Shown here: positions 1-64,000 of the stretch, piece by piece
Layout: every line of letters begins with the position of its first letter
Position numbering within the stretch: position 1 is the stretch's first letter
NCBI GenBank assembly: GCA_022641095.1
Contig: JALCDB010000007.1
Location: 1-64,000 of the forward strand
Reading direction: 5' to 3'
Source of the DNA: Bacilli bacterium
GTDB lineage: Bacteria; Bacillota_I; Bacilli_A; RFN20; CAG-826
DNA: 64,000 nt
Notes under the pieces: model-generated
Told to the model about the DNA's origin: nothing
The model's database searches: none
The model's input: the letters and a program-made list of their open reading frames with translations, nothing else
Program-made: the position numbers and the translations under genes

Positions 1-15
1 TCTTTAACGAAACGC

Positions 16-795
16 TTACCGCTTTTCCTGGTCATGGTCCAAAACCTCACGGGCAAGGGCGGCGTAAGCCAACGCGCCTTGGGAGGAAGGCCGCCAACTG
101 CCGACGGGCAATCCTTTGGCGCAGCTTTCCGGCAAGGAAATATTGCGCGGAATGGCGATTATGAAAGTGTTTTCCTTGAAGAGGCCCCGAACTTGGGTGG
201 CTATCTCCGTCGCCAACGTAATCCGGGGGTCATACATCGTAAGCAAGAAACCCTCGATGCGAAGCCTTGAGTTGTAGTCGTGCTGAACTTTGGTGATGGT
301 TGAAAGAATCGCGGCAAGAGCCTCCATCGCGAAGTACTCGCACTGAACGGGGATGATGACCCCGTCGGAAGCGGTCAGGGCATTGAGGGAAAGAAGCCCA
401 AGCGAAGGCGGGCAATCGATGATGATGTAATCATATTCCGCCTTCAGATCCTTGATTGCCTTCTCCAAAAGACGAAATGGCTCGGGGTTCGGGGTGGCCT
501 GGAAAAAAGCGTCCAAAGAGGCGAGTTTAAGGTTGCTGGGCAAAAGGAAAAGCCCCTCTTGGGGCGATGGCAAAATGCACTTATTGACGTCAACCCTTCC
601 AATAAGGGCATCGAAAACGGTCCTCTCAAGAAGAGTGATGTCGATCCCGAGCCCCCGCCCCGCGTTCCCTTGCGAGTCGAAATCGATCAAAAGCACTTTT
701 TGGCGTTGCTTGGCTAAGGCGGCCGAAAGATTGATCGCGGTCGTGGTCTTCCCGACCCCGCCTTTTTGATTGGCGATGGAGATAATTTGAGTCAT
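16..795 (-). CDS. parA: ParA/Soj chromosome-partitioning ATPase
   Basis: MTQIISIANQKGGVGKTTTAINLSAALA deviant Walker A; DYIIIDCPPSLGLLSLNAL; adjacent to rsmG/mnmG as in oriC-proximal clusters. Confidence 0.95.
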   Translation of the reverse strand: MTQIISIANQKGGVGKTTTAINLSAALAKQRQKVLLIDFDSQGNAGRGLGIDITLLERTVFDALIGRVDVNKCILPSPQEGLFLLPSNLKLASLDAFFQATPNPEPFRLLEKAIKDLKAEYDYIIIDCPPSLGLLSLNALTASDGVIIPVQCEYFAMEALAAILSTITKVQHDYNSRLRIEGFLLTMYDPRITLATEIATQVRGLFKENTFIIAIPRNISLPESCAKGLPVGSWRPSSQGALAYAALAREVLDHDQEKR

Positions 796-804
796 GGCTT
801 AAGT

Positions 805-837
805 TTACTCGCGTGAAACATTTTTTAAAAGTTTCAC
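805..837. promoter_or_regulatory. parS-like half sites / inverted repeat between rsmG and parA
   Basis: TTACTCGCGTGAAACA shares 12/16 positions with the consensus TGTTTCACGTGAAACA; a GTTTCAC half site follows, giving GTGAAAC-N11-GTTTCAC. Confidence 0.4.
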
Positions 838-1532
838 ACCAAAGGTTTTTTGATTATCGTGGCCCAAGGGCGGGGATATTTTTTGGGCGTTGGCTTTTCT
901 TTGAGGAAAATGAAATTTCGGCGAATGCCCATTTCGTTGGGAAGCGCTTCGGATTTTACGGTTTTGAGAACCGCCCCAAGTTTTGATATTTCTTTGCCTG
1001 TTTTATTAAATTCCTCTTGGCCGCCAGACCCTTTCATGGCCAAGAAAACCCCGCCAACCTTGACGAGTGGCAGGGAAATTTCAAGCAGCGGCCCCATCGG
1101 GGCGACCGCCCTCGCGGCCACGACGTCAAAGGCCTCACGCTCCTTCATCTCCTCGCAACGCTTATGGACGATCGTCACGTTCTTAAGCCCGCAGGCCTCG
1201 ACCACGGCTTCAAGGAAGGAGCACTTCTTTCCCGTGGCCTCGATGAGAGTGAAAGAGGCCTCGGGGCTGACGATGGCCCAAACCAAACCGGGAAAACCCG
1301 CCCCTGTGCCCAAGTCGGCGACCTTTTTCCCATTCAAAGACAGGTATTTGCAGGGCAGAAGGCAATCGTAGAAATGCTTTCCCACCACTTCGCTTTCCTT
1401 AGTGATGGCCGTCAAGTTCATCTTTTCGTTCCACTCGTTGAGAAGGGTGGCGAAACGGCGAAGTTTGGAAACCGCTTCCGCGGAAAGGGCGACCGAGGGC
1501 CTTAGGCTGGAAACCAATTCTTCGTAAGTCAT
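834..1532 (-). CDS. rsmG: 16S rRNA (guanine-N7) methyltransferase RsmG
   Basis: VADLGTGAGFPGL SAM motif, LNEWNEKMNLTAI N-terminus typical of RsmG/GidB; 4-bp overlap with mnmG. Confidence 0.95.
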   Translation of the reverse strand: MTYEELVSSLRPSVALSAEAVSKLRRFATLLNEWNEKMNLTAITKESEVVGKHFYDCLLPCKYLSLNGKKVADLGTGAGFPGLVWAIVSPEASFTLIEATGKKCSFLEAVVEACGLKNVTIVHKRCEEMKEREAFDVVAARAVAPMGPLLEISLPLVKVGGVFLAMKGSGGQEEFNKTGKEISKLGAVLKTVKSEALPNEMGIRRNFIFLKEKPTPKKYPRPWATIIKKPLV

Positions 1533-3400
1533 AAGAGCCCTTTCTTTTTTAATGAAAGAATCAGAATCGAGATATCGGCGGGGTTGACTCCGCTGATTCG
1601 GCTGGCTTGGCCGATCGTGACAGGCTGAACGGCGTTAAGTTTCTGGCGAGCCTCAAGAGCCAAACCGTCGATCTTCCCGTAATCCACTCCGCCCGGAAGT
1701 TTGATCTTTTCGAGTTTTTGGGAGTTCGCGGCATCTTTAAGTTCCTTGGCGATATAGCCCTCGTACTTGACTTTCGTCTCAAGGGCCAACGCCTCCCCGT
1801 CGTCAAAGGAAAACCCTTTCAGTTCGGGCATCAAACGGGAAATATCGCGGTAAGCCAGCCCTGGGCGACGCAGAAGTTCGAGCCCTTTATGCCCACATGC
1901 CGTGTCGGTAAAGCCATGGTCCAAAAGATACTTGGCGCAGCCCTTTTTATCTTGGACGTTTGTCTTCCCCATTACGCGGATGGCCTCGTCGATCTTCTCG
2001 TATTTGCTTAGAAAGGCCTGATACCGGCCTTCGCCGATGAGACCGATCCGACGCCCGTGCGGCGTAAGGCGAAGATCGGCGTTGTCGTGACGCAAAAGCA
2101 AACGATATTCGGCCCGGCTTGACATAAGACGGTAAGGCTCGTCGGTCCCTTTGGTGACGAGATCATCGATCATGACGCCGATATAGCTCTCGTCGCGCCG
2201 CAAAATGAGCGGCTCTTTGCCTTGGATTTTCAAGGAAGCGTTGATCCCGGCCAATAGGCCAAGGCCAGCGGCCTCTTCGTAGCCAGACGTTCCGCAGATC
2301 TGACCGGCGCCATAAAGACCTTCGTATTTTTTGGTTTCCAAAGTCGGCTTGAACTGCAAGGGGCGAATCGCGTCGTATTCGATTTGATAGGACCACTTGA
2401 GGATCTCGGCGCGCTCAAGGCCCGGCAGCGAATGGACGAGCCTTTCTTGAATCGCGTGCGGGAAGCCCATCGAAAAGCCCTGAAGATAGACGGATTCGCC
2501 GAACTCGGTCTCCGGTTCCAGGAAAAGCTGATGACGGGGCTTGTCCGCGAAACGGACGACTTTGCTCTCGATAGAGGGGCAATAACGGGGCCCCACCCCT
2601 TTGATGAGGCCATTGAACACGGCGGATTTATCCAAATTGTCGCGGATTATCCTTAAGGTTTCGGGCGAAGTGTACAAAAGATAGCAGGGCAATTGCCGCG
2701 AAAGGGGCGTGAATTCCTTCGTCAGGAAAGAGAAAGCCAACTCGCCGTCTTGCCCAAACTGAACCTGCATTTTGGAGAAATCGATCGTGCTTTTCTTAAG
2801 ACGGGGCGGGGTTCCGGTCTTAAGGCGGAAAACGTCAAGCCCCATTTCCTGAAGGCATTTGCTTAGCCCGCGGGACGAAATCTCGCCATCTGGCCCCCCC
2901 GAATGGACGTCCTCGCCGGAAATAATGGTGCTTTCCATATAAGTCCCCGTCGTGATGACGACGGCTTTGGCGGATATTCTTTCGCTATCCCCCGTAACGA
3001 CGCCAAAGACCTTCCTCTCGTCATAGAGCAGCGATTTGACTTCGCATTCCTTGACCGCGAGATTGGGGGTCGCAAGAACCAGCGATTGCATATAGGCCGG
3101 GTAACCGATTTTGTCTTCCTGAGCCCGAAGGCATTGGACGCCAGGCCCTTTGGCCGTGTTCAAAAACTTGATCTGCAAAGGACGATGGTCGGCCGCGATG
3201 CCCATCATTCCGCCCAAAGCGTCGATTTCGCGAACCACGATGCCTTTCGCCGAACCGCCGATATGGGGATTGCAAGGCATGTTGGCCATCATCTTGATGT
3301 TAAGGGTGCACAAAAGCGTCCGCATGCCCATATGGGCTGCGGCGCACGCGGCTTCCACCCCCGCGTGCCCACCACCGACGACAATGACATCGTAATCCAT
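1529..3400 (-). CDS. mnmG: tRNA uridine-5-carboxymethylaminomethyl modification enzyme MnmG (GidA)
   Basis: MDYDVIVVGGGHAGVEAACAAAHMG FAD motif; GGSAKGIVVREIDALGG; full length 623 aa. Confidence 0.97.
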   Translation of the reverse strand: MDYDVIVVGGGHAGVEAACAAAHMGMRTLLCTLNIKMMANMPCNPHIGGSAKGIVVREIDALGGMMGIAADHRPLQIKFLNTAKGPGVQCLRAQEDKIGYPAYMQSLVLATPNLAVKECEVKSLLYDERKVFGVVTGDSERISAKAVVITTGTYMESTIISGEDVHSGGPDGEISSRGLSKCLQEMGLDVFRLKTGTPPRLKKSTIDFSKMQVQFGQDGELAFSFLTKEFTPLSRQLPCYLLYTSPETLRIIRDNLDKSAVFNGLIKGVGPRYCPSIESKVVRFADKPRHQLFLEPETEFGESVYLQGFSMGFPHAIQERLVHSLPGLERAEILKWSYQIEYDAIRPLQFKPTLETKKYEGLYGAGQICGTSGYEEAAGLGLLAGINASLKIQGKEPLILRRDESYIGVMIDDLVTKGTDEPYRLMSSRAEYRLLLRHDNADLRLTPHGRRIGLIGEGRYQAFLSKYEKIDEAIRVMGKTNVQDKKGCAKYLLDHGFTDTACGHKGLELLRRPGLAYRDISRLMPELKGFSFDDGEALALETKVKYEGYIAKELKDAANSQKLEKIKLPGGVDYGKIDGLALEARQKLNAVQPVTIGQASRISGVNPADISILILSLKKKGLL

Positions 3401-3416
3401 GGTTCCGTTAAATTCA

Positions 3417-4814
3417 TCATCCGATCGAATCGCTCATGTCAAGTTTGATCAGCTGGTTCAGTTCGACCGCGTATTCCATCGGAAGTTCGCGTGAGAAAGG
3501 CTCGATGAAACCCATGATTATCATCTGCGTCGCGTCGGCTTCGGAAATGCCGCGGCTCATGAGATAGAAGAGCTCCTCTTCGTTTATTTTGCTGACGGTC
3601 GCCTCATGTTCGATGTAGGAGGTGGGGTTTTTGATCTCGTTCGTCGGAATGGTGTCGCTATAGCTCTTCCCATCGAGGATCAGGGTATCGCACTCAACGT
3701 GGGAATGGCCGTTCTCGGCCGTCGGCTCCATCCTGACGGTACCACGGTAATTCGCGGTCCCGCCGTTCTTGCAAATGGACTTTGAAATGATGGTCGAAGA
3801 AGTGTTCTTCCCGATGTGGATCATTCGGGCGCCGTTGTCTTGGAATTGGTTGTGGCCGCCGACGGCGATCGAAATCGCCGATCCGCGGGCGCCGTCCCCC
3901 TTAAGGATGCAAGCCGGATACTTCATGTTGCGCATGGAGCCGATGTTCCCATCGACCCACTCCATGAGACCGTTTTCTTCCACCAAAGCCCTTTGGGTGA
4001 CCAAATTGACGATGTTGTTGCTCCAGTTTTGAACCGTCGTGTAACGGCAGCGGGCATTCTTGAGAACGATGATCTCAACCACCGCCGCATGAAGCGATTC
4101 CTTGCTGTAAATGGGGGCCGTGCACCCCTCGACGTAATTGATGTCGGCGCCTTCGTCGACGATGATGAGCGTTCGTTCGAATTGCCCGGTTTTTTCGTTG
4201 TTGATGCGGAAATACGACTGCAACGGTTTGTCGAGATGGACCCCTTTGGGAACGTAAATGAAACTGCCGCCGCTCCAAACCGCGCCGTTTAAGGCCGCGA
4301 ATTTGTTGTCGGCGAACGGCACGACGGTGCCAAAATACTTTTTCATGAGGTCCGGACAGGTTTGAAGGGCCATGTCCGTGGAAAGGAAAATGACGCCTTT
4401 CTCCTGAACCTCTTCCAACATGTTGTGATAAACGACTTCGCTTTCGTATTGGGTGGTGACGCCCGAAAGGTATTTCTGTTCCGCCTCGGGGATGCCCAGG
4501 CGATCAAAGGTCTTTTTGACGGCCGAAGGGACTTCGTCCCAATCGGTGCCTTCTTTTTTGGTCACGCCCGTGTAGTAGGTGTAAGACGAAAAATCCAGAA
4601 ATTTGAGATCCGGGCCGAATTTGGGAAGGGGCATAGCTTCAAAGGCCTTGAGAGCCCGCAAGCGGTATTCAAGCATCCATTCCGGCTCGCGCTTATGCTT
4701 GCTGATGGCCCTGACGACGCCCTCATTGAGACCCTTGCCCGTCGTGAAAAGGACCTTGGCGTCGGTCTTGAAGCCATACTTGTAGGAATCGTCGAGAAAT
4801 TTCGTGTCCGCCAT
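3417..4814 (-). CDS. sufB: Fe-S cluster assembly scaffold SufB
   Basis: SufBD family core ([63 protein letters not shown]). Confidence 0.96.
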
Positions 4815-4815
4815 C

Positions 4816-5259
4816 CTACTTTTCCTCTTTCTCCAACAGTTCTTTCAAAGCGGTCCAACCCATGGTCGCGCAATGGATGCGGGCGGCTTGCTTTCCGGTG
4901 TTGAGGAAAACGATGGCCTCATCAAGCACGGAAGCGTCATATTCTTTTTCCCCGATCATGTTGAGATACTGCTCAATCACGTACTGAGCTTCCTTGAAAG
5001 TCATCCCGATGACGCGATCGCAAAGAATATCGGTCGAAGCGGATGAGATCGTGCATGCGACGCCCTCCCAGCGGGCGTCGGCGATCTTGCCATCCTTAGC
5101 CAAGAGATACACATCGAAATCGTCGATGCAGTTCGTGCTGGAGGCGTGAAGCGAAAGATAACCGCTTTCCGTCGGTTTGCTCTTATGGCGCGGATTCTGG
5201 TAATGGTCCATGATGATTTCCCTCATCATTTGGGGAGTGACTTCAATTGAAGTAGGCAT
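4816..5259 (-). CDS. sufU: Fe-S scaffold/sulfurtransferase SufU
   Basis: [32 protein letters not shown] Cys region; start chosen at MPTSIEV inside the longer ORF. Confidence 0.92.
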
Positions 5260-6475
5260 CGAGAAACTCCTTTCCGTGCTTGAGGGCGTCAACCAAGGCG
5301 TCAATGTCCTCTTTGGTAGTGTAGAAATAGAAACTGGCGCGGACCGTGGCGACCACTTTTAGGTAGTCGATCAGGATTTTCGCGCAATGCTGGCCGCTTC
5401 GACAGGCGATGCCGCGGCTATTAAGAAACGTGGCGGCGTCTTGAGCGAAGACGTCTTTGATGTTGAAAGTGACGATACCGGCTTCCGATTTGGCGTTGTA
5501 AATGATCGAATTCCCGGTTTTCTCAAGTTCCGAGACCGCATATCGTTTGAGTTCTTCCTCGTATTCGTTGATGTTCTTGAGACCGATTTTCATTATGTAA
5601 TCGACGGCCGCCTTCAAGCCAAGGATGCCTTCGATGTTTTGGGTTCCGGCCTCGAATTTGACCGGCGGCTCCAAATAGGCGACGTCGCCGCACATATCGA
5701 ACTTGGCGTTCATTCCCCCGCCCGTCATGAACGGATCCATTCTCTTGAGCAGATCGAATTTGCCATAGAGAACGCCAATCCCCGTCGGACCGCATAGTTT
5801 GTGGCCGCTGAAAGAAAGGAAATCGCAATCAAGATCCTGAACGTCGGTAGGCAAATGCGGCACGCTTTGGGCGCCATCGAGAACCAATAGGGCTCCATGG
5901 GCATGCGCGACTTTGGCGAGCTCCTTCGCCGGGGCGATGTAGCCTAACACATTCGTCACATGGGCGATGGCGACGATTTTCGTGCGCTCCGTGATAACCT
6001 GCTTCAAATTGTCCACGGTGAGGCGCCCATCTTTGTCGAGCGGAATGAATTTTATGACCGCTCCCGTCATCTCGCTGACCTTGTACCAAGGCAAAACATT
6101 CGATGCGTGCTCCGCTTGCGTCAAGAGAATCTCATCGCCTTTCTTAAGGTACTTAACCCCCCAGCCGAAAGCGACAAGGTTGATCGAGGCGGTCGTCCCG
6201 GAAGTGAAAACCACCTCCTGCGGTTGGCAATTTATCAGTTTGGCCACCGATTGCCGAGAAGCCAAAATCCGCTCATCGATCTGATAGCAAAGATCGTAGT
6301 CGCCCCGATGGCTGTTTGAGGTCTCAGATCGATAGTACGCGCTGACCGCGTCCAAAACGCAGTCGGGTTTGAAAGTCGTGGAGGCGTTATCAAGCCACAC
6401 AAGGGGTTTGCCTTGCATTTTGATGCCGTTCCGGAACATTGGGAAATCTTTGCGAACCTCATACGGATTGATCAT
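5243..6475 (-). CDS. sufS: cysteine desulfurase SufS
   Basis: PLVWLDNASTTFKP; SFSGHKLCGPTGIGVLYGK PLP lysine; RSGQHCAKI catalytic Cys loop. Confidence 0.96.
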   Translation of the reverse strand: MINPYEVRKDFPMFRNGIKMQGKPLVWLDNASTTFKPDCVLDAVSAYYRSETSNSHRGDYDLCYQIDERILASRQSVAKLINCQPQEVVFTSGTTASINLVAFGWGVKYLKKGDEILLTQAEHASNVLPWYKVSEMTGAVIKFIPLDKDGRLTVDNLKQVITERTKIVAIAHVTNVLGYIAPAKELAKVAHAHGALLVLDGAQSVPHLPTDVQDLDCDFLSFSGHKLCGPTGIGVLYGKFDLLKRMDPFMTGGGMNAKFDMCGDVAYLEPPVKFEAGTQNIEGILGLKAAVDYIMKIGLKNINEYEEELKRYAVSELEKTGNSIIYNAKSEAGIVTFNIKDVFAQDAATFLNSRGIACRSGQHCAKILIDYLKVVATVRASFYFYTTKEDIDALVDALKHGKEFLDAYFN

Positions 6476-7176
6476 TTTTGAATCCCTCCCTCGATAGCGG
6501 ATTCGATCTTCGCCACCAAACTTTCGTCAACGAACGAATCCTCGATAGGCCGCAGATAGCCGAGGGTGATGAGCCGCTTGGCTTCCTCTTCGCTGATGCC
6601 TCGGCTCTCAAGATAGAAGAGGTGAGCGGAATTGAGTCGCCCGACGATCGCGGCGTGGCTCGCCTCGACGTCGTTGTCGCCGATGCGGAGGATTGGGCTA
6701 GCCCTTCCGATGGCGCCTTGATCGAAAACGATGATCTTGGATTCCTGACGCGTCTTCACCTTCACCGAGCCTTTCTTGATTTCGCTTGTACCGGCGAAAA
6801 CAAGCCTGCCAGCGTCGCGGGCGATGCCATAGTTGCTCATGAGGGCCTCGGTGTGAGGCGCCTCGTGATAGACGGACGTCTCGAAGTCCTTTTGGGAGAG
6901 GCCGCCATCGAGACACGCCAAGTGCCAACGGCATTTCGAGCCTTCCCCAAGCAAACGTACATTTAAAACAAATTTGCCGTTTCCTTGCGAAAAATCCGCA
7001 AAAGCCCCTTCGATCGTCCCGTTCTCCTTAACGATGACCTCGATCGTCGAATCGGCGAATCCCTGAAATGAGGCGATATTCAAATGAAGGGTTTGGCACT
7101 TTTCTACCGTTATGGAGAACTTCGGAGGAAGATCGTCAACGAAAACGATTCTTCTTTCCGCTTCATTTCTTGCCAT
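6472..7176 (-). CDS. sufD: Fe-S assembly protein SufD (short form)
   Basis: SufBD C-terminal signature VEASHAAIVGRLNSAHLFYLESRGISEEEAKRLITLGYLRPI; between sufC and sufS. Confidence 0.88.
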   Translation of the reverse strand: MARNEAERRIVFVDDLPPKFSITVEKCQTLHLNIASFQGFADSTIEVIVKENGTIEGAFADFSQGNGKFVLNVRLLGEGSKCRWHLACLDGGLSQKDFETSVYHEAPHTEALMSNYGIARDAGRLVFAGTSEIKKGSVKVKTRQESKIIVFDQGAIGRASPILRIGDNDVEASHAAIVGRLNSAHLFYLESRGISEEEAKRLITLGYLRPIEDSFVDESLVAKIESAIEGGIQK

Positions 7177-7999
7177 CGTCGACCCTGGCCTTCGTGGCGC
7201 AAACCCCGATGGATACGGTGTTCATCGGTTTCCCTTCCTCTTTTTCGATTTCAATCCCCAGTTCCTCTTTGATCCATTCGTAACCTTGGGTGTCGATCTT
7301 GGCGATGATGTCCGGTCCGCCTTCGACGACGACGCGGCCATTGATGAGAACAGCCGCTCTCGTCGGCTTGATGATTCCATATAGACGGGCGTAGTGGCTG
7401 ACGACCAGAAATCCGGCCCCTCTTCGCTGCTCCTTCTCAATGGCTTTCGCGACGATTTGCATGGCGTCGACGTCAAGGCCCGAATCGATTTCGTCGAGCA
7501 TGGCGATCCTTGGGGACAATAGACGCATCTGAAGCATCTCGTTCCGCTTCTTCTCCCCGCCCGAAAAACCCTCATTGAGATTGCGTTTGCTCATCTCGAA
7601 GGGAATCCCCATATCCTTATAGGCGTTTTGAAGCGAATTATAGAACTCGAAAAGCGACATGGGCTTCTCCCGATGGGCGTTCATGGCCGCCTTAAGGAAG
7701 TCGGCGCTATTGAGGCCGGCGATTTCGCTGGGGTACTGCATGGCCAGGAACAAACCGGCCTTGCTGCGAAGGTCGGGCGTCATCTGTAAGATGTCTTTCC
7801 CGTCAAACTTGATGGAACCGCCGGTGACGCTATAGGCCGGGTTGCCCATGATGGCCGCCAACAACGTGCTCTTCCCATGTCCGTTGGGTCCTAACAAAGC
7901 TACCGTTTCGCCCTCGTTGACCGCAAGGTTCACCCCTTTGAGGATGGCTTGGCCTTTGACGGCCACTTCGAGATTTTCTATGACAAGTTGTGACATCAT
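7163..7999 (-). CDS. sufC: Fe-S assembly ATPase SufC
   Basis: LLGPNGHGKSTLLAAIMGNP Walker A; GFSGGEKKRNEMLQMRLLSPRIAMLDEIDSGLD. Confidence 0.95.
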   Translation of the reverse strand: MMSQLVIENLEVAVKGQAILKGVNLAVNEGETVALLGPNGHGKSTLLAAIMGNPAYSVTGGSIKFDGKDILQMTPDLRSKAGLFLAMQYPSEIAGLNSADFLKAAMNAHREKPMSLFEFYNSLQNAYKDMGIPFEMSKRNLNEGFSGGEKKRNEMLQMRLLSPRIAMLDEIDSGLDVDAMQIVAKAIEKEQRRGAGFLVVSHYARLYGIIKPTRAAVLINGRVVVEGGPDIIAKIDTQGYEWIKEELGIEIEKEEGKPMNTVSIGVCATKARVDDGKK

Positions 8000-8182
8000 T
8001 AACTCCTGAAAGCATGCTTATTTTAGTACCCGTTTGTCATGACCGCAAACAATACGATAGACCATCTATAGACTACCTACTTTTAGCGTGTGGGCGCGCG
8101 CCTTAAGAAGTTGTTGCACCAATTCTCTTTAGAGAATACACTTAACTCGCACCATTTTGAGCAAGGAGGAACGAGTCCACAC

Positions 8183-10273
8183 ATGAAAAAATCAAACTGT
8201 GCGCTCGGATTGATGGCGCTGCTCACTGCAGCGGTAGGCTTATCGGCCTGCAACACGCCTGCGACAGACAACAACGGTAACATCTTCACGTACACGGATG
8301 CCGCCGGAAACGTCGTTGGTTACAACGCCACTGATCTATATGACAGTTACCAAACTACTGGTTCGTCGCTGTCAACAGAGTTCGACAAAGTCTACGAAGT
8401 CCTGATCAGGCACTATTACGATAAAGGCGACGCAACCACGCTTGAGTCCCTTAAGAAAGCCTCTCGCAAGGACGTCGAAACCGACAAAGCGACCGCAACC
8501 GACAACGCCAAGACCAATAACACTTCCTTCCAAGAGGAATTCGAAAAGATCCTATCCAAGCACAACGTCAAGAACGTTGACGAGCTTTTCGAATACTACC
8601 TCTATACCGAAGAGAAGAGCAAATTCGAGTCCAATTTCTACAGCAACTACATCGATGCCATGAAAGATGGCGCGACCGCTGCTAACGGCGGGCTCAGCAC
8701 CGATGACAACGATAAGTTGTTCATGCCGAAAAACGATGATACCTATGGCATCGGAAACGCCGGCTGGGTCAAAGAGCAAATGCCTTACGTAATCCGCCAT
8801 ATTTTGGTGAAAGTCGCCGCCAGCGACAAGGAATACACCCAAGGCACGCTTACCGAGGACAAGACTTCGGGAACCGATACCACCCACCAAGCGACCAAAC
8901 TCGCCACCGTCGTGGCTCGTCTTGCGGGAGCCAGTTTGGCCAGCGACGGAACCTTGACATCCTACAGCGACGACACCCGCCCGAACTTCGGCAATTTGGC
9001 TTATGCCCTCAGCGAAGACGCCAGCAGCGCCGAGGCTTATGGCGAAACCAGCCTGATGACGAAAGTCATGTCGAACAACCTCGTTCCCGAATTCAAATTG
9101 GGCATTTACGCCTATGAGTCCCTTTTCAACAAAAGGGAGCAGACCACCGCTTATGGGGCGAAAAACGTCTACCGCGTGGCCCCGGGTCTTAAAGAATCGG
9201 CCACTTCCCTAGCCGACGTCGATTCGACCCAATCCCTTGAAGACGGGTCGCTTGTCTCAAGCGCGAACGTGTACGGCGAAACCTATGACGATGGTTCCTC
9301 CACCGGCATCGGCCAAATCCCCTTCGGCGCCGCGGTCGCCCTTATGAAAGCCGCCACGATCGAAACCGATAGCGCCAATTTGCCGGTCTACGAAGGCAAC
9401 AGCGCTTTCTACCCGCGCAACATCATCTTCAACAAATATTTCAACAAACGCAACGTCTGCGTCATCACGCCGAACGACATTCCTTATAACCTTACAAATA
9501 ACGACACCTACACTGGAGAAACCTTCGACGGGACCCCTTCAACCGCTTACGAGGCCCTTCCGGGCTTCCAAGTCAACACGACCGACGTCCTTCCGGGCTT
9601 TGCCCATAACGTCCTCACCGACAGCGAGGGACAGATCATTTTGGTCGCCCGCGCCGGAACATCCAGTTACCAAGGCGTCCATTTCATGGTCATCCAACGC
9701 GACGCGCTGAGCCAATACGACACGACGTTCGACAGCGCCGCCAAAAAGGTGAATGAGAACAACAGCGCCGTCGACGGCACCGCGACCCTCAGTCAGTACT
9801 ACACCACGAAAATCCCAGGACTTTCCGGATATCCGACGACTTCTACCGGCGAAGCCCTTACGACCTACGTCAACTACAACCGCAATACCACCACGGACTA
9901 CAACGATCGCTCCGGCGACATCGTTAGCGGGGTCAAATCCTACAATGGCGCGCTTAGCACTTATCTCTTTGAGAAACTCATCGGCGGCCTTGACGGAGTC
10001 GGCAGCCTAACTTTCCAGGATTCCGATTTCAAAGCCACCATCCTGAACTATTGCAAACAAAAGAGGCAAAGCACCAAAGACGACAGTTTCACCACTTGGT
10101 CAAACGATTGGAAATCCTATGCCGAGATGCTTCAGGCCCAAAACGAGGCTCGCGATCTCCGTGACGCCAACGGCAATGGGCGCCTTATCAGCGAAGTTTG
10201 TGCCATCGGTTACCAGAATCATTCTTCGTCCGAGTGGCAAAAGGGAGGAGCTTGCTATTATGTCAAAGGCTAA
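8183..10273 (+). CDS. large secreted lipoprotein with possible PrsA-like foldase region
   Basis: Signal + lipobox (LMALLTAAVGLSAC); SD aaggagga at ~8162-8170; VIRHILVKV ... FGNLAYALSEDAS resembles a PpiC/PrsA-type pattern. Confidence 0.8.
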   Translation: MKKSNCALGLMALLTAAVGLSACNTPATDNNGNIFTYTDAAGNVVGYNATDLYDSYQTTGSSLSTEFDKVYEVLIRHYYDKGDATTLESLKKASRKDVETDKATATDNAKTNNTSFQEEFEKILSKHNVKNVDELFEYYLYTEEKSKFESNFYSNYIDAMKDGATAANGGLSTDDNDKLFMPKNDDTYGIGNAGWVKEQMPYVIRHILVKVAASDKEYTQGTLTEDKTSGTDTTHQATKLATVVARLAGASLASDGTLTSYSDDTRPNFGNLAYALSEDASSAEAYGETSLMTKVMSNNLVPEFKLGIYAYESLFNKREQTTAYGAKNVYRVAPGLKESATSLADVDSTQSLEDGSLVSSANVYGETYDDGSSTGIGQIPFGAAVALMKAATIETDSANLPVYEGNSAFYPRNIIFNKYFNKRNVCVITPNDIPYNLTNNDTYTGETFDGTPSTAYEALPGFQVNTTDVLPGFAHNVLTDSEGQIILVARAGTSSYQGVHFMVIQRDALSQYDTTFDSAAKKVNENNSAVDGTATLSQYYTTKIPGLSGYPTTSTGEALTTYVNYNRNTTTDYNDRSGDIVSGVKSYNGALSTYLFEKLIGGLDGVGSLTFQDSDFKATILNYCKQKRQSTKDDSFTTWSNDWKSYAEMLQAQNEARDLRDANGNGRLISEVCAIGYQNHSSSEWQKGGACYYVKG

Positions 10274-11990
10274 TTTCAAAAAGAAAACCATTACCAGCGT
10301 CCTGGCGCTTCTTTGCGCCGGAGCGATGTTAGCAGGCTGCGACGACGTCGTCGCCCGCCCAACCTCGGATTTCTATGATGAGCAGATTATTTCCGCGCCT
10401 GATAAGATCACCAACAACACGATGAGCAAAATCTACGATGCCATCGTTAGCGAAGGCGACACCAACAGCGCCAAAGTGCTTAACAACATCCTTCTCATTT
10501 ACAGCCAGTCGATCTATGGCTCGTTCTATGGGGAAGGCAACCTTTACGATGTCGTGAACAAAGGCAGCGCGGCCGATCTTCAGGCCTACGCCGATAAATA
10601 CGCCATCTATGAAGGCAGCGCGAAGAAGGTTATGGCCTTCTACTACGCCGTCGTTGACAAAGTCGAGGCGACTTTCCTCACTTACGTCAAAAACACCTCC
10701 TACCAGATTCGCAGCGTTTTCTTTGAAAAGAAATTCTACGATACCCAAGTCAAGGCTTTCTACAAACTCGGCAGCATCGACGAAGGCGACTTCAAAGTGA
10801 AGCAGGTCGTCGGCGATATCCGCCTCAGCAACCACAAGAATGGATCTATCGATCCTATCGACGGGGTCTACTTCAACGACCTCTTCAAAACCTACGAAAA
10901 CTACATCAAAGATCAGATCCTTCCGGATGTTTACCGGACGGAACTTGTCGCCCAATACCTCTATAGCGAGAACTACCTTGCGATCGGCAACAGTTACGCG
11001 CGCAAGGTCGACTACATCAAACTGACCGAGAACAGCAAACACGCCGACGCGGTCAGCAACCTCATGGAGGCTTACTGCAAAGACGTCATCGCGAGCGGAC
11101 TCGACATGGACGTCTATGGTTTCCCCTTCCTCGGCAACCTGTACAAGGGCACGACTGAGAACTTCACTGTCGAGCAGCAAACGATCGCCGACGCGATTTA
11201 TAGCGACGCCAACTGGACCCCAAGCACCTACACCTATAACGATGGCATTCTTGGATCGCGCACTCGCGTCGTATGCGACGAAACCACCCTCGGCGGTTAT
11301 CTTTCCGATTATATGAAGTTGGTCGACAGCACCAACCGCGAAAGCGAAAAGGAAGTCGAGACCATCCGCAACGACTTCACCAACTCCGGGTCCTATACCG
11401 CTCTAGCCGGCCTCCATATCAAGGAGCAATCCTTGATGGCGACCAACGAGACCACTTCCGACTGGTACACCACCGGATCGCTCGATGGGATTCCAAGCGA
11501 TTATTCGAAGCGCCTTTTCAAAGGTTCGATCGCTTCCAACGGCGTCGATCATGGCGCTTGGAACGAAACCTCAGACAAATACGATGACACTGACCTCGCC
11601 AGTATCTCGGGCACGACTTACGGAGCCTACGTGGGCAACCACTACTACCTTGTGTCCAAGAATCCGCAGACCGGCGACGCCTATCCTTATATCCTTAAGG
11701 ATGGCAGCAACTTCTACTTGGTCATGGTCAATGAGGCCGTGAACTCGTCGAAGATCAGCAAAACCGATGAAGATCATGGATACGATTTCATGAAGTCCCA
11801 TACCGATGACGAGCTCTATGCCGGGATCTACGCCGAATCGATTGCCCGCCAAGTCGCCTACAGCATGTCCACCAGCGAGACCTACAAAGCCAGTTCCAAC
11901 CAGCACTGGGTCGAGCAAATGGCCATCACCTACCACGACACCACGGTTTACGATTATTTCTTAGCCACGTTCCCCGATCTCTTCGATTAA
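10260..11990 (+). CDS. second large lipoprotein, likely diverged relative of the preceding gene
   Basis: MSKANFKKKTITSVLALLCAGAMLAGC lipobox; SD gggaggag; start overlaps the preceding gene by 14 bp. Confidence 0.8.
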   Translation: MSKANFKKKTITSVLALLCAGAMLAGCDDVVARPTSDFYDEQIISAPDKITNNTMSKIYDAIVSEGDTNSAKVLNNILLIYSQSIYGSFYGEGNLYDVVNKGSAADLQAYADKYAIYEGSAKKVMAFYYAVVDKVEATFLTYVKNTSYQIRSVFFEKKFYDTQVKAFYKLGSIDEGDFKVKQVVGDIRLSNHKNGSIDPIDGVYFNDLFKTYENYIKDQILPDVYRTELVAQYLYSENYLAIGNSYARKVDYIKLTENSKHADAVSNLMEAYCKDVIASGLDMDVYGFPFLGNLYKGTTENFTVEQQTIADAIYSDANWTPSTYTYNDGILGSRTRVVCDETTLGGYLSDYMKLVDSTNRESEKEVETIRNDFTNSGSYTALAGLHIKEQSLMATNETTSDWYTTGSLDGIPSDYSKRLFKGSIASNGVDHGAWNETSDKYDDTDLASISGTTYGAYVGNHYYLVSKNPQTGDAYPYILKDGSNFYLVMVNEAVNSSKISKTDEDHGYDFMKSHTDDELYAGIYAESIARQVAYSMSTSETYKASSNQHWVEQMAITYHDTTVYDYFLATFPDLFD

Positions 11991-12057
11991 GGAATTCACG
12001 CTATAATGAAGGGGCGGAGCGATCCGCTCCTTTGTTTATTAATTTGGAGGATATCGT

Positions 12058-12477
12058 ATGAAAGACGTCTTCTGCCGCATCATCGCCGGGGAAATACCTA
12101 CCATCAAGGTTTACGAGGACGACGATGTTTTGGCTATTCTCGACATTTCCCAAACGACGAAAGGCCACACCCTCGTTATGCCAAAAGTTCATTACGACAA
12201 CTTCTTGGCCTGTCCGCAGGATCTCGTTCACAAAGTATATGACGTCGCCCAGCGCATCGGCCGAGCCGAGGTCGAGATATTGGGCGCCAAAGGCGTCAAC
12301 ATCCTTACGAACGTCGGCGAAATGGCAGGCCAGTCGGTACCCCACTTTCACGTTCACGTGATCCCACGCTACATCGGCGGGGAAGGCGGCTTCCGAATCA
12401 CGATGAAGGGCCAAGACACGAGTTGCATGGATTTGCCCTTATTGGCCCAAACGATTTCCAAAGGCCTCAAGAAGTAG
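12058..12477 (+). CDS. HIT family protein
   Basis: DVFCRIIAGEIPTIKVYEDDDVLAILDI...GQSVPHFHVHVIPR HIT triad. Confidence 0.95.
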   Translation: MKDVFCRIIAGEIPTIKVYEDDDVLAILDISQTTKGHTLVMPKVHYDNFLACPQDLVHKVYDVAQRIGRAEVEILGAKGVNILTNVGEMAGQSVPHFHVHVIPRYIGGEGGFRITMKGQDTSCMDLPLLAQTISKGLKK

Positions 12478-12518
12478 TTTATTTGCCAAACCCGATATGT
12501 CTATGCTAATATGTGTTT

Positions 12519-12648
12519 GTCGATAGGAAGCGCGCTTCGGGGAGAGAAGGCGGAGAGTCTGCTAAGTTCGGAAGAGCCTACGGATGCGAAACCTCCCCCC
12601 GCGAAGAAAAAACCACCTCAATCCGACGGAGGGAGGTGGTTTTCTTTT
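12519..12648 (+). ncRNA. candidate independently transcribed structured small RNA
   Basis: TTGCCA-N18-TAATAT (extended TG) promoter at 12483-12512; predicted long-range stem CTTCGGGGAG/CTCCCCCCGCGAAG; GTTC-GGAA-GAGC hairpin; ends in an intrinsic terminator. Confidence 0.5.
12609..12648. terminator. bidirectional intrinsic terminator
   Basis: AAAACCACCTC...GAGGTGGTTTTCTTTTT stem plus T-tract; also downstream of yhaM on the minus strand. Confidence 0.85.
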
Positions 12649-12651
12649 TCT

Positions 12652-13596
12652 TCAGTCGTCCTTCGAATAGAGAGGCTTATAGAAATAGTGCCCATCCATC
12701 GTGAAGATTTTCCCCGTCCATTCGCCCGGCTTAACGGGGGCGTAAGCCTTGTCGAGGATGTTCATTTTGGCATCCATGTCATCGATCATCGAGAGGACGA
12801 GGGCCTCCCGGGTCTCGGGGGGAACCGGCGAGCCGAAATCCGGTTGGTTATGGTGCGAAAGGACCATGTGCTCCATGATGAGCGGGATTTCTCCGCTCAT
12901 GCCAAGTTCCTTGGCCGCGATACGGACTTCCGCCTGCATGATGGATATGTGGCCCAATAGTTTCCCTTCAAGCGTGAACTGGGTCGCCACGGGCCCGGAA
13001 AGCTCGATAGTCTTGCCCAAGTCGTGGATAAGCGCGCCCGCCACCAAGACATCGCGGTTGAGCGTGGGATAGAGCTTGCAAACCATCTCCGCATGGTCCG
13101 CCATGCAAAGCGAGTGGTAGAGAAGCCCGCTCGCGAACGCATGATGGTTATGCACCGCGGCGGGATAAGTCACGTAACTGTCGTGGAACTTGTCGATCAA
13201 ATGCTCAGTGAGTCTCTTGACGTCCCCGTTCTTTAAGGAATCGACATACGCGTTCAGTTTCTTCTCAAGCTCTTCCCTAGGAACTGGGGCCGAAGGAACG
13301 AAACGAGTGAAATCGATATTGTCCTGATCCACGTGGGAGCCGGAGAAAATCTTCATCTGCAAGGAACCCCGATAGGCGTTAACCTCGGCCGAGATCATGA
13401 CGATTTGCCCCGGCACGAAGAGGTCGGCGTCGCCCTCTTCGATGTCCCATTTTTTGCCCAGCATCGTTCCCGAAGCGTCTTGCAGGTTGACGTTCAGGTA
13501 GTTTCGCGATTGGGAGGTGACCCCTTTATCCACCGTGACGACGAGATAAGGGGCCGTCACTTTGTCGCCATCTTTGAGTTCCGCGATATTGTTCAT
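12652..13596 (-). CDS. yhaM: 3'-5' exoribonuclease YhaM (OB + HD domain)
   Basis: N-terminal OB-like region then HNHHAFASGLLYHSLCMADHAEMV ... LIHDLGKTIEL HD motifs. Confidence 0.9.
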   Translation of the reverse strand: MNNIAELKDGDKVTAPYLVVTVDKGVTSQSRNYLNVNLQDASGTMLGKKWDIEEGDADLFVPGQIVMISAEVNAYRGSLQMKIFSGSHVDQDNIDFTRFVPSAPVPREELEKKLNAYVDSLKNGDVKRLTEHLIDKFHDSYVTYPAAVHNHHAFASGLLYHSLCMADHAEMVCKLYPTLNRDVLVAGALIHDLGKTIELSGPVATQFTLEGKLLGHISIMQAEVRIAAKELGMSGEIPLIMEHMVLSHHNQPDFGSPVPPETREALVLSMIDDMDAKMNILDKAYAPVKPGEWTGKIFTMDGHYFYKPLYSKDD

Positions 13597-14381
13597 AGCA
13601 TTTCCTCCAGAATCGCCTCGATCTCGGCGGAAGCGAAGCCTTTCGCGTGGAGATAGGCGAAGCATTTTTGCCTTAAATCATAACCATTATACTTTTTTTC
13701 ATAGCGGCGCGAGGCTTTGGCGGCCTCTTTTTTTAAAGCGTTCGCCACGGCGGCGGAATCTTCTTTCACCGAAGCGAGGGCCATTGCGACCGTCGCCTCG
13801 TCAAAGCCTCGGCGCCTCAGCGTCATCGCCGCCTTCGTTTTTCGGCGGCGAAGGGGAAAAGAAGCCATCTTCCTTTCAAGCGTCCCTAGGAAGGAGCGGG
13901 CGTGCTCGGCTTCCTCAGGAAAAGGCAGTTTGGCGATTATCTCCGGGCTGATTCCCTTCTCAAAACGAAGCGTCTGAACGATCCTTTCTTTGCCATATAG
14001 TTGCGAGGCTTTGCTCGCTGCGTAATCGGCGGCGAAGGCCGCATCGTCGAGAAAGCCCTCTTCGCGGACGTCGAAAAGCACTTCTTTGACGAGGACGGGA
14101 TCGCCGGACTTGGCCAGAAGTTTGCCACGCATCTCCTTGAAGGAAAATTCCCGAGAGGACACGAGACGCAAGGCGTAGTTCAGGAGTTTTTCGCGAGCAA
14201 GGAACGAACGCAACTTCCGCATTTCGAGAGGCGAAACGTTTTTTCCGACGTAAAGGGGCATTTCCGTGAACGCGTTTCCGCTGAGGGAAAGTTTCGTCCC
14301 GTCGGCGAAAACGACACTTCGTTGGCCCCTGCGGTCCGAGGAAATGGAGACGATGGCATTACCAGTTTTTGCGGATGGCAC
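13593..14381 (-). CDS. recX: regulatory protein RecX
   Basis: ALRLVSSREFSFKEMRGKLLAKSGDP ... VLFDVREEGFLDDAAFAADYAASKA RecX repeats. Confidence 0.9.
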   Translation of the reverse strand: MPSAKTGNAIVSISSDRRGQRSVVFADGTKLSLSGNAFTEMPLYVGKNVSPLEMRKLRSFLAREKLLNYALRLVSSREFSFKEMRGKLLAKSGDPVLVKEVLFDVREEGFLDDAAFAADYAASKASQLYGKERIVQTLRFEKGISPEIIAKLPFPEEAEHARSFLGTLERKMASFPLRRRKTKAAMTLRRRGFDEATVAMALASVKEDSAAVANALKKEAAKASRRYEKKYNGYDLRQKCFAYLHAKGFASAEIEAILEEML

Positions 14382-15534
14382 GTTTATAAACCTCCAAAAG
14401 GCTCTCGTAGAATCGATTGATCGAATAGGGCTCGTTGCTCTTTCTCTCCTCCGCCCTTATCGTTTCTAATTTAGAGGCGGGGAGCGAAATGATACCGGGC
14501 AGTTTTTCCGCGAAATCGTCCTCATCGGAAAAAAAGTAACCGTTCGTGCCGTCTTTTATCGTCCCCAAAAGAGTGTCGTCATAACGGCATAGCAGCACGA
14601 GCGAAGCCGCCATGGCTTCCATGAACGTAAGGCCCTGCGTTTCGGTGATGGAGGCGCTGACGAAGCAATCCCCAAGCGCATAATAATACGCGACTTCGGA
14701 CGGGGGAACGGGACCCGTCGAAACGAAATGCCCGCTCAAACCAAGGGAACGGGCCAATTTTATCAGCTCAGGCAGAGCCGGCCCTCCGCCGACGAGCAGG
14801 AACATCGTTTTCCTCTCGGGATGGGTCGTCAGGAATTTGGCATATCCGCGAAGGCAGACGTCGATCGACTTCTCTTTGGCCACGCGGCCCAAGGAAAGAA
14901 CGACATAGGTTCCTTTGTCGATTCCGCACTTGCTTTTCAAGGCGGCCAGTTTTTCGGGATCGAGGCTTTTTTTCTCGAACTTCGAGAAATCGATGCCAGT
15001 CGGGATGACGTTGATGCGGTCGTCGACCCCGATGGAACGCATATACTCCTGAATCTTGACGCTGGGGGTCACGAACTCATCGGCCTGCATGATCTCGTAA
15101 CGGACATAGCCGCGAACGACGCCGCGGGCCGCTCGGTCGAAAAAGCCATGGGTGAAGTAATAGGCATAGTCCTCCATCATCGTATGGAAGGTATAGACGG
15201 TGGCGCAATGGAGCTTAAGGGACGAAAGAAACCCGAATTGCCCCACGCCGGCCTCGGTTTGGACGTGGATCACGTCGGGATGGAATTTCTCGAGTTGCTT
15301 CATGGCGGCGCTGTTCCAAAGCCACGCGCCGATGTAGCCATAGAGCTTTTTGATCTCAAGGCCCGGAATCCGCATGATCCCATCCTCGAAAGAGAACTCG
15401 TTGTCGAACGGGTTCGTGGTCACCACGACCGCCTCGTGGCCATGAGACTTCAAGGCCTTGAACAAATTCGACGAACTCGTGGCGACGCCGTTGATCTGCG
15501 GAAGGTAGGTATCCGTGAAAATCGCGACCCTCAT
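14359..15534 (-). CDS. GT4-family glycosyltransferase (diacylglycerol glucosyltransferase-like)
   Basis: MRVAIFTDTYLPQINGVATSSSNLFKAL; FVSASITETQGLTFMEAMA. Confidence 0.9.
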   Translation of the reverse strand: MRVAIFTDTYLPQINGVATSSSNLFKALKSHGHEAVVVTTNPFDNEFSFEDGIMRIPGLEIKKLYGYIGAWLWNSAAMKQLEKFHPDVIHVQTEAGVGQFGFLSSLKLHCATVYTFHTMMEDYAYYFTHGFFDRAARGVVRGYVRYEIMQADEFVTPSVKIQEYMRSIGVDDRINVIPTGIDFSKFEKKSLDPEKLAALKSKCGIDKGTYVVLSLGRVAKEKSIDVCLRGYAKFLTTHPERKTMFLLVGGGPALPELIKLARSLGLSGHFVSTGPVPPSEVAYYYALGDCFVSASITETQGLTFMEAMAASLVLLCRYDDTLLGTIKDGTNGYFFSDEDDFAEKLPGIISLPASKLETIRAEERKSNEPYSINRFYESLLEVYKRAIRKNW

Positions 15535-16910
15535 CAGTCGCCCACCTCCAAATCGTCGCGCTTTTTCCTAAATCCCCGCTTACCCTTGCGCGGAAGAGGT
15601 TTTTTATCGTCGGCCTCGCCGTTCCGCAATCGCTGAACAATCGACTTCCTGGAGAGTTGCTTCGTCTCATAAAGGGTCTCCACCAAGCGCTTGCGTTCGT
15701 CGAATGTCTCCAGCTGCAAATTGACGAAAGTCTGTCGGTTGGCGTAAACGTAATTCTCTTTCGGGCGGGATTTGTAGAACGCCGTGACGAGACCGCCGGC
15801 GAAAAGGACCAAATAGAAGGTGACGAAGCGCCAAAGGATCTGAACGGCGGCGAGGTTAGCGGCCAAAGATCGGATCTCCACGCCCCCGATTACCGTAGCC
15901 TGATAGTAATCGCTGAACATAACGCTGAAGAAAAGCTCGCTGACGCCAGCCGATCCAGGCAACGGGATGAGCCCCGTCACCATTTGGTGGAAAGCGCTAA
16001 GGAACGAGCCTTCGAAGAAACTAGCGAAGGTGAAGCGGTAGCTCTCCCCATAGGCGTCAAGAGCCAACCCCCCCACATACGGAATCGAATAGCGGGTTAG
16101 AAGCATAAAAAGGAAAAGAAGAACGATGAGGATCGTCACCGGAATGTTGGTCTGAAGGCGCTTCAGCTCAATTTTGAAGTTCTCGACCTGGACGCGAAGG
16201 TTCTCGCGGCTTTTCTCCAGGTTTTTGAGAAGCTTGATTTTATGAAGGAACCCCAACACATTGTTCATGATGAAATTATGGAAATGATGGGAGTAGCTCA
16301 TTAAGAAAAGCAAACCCAAAACGGAAAGGTTGACCACAAAGCCGATGATGATGAGCGGCAACATAGTCACTTCCGGGGCCCATCCGCCGAAGACGTTCAG
16401 CTTGGCCGTGATGTCCATGATGCTGGAGCCTTCGAAAATGAAAGCGATGACGTCGAAGATGATGAGAGAAGTCTGATAAAGGATAAACCACATAACCATG
16501 ATGGAAGCCGCGCTGGAGATATCGATCCCTTGCTTCTTCAAAGTGAAGACCTGCATTACCTCACCGCCGCTCGCGCTTGGAGTGACGTCGCTATAGAAGG
16601 CGCCTATCATGACGTTAGCGATAGCCTGATGAAACTTGTAATGCCGGGTGTACAACCGAGCGAAAATCAAAACGATGAAAGCCAAAATGACACATATCAG
16701 GAAAACCATCCCAATCATGACCCAAAGCCAGAGTTGATTGGCGCTGCCAATCGCGGAGAAGACCTCGTTGACGCCACCACCCAACAAGGAAAAGGTGAGC
16801 GAAAGGCCGGTCATGACGATGACCACCAAAACGCTGATGATGTATTTCAGCTTATTCTTCTTTTTTTCAGACGGGGTCGTTTTGACGCCTATTTTCTCTT
16901 CTTCGTCCAC
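15534..16910 (-). CDS. LPG-synthase-TM/flippase-like membrane protein (UPF0104)
   Basis: Multi-TM; ANVMIGAFYSDVTPSASGGEVMQVFTLKKQG typical of this family. Confidence 0.85.
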   Translation of the reverse strand: MDEEEKIGVKTTPSEKKKNKLKYIISVLVVIVMTGLSLTFSLLGGGVNEVFSAIGSANQLWLWVMIGMVFLICVILAFIVLIFARLYTRHYKFHQAIANVMIGAFYSDVTPSASGGEVMQVFTLKKQGIDISSAASIMVMWFILYQTSLIIFDVIAFIFEGSSIMDITAKLNVFGGWAPEVTMLPLIIIGFVVNLSVLGLLFLMSYSHHFHNFIMNNVLGFLHKIKLLKNLEKSRENLRVQVENFKIELKRLQTNIPVTILIVLLFLFMLLTRYSIPYVGGLALDAYGESYRFTFASFFEGSFLSAFHQMVTGLIPLPGSAGVSELFFSVMFSDYYQATVIGGVEIRSLAANLAAVQILWRFVTFYLVLFAGGLVTAFYKSRPKENYVYANRQTFVNLQLETFDERKRLVETLYETKQLSRKSIVQRLRNGEADDKKPLPRKGKRGFRKKRDDLEVGD

Positions 16911-17137
16911 AAGGGTAGTATACCCTTGGGCTGGAAAAGCCCAAACCCCAATTTGAAAAGAGCTGGGAATCGAAGGGCCTTTGGCTCATGGGAGGGTTTC
17001 GTAGGACGAGAAATCGGTCCCGATCCCCTCAATGAGCGAAAGCCAACCGAAAAACGAAGTTGGTTTCGCGAAGATTCCGCGACTTTCGAATTCGACCCCT
17101 TGGGGTTAGGCGCCCACGCGCATTATAATCCAAGTGT

Positions 17138-18808
17138 ATGTTGAAACGGCTCGCCATCGCCAATTTGGCCATCATCGAAAACCTGGATGTCACGTTCAAG
17201 GAAGGTTTCACTGTTTTGACGGGCGAAACCGGAGCCGGCAAAAGCCTGGTGATCGATTCGTTGTCCCTTCTTTTAGGGGCCAGAGCCTCCAGCGAACTCA
17301 TCCGCTCGGGCGAAGAGAGGGCCACCATCGTCGGCGAGTTCGTTCTTCGCAGCCCGCAGTTCGAGGCCATCGTCCGAAACTTAGGAATCCCGTTCGTGGA
17401 TGGGGATATCACCATTGAGCGCACCATCGGACGAAGCAAGAACCTCATCAAAGCCAACGGAGTCGCCATCACTCTCGCGGATCTATCGAAAATCGGCAAG
17501 TATCTGGCTGACATCCATAACCAATTCGATTTCGAGAAAATCCTCAATCCCGAAAACTACATGGGCATCATCGACGGTCTCGCTTACGAGACCACCGCCA
17601 CCTACAAGAAAGACTACGCGGATCTTTTAAGCGAATACAAAACCAGGAAAGCCGATTACGAAGCCATCATCGAAAAGAAGAGGAAACTCGACGCCAACCG
17701 CGATTTCTACCTTTATCAGTACGAGGAACTCAAGGCGGCGGATTTGCGCGATGGCGAGGAAGCGGAAATCGATTCCGAAGTATCCTTCCTCAAGAACTAT
17801 GACGCCATCTTCTCTTTGTCTCAGGAATCCCGCCAAATCATCGACGAGGGCTTCTTGGACCGGCTTTACGACCTCAACAAGCTTCTTGCCAAACTCGCGA
17901 CATATCAAAAGGAGTACCAAAAAATCCACGACGAGCTCGATGAACGCTACTACGAGATCGACGATGCGCTTTCGACGCTTAAAAAAGATTTCGACAACAT
18001 CGATTATGACCCCAGCCGACTCAACGGCCTTGAACAACGCGAAAGCGACCTATCAAGCCTCAAACGGAAATACGGCAAGAGCGTCGCCGAACTTATAGCC
18101 TATCGCGACGAACTCGCTTCCTCCCTTGATGAGAAATCGGATTTCGAAGGGGAAATCGCCACGAAGAAAAAGGTCATGGACGAGGCTTTCAAAGCCGCTT
18201 ATCTCAAAGGGGAGGATCTTTCGAAAGTCCGACGTCGCATCGCCAAATCGATTGAGCGGGAACTAGAACGCAGCATGTCCGACCTGCTTCTTAAAGCCAA
18301 ATTCCAAGTCGCTTTCGCGCCTCTTCCTGAGAAAGCGGATGAGTCGCTTCGCGAAGACGGCATCGATAGGGTCGACTTTTTGATCGAAACCAACATCGGC
18401 GAAGGCCTTAAGAGCCTCTCAAAAGTCATTTCCGGAGGCGAAGCCTCGCGCATCATGTTGGCCTTCAAGGCCCTTTTCATCAAAGCCAACAAAATCTCGA
18501 CCGTCATTTTCGATGAGATCGATACCGGCATCAGCGGGGAGACGGCTCAAGCCGTGGCCCGCAAAATCCGCGAAATCTCCCTTTCGAGCCAAGTCATCGC
18601 CATCACCCATATGCCTCAGGTCGCTTCCCTAAGCGACCACCACATCCTTATCAGCAAAGAGGTGAAAGGCGAGAGAACTTACGCCCACATGAAAGAGTTG
18701 ACTCTCGACGAGAAAATCCATCAGATCGCCTATTTGATTTCCGGCGGGAAAATAACCGAAAAACAACTCGAATACGCTCAAGAGATGGTTTTGGAAAAGA
18801 AAGACTGA
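17138..18808 (+). CDS. recN: DNA repair protein RecN
   Basis: MLKRLAIANLAIIENLDVTFKEGFTVLTGETGAGKSLVIDSLSLLLG; ISGGEASRIMLAFKALF...VIFDEIDTGISG. Confidence 0.97.
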   Translation: MLKRLAIANLAIIENLDVTFKEGFTVLTGETGAGKSLVIDSLSLLLGARASSELIRSGEERATIVGEFVLRSPQFEAIVRNLGIPFVDGDITIERTIGRSKNLIKANGVAITLADLSKIGKYLADIHNQFDFEKILNPENYMGIIDGLAYETTATYKKDYADLLSEYKTRKADYEAIIEKKRKLDANRDFYLYQYEELKAADLRDGEEAEIDSEVSFLKNYDAIFSLSQESRQIIDEGFLDRLYDLNKLLAKLATYQKEYQKIHDELDERYYEIDDALSTLKKDFDNIDYDPSRLNGLEQRESDLSSLKRKYGKSVAELIAYRDELASSLDEKSDFEGEIATKKKVMDEAFKAAYLKGEDLSKVRRRIAKSIERELERSMSDLLLKAKFQVAFAPLPEKADESLREDGIDRVDFLIETNIGEGLKSLSKVISGGEASRIMLAFKALFIKANKISTVIFDEIDTGISGETAQAVARKIREISLSSQVIAITHMPQVASLSDHHILISKEVKGERTYAHMKELTLDEKIHQIAYLISGGKITEKQLEYAQEMVLEKKD

Positions 18809-18925
18809 CCGCTCACGCAAACGGAAGCGGAAGCAAGTTCGGCCCGTCTCCCGTCGCGCGGAGGCAAAAACGCCCCGTTTCCTCATTGCCTCCAATGGAA
18901 TATAGTTAAAAAAAGGAGACTTCTT

Positions 18926-19318
18926 ATGTCCAGTGACGGCAACCCAATCGAGATCATCATGAACCGATCCGTCAAATATGACCGGATCAAAAACAGCGAA
19001 AAACGCCCCACGAGCGTCGTTTTCGGCGTCAAAAGCGTCATCGCCTCCGTTTTCGTCGTTCTCTTCGCTCTTGGAATCGCGTCTTGCCTCAAGGCCCTAA
19101 GCGATCCAACCGGCACGTGGGGCACCTTACTCGCCAAACCCATCGCCATCGGGGGCCTCGTTTTGCTCGCGATCGCCCTCCTCCTCGTTTTCCTTTGCGA
19201 CATCGTCGACCTCGTTTTTCAGTTGAAACTCAATAGACGCCCCATCGGATGGGTCTCCCTTCTCGTTTTCTTAGGGGCCGCCATCGGAAGCGTCGTCGTC
19301 GTCGTGAGCGCGCTCTGA
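18926..19318 (+). CDS. small multi-TM membrane protein
   Basis: Three hydrophobic segments; aaaaggagac SD-like region upstream. Confidence 0.7.
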   Translation: MSSDGNPIEIIMNRSVKYDRIKNSEKRPTSVVFGVKSVIASVFVVLFALGIASCLKALSDPTGTWGTLLAKPIAIGGLVLLAIALLLVFLCDIVDLVFQLKLNRRPIGWVSLLVFLGAAIGSVVVVVSAL

Positions 19319-19471
19319 AAAAGCCAATCATCGGACCGGCGTCGCCCACCCCATTGCGGTAATCGCCATATGCCAATTCGCCTGAGGAAGGCAAAACGCT
19401 TGAAAAGGCAAAGGGCGGGAAGAAAACATAGGGAAACAAAGGAAGCCGTCTTCGTCGTTCAATAAGGGTTT

Positions 19472-21274
19472 TTACATGAACGCGAACTGCGAATTGTACA
19501 GAGAAGCGTAAAAGCCGTTTTTGGCCATGAGGGTCTCGTGGTTGCCCTGTTCGACGATGGCCCCTTCGTTCATCACGAGAATAAGATCGGCGTTTTTGAT
19601 CGTCGATAGGCGATGGGCGATGACAAACGAGGTTCGACCCTTGGTGAGCTTATCCATCGCCTGCTGAATCAATTCCTCGGTTCGGGTGTCGACGTTGGAA
19701 GTGGCTTCGTCGAGAATCATGAGAGGACTTCTTCTTAGCATCGCCCGGGCGATCGTGATAAGTTGCTTCTGCCCGCCCGAAATATTGGAACCGGCATCGA
19801 CGTGGCAATCGAGGCCATCGGGCAAAACGTCGATGAAATGGTTGATATTCGCTTCTTGGCATACTTCTTGCACATCAGCCTTCGTCCGGCCTTCGGTATT
19901 GTAGACGATGTTCTCGCGCATTGAGCCCTCGAACATCCACGTGTCCTGAAGGACCATGCCGAAGATGTCATGGATTTCGGCGCGACTCATGTCCTTGATG
20001 GGGACCCCGTCGATTTTGATGGAACCGGAGTTGATCTCGTAGAAACGCATCAGCAAGTTGACCATCGTGGTCTTGCCAGCCCCGGTCGGCCCGACGATCG
20101 CGACTTTGCTGCCAGGTTTGACGTGGCACGAAAAGCCATGGATGATCTCCCGCCCCTCGTCGTAACCGAAATGGACGTTCTCAAAGTCGACCGCCCCTTT
20201 GAGCGATTCGTGGCCGTTCTCGTCGAGGAAAAGACGCTTGGAGGTTTTCTCGGGAGCCAATTCGCCTTCGTTTAAGAACGAGAACACGCGTTTGCTTGCC
20301 GCCGCGGCGGTTTGCAAAGTGTTGAGCCCTTGGGCGATTTGGCTAAGAGGGGACTGAAACAGATTAACGTAAACGAGGAAAGCCGTGATGGTTCCCATCG
20401 TGACCCCAAGCTTCGCATTAAGGAAAAGGCCGCCGGCGATACAGACCGCCGCGTAAACGAAATAGGAGATGAAATTCATGATCGGCATCATGAGGCCGCC
20501 GAAGAACTGGGCCTTGACCATGGTCTCCTGAAGCTGATGGTTATCCTTCTCGAAGGCGGTGTTGACGCGTTCCGCGGCGTCGAAGCACTTGATGACGATT
20601 TGGCCCGAGAAGTTTTCTTCAACGACCCCGTCGACCTTGCCGATGAGCTCTTGGCGTTTAATGAATTGCGGCTGGGCCAACTTGAGGATCATGAGCATGA
20701 AAAGCGCCATAAGGGGCAAGGAAATCATGACCGTAAGGGCCATTCTCCAACTGGTCACGAACATGGCGATAAGAACCGCCGCGAGGGTCAATAACGATTG
20801 GATCAGCATCCCGGCCGCCTGCTGCAAGGAGGTCGCGATTTGATCGACGTCGTTCGTGAGGCGCGAGAGGGTGTCGCCCGTCGCATGGGAGTCGAAATAG
20901 CGAAGCGGTATCCTGTTTATCTTAGCTGCGATGGCTTCGCGGAGGTCACGCGAGTACTTTTGGGTGGCCGCGGTTATGATGAAATTGGCTGCGTATCCGA
21001 AAAGGGCGCTTCCGACATAAAAGGCAGCCAAGAGAGAACCGATTTTCGCAACATAGGGAATATCGATCGTCCTTGACACCGCGTTGTCGGCGATTTCGTC
21101 GGTCATGGCCTTCAGATACGTCGGAGCGATGACAACGAAGACGACGGATCCCAGCAAAAGAATCGTCGAAACGACGAAGGAAGGCCAGTACTTTCTGCTC
21201 GAGGAAACGAGTTTCCGAAGGATTTCCCTCGTATCGCCCTTTCGGTGGGCGGAGACTTTTCTCACCATGCTCAT
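19472..21274 (-). CDS. ABC exporter subunit (TMD-NBD), canonical catalytic Glu
   Basis: GPTGAGKTTMVNLL; NISGGQKQLITIARAMLRRSPLMILDEATSNVD. Confidence 0.95.
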   Translation of the reverse strand: MSMVRKVSAHRKGDTREILRKLVSSSRKYWPSFVVSTILLLGSVVFVVIAPTYLKAMTDEIADNAVSRTIDIPYVAKIGSLLAAFYVGSALFGYAANFIITAATQKYSRDLREAIAAKINRIPLRYFDSHATGDTLSRLTNDVDQIATSLQQAAGMLIQSLLTLAAVLIAMFVTSWRMALTVMISLPLMALFMLMILKLAQPQFIKRQELIGKVDGVVEENFSGQIVIKCFDAAERVNTAFEKDNHQLQETMVKAQFFGGLMMPIMNFISYFVYAAVCIAGGLFLNAKLGVTMGTITAFLVYVNLFQSPLSQIAQGLNTLQTAAAASKRVFSFLNEGELAPEKTSKRLFLDENGHESLKGAVDFENVHFGYDEGREIIHGFSCHVKPGSKVAIVGPTGAGKTTMVNLLMRFYEINSGSIKIDGVPIKDMSRAEIHDIFGMVLQDTWMFEGSMRENIVYNTEGRTKADVQEVCQEANINHFIDVLPDGLDCHVDAGSNISGGQKQLITIARAMLRRSPLMILDEATSNVDTRTEELIQQAMDKLTKGRTSFVIAHRLSTIKNADLILVMNEGAIVEQGNHETLMAKNGFYASLYNSQFAFM

Positions 21275-23163
21275 AAACCGAGTTCCTCCTTCGTGAGTTG
21301 CGAGAGCGCGATCTCACGGTAAATCGGGCACGTTCGCAGCAGTTCCTCATGCTTCCCGCACCCCACCATCTTCCCGCTGTCGAGAACGACGATTCTGTCG
21401 GCGTCCATGATGGTGCCGATTCGCTGAGCGACGATGATCTTCGTCACCGCGGCCTCGCTTTCGGCCAAATTGTCGCGAACCTGACGGTCCGTTTTGTAAT
21501 CAAGGGCGCTGAAGGAATCGTCAAAGACGAGAAACTGAGGCTTGATGGCGACGGCCCTGGCGATGCAGAGGCGTTGCCGCTGCCCGCCCGAGACGTTCGT
21601 GCCGCCTTGAGACACGACGAAGCCGTAACCCCCTTCCATCTCGGAGATAAAACCGTCCGCGCAGGCGATCTGACAGGCTTTCTTCACCTCGTCGTCGCTG
21701 ATGGAAGGAGCCCCAAAACGAACGTTTGAAGCCACGCTGCCAGAGAAGAGCAAGCCTTTCTGAGGGACGAAACCCACGACCGAGCGGAGGTAGCTTTGCC
21801 TAAGGGAGCGGACATCGACCCCGTTGATCGTGACGGCGCCCGAAGTGACGTCATAAAGCCTTGTGATAAGGTTCACGAGCGTTGATTTGCCCGAACCGGT
21901 GGAACCGATAAAAGCGATCGTCTCGCCTTCTTTGGCCTCAAAACTGATGTGCTGAAGAACGTTGTCCGAAGCGTCAGGGTAGCCAAAGTTCACGTCTTTG
22001 AAGGCAATGGATCCTTTCTCAACCGGGACGATGGGCTCCTTTGGATCCGTGATGACGATCTTCGTTTCGAGGACCTCGTTGATGCGTTTGGCCGAAACCG
22101 ATGCTCGCGGCCACATGATGAACATCATAAGGAGCATCACGAACGCCATGATGATTTGAGTGGCGAGCATCATGAAAGCCGTGAGGGTCGCGTAGTCGAG
22201 CTCACCGCCGTTGATGAGCGTGGCGCCGACCCAATAAATAGCCAAGGAAATACCGTTCATCAGGATCATCATGAGAGGGTTCATGAGACTCAGGACGCGA
22301 CCGGTGAAAATTTGGACCTTGGTCTCCTTTTCGTTCACATCCGCGAACTTCTTCTCCTGATAATCCTCGGCGTTAAAAGCCCTCACGACGCGGATACCGT
22401 TGAGATTCTCGCGCGTGATGCCGTTGAGGCGGTCGAGAAGTTTCTGATTGATTTTGAACTTCGGCAACACGAGAGCCATGATGACGGAAAGGCCGATCAC
22501 CAAGGCGGCGATGCCAACGGCCGTCACGACAGTAAGCTGCCATGAGGAGGCTTGGATTTTGCAGATGGCCCAAACCGCCGTGACCGGGGCCGCGAAAACC
22601 ATGCGCATCATGAGAAGCGAGGTCATTTGGACGTTTTCGATGTCGTTCGTGGTCCGCGTGATCAGCGAGGCGGTCGAGAAACGGCTGATTTCGGCCAAGG
22701 AAAAAGACGACACCTTCTCGTTGATCCGACTACGGGTGTAGGTGGCTAAATCGGCGGCCACGAAGGAAGCCAGCCCCGAGATGAGGGCTTGGCAGGCCGC
22801 GACGCCGGCGGCGCAGCCGATCATCAAGCCCCCGTAATACCAAATTTCGCCCGTGGAAGCCACGGCGATCGAATTGATCGCGCTGATGGAGGAGGCGTCA
22901 AGCCCAAGCGAGGAAAGGTCCATCGCGGCGAGAGCGGCCCATCGGGAAGCGTCGTCTTGGCCCAGAAGAACGAAGACGGCGTAAAACTCGTCCCCGATTT
23001 GGGCGGGGTTATTATGGTAGTTCAAGAACTGGATGCTCTTGATGAGGCTCTGCAGGAAATCGATAAGGGTCATCGAGCAATAGACTTGAAGCACCGTGAG
23101 ACCCATGATGAGCGCGACGAAAACCCAATCCTGTTTTTTAAAGTTTCGATACAGTTTGAACAT
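21271..23163 (-). CDS. ABC exporter subunit (TMD-NBD), non-canonical Walker B
   Basis: GSTGSGKSTLVNLI; NVSGGQRQRLCIARAVAIKPQFLVFDDSFSALD (catalytic Glu replaced by Asp). Confidence 0.95.
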   Translation of the reverse strand: MFKLYRNFKKQDWVFVALIMGLTVLQVYCSMTLIDFLQSLIKSIQFLNYHNNPAQIGDEFYAVFVLLGQDDASRWAALAAMDLSSLGLDASSISAINSIAVASTGEIWYYGGLMIGCAAGVAACQALISGLASFVAADLATYTRSRINEKVSSFSLAEISRFSTASLITRTTNDIENVQMTSLLMMRMVFAAPVTAVWAICKIQASSWQLTVVTAVGIAALVIGLSVIMALVLPKFKINQKLLDRLNGITRENLNGIRVVRAFNAEDYQEKKFADVNEKETKVQIFTGRVLSLMNPLMMILMNGISLAIYWVGATLINGGELDYATLTAFMMLATQIIMAFVMLLMMFIMWPRASVSAKRINEVLETKIVITDPKEPIVPVEKGSIAFKDVNFGYPDASDNVLQHISFEAKEGETIAFIGSTGSGKSTLVNLITRLYDVTSGAVTINGVDVRSLRQSYLRSVVGFVPQKGLLFSGSVASNVRFGAPSISDDEVKKACQIACADGFISEMEGGYGFVVSQGGTNVSGGQRQRLCIARAVAIKPQFLVFDDSFSALDYKTDRQVRDNLAESEAAVTKIIVAQRIGTIMDADRIVVLDSGKMVGCGKHEELLRTCPIYREIALSQLTKEELGL

Positions 23164-23620
23164 GGCTCTCTTTCTCCTTCTTCGCTTTTGCGATCGCGTC
23201 TAAGAAACCATTGATGTCCTTCATATACTCAGTGAAACGATCCTCACCGACGGAAGCGATGACGAATTCGATGCTTTCGCGAAAACGCGTTTCCTTATCG
23301 CGGGCCATTTTCTTGCCCGAGGCGGTCAACCCGACGATGGTCTTCCTTCTGTCGACGGGGTTGCTCTTCCGATAGATGACGCCCCGCTTTTCCATATCCT
23401 TAAGAACATTGCCAACGCGACCGCTTCCCGAGTGGATGAAATACGATAGATCCTTGGGACTCGCCCTACCGTGTTCCATAAGGTAATAGACGATGCGCAT
23501 CTGCCCCTGCCCGTATCCGATCAAATCCCGTGGGGCAGGCCCTCCGAAACAACGGCCCAAGAGATTCATCGCTTCCTTAATTTGACGTTCGTGTGCGCTT
23601 GTTTTCACCATTTTGCTCAC
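23138..23620 (-). CDS. MarR-family transcriptional regulator
   Basis: Winged helix: YLMEHGRASPKDLSYFIHSGSGRVGNVLKDMEKRGVIYRKSNPVDRRKTIVGLTASGKK. Confidence 0.92.
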   Translation of the reverse strand: MSKMVKTSAHERQIKEAMNLLGRCFGGPAPRDLIGYGQGQMRIVYYLMEHGRASPKDLSYFIHSGSGRVGNVLKDMEKRGVIYRKSNPVDRRKTIVGLTASGKKMARDKETRFRESIEFVIASVGEDRFTEYMKDINGFLDAIAKAKKEKESHVQTVSKL

Positions 23621-24300
23621 CCCGTGAGTTATACAACGGAATCACTCTACTCGGGCTTGCCATGAATGGCAAGGAAAAACGCCGAGGAAACAGCAATCAG
23701 CGTTTTGAGGGTCAGCGCTTCGTCAAGGAGACGATGCCATCAATCCAAGCTTCAGCGTCCTTTTTCGGAGGTTATTTGGCACGATCCTCCGCCGGAATCG
23801 CATCAAACCCGCATCGGGCAAACGACTTTCGCCCCAAGCGAAAGGCCCCTCATGTCTTTGACGACGTGGCCCGGCCATTCTCCGTTAGTCGTGAACGGAA
23901 TGACCGCTTCCCCCTCGGGGGGATCGATGCCCGATAAGCGATCTCGGCGCCTCCAAAAGGAACTTCGTGGGCCTAATGCCGGATCTTTCCGCCGGTTTTT
24001 CGATCCAATTGCCCCAAGTTTCGCCCGAGGATATCGAGGGCCTTTGCGATTCGTTGCTCGTGCTCACCTATAGCCTTTATCCGATGATTACTCCTAGCAG
24101 CAACCAGCGTAAAGCCATGAAAGAAGTCGACATGAAGACCTGCGACGACGCGCATGCCTATTGCAAAACCATATCGCTTTTCTTTTAAAAGTCGCCCGTC
24201 GTTAAAAACCAATCGGCCTTCCGGTATCGCCTCCTTTTTCCCGAATTGCCGCGGGACATATCTTCCCATAGTGATAGAATAAGGCAAAAGAGGCACATAT

Positions 24301-25095
24301 ATGGATTGGCTCGCTTTAACGACGACTCCGGGGGAACTTGAGGAGAACCTCCAAACTTTCTCGACTTTGAAGTGGTACATAATACCGCTTCTCCTCATCG
24401 TGATGTTCATTGTCTACTGGCTTCTCCACAAGAAAGAGTACAGCGTCGTCTTCGGGGCGGCGGCTTTTTGGCTTATGGATATCTTCAACGAAACCTGGAA
24501 CTCGATCGTCTACGCGACGACCGGCAGTCCGGTTTGGGGCACCACCGCGGCCGGCGGTTCCTCCCTTCAGATCCTCATAGGCTACAACATCGAAATCTCG
24601 TTCATGTTCATCATCCTCGGGGCGGTCACCTGCCTCATGCTCAAAACCAGTCCGGTTGACCCGATGGCGAGGTTCATGGATGGCAACAAGAACTGGCTTA
24701 GCGACCCCAACAACATGTTCTACAAAGCCAACGTCGGAAGAAGGAATCTTTCTCCCGAGGAGCGGAAAATCAAATTGAAAGCCGTCATGGGTCGCGTCGT
24801 TCCGGCGCTCGTGTGCAGCGTCTTGGCCGTTTGCATCGAATGCCTGCTCAACTACGCCGGTCTCCTCACATGGGACAAATCCTGGTGGCAACGAAACGTG
24901 CCGTATCTTATCTTCCTCATTGGTTACTGCCCGTTCTTCTTCTCCGCGGTGATAGTCCACGATTTGCCCCGGAAATGGCAAATCATATCAGTCGGCGGCT
25001 TCACGGCCTTCCTGTTTGTCCTCATCTTGACGCTTGGATGCATCGGCATGCTCGGGGCCCAGATCCCCTTGAACTGGCCCTTCCTCGTCTCCTGA
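24301..25095 (+). CDS. multi-TM membrane protein of unknown family (paralog of 25151..25780)
   Basis: Hydrophobic segments; shared pattern KKEY / IGxxIExSxMF / CIE...WWW / PFFxxAVxVxD with the convergent neighbour. Confidence 0.75.
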   Translation: MDWLALTTTPGELEENLQTFSTLKWYIIPLLLIVMFIVYWLLHKKEYSVVFGAAAFWLMDIFNETWNSIVYATTGSPVWGTTAAGGSSLQILIGYNIEISFMFIILGAVTCLMLKTSPVDPMARFMDGNKNWLSDPNNMFYKANVGRRNLSPEERKIKLKAVMGRVVPALVCSVLAVCIECLLNYAGLLTWDKSWWQRNVPYLIFLIGYCPFFFSAVIVHDLPRKWQIISVGGFTAFLFVLILTLGCIGMLGAQIPLNWPFLVS

Positions 25096-25104
25096 TCAAC
25101 CACG

Positions 25105-25140
25105 AAAAAGCGCCCCGAAGAACCGGGGCGTTTTTCTTTT
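25105..25140. terminator. shared bidirectional terminator between convergent paralogs
   Basis: AAAAGCGCCCC-GAAGAACC-GGGGCGTTTTTCTTTT. Confidence 0.85.
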
Positions 25141-25150
25141 CGTTGGCTCT

Positions 25151-25780
25151 TTAGATGATGCCAAGCGGCACAAGGACCGCAAGAAGAACGACATTGAGCG
25201 AGACGATGGAAATAAGGAATATTTTCTGGAATTTCGAGTTCGCGTCCGGCACGAAGACCGCGGCGATGAAGAAGGGCACGTAAACCGTGACGCATACCAG
25301 AAGGGCACCCCACCACGGATAGACCCAGAGGAACTTCCCGGTGCTGGCCAGGAAAATCTCGATGCAACTGAAAAGGACGCTCATGCCGATGACGTCCCAC
25401 CACTTGATCGACAAGCCCAGGAATTTCACGTTTTTGTCCTTGGGCAGGATCTGATAAGCGCAGATGCCGGCGAGGGCGAACATCATCGAGAGCTCGATCG
25501 AAACGCCGATGAGAAGAAGATATGAGGTTGAATCGTTCGTGCAGGCCCAAAGGGGATAGCCCCAGATTTTGGCGATGAGGGCATTGCAGATCTCGCATAG
25601 CCAATGAACCGAATAGAGCGAGAGCCCGGCGACGGCGAGCTTGTATTCCTTCTTTCGAAGAAGCGCCCCGTAAATCAAAACGACGACGGCGAGGAAGAAA
25701 ATCGTGGACCAATTGAAGTTGCCCGTGTAACGGACGATGATTTTATCGACTTCGCTCGCGTTGTCCCAGCTGCCAAACAT
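25151..25780 (-). CDS. multi-TM membrane protein of unknown family (paralog of 24301..25095)
   Basis: LLRKKEYKLAVAG...LLIGVSIELSMMFA...SCIEIFLASTGKFLWVYPWWG...YVPFFIAAVFVPD. Confidence 0.75.
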   Translation of the reverse strand: MFGSWDNASEVDKIIVRYTGNFNWSTIFFLAVVVLIYGALLRKKEYKLAVAGLSLYSVHWLCEICNALIAKIWGYPLWACTNDSTSYLLLIGVSIELSMMFALAGICAYQILPKDKNVKFLGLSIKWWDVIGMSVLFSCIEIFLASTGKFLWVYPWWGALLVCVTVYVPFFIAAVFVPDANSKFQKIFLISIVSLNVVLLAVLVPLGII

Positions 25781-25918
25781 AAAAATGCCTCCTTGGCCAT
25801 GCTATGCAGCGATCGTTGGTTCTATTTTAGGGCGACGGAAAGGAAACTCAAACAACAATCAGTAAACAGGGACGAATGAAAGCCGCTTGGTGGCGGCAAG
25901 AGGCGCTTCACGATCGTT

Positions 25919-26602
25919 CTATTCTTCCAAGAACCTGTATCCGACTCCGACTTCCGTTTTGATGTACTGCGGATTGTTGGTGTCGCTTTCGATCTTCCTT
26001 CTTATGGAAGCCATGAAGACCCGGAGCGATTGGTAATCGTCGTCGCTCGGATACCCCCATATCTCATTTTGGATATAGGCATGGGTGAGAACCTTGCCTT
26101 GGTTTTTGACAAGCAAGGTGATTATTTTGTATTCGATGGGGGTAAGGTGTATTTCCGATTCGCCGATGAAAACCTTTCTTTTCACGAAATCGATCGTCAG
26201 GCTTTTGAAGACGAACGAATCGGGGGTCTCGACATAGGAATCGCTCTTCCGGAGGCACACCCTTATTCTCGCCATAAGCTCGCCGACGGTGAACGGCTTG
26301 GTGACGTAATCGTCGGCCCCTTTGTCGAGGGCGTCGACCTTCTCAATCTCCCTATCCCGCGCGGACAAAATGATGATCGGCGTTTTCCCGATTTCCCGGA
26401 TTTGATGCAAAACTTCCATGCCGTCGATATCCGGCAATCCAAGGTCAAGCAGGACGATGTCGGGCTTGTCGCTCAGAAAATGGTTTATCCCCATGATTCC
26501 GGTCGTGGCCGAATCGACGTCGTAATGGCCAGTCTTTAAGGCCAGTTTCAAGAACCTGACGATCGCTGGGTCGTCCTCAACGAGCAAAATTTTTTCGTCC
26601 AT
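25919..26602 (-). CDS. OmpR/KdpE-type response regulator
   Basis: ILLVEDDPAIVRFLKLALK...DIVLLDLGLPDIDGMEVL; winged-helix C-terminus. Confidence 0.93.
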   Translation of the reverse strand: MDEKILLVEDDPAIVRFLKLALKTGHYDVDSATTGIMGINHFLSDKPDIVLLDLGLPDIDGMEVLHQIREIGKTPIIILSARDREIEKVDALDKGADDYVTKPFTVGELMARIRVCLRKSDSYVETPDSFVFKSLTIDFVKRKVFIGESEIHLTPIEYKIITLLVKNQGKVLTHAYIQNEIWGYPSDDDYQSLRVFMASIRRKIESDTNNPQYIKTEVGVGYRFLEE

Positions 26603-26617
26603 GCCGCCTTTGCCTCC

Positions 26618-28108
26618 TTAATCCGGGATGTTGAAACGGAAGGTCGCCCCGCCGATCTCGTTGTTGAACCCCTCAATTTTGCCCCCATGGGCCTCCACGA
26701 TCGATTTGCAGATGCTGAGCCCCAGCCCGGTGTCGCGGTGGGTTTCGCTTTTTTGCATAAGCGAGAAGAAATCCATGAAGAGTTTGTCGACGATCTTCGG
26801 GTCGATGCCTCCACCATTATCCTCCACCTCGAAAAAAACGCTGCCGTCTTTATGATAATAACGAACGTTGATCTTCGTGTTCGGCTTGGTGTGTTTGATG
26901 GCGTTGTCAATCAGATTATAGAGAACCTGAATCAGCAGTTCTCTTTGGGTGTTGACCATCGTTATCTCGCTTTGCCGTTCGTAGACGATCTGCTTCTTCA
27001 CCTTAACGTTGGCGAATTTTCCGCTCGTCTCCTCGATTATCTCATCGACCACTTCCTTCTTTTTGCGGACGATTGGATTCGAGTTGTCGAATTTCGAGAC
27101 GTTAAGGAGATTCTCGACGAAGGTATAAAGATCGCATGACTGGTTATAAACGTCCGCCATGATTCCCTTGATTTCCTCGTCGGTGCATTTGTCGTAATTC
27201 TCAAGAAGGAAATTGCTGCCCCCCTGAATGCTCGTAAGGGGAGTCTTCAGATCGTGGGACAAGCCCCTAAGGAGCTGGTTTTTGAATCTTTCCCTTTCCA
27301 TCATCACCTTGGTGCTCTCTTTTTGCCGGATGGCCTTGCCTCTTTCGATGATGACCGTCAGATGCATGATGGCGCTTTTGATGAAACTCGCCTCGTCTTC
27401 GGTAAGATTGACGTTGCCATCGATTTCGACCACGAAGGCGCCGCAGGTTTCATCGGAGACCATGACGGGAAAGATCTTGTAGGGCAAAGAGGAATAGAGG
27501 TTCTCTTTATAGCCGACGACAAGCCCATGCGAGAGCGAATAGCTGATCGCTTCCTTGCTTGAGTCGATGTCAAAGGATGAATCGCCAAGCAACTGAAGGC
27601 CCTCGCTCACGTAAGCGGTCTTCCTTCCGAGGGCTTTTTGAATGTTCGAGCATACGATCCTGAACGTTTCGTTTTCATCGCCGCAATTAAGAAGCTCATT
27701 CGTCATGTCGTAGAGCGACTTGATTTTCTTTTCGTTGGCTTTGGATATCTTTGATTCCCTTTGGAGTTTGATGGTGACGGAGCCGGCAATCAGCGAAACG
27801 AAAATGAAAAACACGAATGAGATGTAATAATTCGGATCATCCATCGCGAAAGAATAGCGGGGCTCGGTGAAAAGAAGATTGAAAGAAAGGATAAAAATCA
27901 GATCGGCCACGATCGCAAGGAAAATATTCCCGGTCTTAACCACCAGTATCAGACCGGCGACGACATAGACCATGAAGATGTTCTCGGCTCGGAAATTCAG
28001 TTTGTCGACTCCGATGGACAAAGCTATGGCGAGCGCGCTCACGACGAGGAAAAACAAGAAATCAAGAAGCGTTTTCTTTTTACTGATTTTTTTAAAAAAT
28101 GACTTCAT
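26618..28108 (-). CDS. KdpD-like sensor histidine kinase lacking the N-terminal KdpD/Usp domains
   Basis: DUF4118-like 4-TM N-terminus, GAF-like region, HK core GLSHDLKTPLTSIQGGSNFL ... DTGLGLSICKSIVEAHGG. Confidence 0.9.
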   Translation of the reverse strand: MKSFFKKISKKKTLLDFLFFLVVSALAIALSIGVDKLNFRAENIFMVYVVAGLILVVKTGNIFLAIVADLIFILSFNLLFTEPRYSFAMDDPNYYISFVFFIFVSLIAGSVTIKLQRESKISKANEKKIKSLYDMTNELLNCGDENETFRIVCSNIQKALGRKTAYVSEGLQLLGDSSFDIDSSKEAISYSLSHGLVVGYKENLYSSLPYKIFPVMVSDETCGAFVVEIDGNVNLTEDEASFIKSAIMHLTVIIERGKAIRQKESTKVMMERERFKNQLLRGLSHDLKTPLTSIQGGSNFLLENYDKCTDEEIKGIMADVYNQSCDLYTFVENLLNVSKFDNSNPIVRKKKEVVDEIIEETSGKFANVKVKKQIVYERQSEITMVNTQRELLIQVLYNLIDNAIKHTKPNTKINVRYYHKDGSVFFEVEDNGGGIDPKIVDKLFMDFFSLMQKSETHRDTGLGLSICKSIVEAHGGKIEGFNNEIGGATFRFNIPD

Positions 28109-28115
28109 TTTGCCT

Positions 28116-29576
28116 TCAGCTCCTTCTAAAGGGCCTTATCGCCTTGCCAAGGGCGTTGAAAACCACGACTATTTCAAGCCTTCCCAATATCATGCCACAA
28201 ATCGAGGTTAGGAGAATGACGGGGTGGGCTGAGAAGCCAGTTATTCCGACCGATAATCCGACCGTGCCGATTGAGGAGGCGAACTCAAACATGCTATCGC
28301 TAAGCGAATAGCCGAATAAGGTGAAAATGAACGATCCCGTCAAAAACAGCAAAAGATAGGCGGCCATGAAAGAGGCGGAGGAAATGAAATCGTCTTTCGT
28401 GAAGATGATCTCCCTTCCATTTTGATAGATGAATTCATGCTTCACGATTTTGTAATTCTGACTTCGGTGGGCGATGCTCGCGAAAGACCCTTTCACCACG
28501 CTCACGACGCGATATTGCTTGATTCCTCCGGCTGTTGAGCCAACCCCGCCACCGATAAGCATTAAGACGATCATGATGGTTTTCATCGATGAGGGCAGAG
28601 CGGCGACGGAAGGGACATTCTGAAAGCCGGTCGTCGTGATCGAGGAAAAAAACTGGAATGCCGATACGCGAAACGAATCGCCTAGCGACATATGGGCGTC
28701 GAAAAAGCAGATGAGCACCATGATCGGAATGACAAACAAAGTCGCGAAAACGAAGAACCGGACCTCCGAATGACGCCATATTTTCCTGAACTGGCCCCTT
28801 ATCAAATAAAGGTGGATGACGAAATTCGTCGAGCCAAGGCACATAAGAACGATGGTGATGATCTCGATAGCCAGCGAATGATAGCCTCCAATGCTATTTG
28901 GGTTGTTGGAGAAACCTCCGGTCGACACCGAGGCAATTGATGTGCAAATTGAATCGAACACACTCATGCCAGAACAGACGTAAGCGATCGTCCCCAGCAA
29001 AATATATATCGAATAAATCGATAGAATCAGTCGCGCGGATTTCACGAGATTGGGCAGCAATTTGTCCTGATGCCCCTCAGCCATATATAGTTTTAGGTTG
29101 TATTTGTCCGAAATGGCGCAGGTGAGGATAAGAACGAGCCCAACGCCTCCGGCAAAAAGCAAAAGGCTCCGAAATAAAAGGAAAATATGGGGACAAGAAG
29201 CGACATCCACCACGCTTAACCCGGTCGTAGTAAGCCCAGAGGTGGCCTCGAAAAGGGATTGCACGAAGTCATACTTCCGCGTGAGGAGGAACGGCAGGGC
29301 GCAAATCAAGATGGCCATGAGCCAAAAGGCGCACACCAAAACGGCGTCTTCGTGGTTCTTAAGCCTATCCTTCTCCATGCCCTTGAAACACATCGCCGTG
29401 ATGTAGCCAAGCGCGATCGAAATAAGTCCCGGGACGACGAAGCACCAGGCATATTGGCTTTCGCTAGGGAAGAAAATAAGCGAGACCAAGGGAACCAAAA
29501 GGAATATGCCGATGATTATGGCGAAAACGCCCAAATAAGAAATAATGAGTCGCCAGCCGGAAATCGTTTTCGCCAT
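28116..29576 (-). CDS. trkH: TrkH/KtrB-family potassium channel subunit
   Basis: FEATSGLTTTGLSV; SVSTGGFSNNPNSIGGYHSLAIE; FFSSITTTGFQN; ASSIGTVGLSVGI selectivity repeats. Confidence 0.93.
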   Translation of the reverse strand: MAKTISGWRLIISYLGVFAIIIGIFLLVPLVSLIFFPSESQYAWCFVVPGLISIALGYITAMCFKGMEKDRLKNHEDAVLVCAFWLMAILICALPFLLTRKYDFVQSLFEATSGLTTTGLSVVDVASCPHIFLLFRSLLLFAGGVGLVLILTCAISDKYNLKLYMAEGHQDKLLPNLVKSARLILSIYSIYILLGTIAYVCSGMSVFDSICTSIASVSTGGFSNNPNSIGGYHSLAIEIITIVLMCLGSTNFVIHLYLIRGQFRKIWRHSEVRFFVFATLFVIPIMVLICFFDAHMSLGDSFRVSAFQFFSSITTTGFQNVPSVAALPSSMKTIMIVLMLIGGGVGSTAGGIKQYRVVSVVKGSFASIAHRSQNYKIVKHEFIYQNGREIIFTKDDFISSASFMAAYLLLFLTGSFIFTLFGYSLSDSMFEFASSIGTVGLSVGITGFSAHPVILLTSICGMILGRLEIVVVFNALGKAIRPFRRS

Positions 29577-29577
29577 C

Positions 29578-30240
29578 TTATTTTCCTTTATGGATGAAAC
29601 TCTCGATCGATTGTTGGTTAGCCGGGGTCGTGACGATCAATATCTTATCCTTGGCTCTTATCACCGTTTTGCCATTAGGGATGATGACGTTGGGATTATG
29701 GAAGACGCAGCAGATGTTGGCGGTCAAGGGGAAATGGACGTCGCAAAGCATCTTTCCCGCGATGTAATCCTTTTCCTTGATGGTGATCTCGGTCAGCAGG
29801 ATTTTGTTTTCCTCGAGGGAAAGAACCTTTATCAGTTCTTCGAACGAGGATTCCGATTTGATCGATTCCGCAAGCAGATAAGTGCCGCAAATGGCCGCGT
29901 CGACGCCCAACTCTTTGAATATGCTGACGTTTTTGGGGTTCCTGACGACGGCGATCGTCCGCTTCGCGTTGAAAAGTTTCTTGGCCATCTTGCAAGCGAC
30001 GTAGTTGTCGATGTCGCTGCTGGAGAGGGCGATGAAGATATCCGAATCGTCGATTTTCGCAATCGACAGATCGAATCTTTTCGTCGGGCTCCCATGTATG
30101 ATTTGGATTTTGTTTGAAGCCGAAAGATAGGCGCAAAGACTGGGATCCGAGTTGATGACGATGACTTCGTTTTTTCGGCTCTTGAACATCTTGATGATGT
30201 AGTCGGCTTCGTGGCCGCCGTTAGCGATGGTTATTTTCAT
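29578..30240 (-). CDS. TrkA-type RCK protein with degenerate nucleotide motif
   Basis: MKITIANGGHEADYIIKMF (no GxGxxG); VACKMAKKLFNAKRTIAVVRNPKN; TrkA_C-like end. Confidence 0.85.
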   Translation of the reverse strand: MKITIANGGHEADYIIKMFKSRKNEVIVINSDPSLCAYLSASNKIQIIHGSPTKRFDLSIAKIDDSDIFIALSSSDIDNYVACKMAKKLFNAKRTIAVVRNPKNVSIFKELGVDAAICGTYLLAESIKSESSFEELIKVLSLEENKILLTEITIKEKDYIAGKMLCDVHFPLTANICCVFHNPNVIIPNGKTVIRAKDKILIVTTPANQQSIESFIHKGK

Positions 30241-30650
30241 TGTTTTCTCCCCTCTTTCTCCTTGGAGCAGAAGAAATCGACGGAAAGGTTAAATGGATAG
30301 ATCCCGACGATCGGGGTGTTTTCCAAGAGGAGGCCTTTGTCCGTGTCGGATAAACGAACGTATATCTTTTTGATGTCGAATAAGTAAAAGCAGACATCCG
30401 CGAGAAAGAGATTCGTGTTGTCGCTATCCGTCGTGATGATGACCATTTCGGCGCCTTCGATGTCCTGGCTTTTCAGGAAATCGAGGTCGGTGGCGTCCCC
30501 ATTGACCGTGAATCCGCTGAAATCGTCCAATTTGTGAAATGCCGAATCGCTTTTGTCGATGACGACCACGTTGTGCCCCTCATCATAAAGAAGGGAGGCG
30601 ATTTTAGCGCCCAATTTTCCGGCGCCTATAACGAAAATTTCCCCTTTCAT
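30237..30650 (-). CDS. TrkA_N-only protein
   Basis: MKGEIFVIGAGKLGAKIASLLYDEGHNVVVIDKSD canonical Rossmann; no TrkA_C. Confidence 0.88.
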   Translation of the reverse strand: MKGEIFVIGAGKLGAKIASLLYDEGHNVVVIDKSDSAFHKLDDFSGFTVNGDATDLDFLKSQDIEGAEMVIITTDSDNTNLFLADVCFYLFDIKKIYVRLSDTDKGLLLENTPIVGIYPFNLSVDFFCSKEKEGRKQ

Positions 30651-30653
30651 GGC

Positions 30654-30872
30654 TTATTTCCGCGAAAAATCGTCGGGATCGATGTCTCCCATTATCATTA
30701 TCGTTTTCACGTAATACAGCGAATAATACTCGATCTTTTCGGAAATTGAATTGATCATCACCAAAAAATTGTTTTCGATCTTCACGAACGGCCCAGTCGC
30801 GCAAACGACGCCATAACTGGAATTCAAAGTAACTTTGATGACCTTTCCATCGAAATCTTCCATTTCCATCAC
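30654..30872 (-). CDS. small protein of unknown function in the Trk operon
   Basis: 72-aa ORF 3 bp upstream of the TrkA_N gene, same strand. Confidence 0.6.
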   Translation of the reverse strand: MMEMEDFDGKVIKVTLNSSYGVVCATGPFVKIENNFLVMINSISEKIEYYSLYYVKTIMIMGDIDPDDFSRK

Positions 30873-31120
30873 CTCGCGCCGCTATTCTATTTCCTCGAGG
30901 TGTGAAGAAACCATGCGTGTTTTAGGGGCAGTTGTTAGTTTTTTGTGAAGACGTTTCCAAAACGTAGACGTTGCAAATAATCAAAAAGCAAAGACACGAA
31001 ATCATGACATTTCAGAAACGTAAAGCTTCGTGTCAGCCATGTTTTCCGTTTTTTTTGATTGAGGAGAATGCGCTTTATTGTTTATTTCAAGCCTTCAATC
31101 GTTTTTCTCGATAAAGTCAT

Positions 31121-31336
31121 TTATTCCATCAAGGCTTTCGCAATCAACGAGAAAGGCTTTCTCGGCATCCCCTTGATGAGGAGACGATTCTCATGGATGC
31201 CGCCGAACAAAGCGCCGTCTCGATAAAGAAGGCGTTCGTCCATCGTTGAATCGGCACGGAAAATGGGATCTGGTTCGTCAAAACGTTCTTTCGATGAATC
31301 CCAAGTCAATTGACCAATAGGATAATCCGCGGCCAT
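31121..31336 (-). pseudogene. possible TfoX-N-like remnant
   Basis: STMDERLLYRDGALFGGIHENRLLIKGMPRK resembles TfoX_N pattern GEYxLYxxGKxxGGIYDNRLLVKP. Confidence 0.4.
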
Positions 31337-31380
31337 GCTTTTGGGAACTCAAAGTTCGCTCACTGAATCCGCCGCTTACT

Positions 31381-32934
31381 TTAAAGTTGGATATTCTCAA
31401 GAGCAAAGCCATGTTTATCCAGCCGATATATGGTTTTAAAAGAGCTCTCAAGGAAAGCCCTCTCGTGAGTGACCGCCACCACCGCGCCCTTGAATGAATT
31501 GATAAGGGAGAAAACCTCGGGGCAGTTAAGGGGGCTGAGGTTTCTCGTCGGTTCGTCAAGAAGCAGGACGTTGGCTTTGTCGATGATCATTTTGAGAATC
31601 AGCAGTTTCGCCTTTTTGCCACCGCTCAAAGAGCCAATCGCCGATAGCATCTCATCGGTCTCGAAACGGAGGGCGCCCATCATCGAACGGACTCGCCCGA
31701 CCTCGTTTTTGTCGAGCGAAGGCACCAAATAATCGATCGCTCTCGCCTGATAGTCCAGTATCTCGGAATAATCCTGTGGCATATAAGCCAATTTGATGTC
31801 TTTCCTCTCCTTATTCTTCGCGTATAACTCGCGCAGAAATGAGCTTTTCCCGATGCCGTTTTTCCCCACGATGGCAATATGGGACGGACCGACTAAACTC
31901 AGCCTCGCCTCCTTGACCAAGACATGCCCACATGAATCGGAAATCGGCACGTCGACAAGAGCAAAAACGACCTTGCTCGCGGGAAGACTGACCTCCTCGG
32001 AAAAGAAAGCGTTCATGGCCTCGTCTTTGTCTGGGACCTCCTCAAACGATTCCTTCTCCTTGCCAAGGCGCCTTTCCTCGGATTTGAGAGCGTGCATCTT
32101 CTTCTTGAGAAGACGACCCGTGATCGGGTCCCTGACGGCCTGGTTTTGGGCGTATTTGACCTTCTCGTAGATTTCTTTGTATCGCCTCATCTTCTTGTCG
32201 AATTGATCCCTTTGTTTCCTGGCAAGACTGCCCTGACGCTCCAAACGAGCTGTTCTCTCGGCTTTATAATCCGAGTAATTCAGATCCATGAAAGTGGTGA
32301 GGTTCTCGGTCCTGCTATGGATCTGCTCCAAGTGAATGACCGTGGTCGAAACCGAGGAAAGCAGCCTTTCGTCATGGGAAACGAAAATGATGGGAAGCCT
32401 TTCTCTTCGAAGAAACTCGGATAGGAAATCCATGGTTCCGAGGTCAAGGTCGTTGCTCGGTTCGTCAAGCATCAGGATCTCCGGATTCCTCAAAAGCAAC
32501 TTGACCAAAGACAGCTTGACCTTCTCGCCGCCGCTATAGGAAGAAAGGGTTTTGCTTTCGTCGAACGAATCCATGTCGAAGCCAACCAGGGAAAGCAAAG
32601 AGGAAAAGCGGGCCGTCAACTCATAGCGTTCCAGAGGTATATCCTTTTCCGCATCGTCCTTAAGCAAGAAGGAGATGGTATCCTGGACCAAAAACGCTTC
32701 AGGCGCTTCCTGCGGAAGGTATCCGACCCTTTGGGGGCGGGTGAAAGACCCTTTGGCCTCGAAAGCGGGGTCCAAGCGGCCGGAAGCCAAATAACGGAGA
32801 AGGACGCTCTTGCCAACGCCTTCTTCCCCGATGAGCGCGACTTTGTCGCCCTCTTTTATCCGTAGCGAAAGGGAATCCACAAGGATCCGTCCGCTGAAAA
32901 GCTGCTTTATCGAAAGATTATTTATCTCAAACAT
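31381..32934 (-). CDS. ABC-F family ATPase
   Basis: Two NBDs: GEEGVGKSVLLRYL and GKNGIGKSSFLREL; SYSGGEKVKLSLVKLLLRNPEILMLDEPSNDLD; LLDEPTRNLSPLNCPEV. Confidence 0.9.
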   Translation of the reverse strand: MFEINNLSIKQLFSGRILVDSLSLRIKEGDKVALIGEEGVGKSVLLRYLASGRLDPAFEAKGSFTRPQRVGYLPQEAPEAFLVQDTISFLLKDDAEKDIPLERYELTARFSSLLSLVGFDMDSFDESKTLSSYSGGEKVKLSLVKLLLRNPEILMLDEPSNDLDLGTMDFLSEFLRRERLPIIFVSHDERLLSSVSTTVIHLEQIHSRTENLTTFMDLNYSDYKAERTARLERQGSLARKQRDQFDKKMRRYKEIYEKVKYAQNQAVRDPITGRLLKKKMHALKSEERRLGKEKESFEEVPDKDEAMNAFFSEEVSLPASKVVFALVDVPISDSCGHVLVKEARLSLVGPSHIAIVGKNGIGKSSFLRELYAKNKERKDIKLAYMPQDYSEILDYQARAIDYLVPSLDKNEVGRVRSMMGALRFETDEMLSAIGSLSGGKKAKLLILKMIIDKANVLLLDEPTRNLSPLNCPEVFSLINSFKGAVVAVTHERAFLESSFKTIYRLDKHGFALENIQL

Positions 32935-33008
32935 GTCAGAAAAGTTCTCCTATTGATCGCCAAACGTCTTGAGAACTTAGATGCGCATGTTGGGTTTTTC
33001 CTTCTTTT

Positions 33009-33392
33009 TCAAGAATGATTATATCCTCCTTGCAACGCATATGAAATGGAACGACCGTCAAAAAAGAGAATTGGCCCGCGATGATTATCGGCAAGAAAAA
33101 AGGCAATCCAATTTGCGTCACTTCTGCTTTTCGCGTACAAAGCCGTTCCGCCGCGGAGGCGCGGAAGGGAACCCCCGAAAAGGCGAATGTAATCCAAAAA
33201 ATGAAACCATGCCTTTGTTTCTACGTCATGCCCCCTCGCCCGACAGGCGATCCTTGCCGCGGCCACCTCGGTGTAGATTCCCGTCGTCGAGAGGCTGGCG
33301 TGGCCGAGGAGCTCCTGAACTGAACGGGTCTTTTCAACCGCTCCTTTTAAAAACGCCGAATCGGTATTGAAAAAAGCGAGGTTTATGAACAT
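33009..33392 (-). pseudogene. C-terminal remnant of a tyrosine recombinase/integrase
   Basis: KGAVEKTRSVQELLGHASLSTTGIYTEVAAARI (33251-33347) matches the XerC/D-type VQELLGHASLSTTxIYT tail; catalytic N-terminal part absent. Confidence 0.7.
33074..33100 (+). repeat. 27-bp direct repeat, copy 1
   Basis: gcccgcgatgattatcggcaagaaaaa identical to 40946-40972. Confidence 0.9.
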
Positions 33393-33887
33393 GCGTGTTC
33401 ACAATTGCCACAATTATTTTTCTCCGACGTTCAACATTATTGTTTACTCATCCAAGCCGACAAAATGAGCTTTTAACTATTTTAAGGATGGAGAGTCGTT
33501 TTACGGAATAATCCGGCTTTCAACAAAAAAACAGACGTTGCAGAAAACGAAAACGCAACATTCTCGAGACTTGCTTAAGCGGTTTTTTCATCGTTTGGAT
33601 CTTCGCCACAAAAGAATTTTGGTTTCTTGGGCGTTCTGAAGGAACGGCATAAATGCCACCAACCATTCAAACGCGAAGTTATTTTAACAACCGCCGCCAA
33701 AACTCTAGCCTTGCCACCCATAAGCCATAGTTTTTTAAACAGCGGAACCCCAAGCGGGATCTAGTTGTGTAAAACTTTCGGAACGACACGTATCTATAAA
33801 GTTTCCCAAGTCATAAAACGAATGGTATCGCTTGCTCCGTTTATTCCTAAAAAACCGCGATAACTTCCATTATCGTTTTTTAAAACA

Positions 33888-33920
33888 AGAAAAGCGCCCA
33901 ATTAAGGGCGCTTTCTTTTG
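33888..33920. terminator. intrinsic terminator downstream of the 33954 lipoprotein
   Basis: AAAGCGCCC-AATTAA-GGGCGCTTTCTTTT. Confidence 0.8.
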
Positions 33921-33953
33921 AGCGTTAAAACGAAAACGCATCATTTTTTCAAA

Positions 33954-36890
33954 TCACGCGTAAGCGACGCTGAAAATCTCGAGCGTTCCACTATAGCCAA
34001 CCGTCTTACAGAAAACGCTGAGCAAATTGATATCCTTGACATGATTGGAGTCAATATCGCTCAAACTCAACTCAAAATCCTGCTTATCGCCTGTGGCAAC
34101 TATCTCCTTTTCCGTGGAACCCCACCCTTCCGCTTTAAAGAGGAAAGTCGTTCCCGCTTCGCCCTTGAAAGTGAAGATGACCTTTGTGCTACTGTTGGTC
34201 AATTTTCCTTCATCAACGGCATATTGGGCACTTTCGTTCCACCAAGAATCCGAAACGTTTTTGAAGGTGATTTTCGAAGATGCCTCCGTTTCGACGACAT
34301 CAACGCCAAAGGGCCTCCACTTGGTATCGTAAGCATCAGCAATGTGCTCAAGGAACGAATAATCGTGAATCGTGACGGTTCCCGAGGCGTTGGCAGTCTC
34401 GACGAACATCAAGATGTTGCAAAGTTGGGCTTTTTGCTGAAGTGTCATATTGGTGAGGCTGATGACGGCTTTTTGTTTCGTCCCAGTCGCGGAAACAGAG
34501 ACGCTAGCGTAAACGGATGGGGTTAAACCTTCTATCTTGAATTGATATGTCTGGTCTTTAACGCCAGTGAAACTAATGACCAAAGCCTCCATTTTCGTTT
34601 TGTCGCTGAAGTCATAGATACGCGCGTTTTTCTCCCAGAAGTTCGCGGTGATATCGTGATAGGCAATGACGTTATCAGTCCCGTCCTGGGTGACGGTCAT
34701 ATCGGCGCCCGTCCAAACAGAGACGTGAGGAAGAGCTTTGATGGAAAGGTCTTTCACTTCGATGTTGCAAGCACCGATGGTTCCCAAATTCTCTTTGCCG
34801 AATTGAATTGAGGCCTGATAAAATCCCTGAGCCTCCACTGGGGTCTGCTTGGTGTATTGATTCTCGCCGACTTTGAGTTCGAAGGCGTTGCCGTCAAGTT
34901 TGATGGTCCCCGCGACATCGGAGATAATCTTATAGGAAACTTCGTATAGGGCAAACTCTTTGACTTTTAAGCTCTTGAAGAAGAGCTGTGTGGCATACCA
35001 ATCAGCCGTTTTGGCTTGATCGGACGTGAATTTGAAATCGGTGTCACTAATGACTTGGCTTGTTGTCGTAACTCCATCCGCGTGCCATAAAAAGGCTTCG
35101 GTCGGATCATTAAGCTGCCACTCCTCGCCATAAATAAGGGTTTGAATGGCGAAGCCGTTGGTTCCCGTCGGAAGGGTCTTAACGAGGTAATAGGCTTTGA
35201 AAAGTTTCACATTGTTCGAAGCGTCAACCCCCTTGAAGGTGATGTAATAATTCCCTCCTTGAGTCAAAAGATTGTCTGCGTCCACCGGAGGAATGTCGGA
35301 CTGATCCGCCACAATTTCCAAAGTGGGGTTTTTATCGCGATTATCGGAGATGCTGACGGTGTCGAGAGGAATAAAAGCATCGCCGACAAAATAGGTCTTC
35401 ACGGATTTGAGTTTAATAATTGGCGCGATTGTGTCACTTTCGCCGCTTAAGACGAAACTGAAATTCGATAACGTCGCAGTGAAAGCACCAATGTTCTGCT
35501 GCGGCTGTTGAATCGAAGCGTGGGTTCCGAACACGATTGTGAGATCGGCATAGTTGTTACTGAACGCGCTCTTTTCAAGAGCGATGTGGTTTAATCCGCT
35601 TTTTATTTCGAATCCGATTGGATCAACCCAGTTAGATGCGACTTGAATAAAACCGGCAACAGACGAATCTATGTCGAAGGAAAGCGTGTAAACACCAGCG
35701 GTGTCAACGCGAACCGAACGAGCGAAGACCTGCGTGGCGGTCCATTCATCGTCAGTCTGGCTCTGAACGGAATTGATGGTCAGTTTGCCTTCCTTAAAAT
35801 CAAAGGTCGTTTCGGGGTCGGCGGAATAAACGACGCCAATGGAAGGGTCCCCTTCAACAAGATCGCCAGCGCTTGATCCTTTTTTGAAAGAGGCCAGGTT
35901 GAAGTTGTTTTTGACGACGTTTTTGGCTTTGACTTCAAAGTTCCAAGCCTCAGTCGCAACATTGCCTGCGGCATCGGTGGCTTTATAAACTACCGTATAT
36001 TGGCCAGGAACGGCCGTAATCTTATTGTCAGCGTCAACCGAAGGAAGCGTCGATGCGGTCTCATCAACGATCAGTTTCGTTTCTTTGCTACTGTTATCGC
36101 GAGCAGAAGCGTATTCCAAAGGTTTGAAAACATCGCCAACATATAAATAATCTTTAGCCTGAACGGTAATAATCGGTGCGATTTTATCAGGAATCAAAGC
36201 GTCAGTTTCCTTCAAAGAAATATTATCTAAATAGACATTGGTGGCGGCGCTCGGCGCTCCATTCGTCATCGTCCCGAATTCGAATAGGAGAGAGAGTTTG
36301 CTGAGATTGGCCTTGGCGATGGAAGAATCAACGACGAAAGACCATTGGAATGTCGTTTTTTCTGTCGGAATATCGAAAAACATCGTATCAGAAGTCACCG
36401 TGTTGAACCATGGATCGGAGGTGAGAATCTCTCCAAACTGAGCATGCATGGTGCGAACCGTATCGGCATAAGCGTCAAAAGTCAGTACATAGATCTTTTT
36501 ATCGCTTAACGCCAATGGAGTGTACTCGATGCGTGGAGAAGCTTGATTCCAGGAAACGGCAGTGATGGACAACTTCATTTCCTTTTGTCCGTTGTTATCG
36601 ACCACGCCAATGGTAGATGCCGCGCCTTCGAAGTCACTTTTGGTAAACGGATCGATAGAACCAGTTTCAAAATCGCCATTAGTGATGAGTTCAGCGGAAA
36701 TCTGGCTTGAACTAGATGAAGACGAAGATGCTGAACTAGCAACGGACGAACTTGAAGATTCGGCTCCACCCGAAGAAGTTGTCGCACCGCTTTGGCTACT
36801 TGCATTTGACGAAGAGGCCGAAGTACTCGTGCATCCAGCGAGCGCAAGTGCGGTTCCTACCAAAACGAATCGAATGAGAAATGGTTTCAT
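33954..36890 (-). CDS. large surface lipoprotein with Ser-rich linker, CBM-like and DUF5011/Ig-like repeats
   Basis: MKPFLIRFVLVGTALALAGC lipobox; poly-Ser linker; LITNGDFETG...; repeated DKIAPIIxxxxxxxYxVGDxFxPLxxxSxxDN...Y.V.yKaTDaaGNV. Confidence 0.88.
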   Translation of the reverse strand: MKPFLIRFVLVGTALALAGCTSTSASSSNASSQSGATTSSGGAESSSSSVASSASSSSSSSSQISAELITNGDFETGSIDPFTKSDFEGAASTIGVVDNNGQKEMKLSITAVSWNQASPRIEYTPLALSDKKIYVLTFDAYADTVRTMHAQFGEILTSDPWFNTVTSDTMFFDIPTEKTTFQWSFVVDSSIAKANLSKLSLLFEFGTMTNGAPSAATNVYLDNISLKETDALIPDKIAPIITVQAKDYLYVGDVFKPLEYASARDNSSKETKLIVDETASTLPSVDADNKITAVPGQYTVVYKATDAAGNVATEAWNFEVKAKNVVKNNFNLASFKKGSSAGDLVEGDPSIGVVYSADPETTFDFKEGKLTINSVQSQTDDEWTATQVFARSVRVDTAGVYTLSFDIDSSVAGFIQVASNWVDPIGFEIKSGLNHIALEKSAFSNNYADLTIVFGTHASIQQPQQNIGAFTATLSNFSFVLSGESDTIAPIIKLKSVKTYFVGDAFIPLDTVSISDNRDKNPTLEIVADQSDIPPVDADNLLTQGGNYYITFKGVDASNNVKLFKAYYLVKTLPTGTNGFAIQTLIYGEEWQLNDPTEAFLWHADGVTTTSQVISDTDFKFTSDQAKTADWYATQLFFKSLKVKEFALYEVSYKIISDVAGTIKLDGNAFELKVGENQYTKQTPVEAQGFYQASIQFGKENLGTIGACNIEVKDLSIKALPHVSVWTGADMTVTQDGTDNVIAYHDITANFWEKNARIYDFSDKTKMEALVISFTGVKDQTYQFKIEGLTPSVYASVSVSATGTKQKAVISLTNMTLQQKAQLCNILMFVETANASGTVTIHDYSFLEHIADAYDTKWRPFGVDVVETEASSKITFKNVSDSWWNESAQYAVDEGKLTNSSTKVIFTFKGEAGTTFLFKAEGWGSTEKEIVATGDKQDFELSLSDIDSNHVKDINLLSVFCKTVGYSGTLEIFSVAYA

Positions 36891-37760
36891 TTTTGTTTTC
36901 TCCCATAAAACCTTAAACAAATCAAATGTCTCATCGGCTAGGAAATCGGTTTCCTTAAATGTGATTTAATTATAAAAACCAATGTTTTTGTTTGTCAACA
37001 CAATTAAGAAAGCGGTTTCATTCAAAAAACTGATTCGTTCAGGCGAATCCGAAGTTTCTTCATATTTTTTTATTTTTCGATATTTACCACTCCACTTATG
37101 ATTAGTTTCTTGCTTTTTGAAAAAAAGGCAACGTCAAACAAAATGAAAAAACGCTATCATGAAACAAGAAACCAAAGAAATCGAACCGAAGATATTACGC
37201 GACCGGCATATGTGGTGTTGTTCACTCGCCTTTGGCGGTTTTGCGCCTAAACCAAACGTCTTGTTTCTTGAAGACTCCTTCCTTTGCCAGCGATTATGGT
37301 TATGACACCCATGATGACATGTTGGCAATCGCCCAAGCGTTTGCCTAACATACTACAAAAATGTGGATTTTCTCATTGCCGATAGCGTTGGTGGCCGCAA
37401 TCCATGAACCTTTTGCCTAAATGATAATCGTTTTTAATCCGTAAGCGCAGCAATTGGCCCCTTCTCAGTTAATAAAGATGGAATCTGAAATGCCTGCCCA
37501 AGTATGGTCTCCATCATTCTTCTTTCATATAATGACACGTTTTTAGCAGCCCATCTTTAATGCTATTCGCGTCTTTTGCGTAGGGGGCCGCCAATATTAT
37601 TATTGAAAACCCAATGTCCATGATATCTTAAGTCTCAAAGGAGACGATGCTAGATATTCCACGACGCCGCCAATCTCTATACTGAGGATGGCGCTGTTGC
37701 CCGGTTGTACGGGTCTACAGACGTCGAAATCGTCTGGCAACATCCCGTCTAAACTGGTTT

Positions 37761-38253
37761 TTGCCTTCTCAGGCTCCGCTTATTACGTCACGGGGTATCA
37801 TGGAATCGGACGCCACCACCACCATCCCGGATGTCTATAACGATGGGGAACACGGGAGCCGGGGCCTTCCCATTATTTCCGTGGCGGATAAGGCTTTTAT
37901 GGACAAAGGATCTACGATGTCCATCTCGCTCCCGGAGACGCTGGAATCCATCGGAGATTACGCTTTTGCCGGCTGCCATTCCCTTTCCTCGATTTCCGTG
38001 GAGGAAGAATAATGATTATTCTTCGACAGACAGAATTCTGTTCGACAAAAATCAGAAGACGCTGATTCGCTTCCCTAAGAAAATGCCGGCGGACTGCAGT
38101 GTCCCGAAAAGCGTGGTCTCCATCGACGGCAACGCATTCAGCGGACGCTCGTCGTTGATGTCCATCTCCCTGCCAAACTCATTAAGCACCATAGGCGATA
38201 GCGCGTTTTTGGTTGTGAGTCCTTGCGATCAATCGTCATTCATTCATGCGTGA
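37761..38253 (+). pseudogene. BspA-like (LRR_5) repeat protein fragment, frameshifted
   Basis: VADKAFMDKGSTMSISLPETLESIGDYAFAGCHSLSSISVE then (other frame) NNDYSSTDRILFDKNQKTLIRFPKK...SVVSIDGNAFSGRSSLMSISLPNSLSTIGDSAF. Confidence 0.8.
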
Positions 38254-39016
38254 GCGTTTTGGAAGGCTTAGCGTTTCCCGGTCGCTCCTCGCTTTCCTTA
38301 TTATTGTGAAGCCGCGAACGAACCATCGGAATAGGTAAAAGGCTGGAATGTATCAGAACGGCCCGTTAACTGGTACAGCGAAACGCAGATGTCCGACGGA
38401 GCGCATCGGCGTTGCGTTTGCGGGAAACCCATTGTCTGGTAGACGCCCTCTCGCCTTAACCTTCTTCAACGGCGAAGCTTTCAAAATCAGGAATAAAATA
38501 AGAATGCCTAATATTTGTCGGCTTGCCATTGAACCTTGACAAATCTAATTATTCTTTCGCTTCTGCTCTCACACGTTGCCTTTCGGTGGATATGCATAAC
38601 CTTCGCCAATCATTTTATTTTTAAAAGGAATGAAGACAGAAAAGGAGACAAAGGCGTTTGCACAAATGAAAAAGGCACAGGCAGAGAGCGCTTGATTATT
38701 GCTTGAGGCCGTTACGATACTCGTCCTCGACACCGCCTCAATGCGAGGCTAGCAAATCAGACTTCTACGCCTACCGCGGAGGCAGCCCAGCTATGAGGAG
38801 GGATCCGAACGGAAGGCTTTCTTAGCGGCAAACTTAATGACCAGAGGTGTCGTCTTGACTATTTTGATTGCTGCCATGGTCGCAACAGACGGCACTGATT
38901 TAGCCCTTAAAAATCCAAGTAGCGACATCCTAGATAGAAAAAGACCTCAAAAAAACACAACGGAGAACCATTGTGCTTTTTGGATGGCCCAAGGCCATAA
39001 GTCATTTATCAGGTTT

Positions 39017-39532
39017 TTACTGATTTTTGCGCAACGATTTCTGCCACTCATCCAAAAGTCTCAACCAAGTGAAACGCTTGTGGAATTCGAACCAAACGAT
39101 TTCGTTGATCAAGGCGAGAGGGAGCCAAACCGCGAAGTACCAAAGCATGTTCACGTTGATCGTCATCTGGTTGCCATCGGCCTCATACCTCGTGTGGAAT
39201 GCCGCGTCGATCATCATCCCAGCGAGGATGAGAAGATAGCAAATCGCCTCGATGAAGACGTAACGGCGCTTCTTAATAAAATGAGCTTTCAGCTGGGCGG
39301 ACAGCCAAAATGCCATGGCTAGGGCGAAGAAGACGCCCGAGACACCATAAAGAAAATAAGGAAACCAATCGAAAATCGGCGTCATCTCATAGCCGAAGAT
39401 ATGAGTCAGGGTTCCAAGGGTAATCGCCGTCACGGGGACGGCAAAATCAAGGATGACCAGATGCTTGGTTTCTCGGTGGGGCATTTTCCCACCGGCATCC
39501 TGATTCACGAGAAGATTGGTGAATTTAGTCAT
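39017..39532 (-). CDS. multi-TM membrane protein, unknown
   Basis: 171-aa ORF with ~4 hydrophobic segments. Confidence 0.6.
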   Translation of the reverse strand: MTKFTNLLVNQDAGGKMPHRETKHLVILDFAVPVTAITLGTLTHIFGYEMTPIFDWFPYFLYGVSGVFFALAMAFWLSAQLKAHFIKKRRYVFIEAICYLLILAGMMIDAAFHTRYEADGNQMTINVNMLWYFAVWLPLALINEIVWFEFHKRFTWLRLLDEWQKSLRKNQ

Positions 39533-40084
39533 GATTCGCGGCGGAGCGTCGCAGGCCCAATTCTGAGAGAAAACATTCGAGGCCTTCCATTGCCAAATTA
39601 TTCAAACTCACTTCTAACATTTATAGGTGTTTCCGTGCAATATTCAATATGATTAACTCAAATAGTGCTCGTGATTGCCAGTTTTTTGCCACCTTCTGTT
39701 TGTTCAAAAACGGGTCAAATATCTTCTTCTCGGCTTCTTTCCTTGTTTTGATCGCATCCTCTTTTTTGAGAATCCAAAAGTAGAAATACCTTTTCTGTCA
39801 AAAAGTGATGTCGGCTCTCCATTTATTCCTTTTTGTATAGCAAACAACACCACTTACTCCGGTCGTCGAATCGCAGCAAACGATCTCTCAGGCTTTATCA
39901 TCCCGATCATGGTATGTTCGCGATATCCCATCGCCCATTCGTTGCTGTGCGCCCCCTTGATGTCCGAATACCTGGCACATCCGCAGAAATAAAGGCGCCT
40001 CGACACCTCGTTCCCGGTCAGAATAAACTCCTTCCCTCAACCGCATCAGCATAGGTAATAGACCGGAGATCGGCCCCGGCCATC

Positions 40085-40505
40085 CCTTTTTTTGGGTCTC
40101 GTCCGCAGTTTAGGAGATTTATTCGACGACTCTCGACTTTTTCGGAGACTCAATTTCCCTAACTGAAGAGTTCCTAAGTCCATCGCGTCTGGCAATTCCG
40201 CCAACCGGATGTTCCATTTTGCCAGAATGACAAGGTATCGATTCCGCTTTGGGAAAACATCGTCGAGATATTATGCTGACGGTAAAAATAATAGGCAAGA
40301 AGAGGCGTAAGGGAAAGAAAAACCGAAGCGCGCAAAAGATCCGGTTTTTTGTAAATATGGTGCAACTTCAACCGTTTTTAAAAGAAAAAAGCCTTTCTTG
40401 GCGGGGCCTTCCAAAAGACGAAACCGAATCAACGAAGACTATTCGGATCAATATTACCCATTTCGCCAATTTTTATGTTATAGCCGCGCATTCCCGAAAC
40501 AAACG
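40085..40505. repeat. degenerate ~420-bp repeat copy B containing a tRNA-Leu-like 5'-half
   Basis: Aligns by eye with 45195-45615, including CCGGTTGGCGGAATTG[G/C]CAGACGCGATGGACTTAGGA and AAACTGCGGACGAG. Confidence 0.75.
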
Positions 40506-40945
40506 TGTGACTTTACGAGAACGCCGAAATGCTTTTCGCCGAAAGCGTCGAGAACAAAGTCCTGTTTATCAACGGCGAGGTCGTCAAAAAAAGGCGACCG
40601 CATCATTTTTTCAAAGAATCGCGAAACGATCAACATCGAAAGCATCTCGACAAAACAAAATGAGCAAATGGCTTGACCGTCCATTGTCTCCGAATGCAAT
40701 TATCTGATCAGAAAACTTTCGCTTCTTATTAGGGATGTTGAAAATTGCAGGATGCAAATGCCACATTCTTTTTTCCCCCCCGCCAACGCAATAGCAATAT
40801 GATGACGCATCGCCACTTCCCTTAACCTAACGACTTGTTCGTTTTTTATATAAGCGAATATGGGCACCGCTAAACAGGGCTGCGATAGCTCTTTGCCAAA
40901 ACACTGATTCGCTATTTTGTTCCTTTCCAATCGACGTCATTATTC

Positions 40946-40972
40946 GCCCGCGATGATTATCGGCAAGAAAAA
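40946..40972 (+). repeat. 27-bp direct repeat, copy 2
   Basis: gcccgcgatgattatcggcaagaaaaa identical to 33074-33100. Confidence 0.9.
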
Positions 40973-41088
40973 GGCGGCCTCTTAACCATTAGGCTTCCGC
41001 CGCAAGGAAGGACCTGACGATTGGCTTATTTTCTTATTAACAACGAAAAAATAACACGAATCCCGCGATAAATTCGAGTTTTATTCTC

Positions 41089-42363
41089 TCACTTCTCATC
41101 CATAGCCCAATCAAGAACAAGGTCCGACGTTTTGGCTAAGATCTCATTGGTCAATCTTTCATCGCTGTGCGTCCCAAAAAACGAGGAAGTCATGGTTAAA
41201 TCATCGGAGAAAGTCGAGATGGACAGTTGAAACGACGGCGCTTTCTTGACGGCGGTCGAAATAAAGGCCTTCTCGGGTTTCGCCGATCCGAACGAAATCG
41301 CGTCTTTTTCGATGATTCCAAGATTTGAATAGGAAACGATCGGAGCGGGGGCGATTTTCGATACAAGATTAATAGCAAACGAAGAAGGATGAAGCAAACC
41401 GAAAGCCAACGAAAGCAGAAAAGGGCCCCTATAAGAGTCCAGCGATCCTTTTTGTTTGGCGAAAGACGAATGGACTCTTTGAAGGACCTGAGAAAACGAA
41501 GAACCGGCTTCGATCCTTTCGTCGAAGAAGAAAACGCCGGTGAGGTTCGAAAAGGCTGGCGAAGGCCGTTTGGGGAGTTCTTTCACGAAGCTGACCGGAC
41601 AGGAAAACGAGATGGATTCCCGCTCGCTATAGAAAGACAGGGCAAAGGCGTATGCGGTCATGACGATATCGTTGATCGTCACATCGTCTTCCTTCGCCTT
41701 TGCCTTAACACTGAGAAAACGTCCGGACGAAATGGTTTTGGATGCGATAAACGGCCTTTTGTCCCCCTTTTCCGAAAAGGGCAAAGGAATGTTCTGCTTG
41801 GGTGGCTTCCGCGCCGGAGACAAAAGCGATAACCGTTCCCGAAGACTGAGCGTTTTTAGCACAGGCCGAAACGAACGGTCCAACGAATAATCGCCAAAGG
41901 GCTTCTTTTCATTGCGATGGCGTAAAACAAAATCGTAGGATTCGGCCACGAGATAGACATAACGTTTTAACGCCATCCCGTCGAAGGCAAGATGGCTGAC
42001 GAGAAAGCAAAGAGAGTCCTTTTCGCCTTCTTGGATAAGGAAAACTTTTAGAGGCGACTCGTTTTCGAAGCTGATGTCGGAAAGAATGGTTTCGTCCATC
42101 GCAGCGGATCCACTAACTATTTTGACGATTTCTCTGGAGGAAAAGTTCTTTTGAACCCAACGATTCTTCGTTAGGGAAAAAACGCAGGAGAGCAGCGGCG
42201 CTTCTTCTATTGATAAATCAACGGCCTCCTCCAACGCTTTTGGCTCGATTTTCCCATCGAATGAAACAAAGAATCTAATCAAAGGGCGGTGACTCCGCAT
42301 ATAAACGACTTGAAGTTTTTCGGTCGGCGTGGCCCGATATATTTTTGGTGCCATGGAAACCAT
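41089..42363 (-). CDS. stand-alone condensation/acyltransferase-like protein
   Basis: FLVSHLAFDGMALKRYVYLVAESYDFVL resembles the HHxxxDG motif (SHLAFDG); MTAYAFALSFYSERESISFSCPVSF; ~420 aa. Confidence 0.65.
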   Translation of the reverse strand: MVSMAPKIYRATPTEKLQVVYMRSHRPLIRFFVSFDGKIEPKALEEAVDLSIEEAPLLSCVFSLTKNRWVQKNFSSREIVKIVSGSAAMDETILSDISFENESPLKVFLIQEGEKDSLCFLVSHLAFDGMALKRYVYLVAESYDFVLRHRNEKKPFGDYSLDRSFRPVLKTLSLRERLSLLSPARKPPKQNIPLPFSEKGDKRPFIASKTISSGRFLSVKAKAKEDDVTINDIVMTAYAFALSFYSERESISFSCPVSFVKELPKRPSPAFSNLTGVFFFDERIEAGSSFSQVLQRVHSSFAKQKGSLDSYRGPFLLSLAFGLLHPSSFAINLVSKIAPAPIVSYSNLGIIEKDAISFGSAKPEKAFISTAVKKAPSFQLSISTFSDDLTMTSSFFGTHSDERLTNEILAKTSDLVLDWAMDEK

Positions 42364-42586
42364 AATACAGGCCTTTTATGGGTGAAAAACGCAATTCGTG
42401 GTTTACGTTGCCGTTAAATTGGGCGGAACGAATATCGATTATTTGACGACATTGTCTGAGTTAAAGCGATTAGCATCGAAAACCCCACAGTCATGATCGT
42501 TGGAACGCTCCGCTTTTTTCTCAAACCTTTTTGATCACTATCTCCGCCTCCGTATATCGAATGAGGCTATTTGGTGACTCAAGGTT

Positions 42587-43120
42587 CTATCCCCTGAGCA
42601 GAAAAGTGATCGCATCGCACTTCTTTCCGCCGACCGAGAGGAAGCCCCTCTTCCTGACGGACTCCTTGAATCCGAGTTTTTTGATGACCTTAAGCATCGG
42701 AACGTTCTTGGACCATGTTTGGATGAAGAACGACATATGTCCTTTCCCTTTGAGGTATTCGAGGAAAAGCGAGAGGGCCTTCGTCCCGAAGCCCTTGCCG
42801 CGAGCGTCTATGTCAGGTATATCTATCCCCACCGCGATTATATGATCGGGATTATCGGAATAATCGAGATCGTAATAGGAGCTCACCCAGCCAATGTGCC
42901 TTCCGTTGGCCTCGATCTCGAACTTCCATCTCTCCATGTCGTCATTCAGTGATTTGACCGAGGAAAAATATTCCATCCAGGACCTTCTTTCCTTAATGGG
43001 GTCTCCTTCGATTTTCCCCTCCCATGGGGCATCCCACTTTTCGCTCCATTCGGTCTCGGAAGTAAACCATCTGACGTAATCGTCGACGTCGCTTTCCCTC
43101 ATGTCCCTCAAAATAACCAT
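42587..43120 (-). CDS. GNAT-family acetyltransferase
   Basis: VGIDIPDIDARGKGFGTKALSLFLEYL; NVPMLKVIKKLGFKE. Confidence 0.88.
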   Translation of the reverse strand: MVILRDMRESDVDDYVRWFTSETEWSEKWDAPWEGKIEGDPIKERRSWMEYFSSVKSLNDDMERWKFEIEANGRHIGWVSSYYDLDYSDNPDHIIAVGIDIPDIDARGKGFGTKALSLFLEYLKGKGHMSFFIQTWSKNVPMLKVIKKLGFKESVRKRGFLSVGGKKCDAITFLLRG

Positions 43121-43451
43121 TTTTTTATTATATATCGTTGTTTTATCGGTAAAATGGAAATCTCATAATGTTTTTACGCCAGTTCATCAGAACGAATCAC
43201 GCTCTTCGCAAAGATAACCAAGCGCCTTTAATTTCAATCAAAGCCATAAAAAGCGACGCGGCAATCGATTTTCTCCTTCGTTTTCGCGACAATGGGGTCT
43301 TAACGTAGATGGAGGAAAAAGACTATGAACGCATCCGAAGGCTTTTGTTTTTTGATGCTTATTCAAGTTGTTGGACATGGTTGGCTCAAATCCGTTCGTA
43401 GACAACGAACAAGAGCGAGACAATTACGAAAATAGCTGGAAAACGGGGTCT

Positions 43452-44492
43452 TCAATTGGTGTAGTAGCCCGTTATTGTCTGATTGCTGCCTTTGCTCAAT
43501 TCCAGGAGCGTTGGCTTCATGAGACTGACTTCTTTCCCGCCTGCCGCCAAAAACACGAAATGCGAGCACAAGACATAATTCTTATATCGGATCATGTTCA
43601 TCGGATCGTAGCCGCAGATGACGCCGTCGGTCTTGACTAGTTCTTTCGCATTGCTGATGAAATTCTCTATCGAGGCTTTCTTTTTGGCTAGATCCTCTGA
43701 CACCAATTCCTTGATCGAATCGTGATCGATGGCAAGACAAGGCAAGGGGGTCGTTTGGCTTTCGGCGATTTCGTAGAACGTTTTCTCGCCAAAATCATGG
43801 AAGTCGATGCCGTTTTTTTCATAAACGACCAAAAGCAACGCGCCGAGGTAATAGGACATTCTTCTGATATCGATTTGCAAGGGAGAGACTTCCTTAATGA
43901 GGGCGCAGTACTTTCGAAGCCTTTGTTCGTATTTGGCCTTTGAGAGTTGTTGTAACGCCATAGTGCCGGCGTATTCGGCCCCGCCCTCAATCGTCTCCAC
44001 ATCGTATTCCTGGTTGATGATGTCGCCTATCGTCTTTTTTCGCTCTTTTCTTAGCGAGATCAATTTCCCAAGATCGGAGTAACTGCCATTTGAGACCATC
44101 TCAGAAACCAAAACGTTCTCATTGTATTTGGCATTGATCCCTTCGTATGTCGTTGGCGAGGCAAGCAAGTCCAAATCCGAAGGAAACCTCTTCTCATTGT
44201 TCTCAAACTGGAAGCAATGGAACGCTTCATGAACGAGGTTGGCGGCGAGAACGTCGAAATCCCCATCGAAGCCTTTCCCCTCGACACTCCAAATGAAAAT
44301 CTTCCTTCCTCCGTATTCGATGAAGGTGTTGGCGAAGAACTCCTTAGGCCTTCTCGTTCTCTCCCCATCGATGATCGCCTCGTTCTCATCGTAGAGCGAA
44401 AAGGGATATAGCTTAAAGCCAGGCCACACTCTTCCGTAGTCTATCTTGGCCAACTTTTTCAAGACACCACTGTACACTTCCGCCAAATCCAT
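43452..44492 (-). CDS. predicted soluble zinc metallopeptidase (HExxH)
   Basis: AANLVHEAFHCFQFENNEKRFP HExxH followed downstream by TIEGGAEYAG candidate third ligand. Confidence 0.6.
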   Translation of the reverse strand: MDLAEVYSGVLKKLAKIDYGRVWPGFKLYPFSLYDENEAIIDGERTRRPKEFFANTFIEYGGRKIFIWSVEGKGFDGDFDVLAANLVHEAFHCFQFENNEKRFPSDLDLLASPTTYEGINAKYNENVLVSEMVSNGSYSDLGKLISLRKERKKTIGDIINQEYDVETIEGGAEYAGTMALQQLSKAKYEQRLRKYCALIKEVSPLQIDIRRMSYYLGALLLVVYEKNGIDFHDFGEKTFYEIAESQTTPLPCLAIDHDSIKELVSEDLAKKKASIENFISNAKELVKTDGVICGYDPMNMIRYKNYVLCSHFVFLAAGGKEVSLMKPTLLELSKGSNQTITGYYTN

Positions 44493-44833
44493 GATTACGA
44501 CTCCTATGAAAACCGATTATTATGCAGATAAACAAATGATGCACCTTTATTTTCGATATTAACTAAAAAGAGTCGCTTTTTCAAAACGTCCCTCAAAAAC
44601 GGGTTTTCCAAGTGATGGATCGTCAAATCGCAAGGGCCGCATTCAAAAAGAAGAGGGCTTCTGCTTTCTTTGGCATTCAATACAAGAACCAAAACGAGAC
44701 ACAATGCCGAACGAACCGCTAGGGTGTATAAAATCCAATTAGGTATTTTTATATACTTTTTACCTAGTAAAGATTTTTGAAATAAGAAAAACTGATTGCC
44801 GTTGCGCCAATGGCGTTTTTCTAGCTTATATAA

Positions 44834-44874
44834 GAAAAGCCCCCGAGCATTCCCCTTTTACGGGACTCGGAGGC
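44834..44874 (-). terminator. intrinsic terminator after tRNA-Leu
   Basis: minus-strand GCCTCCGAG...CTCGGGGGCTTTTCTTAT. Confidence 0.7.
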
Positions 44875-44885
44875 CATAACTCAAA

Positions 44886-44973
44886 TGGTGCACTGAACAG
44901 GAATCGAACCTGCACGGGATCGCTCCCAATGGATCCTAAGTCCATCGCGTATACCTAATTCCGCCATCAGTGC
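44886..44973 (-). tRNA. tRNA-Leu(TAG)
   Basis: GCACTGA acceptor, anticodon loop CTTAGGA, long variable arm, GGTTCGATTCC T-arm, encoded CCA. Confidence 0.95.
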
Positions 44974-45194
44974 GAATTTCTTCGATTGGCACTGGTGTTT
45001 TTCCAGTTCCAATTCGGACATTTAGCAAGACCTTCAGCCTTAAGGTTGTCCGCACCTTTTCTCGTCTCTCGGCTCGGTCCGCAGCGAACCAAACGGAACG
45101 CAGCGGAACCACGTACCAGCATAGCGCCTTCCCGCCCGCATCTTTAGGGGATTCGTTGGGTTTCCGAGGCAAATTCTTAGGATTTGGCCTTCGT

Positions 45195-45615
45195 CCGCAC
45201 CATTCCTCGTCCGCAGTTTCACGGATAGTCCCGACGGCTATCGGTTTTCCCGAAGGCTCAATCCCCCTAATTGAAGAGGTCCTAAGTCCATCGCGTCTGC
45301 CAATTCCGCCAACCGGACATTCCGTTTTCGTTAGAATGACAAGACGTTATTTTCGTTTTTTGGAAAACGTCATAGCGACATCAAACTAGCGGTAGAAATT
45401 ATAGGCTAGAAGAGACGCAAGGAAAAGAAAAAGGCGAACTGAACGAAATCATCAAAACGCTTTGCGACTGTAAAATGTCCCAAGACTCTTTTGAAAAACG
45501 AAAGCACTGCTTTATGAAACATAGAAGACGAAACCCGATTAATGAAGACTAGACGAAACAACGCCGCCTAAACATACAAAAAAACCTGATTATTATCACA
45601 CGCGCCCGAAAACGG
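45195..45615. repeat. degenerate ~420-bp repeat copy A containing a tRNA-Leu-like 5'-half
   Basis: See 40085-40505; minus strand GTCCGGTTGGCGGAATTGGCAGACGCGATGGACTTAGGACCTCTTCAATTAGGGGGATTGAG. Confidence 0.75.
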
Positions 45616-45689
45616 AATCCGACGAAAAATAAGCCTAGCAAACCTAAAATATCTTTAAATAAAAAGACCCTTGTCATAGCATTATTGCG

Positions 45690-47345
45690 ATGAAAAGAAA
45701 TAACTTCCGCCGGAAACTATACGATTTTCTCAACGAGAAGTGGTTCAATCTCATTTTATATTCCGTTCTAGCGGTCGTGGCCGTCATTCTCATTGTTTTC
45801 TTCGGTACCAGTGGCGACGATTTCATAAAAACCTTCATCAAAGACGTTTTCTCGGTTTTCTTCGCCGCTTTGGTGGCAACGATTTTTTTGCTTTTGAAAA
45901 GATGGCTTCAGTCCAGTTTGGAAGATAGCCTGAAAACCACCAACGACCACCACGCGATAATCCGCAAATACCACGGTTATCAAGGAATCGCGGCAGACGA
46001 AACGCCTTTTCGCACCACGAAGTTCGATAAGGAAGGCAAATATCTGCGTATCTTCTGCGTGCCAGCAAAAAGAAGAAAAGCAAAGCCGACAATAAAGGAC
46101 AAATGCTCAAAGGAAGCGGCGAGAGAGAACGCCGCCATCTATTCCTACAAAAATGGAGAGAAGCCGTTCGTGACGCTTCCGTCCGTGGCCGTTTTCATCA
46201 ATTCCGGCTTCGACGCATCCCTTTCGTTTAACGACGATCCGGTTTCTCAGGAAAAGATGGATGATAACATAATAGCAAACGCCCCTTTTCTTATCGGCGC
46301 CCATAATTTCTCGAAAATATCCAATAACAAAACCATCCGTTTAGACGGCGCGGATTACGATGAGAAAAGCAACGTGCTTAATCTTTCCACCTCGCGAACG
46401 AGTTATTATCACATGCTGATTTCCAACCGTTGCATGGACTACGAATTCAATAACGGCATCACCTTGCGCAACATGTTCGAATACGGATCGACCGTGAGCC
46501 CGCTGGAAAAAAGCAAACTTTCAAACCAAATAGGCATCAATGGCCTGATTTTCTCATCGGATGGTTGGGTCCTCATCGAAAAAAGGGGCAGAAACAAATC
46601 GACATGGAAAAACGAATTTGGCCAACCATTATCCTTGTCTATGAAAGAAAGCAAACTGGAAATTAATAAAACTTCATCGAAGATAGAACCCGGGGAAGAA
46701 AGCGCGGAAAACGCGATTCGAAACATCATAAGCGACAGTATTGAACGCGGTTACGGATTGGAGATGGACAAAGATTATTCCTTCGACTTAAAACATAATT
46801 TCCTTGGCGTCGTTCGCGACTTGCTCGAAGGCGGAAAACCCAACCTCTACTTTTCGATAGTGGTTAATCTTGAGGCTAAAAAACTGAGACAACGCCTGAA
46901 TGAATACGGGGGAAGAAACGTCATCGCAAAAGCCAATACCGAATTTTCGTCATTTGAAAAAGAAAAGGGCGAAAAGCCGGACACCAGCATGAGCTATGAA
47001 AAATACTCGTCCTCATTCTTCCTTGCGAAATGGAGCTCACTGTCTATCGATTATTATTATCGAATGGCTTTTTCGCATCTATCGGGAAATGACAAGCCAA
47101 TGAAAATACAGTTCGGCAAGAGAGATAAAGACAAAACGAAAGAAGAGACGAAAAAGAAAGAAAAACCGTCATGCGGGAAAAAACTGAAATTGCTCAAATC
47201 AAGATGCAGGATCCTTCATTTACGCAAACCCCGTGCTTGCGGCGAGGGTCTGCTTACCTGCATCGCCCTTGCGGAGGCGGTCGGTGGAGCCGATAGAATA
47301 AAAGAATTCGAGGGTTTGGGTGAAAAGGAAAACGCAGATGGATAA
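45690..47345 (+). CDS. two-TM N-terminus fused to a degenerate NUDIX-like domain
   Basis: FNLILYSVLAVVAVILIVFF and FIKDVFSVFFAALVATIFLLL; NGLIFSSDGWVLIEKRGRN...KIEPGEESAENAIRNIISDSIERGYG (imperfect NUDIX box). Confidence 0.65.
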   Translation: MKRNNFRRKLYDFLNEKWFNLILYSVLAVVAVILIVFFGTSGDDFIKTFIKDVFSVFFAALVATIFLLLKRWLQSSLEDSLKTTNDHHAIIRKYHGYQGIAADETPFRTTKFDKEGKYLRIFCVPAKRRKAKPTIKDKCSKEAARENAAIYSYKNGEKPFVTLPSVAVFINSGFDASLSFNDDPVSQEKMDDNIIANAPFLIGAHNFSKISNNKTIRLDGADYDEKSNVLNLSTSRTSYYHMLISNRCMDYEFNNGITLRNMFEYGSTVSPLEKSKLSNQIGINGLIFSSDGWVLIEKRGRNKSTWKNEFGQPLSLSMKESKLEINKTSSKIEPGEESAENAIRNIISDSIERGYGLEMDKDYSFDLKHNFLGVVRDLLEGGKPNLYFSIVVNLEAKKLRQRLNEYGGRNVIAKANTEFSSFEKEKGEKPDTSMSYEKYSSSFFLAKWSSLSIDYYYRMAFSHLSGNDKPMKIQFGKRDKDKTKEETKKKEKPSCGKKLKLLKSRCRILHLRKPRACGEGLLTCIALAEAVGGADRIKEFEGLGEKENADG

Positions 47346-49296
47346 AACGACGGTCGTCGGCGCGTTTGGCGAAATGCTTATTCGGCTTTCGTCTCCTTTG
47401 GGTAGCTCCCTCGACAGCCGCTTCACGCTGACGGCGGATTACGGAGGAACCGAGGGGAACGTTTTGATCGCTTTGTCCTCTCTAGGCGAGACGAGCCGCT
47501 ATCTCACCGTCCTTCCGACGAATTATTTGGGCGATGGCGCCATCGAGCACATGAAGCGCTATGGCGTGGACGTTTCTTGCGTCAAAAGGAAGCCCGGGCG
47601 GTTCGGGGTTTATTATTTCGACGCCAATCAAAAAGACCGCGTCAGCTCCACGATTTATGACCGCGGCGATTCGGCGATAAACCACTTTTCGTTCTCGGCG
47701 AAGGAAACAGAGGCTTTTTTCGCCGGCATGAGTTGGTTTCATTTTTCCGGCATCGATCTGTCGCTGTCCGAGAAGATGGCCAATACGGCGCTCTATTTGG
47801 CCAAAGAGGCGAAAAAGCGCGGCGTTCGCGTAAGCTTCGACTTCAATTACCGAGGAGCCCTTTGCAATGTTGAGAAGGCAAGATCGGTTTATCCGAAAGC
47901 CTTGGCTTTAGCCGACGTCGTCTTCGCCGATGAATGGGATCTGATGAATATCGCTTCCCCGGGCTTGACTGCCGATTCGGCCCGAAAAAAGTTTTTCGGC
48001 CGTTTCCCAGCGACTTATCTTTTCTCGGTCGAAAAACAATATCCGCGTGATGGTTTCGTTGAGATTGAAGCACGTTATTACGAACGGAATGGCATTTTCT
48101 GCGCGTTGCCTCCAATCGTTTTGAGCCGGGTGGGGCGCATCGGTTGCGGCGATGCCTTCGACGGAGGCGTCATAAAGATACTGTCCCACGATTTTTCCAA
48201 TTCAAAACGCGCTTTGGAAGTCGGAAACGCCTGTTATTCCTTAAAATGCGGAAACGATCGCGACGTATTTTCCTTTTCGGCTCACGAAGTCGAGGCGTTC
48301 TTCAAAAAACGGCAAATGGCGGCAAACTCACCCGAAAAACGAACGCGGATAGTCCTGTCCGTTTCCAAACTGGACGCGGCATTCTCAAAGATGGTTGACG
48401 ATCTGTCGCGCGAATCCGACGTCGAAGTCGTTCCTTTGTCCGGTTATTCCTTGAAGGGATGCGACATTTTCATAGGGAAAAAGCTGAGCAGGGAAACCCT
48501 GCGCTCAGCCGATTGCCTGAAAGCCGTCTTCGCCTATAAGACCGGAGTCGATGGGTTCCCCCTCCAAGACATGATGGAAAAAGGGGTCGTTTTGTGCAAT
48601 TCGCACGCGGATTCCGCCATAATCGCCGAATACGCGTTGGCTCTTTCCTCAGCGTTGACCCATCGCGTCGTCGAAGGGGACCGTTGGATGAGGGAAGGAA
48701 AATGGCAGGAAAAATCCAATAGGTACTGGGTAAGCCTAAGGCAACTGAAAATCGGTTTGCTTGGCTATGGGCATATCGGAAAAGCGATACAAACTATGTG
48801 TCAGCGCTTCGGAATCGAGACTTTCACGATCGACCGAGGGCATGATTATTCCGGTGTGACGCCGGTGCCCGATCTTTTCACGCTTGTCGATCGCTCTGAT
48901 CTCGTTATTTCCTCCCTTCCGGCAACGAAAGGCACGAAAGGCATTCTTAACGATGCGGTTTTCAGCCGCATGAAAGGAAAATACCTCGTTGACGTCGGCC
49001 GTTCCGATGATATCGATTTGGCCGATTTGTACTCCGCGCTTAAGCAAAAGACCCTAAAGGGAGCCGCCATCGACGGCTGGAGCCAAAGCCCTTCCAATCG
49101 AGCGAGCGTTCAATATCCTTTCCCCAGCAATGATCTCCCCTTCCAAAAACTCGACAACGTGATTCTTTCCCCCCACGCCGCGACGCAAACCAGCGAAGGG
49201 CACGCCGCATACGTCACCGATATAACGAGTAATGTTCTGTCGTATCTTTGGACCGGAGACTTAAAAAACGTCGTCAATCTGAAAGAAGGATATTGA
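47338..49296 (+). CDS. fusion: PfkB/2-keto-3-deoxygluconate-kinase-like domain + D-isomer 2-hydroxyacid dehydrogenase domain
   Basis: N-term GAFGEMLIRLSSP...GGTEGNVLIALSSLG...RVGRIGCGDAFDGGV; C-term KIGLLGYGHIGKAIQTM...GRSDDIDLADLYSALKQKTLKGAAIDGW...NVILSPHAATQT. Confidence 0.85.
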   Translation: MDKTTVVGAFGEMLIRLSSPLGSSLDSRFTLTADYGGTEGNVLIALSSLGETSRYLTVLPTNYLGDGAIEHMKRYGVDVSCVKRKPGRFGVYYFDANQKDRVSSTIYDRGDSAINHFSFSAKETEAFFAGMSWFHFSGIDLSLSEKMANTALYLAKEAKKRGVRVSFDFNYRGALCNVEKARSVYPKALALADVVFADEWDLMNIASPGLTADSARKKFFGRFPATYLFSVEKQYPRDGFVEIEARYYERNGIFCALPPIVLSRVGRIGCGDAFDGGVIKILSHDFSNSKRALEVGNACYSLKCGNDRDVFSFSAHEVEAFFKKRQMAANSPEKRTRIVLSVSKLDAAFSKMVDDLSRESDVEVVPLSGYSLKGCDIFIGKKLSRETLRSADCLKAVFAYKTGVDGFPLQDMMEKGVVLCNSHADSAIIAEYALALSSALTHRVVEGDRWMREGKWQEKSNRYWVSLRQLKIGLLGYGHIGKAIQTMCQRFGIETFTIDRGHDYSGVTPVPDLFTLVDRSDLVISSLPATKGTKGILNDAVFSRMKGKYLVDVGRSDDIDLADLYSALKQKTLKGAAIDGWSQSPSNRASVQYPFPSNDLPFQKLDNVILSPHAATQTSEGHAAYVTDITSNVLSYLWTGDLKNVVNLKEGY

Positions 49297-49436
49297 ACGC
49301 TAACGCCACTGCGGCGTTCTGAAAACCGCTTTTGCTCGATCTTATCGAAGAAACGGAGAACTACGAGGGCGAGACAAACGCTCCACCGCATGGTTCAATA
49401 GATACGGGGCGATCGCCGAAAACGAGGAAACGACAA

Positions 49437-49476
49437 GAGAAAGGAGGAAGCCGAGGCCTCCTCCTTTCTCTTTCAA
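49437..49476 (+). terminator. intrinsic terminator
   Basis: GAGAAAGGAGGA...TCCTCCTTTCTCTTTC, 12-bp stem. Confidence 0.75.
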
Positions 49477-49485
49477 TCACATGGC

Positions 49486-49629
49486 TCAGTTTTCCGAATT
49501 CATCGAATTCAGAATCACATCGAGAAACTCTTCGTTGGTCAAGGGATTCTGCTTGTAATCGTATTGCTCGTCATTATGATTGCCGTTCTTGATAGAACCG
49601 TTTTCGTTTTGATTGAACATTTCGTACAT
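49486..49629 (-). CDS. 47-aa small protein of unknown function
   Basis: Strong SD AGGAGG ahead of ATG; MYEMFNQNENGSIKNGNHNDEQYDYKQNPLTNEEFLDVILNSMNSEN. Confidence 0.6.
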   Translation of the reverse strand: MYEMFNQNENGSIKNGNHNDEQYDYKQNPLTNEEFLDVILNSMNSEN

Positions 49630-49764
49630 AACTCCGTACCTCCTATTCTGCCGCTTGTCCTCTCGAACAAGCATCGTATCATAGTCAATAAAACATAAGG
49701 CTGCAAGGTCTTTGCTCATGAAAACGTTTACATTGATTTTCTAAAAAAAGATAAAAGGGGTTTT

Positions 49765-51045
49765 CTACGATGCTTTCTTATGTTTTTTAAGAGAAGGCAA
49801 ATCGTTGCTTCTTCCGTTTCTCAGCATTCTTTCATAGTTTTCATTAAGAACCTGCTCATAGGCGGACTTGCTCATCGCGTTAGGTTCGTAGAATTTCATT
49901 TCTTTTAAAAAGTCTGGCAGATATTGGATCTTCTCCCAAAGGTCAGGGCGGTCGTAAGGGTATTTTTCCTCGTCTTTGACGTTGACGGGGGTGAGTTTCA
50001 GATAGTCCTGAACGAAGAAAGGTTTGCTCTTGGCGAAGGCCATTGTGTCCTCGATGGAAAGGGCGGCCGCTTTGCTCTTGGGCGAAAGAGCGAGTTCGCA
50101 CACGGTGAAACCCAAAGGGATCACGGCTTCGGGGAATCCGACCTGTTCGGCGGCGGCGATGGCCATTTGGCAGCGTTGCACCGCGGCGGGGTTGGCCAGG
50201 CCAATGTCCTCATAGGCCGTCACCAATAAGCGGCGTTTGATCGAGTCAAGGTCCTGAGCGACGCAAAGGCGGGCCAAATAATACAAAGCCGCGTCGACGT
50301 CCGAGCCCCGGACCGACTTCTGAAGGGCGGACACGGAGTCGTAATGCTCCTCCTCGTCCTTGTCCATTGCAAGGTTTGGCACCCGTTCGATGGTCTCCAA
50401 CTCCTTGACGCCGACTTTGGCCCCTTCGGGGAACTGAATGGCGGCCTCCTCGAGCATATTGAGGGCGAAACGAAGATCCCCGCCGCTGAGTTTGGCGATG
50501 AAAGAAAGCCCGTCGACGGATACGTCGATGGTTTTGGCGAGGCCTTTCTCGGATTCGAGGGCCCGTTTGAGACCGATGACGATCTCCTCTTCGCCCAATG
50601 GTTTGACCTCTAAGAGGCGGCAACGACTTCTGATGGCCCGATTCAAAGATATATACGGGTTTGTCGTCGTCGCCCCGATGAGGAAGAAGGTGCCATCCTC
50701 AACATACGGCAAGAGCAAATCCTGCTTGGCTTTGTCAAGTCGGTGGATTTCGTCGACGATAATGATCGCATGCCCAAAGAGTTTCGCGTCCTCGATCGCC
50801 CCTGACATATGGGCTTTGTCCGTCGTGACGGCGTTGATTTTCTCGTAATGGATCCTCATGTCGCGGGCATAGGCTTCCGCAATCGTGGTCTTGCCCGTTC
50901 CGGGCGGACCGAAGAGAATCATGGAAACGGGGGCCTTCTTGGCTACGGAGGAAGTCAAAAACCCTTGCGGCCCCACCAAGGAGACCTGCCCGATCACTTC
51001 GTTTAGCGTCGAAGGGCGCATCCGGAATGCCAACGGTTCTTTCAT
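49765..51045 (-). CDS. rarA: replication-associated recombination protein RarA (MgsA)
   Basis: LAFRMRPSTLNEVIGQ; ILFGPPGTGKTTIAEAYA; LIGATTTNPYISLNRAIRSRCRL; AYEDIGLANPAA. Confidence 0.95.
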   Translation of the reverse strand: MKEPLAFRMRPSTLNEVIGQVSLVGPQGFLTSSVAKKAPVSMILFGPPGTGKTTIAEAYARDMRIHYEKINAVTTDKAHMSGAIEDAKLFGHAIIIVDEIHRLDKAKQDLLLPYVEDGTFFLIGATTTNPYISLNRAIRSRCRLLEVKPLGEEEIVIGLKRALESEKGLAKTIDVSVDGLSFIAKLSGGDLRFALNMLEEAAIQFPEGAKVGVKELETIERVPNLAMDKDEEEHYDSVSALQKSVRGSDVDAALYYLARLCVAQDLDSIKRRLLVTAYEDIGLANPAAVQRCQMAIAAAEQVGFPEAVIPLGFTVCELALSPKSKAAALSIEDTMAFAKSKPFFVQDYLKLTPVNVKDEEKYPYDRPDLWEKIQYLPDFLKEMKFYEPNAMSKSAYEQVLNENYERMLRNGRSNDLPSLKKHKKAS

Positions 51046-51231
51046 GTGGTTTCATTATAAGGTATCCAAAGGAAAACGATGAGATGGTTTGTCGTGGCTT
51101 TCTGAATTCTCTTTGGAGCCATCTGGGATCGGCGGATTGAAGACAGCAGGGGCGGCGGATACGGAATGGCAAATGCATTTTTTAAGGAAAATCAGCGCCG
51201 AAAAACGATTTTTGCTCTACAATAAGCGAAT

Positions 51232-51738
51232 ATGAAAGTAATCAAAAAACAACCAAATTCGCACGATTGCCTGATCTGCGGAATCGACAACCCTTATGGC
51301 CTTCACGCCCCTTTCTACGAGATGGAGGACGGGAGCCTTATTTGCCTTTTCCAATTCGACCCCAACCACCAATCGTATCCGGAAAGGACCCATGGCGGCA
51401 TGATCGCGGCCATGATCGACGAATGCATCGGACGCGTCGTTTGGATCAAAGAGCCGAATCTATGGGCTTGCACGATCAAGCTCGAAATCGAGTACCACCA
51501 GGCCGTCCCCTATGGGGTTCCGCTTAAATGCGTCAGCCGAATCGACAAGGAAAACAAACTCACGTTCCACGGAATCGCCGAAATCAAAACCCGGGACAAC
51601 AAACTTCTGGCCAGAGGATCGGCGCTCTACATGAAGTTGCCTTTATCCACCATCAGCCCCGAAAAAAGCAAAACGGGTCACATCAACCCCGAAGACATCA
51701 ACGTCTATGTTCCCGATGACGTTAGGGAAATTGACTGA
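51232..51738 (+). CDS. hotdog-fold (PaaI/4HBT-like) thioesterase
   Basis: ERTHGGMIAAMIDECIGRVVW; CLICGIDNPYGLH. Confidence 0.82.
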   Translation: MKVIKKQPNSHDCLICGIDNPYGLHAPFYEMEDGSLICLFQFDPNHQSYPERTHGGMIAAMIDECIGRVVWIKEPNLWACTIKLEIEYHQAVPYGVPLKCVSRIDKENKLTFHGIAEIKTRDNKLLARGSALYMKLPLSTISPEKSKTGHINPEDINVYVPDDVREID

Positions 51739-51756
51739 GTGACAAAATGGCATCGT

Positions 51757-51783
51757 TAGGGGCGGAGGAATCCGCCCTTTTCG
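51757..51783. terminator. intrinsic terminator
   Basis: AGGGGCGGA-GGAA-TCCGCCCTTTT. Confidence 0.75.
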
Positions 51784-51789
51784 TGAGCC

Positions 51790-53109
51790 CTAAAGCGTGA
51801 CCGCGCTGGAATCCTTGTCGAAGAAACCGAACGAATTCGAGAAATAGAGATTCGATTGGTCGCCTTTCGCTATTTTTTCGCTTGTCGAAACGAGAAACCC
51901 GTCATCGTATTCCTCAACAAGGGAGTACGACCGATCGCTTGGCAAGGAGAGGGATGAAAAATCGGTCGACGGCGTCACCGTTTCCGTTCCCAAAAGGTAG
52001 TTGGACGCATCATAGCACTTTATTTTGTAATACTCGGGGTTTTCTTTTGCGAAGACAGTGACGTCGTAGTAGACGTACTCGTATCCGCAAGGGCTAGCCC
52101 GCACGGGGACGGCGCCGACGTAAAGGCTGCTCATGGAATCGAAAATGTAGGTCGAAGTGCCATAGTCGGTGGACGAAACCCCGGATTTCATGTCAAAGAA
52201 GTAACGCGTCCAAACGTTCGAGTAGTTGTTGAAAAAAGGCCAACAAATCTTGCCACGAACAAGAGCGGGGTCGAAGGCGATGGCTACTTTGATAACCTCA
52301 TGGGGACCTGACGTGAGACCGATTGAGTAGACATTCTTCGCTTTCAAAGAGAAATCCGGCGCATAGGAAGAAATGTCATTCTCGTAAAACCTCACGTAGG
52401 CCACGTCGTCGCCATCGGCGGAAAAAGACGGTTCCATGAAATCCTGAATCAAGAAGGAGCAGCCCATCCCGAACAAGGACTGGGTCGATACGAAATCGTG
52501 GGACTTCAGAACGACCTCGCTTAAACCTGTCGAGCCGATTTTCTTTTTCCCGAACATATTCGAATCGGCCAAATAGGAAATCTCGATCTGATCGCCCTTC
52601 CGAAGATCCATGTCGTCAATGGAGGAAAGGGATGCCCCGAATTCGTCTTTGAAAACGGCGTTCTGCCAACGGGAATAATCGATTTTCCCTTCCTTGTCGA
52701 AATCGATGTTGACGACCCTTCCGTCGTGGGCGGTCACGCCGTTGACGTTCAGGGTCTCAGTATTTTCCTCCCCGGTCGGGCCGTAAACGAAGGCCCCTGT
52801 GATCAAGGTGATGGCCAAAGCCCCAATCGATACCCCCGCCACAATGAAACCGATAATAGACTTCTTTCTGCTCTTATCTAAATTCCTTTCGCTTTGCACC
52901 ACTTCTTCTTTCATATCCTCTTTTGTCAAAAGCAAATCCGAAGCGATCCCAAAAAGGCTGGCAAGCCTATTAAGGCTCTCGTCCTCGGGAATCCCACGAC
53001 CCTGCTCCCATTTCGCGACGGCGGAACGGGAAACGAAAATCTTTTGGGCCAACTCGTCCTGGCTCAGATTCAGTTTGGTTCGGTTTTCCTTCAGTTTGTC
53101 TTTGAACAT
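51790..53109 (-). CDS. XRE-type HTH regulator with single TM and large C-terminal domain
   Basis: MFKDKLKENRTKLNLSQDELAQKIFVSRSAVAKWEQGRGIP; one TM (IIGFIVAGVSIGALAITLITGAFV); ~300-aa C-terminal region. Confidence 0.85.
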   Translation of the reverse strand: MFKDKLKENRTKLNLSQDELAQKIFVSRSAVAKWEQGRGIPEDESLNRLASLFGIASDLLLTKEDMKEEVVQSERNLDKSRKKSIIGFIVAGVSIGALAITLITGAFVYGPTGEENTETLNVNGVTAHDGRVVNIDFDKEGKIDYSRWQNAVFKDEFGASLSSIDDMDLRKGDQIEISYLADSNMFGKKKIGSTGLSEVVLKSHDFVSTQSLFGMGCSFLIQDFMEPSFSADGDDVAYVRFYENDISSYAPDFSLKAKNVYSIGLTSGPHEVIKVAIAFDPALVRGKICWPFFNNYSNVWTRYFFDMKSGVSSTDYGTSTYIFDSMSSLYVGAVPVRASPCGYEYVYYDVTVFAKENPEYYKIKCYDASNYLLGTETVTPSTDFSSLSLPSDRSYSLVEEYDDGFLVSTSEKIAKGDQSNLYFSNSFGFFDKDSSAVTL

Positions 53110-53784
53110 CATTGCCTCCCGAAACAAATATAAGCGCAAAAGCGACCGAAACGGCCGATACTTAATGATACTACTTCCATGGTGTCAGCGGATTCGCTTG
53201 AAATTTGCCTTATATCAAGGGAAACGATGAACGGAAACGGATCTTCGGCTTTGCGTGGCCTCGCTCCATCGAAGTTGGTTAGATCCCTTAAAAGCACGAA
53301 CGTAAAGAGAGCAAACTCGCGACAACACCTGAATCCATTCTGATTTTATCAATTAGGCATGCGCAATCATTGTCGATTACACGATCTACCGTCAAATCGC
53401 GACAAAGCACCCAACGATTACCCATACTTTAAACTTATACGTCATTTCACACAAAAACCCTACCCCGCCAACGCAGAATGGCGTTTCGTGGCGAAAAAAG
53501 GGTTGCCAACCGTCGCATTTAGGCAAATGCAAACCAAATTTGGCGGTTTTTCCAAACGCGGTTGGTAGTCCTGATGGATCATTAAAGATAAGATTTCAGG
53601 GCAGGAGGAACCATGATGATGATCCGTTTGCTAATTTTGACGTTCACGCCGATTGTTTTCGTGAGTTCGACCGATTTCAACACACGGGGAAAGGAAACAA
53701 TCGGAAGTGATCTTGCCGACTATGCATAATTACGAGAGTTCCCGGAACTCTCGTCTCATTTCTAGTAAAAAAGGAGTCTTGTTC

Positions 53785-54000
53785 ATGAAAAAGAAAATCA
53801 TCTCTTACGTCGGCATTGGATTGCTCTCGGCCTTGGACATCTACCTGATGACGATAAGCGCCGCCTCGCTTGCAAACAAAGACTATCTTTACGGAGGGTC
53901 CCTCTCGCTTGAATGGCTGATCGCCCTTCTTGTTTTCGAAGGCCTGGCGATAGTTATCCTGACCGCATGGCTTGTTTTCACCATCAAGAAGAAACGATAA
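53785..54000 (+). CDS. small two-TM membrane protein
   Basis: SD aaaaggag; MKKKIISYVGIGLLSALDIYLM...ALLVFEGLAIVILTAWLVFTIKKKR. Confidence 0.65.
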   Translation: MKKKIISYVGIGLLSALDIYLMTISAASLANKDYLYGGSLSLEWLIALLVFEGLAIVILTAWLVFTIKKKR

Positions 54001-54015
54001 GAGGAATTCCCCTAA

Positions 54016-54046
54016 TAAAACGGCCTCTACTGGCCGGTTTTATTTT
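54016..54046. terminator. bidirectional terminator
   Basis: AAAACGGCC-TCTACT-GGCCGGTTTTATTTT. Confidence 0.75.
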
Positions 54047-54519
54047 CTCTTAGGCTTTGGAGGCTCGTTCGTATGCCTTTTTAAGAGGGAATAAACAAGC
54101 AAAACAACCCCTACGAGAACAAAAGTCGCGGCAAGGGCGAATGAAAAACCTAAGGGGGTAAAAGTTATCGTCGACGATGGCTCATTCGGTTTACCGTCAA
54201 AATAGAAAACAGCGAATGAGGCAATCAGTCCCGCGACGCCAAGACAGAAAACGATTGCGGACACCCAAAAAAATATTTTCGCGTTCTTCTTCGCCTTTGC
54301 GCTATCAAAAGGTATGCCTTCCCCTTCGATCAAGGTTTCTATGCTAACTCCGAAATATTTGGCAAGCGCCGAAAGATTCTCCCCGGAAGGCACGCTCAAT
54401 CCGGTTTCCCATCTTGAGACAATCTGCCGGGAAACCCGCAGGGCGAAAGCAAGTTCCTCCTGAGTTGTTCCTCTCGCTTTTCTCAATTCTTTTATTTTTT
54501 GGCCAACGTTTCTTGTCAC
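54040..54519 (-). CDS. XRE-type HTH regulator fused to two TM segments
   Basis: GTG start; VGQKIKELRKARGTTQEELAFALRVSRQIVSRWETGLSVP; two C-terminal TMs. Confidence 0.85.
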   Translation of the reverse strand: MTRNVGQKIKELRKARGTTQEELAFALRVSRQIVSRWETGLSVPSGENLSALAKYFGVSIETLIEGEGIPFDSAKAKKNAKIFFWVSAIVFCLGVAGLIASFAVFYFDGKPNEPSSTITFTPLGFSFALAATFVLVGVVLLVYSLLKRHTNEPPKPKRK

Positions 54520-54773
54520 GGCCCATAACCTCACTAATAAATAATACCGCTTCCCCACCATATAAGTGATTAACAACGGCCCTTCCTCGAAGCGGCCTTC
54601 CTTTTGGTGTTGTTCCGATTAGCGAAACCAAAGAAGTTTGCCTTAGCGAGAAGCTCCTTGCTATTGAACGAACGCCTGGAAATAGATTATCCTAAAAATG
54701 TTTATCAAAAAAGTTCGTTCCCAGTTCGCTTGCTTTTTGGCGCGCAAGGAAAGGGCCAAAATGACAACGTAGA

Positions 54774-55613
54774 CTAATTCTTTCTTGGTTTCAGCCGAAG
54801 CAAAGCGATGATCCCTAGCGCGAGGCCGACCGCCTCGAAAACCCCATAGGCAACAAACCATACGAGGGTCATCCCCATCGCCAGGAACGCCTCGCCGGCC
54901 AAACAAAAGGCCAACCCGAGGCAAAGCGGGACAACGCTCTTCCAATTGCGAGGCAACTGCATGTCATCCTTCTTGCCGAAGGGAATCAAAACAAGGAAGA
55001 TCGCGACCTCCGCCACAACGGGCAGATAGACGATCCACGAGCGGCTCTCGGGAGCCACCGCATATCTTGAAAACGGCATTACGTAGCAAAAAAGCACCGT
55101 CAAAACGCTTATGGCCAACGCCCCGTGGCTCCCGATGGCCTTATAACGGTCGTTGTAGAATTTGCCCCGGTAAAAGTCCTGGAAGGAAATATAACCCCCG
55201 CCAAAAGTCAGAAGCCCCGCCAAAACCAAAACGATGGCGAGAATGAAAAAGGCCCAGTAGGCCCCGCTCAAAAACGGGACCTTGGTTATAAGATAGGCGA
55301 AAATGCAGGCGAAGAGAATGAGAGCGCCGCCGACGAAGGACTCGACTCGAAAGCGGCTGATTCTGGCGCCGTCCGTTTTGTCGCCTTCCGCGAGGGTCTC
55401 CGCCTTCGGAGTTTTGGAGAAAAGGGTCGCGATGTCAATCTGCAGCGCTTCCGCGAGGGCGGGAATAATCGAGGCATCGGGATAACCGGCGCCCGTCTCC
55501 CAACGGCTTACGGTCTGATCGGAGACATTCAGTTTCTCCGCAAGTTCGGTCTGCGTCATCCGCAGGGCCTTTCTTCTTTCGGCTATGACAAGCGACATAT
55601 CCTGATTTGCCAT
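54774..55613 (-). CDS. XRE-type HTH regulator fused to multi-TM domain
   Basis: LVIAERRKALRMTQTELAEKLNVSDQTVSRWETGAGYPD; ~6 TMs; SD AGGAGG. Confidence 0.87.
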   Translation of the reverse strand: MANQDMSLVIAERRKALRMTQTELAEKLNVSDQTVSRWETGAGYPDASIIPALAEALQIDIATLFSKTPKAETLAEGDKTDGARISRFRVESFVGGALILFACIFAYLITKVPFLSGAYWAFFILAIVLVLAGLLTFGGGYISFQDFYRGKFYNDRYKAIGSHGALAISVLTVLFCYVMPFSRYAVAPESRSWIVYLPVVAEVAIFLVLIPFGKKDDMQLPRNWKSVVPLCLGLAFCLAGEAFLAMGMTLVWFVAYGVFEAVGLALGIIALLRLKPRKN

Positions 55614-55748
55614 ATTGTGGCCTCCTATGAGCAACGATATTCTTAGCTTCGGCCTCATTAAAAAGAATACCATTTATTAGGTTTTCGCCCACAAAAAACG
55701 AGAATTTGAGGACGACTCGCTCGAAACGCCGCGAGAATCTCGCGATGT

Positions 55749-56462
55749 TCAGCGAGGGCCTATAAAAAGCGAGGGACGAAAGCGACGAAGGGCGAAAACC
55801 AGTGGTTTGGCCAACAATCCGACCAAAACGGCGCTTCCTATGCCAACGCAGAAACGAATAAGGGTTTCAAGCCACACAATGGTTATTGGATAGCCAATTA
55901 TCAGTGCGTCGAGATATAAAGCCAAAGTATTGGCTGCGGTCGTGACTACGGCGGCAAGGACAATCACGGAATAAAAAATAAGCGAATGGCGTTCCAGCGC
56001 CTTTCCTTTTCGGCGGAACGAAAGCGAAGCGAAAGAAATGATCAATCCGCGGAGAAGGGGGCCAATGAGCCAAAGAGGGAGGGTGATGGCGAATCCATAG
56101 GAGAAAATCTGTACCATGAATTCGCCAAGCAAAGCGACCATGAGCGTGTCTCCGACCCCAAAGGTCAAGGACGCGACGACGACCGGCAGAGAGGCAAGCG
56201 TCAAATGGATGTTCCCAATCGGAAAGGTCGCTTTCGACAAGGCGAAATACAAGGCGATGAACATCGCGTCAATCGATATTCGATAAACGATATTATCTTT
56301 GGGCAATACTCCTTTTCCCGACGTCCGAATACTCAGACTGCGGAATTTTAACACGATGCGAAAACAAATGGCTAAAAACTTTTGAAAGAACCGGTTGCTG
56401 GTCCTCCATTCTTTGAGAAGACTGGCTAAGGCGGGCTCTATCGTGTTCAGCGATAGATCCAA
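55749..56462 (-). CDS. ECF transporter S component
   Basis: ISIDAMFIALYFALSKATFPIGNIHLTLASLPVVVASLTFGVGDTLMVALLGEF; start uncertain. Confidence 0.85.
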   Translation of the reverse strand: MDLSLNTIEPALASLLKEWRTSNRFFQKFLAICFRIVLKFRSLSIRTSGKGVLPKDNIVYRISIDAMFIALYFALSKATFPIGNIHLTLASLPVVVASLTFGVGDTLMVALLGEFMVQIFSYGFAITLPLWLIGPLLRGLIISFASLSFRRKGKALERHSLIFYSVIVLAAVVTTAANTLALYLDALIIGYPITIVWLETLIRFCVGIGSAVLVGLLAKPLVFALRRFRPSLFIGPR

Positions 56463-56997
56463 AGCATTCTCGACAATTCCTTTTTGGAAAGCGAAAGCAT
56501 GGCATTCCCGAGGGCATAAGCTACCCGTCCCCGCCCTTTGAAACTCTTGCCATCGAAAACCAAGAAAGTGCCGTTGATTCTTTTATAGCACTGATAGGCC
56601 ATGAAAATGAAGTTCTGAATAAACGGATCGTAATCGTTTTTGCTTTCCATCCACCCATAGCTTGAGCGTTGAAGAGAGTCTTAGTACATATCTTTGTATT
56701 CGAATATCACCGATTCCAAAGAGACGTATTTGCAAATATCGAAACCCGCTTGATAAATAAAAAAACCAGCAAAAGAAGTTCTTCTTCTTTGCCAAAATCC
56801 AGCGGCGAATAGGGTATGCGAATCAGATTAAGCGCCTTGCCATAGCCCAGAATTTCTATTTTGTCATGGGTTTCGGCAGAATGAGGATTTTTGAGAATCT
56901 CGGCCACCCTCGCTTCCGTTGAAACGATTCCCTCCATGACGTTGGAAGAGTAGGCAGAAGCCACTTCCGCGACTTTCGCCGATTTGTCTAGACTCAA
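56447..56997 (-). pseudogene. Fic-family gene remnant lacking the catalytic motif
   Basis: SSNVMEGIVSTEARVAEILKN...DKIEILGYGKALNLI resembles the Fic N-terminus; then, frameshifted, DYDPFIQNFIFMAYQCYKRIN resembles the C-terminus; no HPFxxGNGR. Confidence 0.6.
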
Positions 56998-57577
56998 TTA
57001 GAAAATCCTCTTTTTACTGTCGGCCTCCCCACGGAGATTGCCGATAAAGCCATTCAATGAGGCGATTTTGGAGTCAATTGATCCGTTTTTTAAAAACAAG
57101 TGATCAAATATATGAATTTTAATAACTGAATAATGATAAAAAGTGGTTAGTAAATCAATGCAATGTGCTGCTTATCTAATCAAAAAATGATTTATTAGGT
57201 AGTAAATTGTTGCTCATTCGAGTAAACCACCATAGAAAAAATTGATGCTTATTCTCAAGACTCACGCTTCACTTCCATCTTCCCATCGCCTGATGATACT
57301 TTTTCGGAAGAGAAAATAGGAGGCGGACAGAACGCAGCATTTGAATTTGGCCATTCCGTTGGGTGTTTGGGAAAAAATGTCATGCCATTAGCAAAACTTA
57401 TCATAGGAAAAGCCATCGGACATTGGTGGTTTTATATGTCGATTATGAAAAGCGATCTGATTGGCGCGAAAGATTAAAAGAAAAGACGAATTTGTGTAAG
57501 CGGTAGTTTTGCGAAAGGCATCCAAAAAGATCCTCTTTCATATGTTTATCTGCTTTAAGCGGCAAAACAATTGATGA

Positions 57578-57653
57578 TGGTGCCGCCTTCCGGATTCGGA
57601 CCGAAGACCTACTGATTACAAATCAGTTGCTCTGCCAGCTGAGCTAAGGCGGC
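57578..57653 (-). tRNA. tRNA-Thr(TGT)
   Basis: GCCGCCTTAGCTCAGCTGGCAGAGCAACTGATTTGTAATCAG...GGCGGCACCA. Confidence 0.95.
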
Positions 57654-57704
57654 GTTTGGCGTGAAGCCGACTAAAATCATACCATCGCCGCCCTTTTTAG
57701 GGAA

Positions 57705-57740
57705 CAAAGATAAAAGAAAGCCCCGCGTGAACGCGAGGCG
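57705..57740 (-). terminator. intrinsic terminator between tRNA-Val and tRNA-Thr
   Basis: minus-strand GCCTCGCGTTCACGCGGGGCTTTCTTTT. Confidence 0.65.
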
Positions 57741-57750
57741 TCTAACCATA

Positions 57751-57825
57751 TGGTGGGTGCTAGGGGGGTCGGACCCTTGACCTCTTCCGTGTGAAGGAAG
57801 CGCTCTCCCGCTGAGCTAAGCACCC
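57751..57825 (-). tRNA. tRNA-Val(CAC)
   Basis: GGGTGCTTAGCTCAGCGGGAGAGCGCTTCCTTCACACGGAAG...AGCACCCACCA. Confidence 0.93.
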
Positions 57826-57895
57826 AATCGTCGAAGATATGCGACGTCTTAGAAGAAACAAGCCCCGATTTTCGCATCGGGGCTTCTTTTCGTTT

Positions 57896-57972
57896 TGGTG
57901 GGCCTTAATGGGTTTGGACCATCGACCTTGCGCTTATCAAGCGCACGCTCTAACCAGCTGAGCTAAAGGCCC
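57896..57972 (-). tRNA. tRNA-Ile(GAT)
   Basis: GGGCCTTTAGCTCAGCTGGTTAGAGCGTGCGCTTGATAAGCGC...AAGGCCCACCA. Confidence 0.95.
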
Positions 57973-58075
57973 ACTTGCGCCCGAAAGCGCCTTAATAATA
58001 TACAACGCTCGCAAGGTGGTAGCAAGCGGCTAGTTGCTTTTGCCGCCGCCCGCAAAAGGGAAAAACAGACTCGCT

Positions 58076-59314
58076 CTAAAAAGACAACTCCGCCACGTCC
58101 TTCCAAGTGGAGGCTATCGCCTTCACGCGAAGCGAATAATAGGCGACGTCCAAAGGCTCGTCTTTCAAAACCCCATCGATCAAGTCGGCGATCTCAACGG
58201 CCTGCTCTTTGGTGCATCCTCGGGTCGTGACGGCGGCGAATCCGATCCGGACTCCCGAAGCCTCGGCCGGTTTGAGGGTATCGCCATGGATCATGTTTTT
58301 GTTGGTCGTGACGCCAACGCTCTCGAGTTTCAGTTGCGCCTCTTTGCCCGTGATGCCATAGGTCTTAAGGACATTGAGAAGGAAAAGGTGGTTGTCAGTG
58401 CCGGAAACCGTCGCGCCCAAATGCGCCAGTTCGTCGTTGCAGGCCTTGGTGTTGTCCAAGACCTTTTTAATGTACGTTTTGAAGGAAGGCTCGGCGTCTT
58501 CGCGGAAGGCCACCGCCTTCGCGGCGATTATGTTCTCGAGCGGGCCGCCTTGCGAATATGGGAACACGGCTTTGTCGACCCTCTTGGCGATATCAGGGTC
58601 GTTGGTGAGGATAACGCCTCCACGGGGCCCCCTAAGGGTCTTATGGGTCGTCGAGGTTACCAGATCGGCGTAGTCGCAGGGGTTCTGGCAATAGCCGGCG
58701 GCAATGATGCCGGCGATATGGGCCATGTCGACCATGAAGAGGCAATGGGTTGATGAATGGGCGTTATGCTCATCGATCAATTCGCGCATCCTCTTGAAGT
58801 CGATTGCGTATGGATAGGCCGAATAACCGGCCAAGAAAAGGTTCGGGTCGTATTCGTCAAGGCACTTTTCGACGATTCCATAATCAAGATGGGCGTCCTC
58901 GCCGAGGGGGTAATGGACGAAATGGTACATTTGGCTGGAGAAGGAGACGGGAGACCCATGCGTCAGGTGACCCCCGTCATTGAGTTCGAGGGAAAGGACG
59001 GTTTCGCCCGGATTGATGAGGGCGTGATAAGCCGCGAAATTGGCTTGAGACCCACTATGGGGTTGAACGTTCGCGAATTTGGCGCCAAAAAGGGCCTTAA
59101 GACGCTCGATGCAAAGGTTCTCGCATCGGTCGATGAACTCGCAACCCCCATAGTAACGATGGCCGGGGAAACCTTCCGCGTATTTGGCGACCATGATGCT
59201 GGACATCGCCAACCTCGTTTCCTTAGAAGGGTAATTCTCGCTGCAAATCAGCTCGATCCCCTCGTTTTGCCGTTTCGTCTCCAAAGCGAAGATGTCTTCG
59301 ATTTCCCGATCCAT
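58076..59314 (-). CDS. glyA: serine hydroxymethyltransferase
   Basis: ICSENYPSKETRLAMSS; YYGGCEFID; TSTTHKTLRGPRGGVIL. Confidence 0.97.
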   Translation of the reverse strand: MDREIEDIFALETKRQNEGIELICSENYPSKETRLAMSSIMVAKYAEGFPGHRYYGGCEFIDRCENLCIERLKALFGAKFANVQPHSGSQANFAAYHALINPGETVLSLELNDGGHLTHGSPVSFSSQMYHFVHYPLGEDAHLDYGIVEKCLDEYDPNLFLAGYSAYPYAIDFKRMRELIDEHNAHSSTHCLFMVDMAHIAGIIAAGYCQNPCDYADLVTSTTHKTLRGPRGGVILTNDPDIAKRVDKAVFPYSQGGPLENIIAAKAVAFREDAEPSFKTYIKKVLDNTKACNDELAHLGATVSGTDNHLFLLNVLKTYGITGKEAQLKLESVGVTTNKNMIHGDTLKPAEASGVRIGFAAVTTRGCTKEQAVEIADLIDGVLKDEPLDVAYYSLRVKAIASTWKDVAELSF

Positions 59315-59427
59315 AGGCGTCCTTCTTCCTTATATATGGAAAAGTGTCTCCTTTTCGTTCGTCCTATTCAAGAAATAAACGAAAGAAAAAAGCCTAGCGG
59401 CGAGGCTAGGCTTACGAAGGCGAGCGA

Positions 59428-59820
59428 TTAACGTTTGCTGAATTGTGGAGCGCGGCGAGCGGCTTTCAAGCCGTACTTCTTGCGTTCTTTGACGCGTGGG
59501 TTGCGGGTCAGCATCCCGGCGACCTTGAGGGCCTTGCGGTCTTCGCCGGCCTCGAGGAGGGCGCGAGCGATGCCAAGGCGAATGGCCTCGGCTTGTCCGG
59601 TGAATCCGCCGCCTTTGACATCGGCCTCGACGTCATAACGGGCGTCGCCGCCAATGAGGATGAGCGGTTGTTTCAGGTTTTGCACGAGAGTGGCGTAAGG
59701 CATGTATTTCTCAACGGCTTTGCCATTGACGACGATCTTGCCTTTTCCGCTATTGATGTAGACGCGGGCAATGGAGGCCTTGCGGCGGCCAGTGCCATAG
59801 TATTTCTTTTCGTTAGCCAT
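59428..59820 (-). CDS. rpsI: 30S ribosomal protein S9
   Basis: [16 protein letters not shown]...[44 protein letters not shown]. Confidence 0.98.
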
Positions 59821-59831
59821 GGTGTTTCTCC

Positions 59832-60278
59832 TTACTTCTTAAGCTCGAGCTTAACGGGTTTCTGGGCCTCTTGCTCGTGCTTCTCGTCTTTGTAGACGAA
59901 GAGTTTCTTCAACATTTTGCGGCCAAGGGGTCCTTTTGGGAGCATGCCCCAGACGCAACGTTTGATAAGCTCTTCCGGGAACTCGCGGAGCATGACGCCC
60001 GCCGTACGGGTGCGAAGACCTCCGGCGTACTCAGAGACATTATAATAGTTCTTCTTGTGTTCGCCGCCGTTTTTGCCAGTCATTTTAACTTTAGAGGCAT
60101 TGATGACGATAACGAAATCGCCAGTATCCTGATTCGGCGTGTAGATGGCTTTGTTCTTCCCCATCAAGATTTGCGCAACTTGGCTCGCGAGACGGCCGAG
60201 CGGAATATCCGTGGCGTCAACAAGATACCATGCGCGCTTCACTTCGGCGGGTTTCGCCATTGTGGTTTGACGCTGCAT
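59832..60278 (-). CDS. rplM: 50S ribosomal protein L13
   Basis: [48 protein letters not shown]. Confidence 0.98.
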
Positions 60279-60372
60279 AATCTTTTTCCTTCTTCCTAGT
60301 CAACTATGTGACTCTCTTTTGAACGACTCGAACTTTACCGGGGTCCGCTCTTTCAAAGTAGTGCCGTGGATT

Positions 60373-60401
60373 ATTATCCATACCTTAAGGTATGTTGTCA
60401 A
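60373..60401 (-). promoter_or_regulatory. rplM-rpsI promoter with palindromic spacer
   Basis: minus strand TTGACA-A-CATACCTTAAGGTATG-GATAAT, 17-bp spacing. Confidence 0.8.
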
Positions 60402-60660
60402 AGGAAAACGCGTCGGCGCCCGCGCCGAAAAACCGGCCGGCGTTCTTAGCCTCGTTAGCCCAAAATCCAAAAACGGAGCCTTGGCGAAATTGCCTACCGG
60501 GACGAAAGAAAGGAAATGGGCCCTAGCGGGCTTCGAGAAAACGAAAGAAAAATCATTATCGAAAATCGGCATCGTCATTCGTTCAAAGCAGTCAAAATAA
60601 GCGAGTTTTGCCGAGATAATGACGCAAAACCCACTTGCTTTATCAAGGATTTGGCAACGA

Positions 60661-60686
60661 AAAAGGGATGGGCGAAGCCATCCCTA
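60661..60686 (-). terminator. intrinsic terminator downstream of yebC-like gene
   Basis: minus strand AGGGATGGCTTCGCCCATCCCTTTTT. Confidence 0.85.
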
Positions 60687-60700
60687 CGCTGCCGCTACAA

Positions 60701-61405
60701 TCAAGCGTTCTCGACGTTATGATAGACGTTTTGGACGTCTTCGCATTCGTTGAGTTCGGAAAGCATCGTCTTGAATTTTTCGAGGTCATCGCCTTCGAGG
60801 GTGATGTAATCGTTCGGGATCAGCGTGACTTCGGCGGTGTCGAATTCGGTGACGCCCATGCCCCCGAGAACGCCTTTGGCTTTTTCCAGGTCGCTCGGAT
60901 TCACGAGGACTTCGATTTCGCCGCCGTCGTCGGTTACGGAGGTGACGTCAACGTCGCCAAGGACCAGATTGTCCTCGACGCCCTGACGGTCGGTTCCTTT
61001 AAAATCGATGACGCCGGAGGTATTGAAGTTATAAGCGACTGAACCCATCTTGGCTCCTTTGCGGGTGCAGATGGTGCGAACGCTGACGAGAGCGCGGTTG
61101 ACGTTGTCGGTCATGGTGTCAACGATAAGATAGGCCCCGCCGGAAGTCAGGAATTCGTAACGGCCCTCGATGTAGGCGACGTTATCCCCGCCTTTGGCTT
61201 TTTCGATGGCGCGCTCGATGACGTCGCGCGGGGTGGACTTATGGTATTTTTCGATGGCGCTTCTAAGGGCGAGATTGGAATTGGGATCCGGGATGCCGCT
61301 TTTCGCGGCGGCGTAAATCTCCTTGGAAGCGCGCATGTAAATGGCGCTCTTGGCTTTGGCGCTGGCCGCCATGGCGGCTGCGCGGACTTCAAAATGTCTT
61401 CCCAT
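60701..61405 (-). CDS. yebC: YebC/PmpR-family protein
   Basis: SNLALRSAIEKYHKSTPRDVIERAIEKAKGG; MGSVAYNFNTSGVIDF; YNVYHNV-like end. Confidence 0.93.
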   Translation of the reverse strand: MGRHFEVRAAAMAASAKAKSAIYMRASKEIYAAAKSGIPDPNSNLALRSAIEKYHKSTPRDVIERAIEKAKGGDNVAYIEGRYEFLTSGGAYLIVDTMTDNVNRALVSVRTICTRKGAKMGSVAYNFNTSGVIDFKGTDRQGVEDNLVLGDVDVTSVTDDGGEIEVLVNPSDLEKAKGVLGGMGVTEFDTAEVTLIPNDYITLEGDDLEKFKTMLSELNECEDVQNVYHNVENA

Positions 61406-61478
61406 ATCCAATTCTCCTTTTTAGGCTGAATTATTCTAACACTCGGCTTTTGCCATAAATAGCAATTTCAAAAGCGGT

Positions 61479-62294
61479 TTATCGCCCTTTCGGGACGGAA
61501 AGGCGATTGACATAGTTGAGCCGGCGGCTCTTCACGAAAGACTCGACCCAATCCCATGGCGAATCGACGAGATGGGAAGGGGCGTGCGCATCGACGCCGA
61601 CGATGACGCGGACGCCGCTATCGGCCACCAGATCCCAAAAGGGGCCATACGGATAAAACGGATGCTCCTCAAGGCGTCCCTTGGAGGCGCTCTCCCACCG
61701 CACCGGCCCAAGGTTCACCTCCAGTGGTGTGTCGGTCTCTTTGGCGGCTCGGATGATCCGTCTGGAACAGGAAATCGCGAAATCGTCCCACGCGGGATAC
61801 CACTCCCGAAAAAGATCGGGATGGCAAACGTAAAGGAAAAGGCCGCTATGGATGCCGGCCACGATATCGTTGACGTACATGTTGAGGGCAAGGCGTTCGT
61901 CCGCCAAGCGTCCATAGAAAATCGGCTGATCTTTCTCAGCGAGGAAACAATGCTGACCCAAAATCAGGTAATCGAAGCCACGTTTTGAAAGCAGGCTTTC
62001 GTAGTATTGCGAAAAACGATCGTAATACCACTCGCATTCGAAGGCGAGGAGGATCTGCATTTTCCCTGCGTATTCCTTTTGCAGACCCTTTACGGATTCG
62101 ACATATCCCTCAAGCAACGAGAAATCGCCCCGCATGCCAACTTGCCTCACTCCCGGGAGCATCGCGTGATCGCTGTAGCCAAGGATTTTGTAACCATTGG
62201 CATAAGCCGTTTCGGCGTACTCCTCGTCCGTCCCTTTGGCATGCCCGCACCTGAAGGTATGGCTATGGTAAGTGTAATCAATGAATCGGCTCAT
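61479..62294 (-). CDS. PHP-domain histidinol-phosphatase-like protein
   Basis: IDYTYHSHTFRCGHAKGTDEEYAETAYANGYKILGYSDHA. Confidence 0.9.
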   Translation of the reverse strand: MSRFIDYTYHSHTFRCGHAKGTDEEYAETAYANGYKILGYSDHAMLPGVRQVGMRGDFSLLEGYVESVKGLQKEYAGKMQILLAFECEWYYDRFSQYYESLLSKRGFDYLILGQHCFLAEKDQPIFYGRLADERLALNMYVNDIVAGIHSGLFLYVCHPDLFREWYPAWDDFAISCSRRIIRAAKETDTPLEVNLGPVRWESASKGRLEEHPFYPYGPFWDLVADSGVRVIVGVDAHAPSHLVDSPWDWVESFVKSRRLNYVNRLSVPKGR

Positions 62295-63021
62295 AATACA
62301 CCTCCTCGAGAGTGAGCCCCTCAGCCGGGGCTTTATAGGAAAAGATTTTGCGCGCCGACGGGCGCAAAGCGGCTTCGACTTCATCGGCGCCCATTTTTCC
62401 AAAACCGACTTTGAGGGCGACCCCAACCATGATGCGAACTTGATAGGTCATAAAGCCATTCCCCACGAAATCAACCCGGCACAAACCATCGTGAACGGAA
62501 CATTCGGCTTTGCTGATCTCGCGTTTGAAGCCGCCGATATCAGCGCCTTTGCTCGTGAAGTCGCGGAAATCATGCGTTCCTTTATAAAGGGCGATAGCTT
62601 CGGCGAACGCGCCATAATCGAAAAGGCGACTCCCGAATTGGCTCACAGTCAAAGACTCAAGAGGCCGTTTGGACCCGATGCGGAACGAGTACGAATACCG
62701 CTTGCCGGTCGAGCTGTGCCGAGCGTCGAAACCATCGCCTTTCTTTTCCAACGACAAAACGGCGATATCGCTAGGGAGCAAGCGGTTGAACGCGTAAAGG
62801 AATCGCTTTTCGTCTTTGATCGCCTCATGGGAGAAAGAGAAAGTCTGCCCCTTCGCGGAGACGCCGGCATCGGTCCGCCCAGCCCCATGGATCAAAGTTT
62901 TCCTTTGGCAGAGCTCTTTTAGGGCATCCTCGAGTTTGCCTTGGATGGTCGCTAGGCGCGGTTGCCGCTCAAAGCCTTTGTAGGCGGCCCCTAGATACGA
63001 TACTTTGCAAAAGTAGATCAT
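62278..63021 (-). CDS. truA: tRNA pseudouridine synthase A
   Basis: YLGAAYKGFERQPRLATIQGKLEDAL; HGAGRTDAGVSAKGQ. Confidence 0.96.
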   Translation of the reverse strand: MIYFCKVSYLGAAYKGFERQPRLATIQGKLEDALKELCQRKTLIHGAGRTDAGVSAKGQTFSFSHEAIKDEKRFLYAFNRLLPSDIAVLSLEKKGDGFDARHSSTGKRYSYSFRIGSKRPLESLTVSQFGSRLFDYGAFAEAIALYKGTHDFRDFTSKGADIGGFKREISKAECSVHDGLCRVDFVGNGFMTYQVRIMVGVALKVGFGKMGADEVEAALRPSARKIFSYKAPAEGLTLEEVYYEPIH

Positions 63022-63881
63022 TTGAGCGTTAATCCTAACCAAGCGCCATAAGCGTCGAATTTCGTGACCGACACATAGATGAAAAGGGCCAAGAAAGACG
63101 CGACGAAGACGGTCTCGAAGAGATCCCACCACGAGAAAGCGAGCCTTCGGTAACGGCTTCGTTTGGCCTTAGGGTCGTAGCCGCGGCATTCCATGGCGTT
63201 GGCGAGTTCCTCGCTTCGGACGAACGAGGAGACGAAAAGCGGGACGATGAGAGAGACGATGGCCCGGAACTTGGCCGCGATTTTGCCATGGGAAAAATCG
63301 ACGCCGCGGGAACTTTGGGCTTTCATGATTCTCCCGACATCCTCAAGGATGGTCGGGATGAAACGAAGGGCGATCGACAAAGTCATCGCGACTTCGTTGG
63401 CTGGAAAGCCGATGTACTTGAACGGATGGAGATACCACTCGAAAGCATACGTCAGATCTAGCGGCTTGGTTGAAGCCGTAAGCACCATCGTAAGCTCGAT
63501 CATGAGGATGAGGCGAAGCAGAATCTTCGCGGCGTTGAGGATCGAATCCCAATAAATCGGGTATCCGCCGATACGGAAGGCGATCCAGTCGCTGCTGGAG
63601 GTCGGCATGAAAATGTAGATGAGAAGCAGAAAAATCGCCATGAACCACAAAGACTTCAAGGATTTTAGAACCTGCGTGAGCCCGGTATGGGTGCTCCAAA
63701 GGAGCGTCAAGACCAAAATCGCGGCGATCCCGTCCATCGTGAACGTCATCGTCCAACTATAGCCAAAGTCCAAAAAGACGGCGACCATGAGGGCAATGAG
63801 GCAGAAAATCTTGGCCCGCGGGTCCATCCGATGCAAAAAGGAGTTGTACGGAACGAAGCGCCCCATCGTGAAGCTGTTCAC
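63018..63881 (-). CDS. ecfT: ECF transporter transmembrane component EcfT
   Basis: LHRMDPRAKIFCLI; ALRFIPTILEDVGRIMKAQSSRGVDF; RSEELANAMECRGYDPKAKRSRYR. Confidence 0.96.
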   Translation of the reverse strand: MNSFTMGRFVPYNSFLHRMDPRAKIFCLIALMVAVFLDFGYSWTMTFTMDGIAAILVLTLLWSTHTGLTQVLKSLKSLWFMAIFLLLIYIFMPTSSSDWIAFRIGGYPIYWDSILNAAKILLRLILMIELTMVLTASTKPLDLTYAFEWYLHPFKYIGFPANEVAMTLSIALRFIPTILEDVGRIMKAQSSRGVDFSHGKIAAKFRAIVSLIVPLFVSSFVRSEELANAMECRGYDPKAKRSRYRRLAFSWWDLFETVFVASFLALFIYVSVTKFDAYGAWLGLTLK

Positions 63882-64000
63882 TTCTTGAGCCTCTCTTTCG
63901 CGATGGCTTCCGCTAACGTCGTCGTGTCGTTGACGCTGGATTCGTCGATATGATAGCCATGGGCATTAAGGTAGCGAGCCGTTTCATAAAGAGCGGGCAC
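63878..64000 (-). CDS. ecfA: ECF transporter ATPase C-terminus (partial, runs off window)
   Basis: Minus-strand translation ...PALYETARYLNAHGYHIDESSVNDTTTLAEAIAKERLKK*; directly upstream of ecfT. Confidence 0.75.
   Translation of the reverse strand: MPALYETARYLNAHGYHIDESSVNDTTTLAEAIAKERLKK

Follow-up and report, generated by a model that had tools for sequence, protein, structure and literature searches.

Displaced tRNA-Leu 5′ halves in a Bacilli genome as probable left attachment sites of an integrative element with its own tRNA-Leu(UAG)

The window that we analyzed (the whole stretch of 64,000 nucleotides [nt] at positions 1 to 64,000 of contig JALCDB010000007.1, assembly GCA_022641095.1; genome G000) contains two displaced 5′ halves of a tRNA-Leu(UAG) gene, copies A and B, each cut at the anticodon loop. 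Very probably both are left attachment sites (attL) of an integrative element that targets the anticodon loop of tRNA-Leu(UAG) and whose own complete tRNA replaces the host gene that it splits. The features are collected in Table 1.

Table 1. Features of the displaced tRNA-Leu halves and the element remnants in the window
Feature	Position	Strand	Basis
Decayed zinc-ribbon/AP2-domain gene (frameshift and stops)	39684..40078	-	tblastn with P0001, combined E 4e-17
Copy A, remnant of left arm X; stops after its first TGCGGAC (40107-40101)	40097..40171	-	Copy comparison
Copy A, second displaced tRNA-Leu 5′ half; ends at CTTAGGA	40172..40210	-	Copy comparison
Copy A, upstream flank, homologous to copy B flank	40211..40505	-	62% identity versus shuffled baseline of 48%
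Hairpin and T-run after the tRNA, terminator-like	44834..44876	-	Sequence and alignment; counterparts in G015, G016, RUG11704, G039
Complete tRNA-Leu(UAG), encoded CCA; proposed element-borne replacement	44886..44973	-	ARAGORN, Rfam, genome pattern search
X (306 nt), the element's left arm, from core to element-borne tRNA	44974..45279	-	Conserved in G015, G016, RUG11704, G039, G052
Five TGCGGAC/TGCGGGC repeats, proposed integrase arm-type sites	45048..45215	-	Offsets matched in relatives
Copy B, displaced 5′ half of tRNA-Leu(UAG), from acceptor through anticodon loop; ends in crossover core CTTAGGA	45280..45318	-	In relatives, other tRNA-Leu 5′ halves occupy this position
Copy B, upstream flank; TATAAT box 78 nt upstream of the 5′ half	45319..45615	-	Sequence, copy comparison

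The two diverged minus-strand copies had been described in a first-pass annotation of the sequence, and that description was borne out. Positions 40098-40322 match 45206-45432 at 76% over 227 nt (E ~1e-39); the tRNA-Leu 5′ halves, with CTTAGGA as their 3′ limit, are identical at 41 of 45 positions; and the non-tRNA tail is kept in both (53/75 identical, versus a shuffled baseline of 45%). Past the tail, identity between the copies is 47% and no homology remains. Copy A is a decayed deletion derivative of the element, fused to an AP2 pseudogene; in intact relatives the AP2-domain gene is the gene that follows the tRNA. The first pass overlooked this pseudogene and also the complete tRNA-Leu(UAG) gene, which lies about 306 nt downstream of the copy B half on the same strand. 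In pattern searches, from which all tRNA counts derive, this was the only tRNA-Leu(UAG) found in the genome (assembly, 89% complete). Other CTTAGGA matches in the genome (C1, C4, and C8) lack a surrounding tRNA and resemble rRNA or coding sequence.

The first-pass annotation had proposed a search for homologues; these exist, and they identify the element. The order of a 5′ half joined to X, a complete tRNA-Leu, and an AP2-domain gene is found again in relatives belonging to two families, all of the loci coming from metagenome assemblies. The full order is present in G015, G016, RUG11704, and G039, and its left part in G052. X is conserved across loci, and the 5′ half and flank are those of whichever tRNA-Leu gene was hit: between RUG11704, which belongs to another family, and G016, X is 97% identical, the 5′ half 73%, and the flank 47%. 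The junction is precise. The intact native tRNA-Leu gene of G015 (C22), an empty site, aligns with the split, filled locus of G016 for 353 nt, and the alignment halts right after CTTAGGA. Comparison of empty and filled sites places the attachment core, ACTTAGGA or ACTCAAAA, at the anticodon loop. In G052 a native 5′ half and X are followed by the 5′ half of the element tRNA and a second X; this double series thus points to a second insertion, into the element's own tRNA.

Copies A and B have upstream flank, half, and tail in common, as they would if a tRNA-Leu region had simply been duplicated and then decayed, with no mobile element involved. However, the same junction of half and X is found in other genera and in another family with unrelated flanks, and the other tRNA half is found at the matching right end. 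Because the junctions are common to other taxa, segmental duplication is excluded as the sole cause, and as a full explanation we give it almost no credence. A segment duplication in G000 probably does account for the flank that A and B have in common.

Both displaced halves of the target were recovered in two genomes. In G039 they lie on different contigs and rejoin into a perfect tRNA-Leu(UAG) (7/7 in the acceptor stem and 5/5 in the anticodon stem). The target in G008 is tRNA-Leu(CAA), which is interrupted by a conjugative element of 33.6 kb with a complete tRNA-Leu(CAA) of its own at the equivalent place; the 5′ half at C1:156698 and the 3′ half at C1:123141 rejoin into tRNA-Leu(CAA). Between these halves are genes for an integrase, an HTH_17 protein (putative excisionase), a MobL relaxase, a coupling protein, and a VirB4-like ATPase, together with the complete tRNA. 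C1:123141-156698 is an integrative conjugative element, as its two attachment sites enclose an integrase, a relaxase, and genes of type IV secretion; the relaxase, coupling protein, and ATPase set it apart from temperate phages. Its integrase has Phage_int_SAM_3 and Phage_integrase domains and adjoins the excisionase-like gene; in this, and in having relaxase and secretion genes, the element is like those of the Tn916 type. Tn916 itself is not known to be tRNA-specific or to have a rescue tRNA. Integrases of the G008 type are rare in the family (2/224 genomes).

A functional tRNA is rebuilt at neither junction in G039 and G008, for which both halves were found and rejoined; in G000, G015, and RUG11704, attL alone was seen. 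The window has no tRNA-Leu 3′ half except the one inside the complete tRNA, no right end was found in the G000 genome, and no integrase was found in the G000 element. In RUG11704 an integrase gene lies about 2 kb beyond the AP2 gene; the arrays of G016 (C9) and G002 (C31) yielded none. An integrase relative in G115 has no tRNA-Leu half nearby. X had no match in viral contigs, and AP2 relatives in such contigs are distant.

In a classical tRNA-targeting island, a carried tRNA fragment restores the host gene at one of the junctions; on that view, the halves seen here would be ordinary displaced fragments. Such a scheme fits the displaced 3′ halves beside an intact tRNA in G002 and G036, a tRNA that seems to be made of the native 5′ half and another 3′ half, and the scheme may apply to some events. 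It does not fit six genomes (G000, G015, G016, RUG11704, G039, and G008), in which the displaced piece is a 5′ half whose acceptor stem is unlike that of a separate complete tRNA ∼230 to 320 nt inside the element. Five genomes have an element-encoded tRNA-Leu(UAG), and in G008 the element encodes tRNA-Leu(CAA). Islander-type islands of the anticodon-loop class (PMC4383910) likewise have a tyrosine integrase (found here in G008 and RUG11704), a crossover in the anticodon loop, a displaced tRNA fragment at one end, and tandem arrays, with displaced 5′ fragments in the minority (159/3919). They restore the gene through an attP fragment, whereas the elements described here bring an entire, separate tRNA gene: in G039 and G008 the rejoined target differs from the complete tRNA. 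This disfavors the classical island for the main loci, and we consider it improbable there.

The five repeats in X of copy B (45215-45209, 45199-45193, 45140-45134 with one change, 45083-45077, and 45054-45048) are 71, 87, 146, 203, and 232 nt from the core, a clustering with a chance of about 1e-5. On the other side, GTCCGCA repeats stand in front of the displaced 3′ halves of G016, G002, G036, and G039, mostly 11 bp apart and 126 to 170 nt from the core. In G008, all five exact copies of GAGTGGAA/TTCCACTC fall within the two arms (36.9 kb examined). Element-specific repeats on both arms are as expected of integrase arm-type sites, and we infer that the integrase acts on the TGCGGAC repeats.

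The first pass had instead offered three readings of the half and tail: a tRNA-like RNA, an interrupted tRNA, or a decaying tRNA pseudogene. A structured noncoding or tRNA-like RNA made of the 5′ half and the tail would agree with conservation of the tail between copies and across species and with the constant spacing from core to TGCGGAC, exactly 71 nt in 8/8 loci. That spacing holds whatever the acceptor, and the acceptor of G015, GCACTAG, cannot pair with TGCGGAC; the proposed closing pair CGGAC/GUCCG is thus coincidental. The stems UUCAAU/AUUGAG and GAUAG/CUAUC are present, but with the A and B labels swapped, both sitting in the 45-kb copy, and the hairpins are not carried to homologues: the paired columns of the first sum to 48 in six relatives and to 42 in copies A and B. 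Covariation was weak, the double-sided changes of the first register being within shuffle range and the helix of the second forming in only 56% of cells. RNAalifold gave the tail −3.6 kcal/mol with an unfavorable covariation term. Covariance-model searches of Rfam gave nothing at the gathering score and nothing relevant or convincing, group I introns included, at a relaxed threshold. Moreover, conservation of X runs beyond the proposed RNA end up to the next tRNA, and loci with 97% identical tails have different 5′ halves. With no relevant Rfam match, no conserved fold, and a tail of repeated integrase-arm-like motifs, we consider a structured RNA highly improbable. "Interrupted tRNA" was right in substance, but what interrupts is a mobile element, not an intron; in particular, a group I intron can be set aside since the tail has no 3′ exon at its end and is followed by a complete tRNA. 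"Decaying pseudogene" describes the halves but misses why they exist.

Integration would proceed as follows. A tyrosine integrase would recombine a short core (about 8 to 11 bp) in attP with the identical core in the host tRNA gene, which would be split, its 5′ half staying at the left end and its 3′ half at the right. X would be the left attP arm, its TGCGGAC repeats lying where the arm-binding domain of the integrase would sit, and the complete tRNA-Leu(UAG) 150 to 310 nt inside the left end would take over from the lost host gene. In G000 the element is now decayed, copy B retaining X and the tRNA and copy A being a deletion derivative. A promoter scan of four loci found sigma-70-like sites upstream of the 5′ half and none on the element strand within X, and no terminator was found on that strand between the 5′ half and the element tRNA; this is compatible with read-through from one to the other. 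We infer that the element tRNA keeps the cell alive.

Closest to this scheme is the tRNA-dependent lysogeny of actinobacteriophages such as Fionnbharth, Cluster L, Gaia, and others (Guerrero-Bustamante and Hatfull 2024, PMC10865867). The systems have in common a tyrosine integrase (here in G008 and RUG11704), a core of ∼8 to 11 bp at the anticodon loop, a tRNA rebuilt at neither attL nor attR, a tRNA of the same isotype on the element, and arm-type repeats flanking the core. Unlike in the phages, the hosts here are Bacillota, and the one complete element is conjugative, all others being decayed islands. The rescue tRNA sits a short way inside attL, between the captured 5′ half and the AP2 gene, and second insertions enter the element tRNA. 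Dependence on the tRNA has been proved experimentally for the phages (PMC10865867), whereas here it is proposed. Prophage Lj965 of Lactobacillus johnsonii, according to that paper, leaves the tRNA unrebuilt on integration and carries the cognate tRNA; its host belongs to the Bacillota, as here, but it is a phage.

By now the bacterium seems to rely on the element-borne tRNA-Leu(UAG). More speculatively, and as a possibility that we do not favor outright, tRNA-dependent integration may be a stability device of a conjugative lineage in Bacillota. The host tRNA promoter would be captured to give a transcript of displaced 5′ half, X, element tRNA, and terminator; the host's only tRNA-Leu(UAG) gene would be replaced, later elements would insert there, and dependence would outlast decay. 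A tRNA 5′ half, 150 to 310 nt, and a complete tRNA with the same anticodon form a signature for searches of further genomes, and the finding accounts for tRNA halves omitted or miscalled by annotation pipelines. If our reading is true, tRNA-dependent integration extends from actinobacteriophages to conjugative elements of Bacillota, and its evolutionary endpoint is a host whose only gene for one leucine tRNA is the relic of a mobile element.

The window has two displaced tRNA-Leu 5' halves, each within a longer duplicated stretch; these stretches, copies A and B, are 76% identical over 227 nt (E of about 1e-39). Conservation is highest in the 5' half (41 of 45 positions identical); the tail has 53/75 identical positions, after which the similarity ends. 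The upstream flank is 62% identical versus a shuffled baseline of 48%, and because the copies share this flank, an additional segmental duplication is needed. The first-pass annotation gave the sequence strings correctly, with the labels A and B swapped relative to the coordinates, and it missed the complete tRNA and the decayed AP2 gene. The dead 5' halves are more conserved than flank or tail (62-71%) though neither can make a tRNA; gene conversion with the intact tRNA could account for this, as could their being kept as a target for integration. There was no further tRNA-Leu(UAG) in the host genome (1.59 Mb, 15 contigs, 89% complete) by the pattern CTTAGGA plus a T-arm.

Features associated with the tRNA-Leu halves in the window
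Feature	Position	Strand	Remarks
Copy B tRNA-Leu 5' half	45318-45280	minus	ends in anticodon-loop CTTAGGA, then tail
Complete tRNA-Leu(UAG)	44886-44973	minus, same as halves	306 nt after B half
Copy A tRNA-Leu 5' half	40210-40172	minus	ends in anticodon-loop CTTAGGA, then related tail
Decayed zinc-ribbon/AP2-domain gene	39684-40078		just after tail of copy A; frameshift and stops

The same order was found in G015 and G016 (RUG14006 and RUG13722; same genus as the host, publicly labeled uncultured Erysipelotrichaceae), G039 (Candidatus Alloenteromonas pullistercoris), and RUG11704 (same order, another family): a tRNA-Leu(UAG) 5' half, a left arm of 230 to 320 nt that begins with the tail, a complete tRNA-Leu(UAG), a terminator-like hairpin, and an AP2-domain gene. 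A further relative, G052, has the left part of the arrangement, with two insertions in tandem. Across these loci, all from metagenome assemblies, conservation begins after CTTAGGA and does not extend to the sequence before it. Between RUG11704 and G016 the left arm is 97% identical, the 5' half 73%, and the flank 47%, which is the random level. Conservation limited to one side of CTTAGGA, as in the RUG11704-G016 comparison, marks an insertion junction and recent horizontal transfer.

The AP2 proteins of relatives (P0001, our query for the pseudogene, and its kin; L028:13505-14089) are small, combine a zinc ribbon with AP2, and are encoded after the element tRNA. They look like the DNA-binding portions of HNH endonucleases from phages, with no HNH match in Pfam, and are possibly accessory factors or homing-endonuclease relics.

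We compared empty sites with filled ones. Contig C22 of G015 carries an unbroken native tRNA-Leu(UAG), whose upstream flank and 5' half aligned with the split G016 locus (78% identity, about 353 nt); the alignment stopped directly past CTTAGGA. Joining the G039 5' half (contig C25) to the 3' half on a separate contig (C15) gave a tRNA-Leu(UAG) whose acceptor stem (7/7) and anticodon stem (5/5) pair completely. In G016 the 5' half was rejoined to the most distant 3' half of the same contig, giving 6/7 and 5/5 pairs, one loop-core base being supplied from the 5' side (the 3' half reads ATTAGGA). At these loci the acceptor stem of the complete tRNA differs from that of the rejoined host tRNA, and thus the complete tRNA came with the element.

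In each of the eight left ends the motif TGCGGAC is precisely 71 nt away from the core, despite diverged intervening sequence, and recurs at about 88, 147, 203, and 231 nt where the left arm is long. Right ends have GTCCGCA repeats, mostly 11 bp apart, 126 to 170 nt from the core. Four of the nine TGCGGAC in the window fall within 170 bp (chance, about 1e-5). In G008, another relative, a different word, GAGTGGAA/TTCCACTC, has this role; within the 36.9 kb examined it has five exact copies, each lying in one of the two arms. The repeats have the appearance expected of arm-type sites bound by a lambda-like integrase, and we infer the binding itself.

The first-pass annotation offered a tRNA-like RNA as one possible reading of the half and its conserved, structured tail. 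RNAalifold on a gapless 80-column alignment gave a weak structure with an unfavorable covariation term, and the helix register differed between six relatives and copies A and B. Double-sided changes in the six-relative helix were inside the shuffle range, and the A/B helix formed in only 56% of cells. The CGGAC proposed to close the acceptor stem belongs to the invariant arm motif and occurs next to any acceptor sequence, and the suggested Rfam search returned no relevant family. A structured or tRNA-like RNA is thus not supported.

On a single G008 contig (same genus as the host), about 300 nt separate a displaced tRNA-Leu(CAA) 5' half (C1:156698) from a complete tRNA-Leu(CAA), which an AP2 gene follows; the displaced 3' half is 33.6 kb further along (C1:123141). 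Rejoined, the halves form a tRNA-Leu(CAA) in which 6/7 acceptor positions pair. The DNA that separates them encodes a Tn916-type tyrosine integrase with a neighboring HTH_17 excisionase-like gene, a MobL relaxase, a type IV coupling protein, a VirB4-like ATPase, and an ArdC-like protein; the whole is an integrative conjugative element. RUG11704 also encodes an integrase, which shares 56% identity with the G008 enzyme, is about 2 kb from the AP2 gene, and adjoins a PvuRts1I-like restriction gene. The PvuRts1I-like gene at L117 (770-1666; modification dependent, SRA domain, adjoining the integrase) is possible defense cargo. Most copies of the element lack an integrase.

Most probably, a tyrosine integrase recombines an 8- to 11-bp attP core with the host tRNA-Leu at its anticodon loop. 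This splits the host gene without rebuilding it, and the element's complete tRNA-Leu, just inside the left end, would take over from it. In the loci scanned, we found neither a promoter-like site in the left arm on the element-tRNA strand nor a terminator on the way from the captured 5' half to the element tRNA; transcription could thus plausibly read through from the host promoter that was captured.

In G052 the element tRNA is itself split by a second element, and G016, G002, and G008 each have several displaced 3' halves. Three tRNA-Leu(CAA) 3' halves in succession in G008 (L190 on C1: 8794, 10473, and 11114) suggest repeated insertions at one target. Several tRNA-Leu(UAG) 3' halves share a contig in G016 (C9: L069 4905 and 6272, L028 13379) and G002 (C31: L072 5692 and 13046); some precede a hairpin terminator and an AP2-type gene, and the G002 half at 13046 is identical in sequence to the matching half of that genome's intact native tRNA. 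The intact gene of G002 and G036 looks like a native 5' half with another 3' half, which may be due to classical restoration or later recombination.

The element in the window is decayed. Copy B retains the left arm and tRNA; in copy A the first arm site is joined directly to the AP2 pseudogene, and its tRNA was thus lost through a deletion. On the same strand, some 7 kb past copy A, the N-terminal part (33258-33329) of an open frame at 33009-33392 (minus) resembles a tyrosine recombinase C terminus (LLGHASLSTTGIYTE; PF00589 score of 20 bits, below the cutoff); the frame could be what is left of the element's integrase, or have no connection with it. The window also has a 31-bp direct repeat (30/31 identical) near this remnant (33070-33100) and upstream of copy A (40942-40972), and a 38-bp imperfect palindrome (89%) at 49435-49472.

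Classical islands, by definition, restore their target through a fragment carried in attP (PMC4383910); the loci here fall outside that definition. In tRNA-dependent lysogeny the core is short, the tRNA is not rebuilt, and the phage carries a cognate tRNA that experiments showed to be necessary; the occurrence of such lysogeny outside actinobacteriophages was raised as a question, with one Lactobacillus prophage named as a candidate (PMC10865867). We found no published description of tRNA-dependent integration by a conjugative element, although our literature coverage is incomplete. The mechanism proposed here has the same logic as tRNA-dependent lysogeny, but the loci are conjugative or decayed islands in Bacillota, with the rescue tRNA beside attL and an AP2 gene present.
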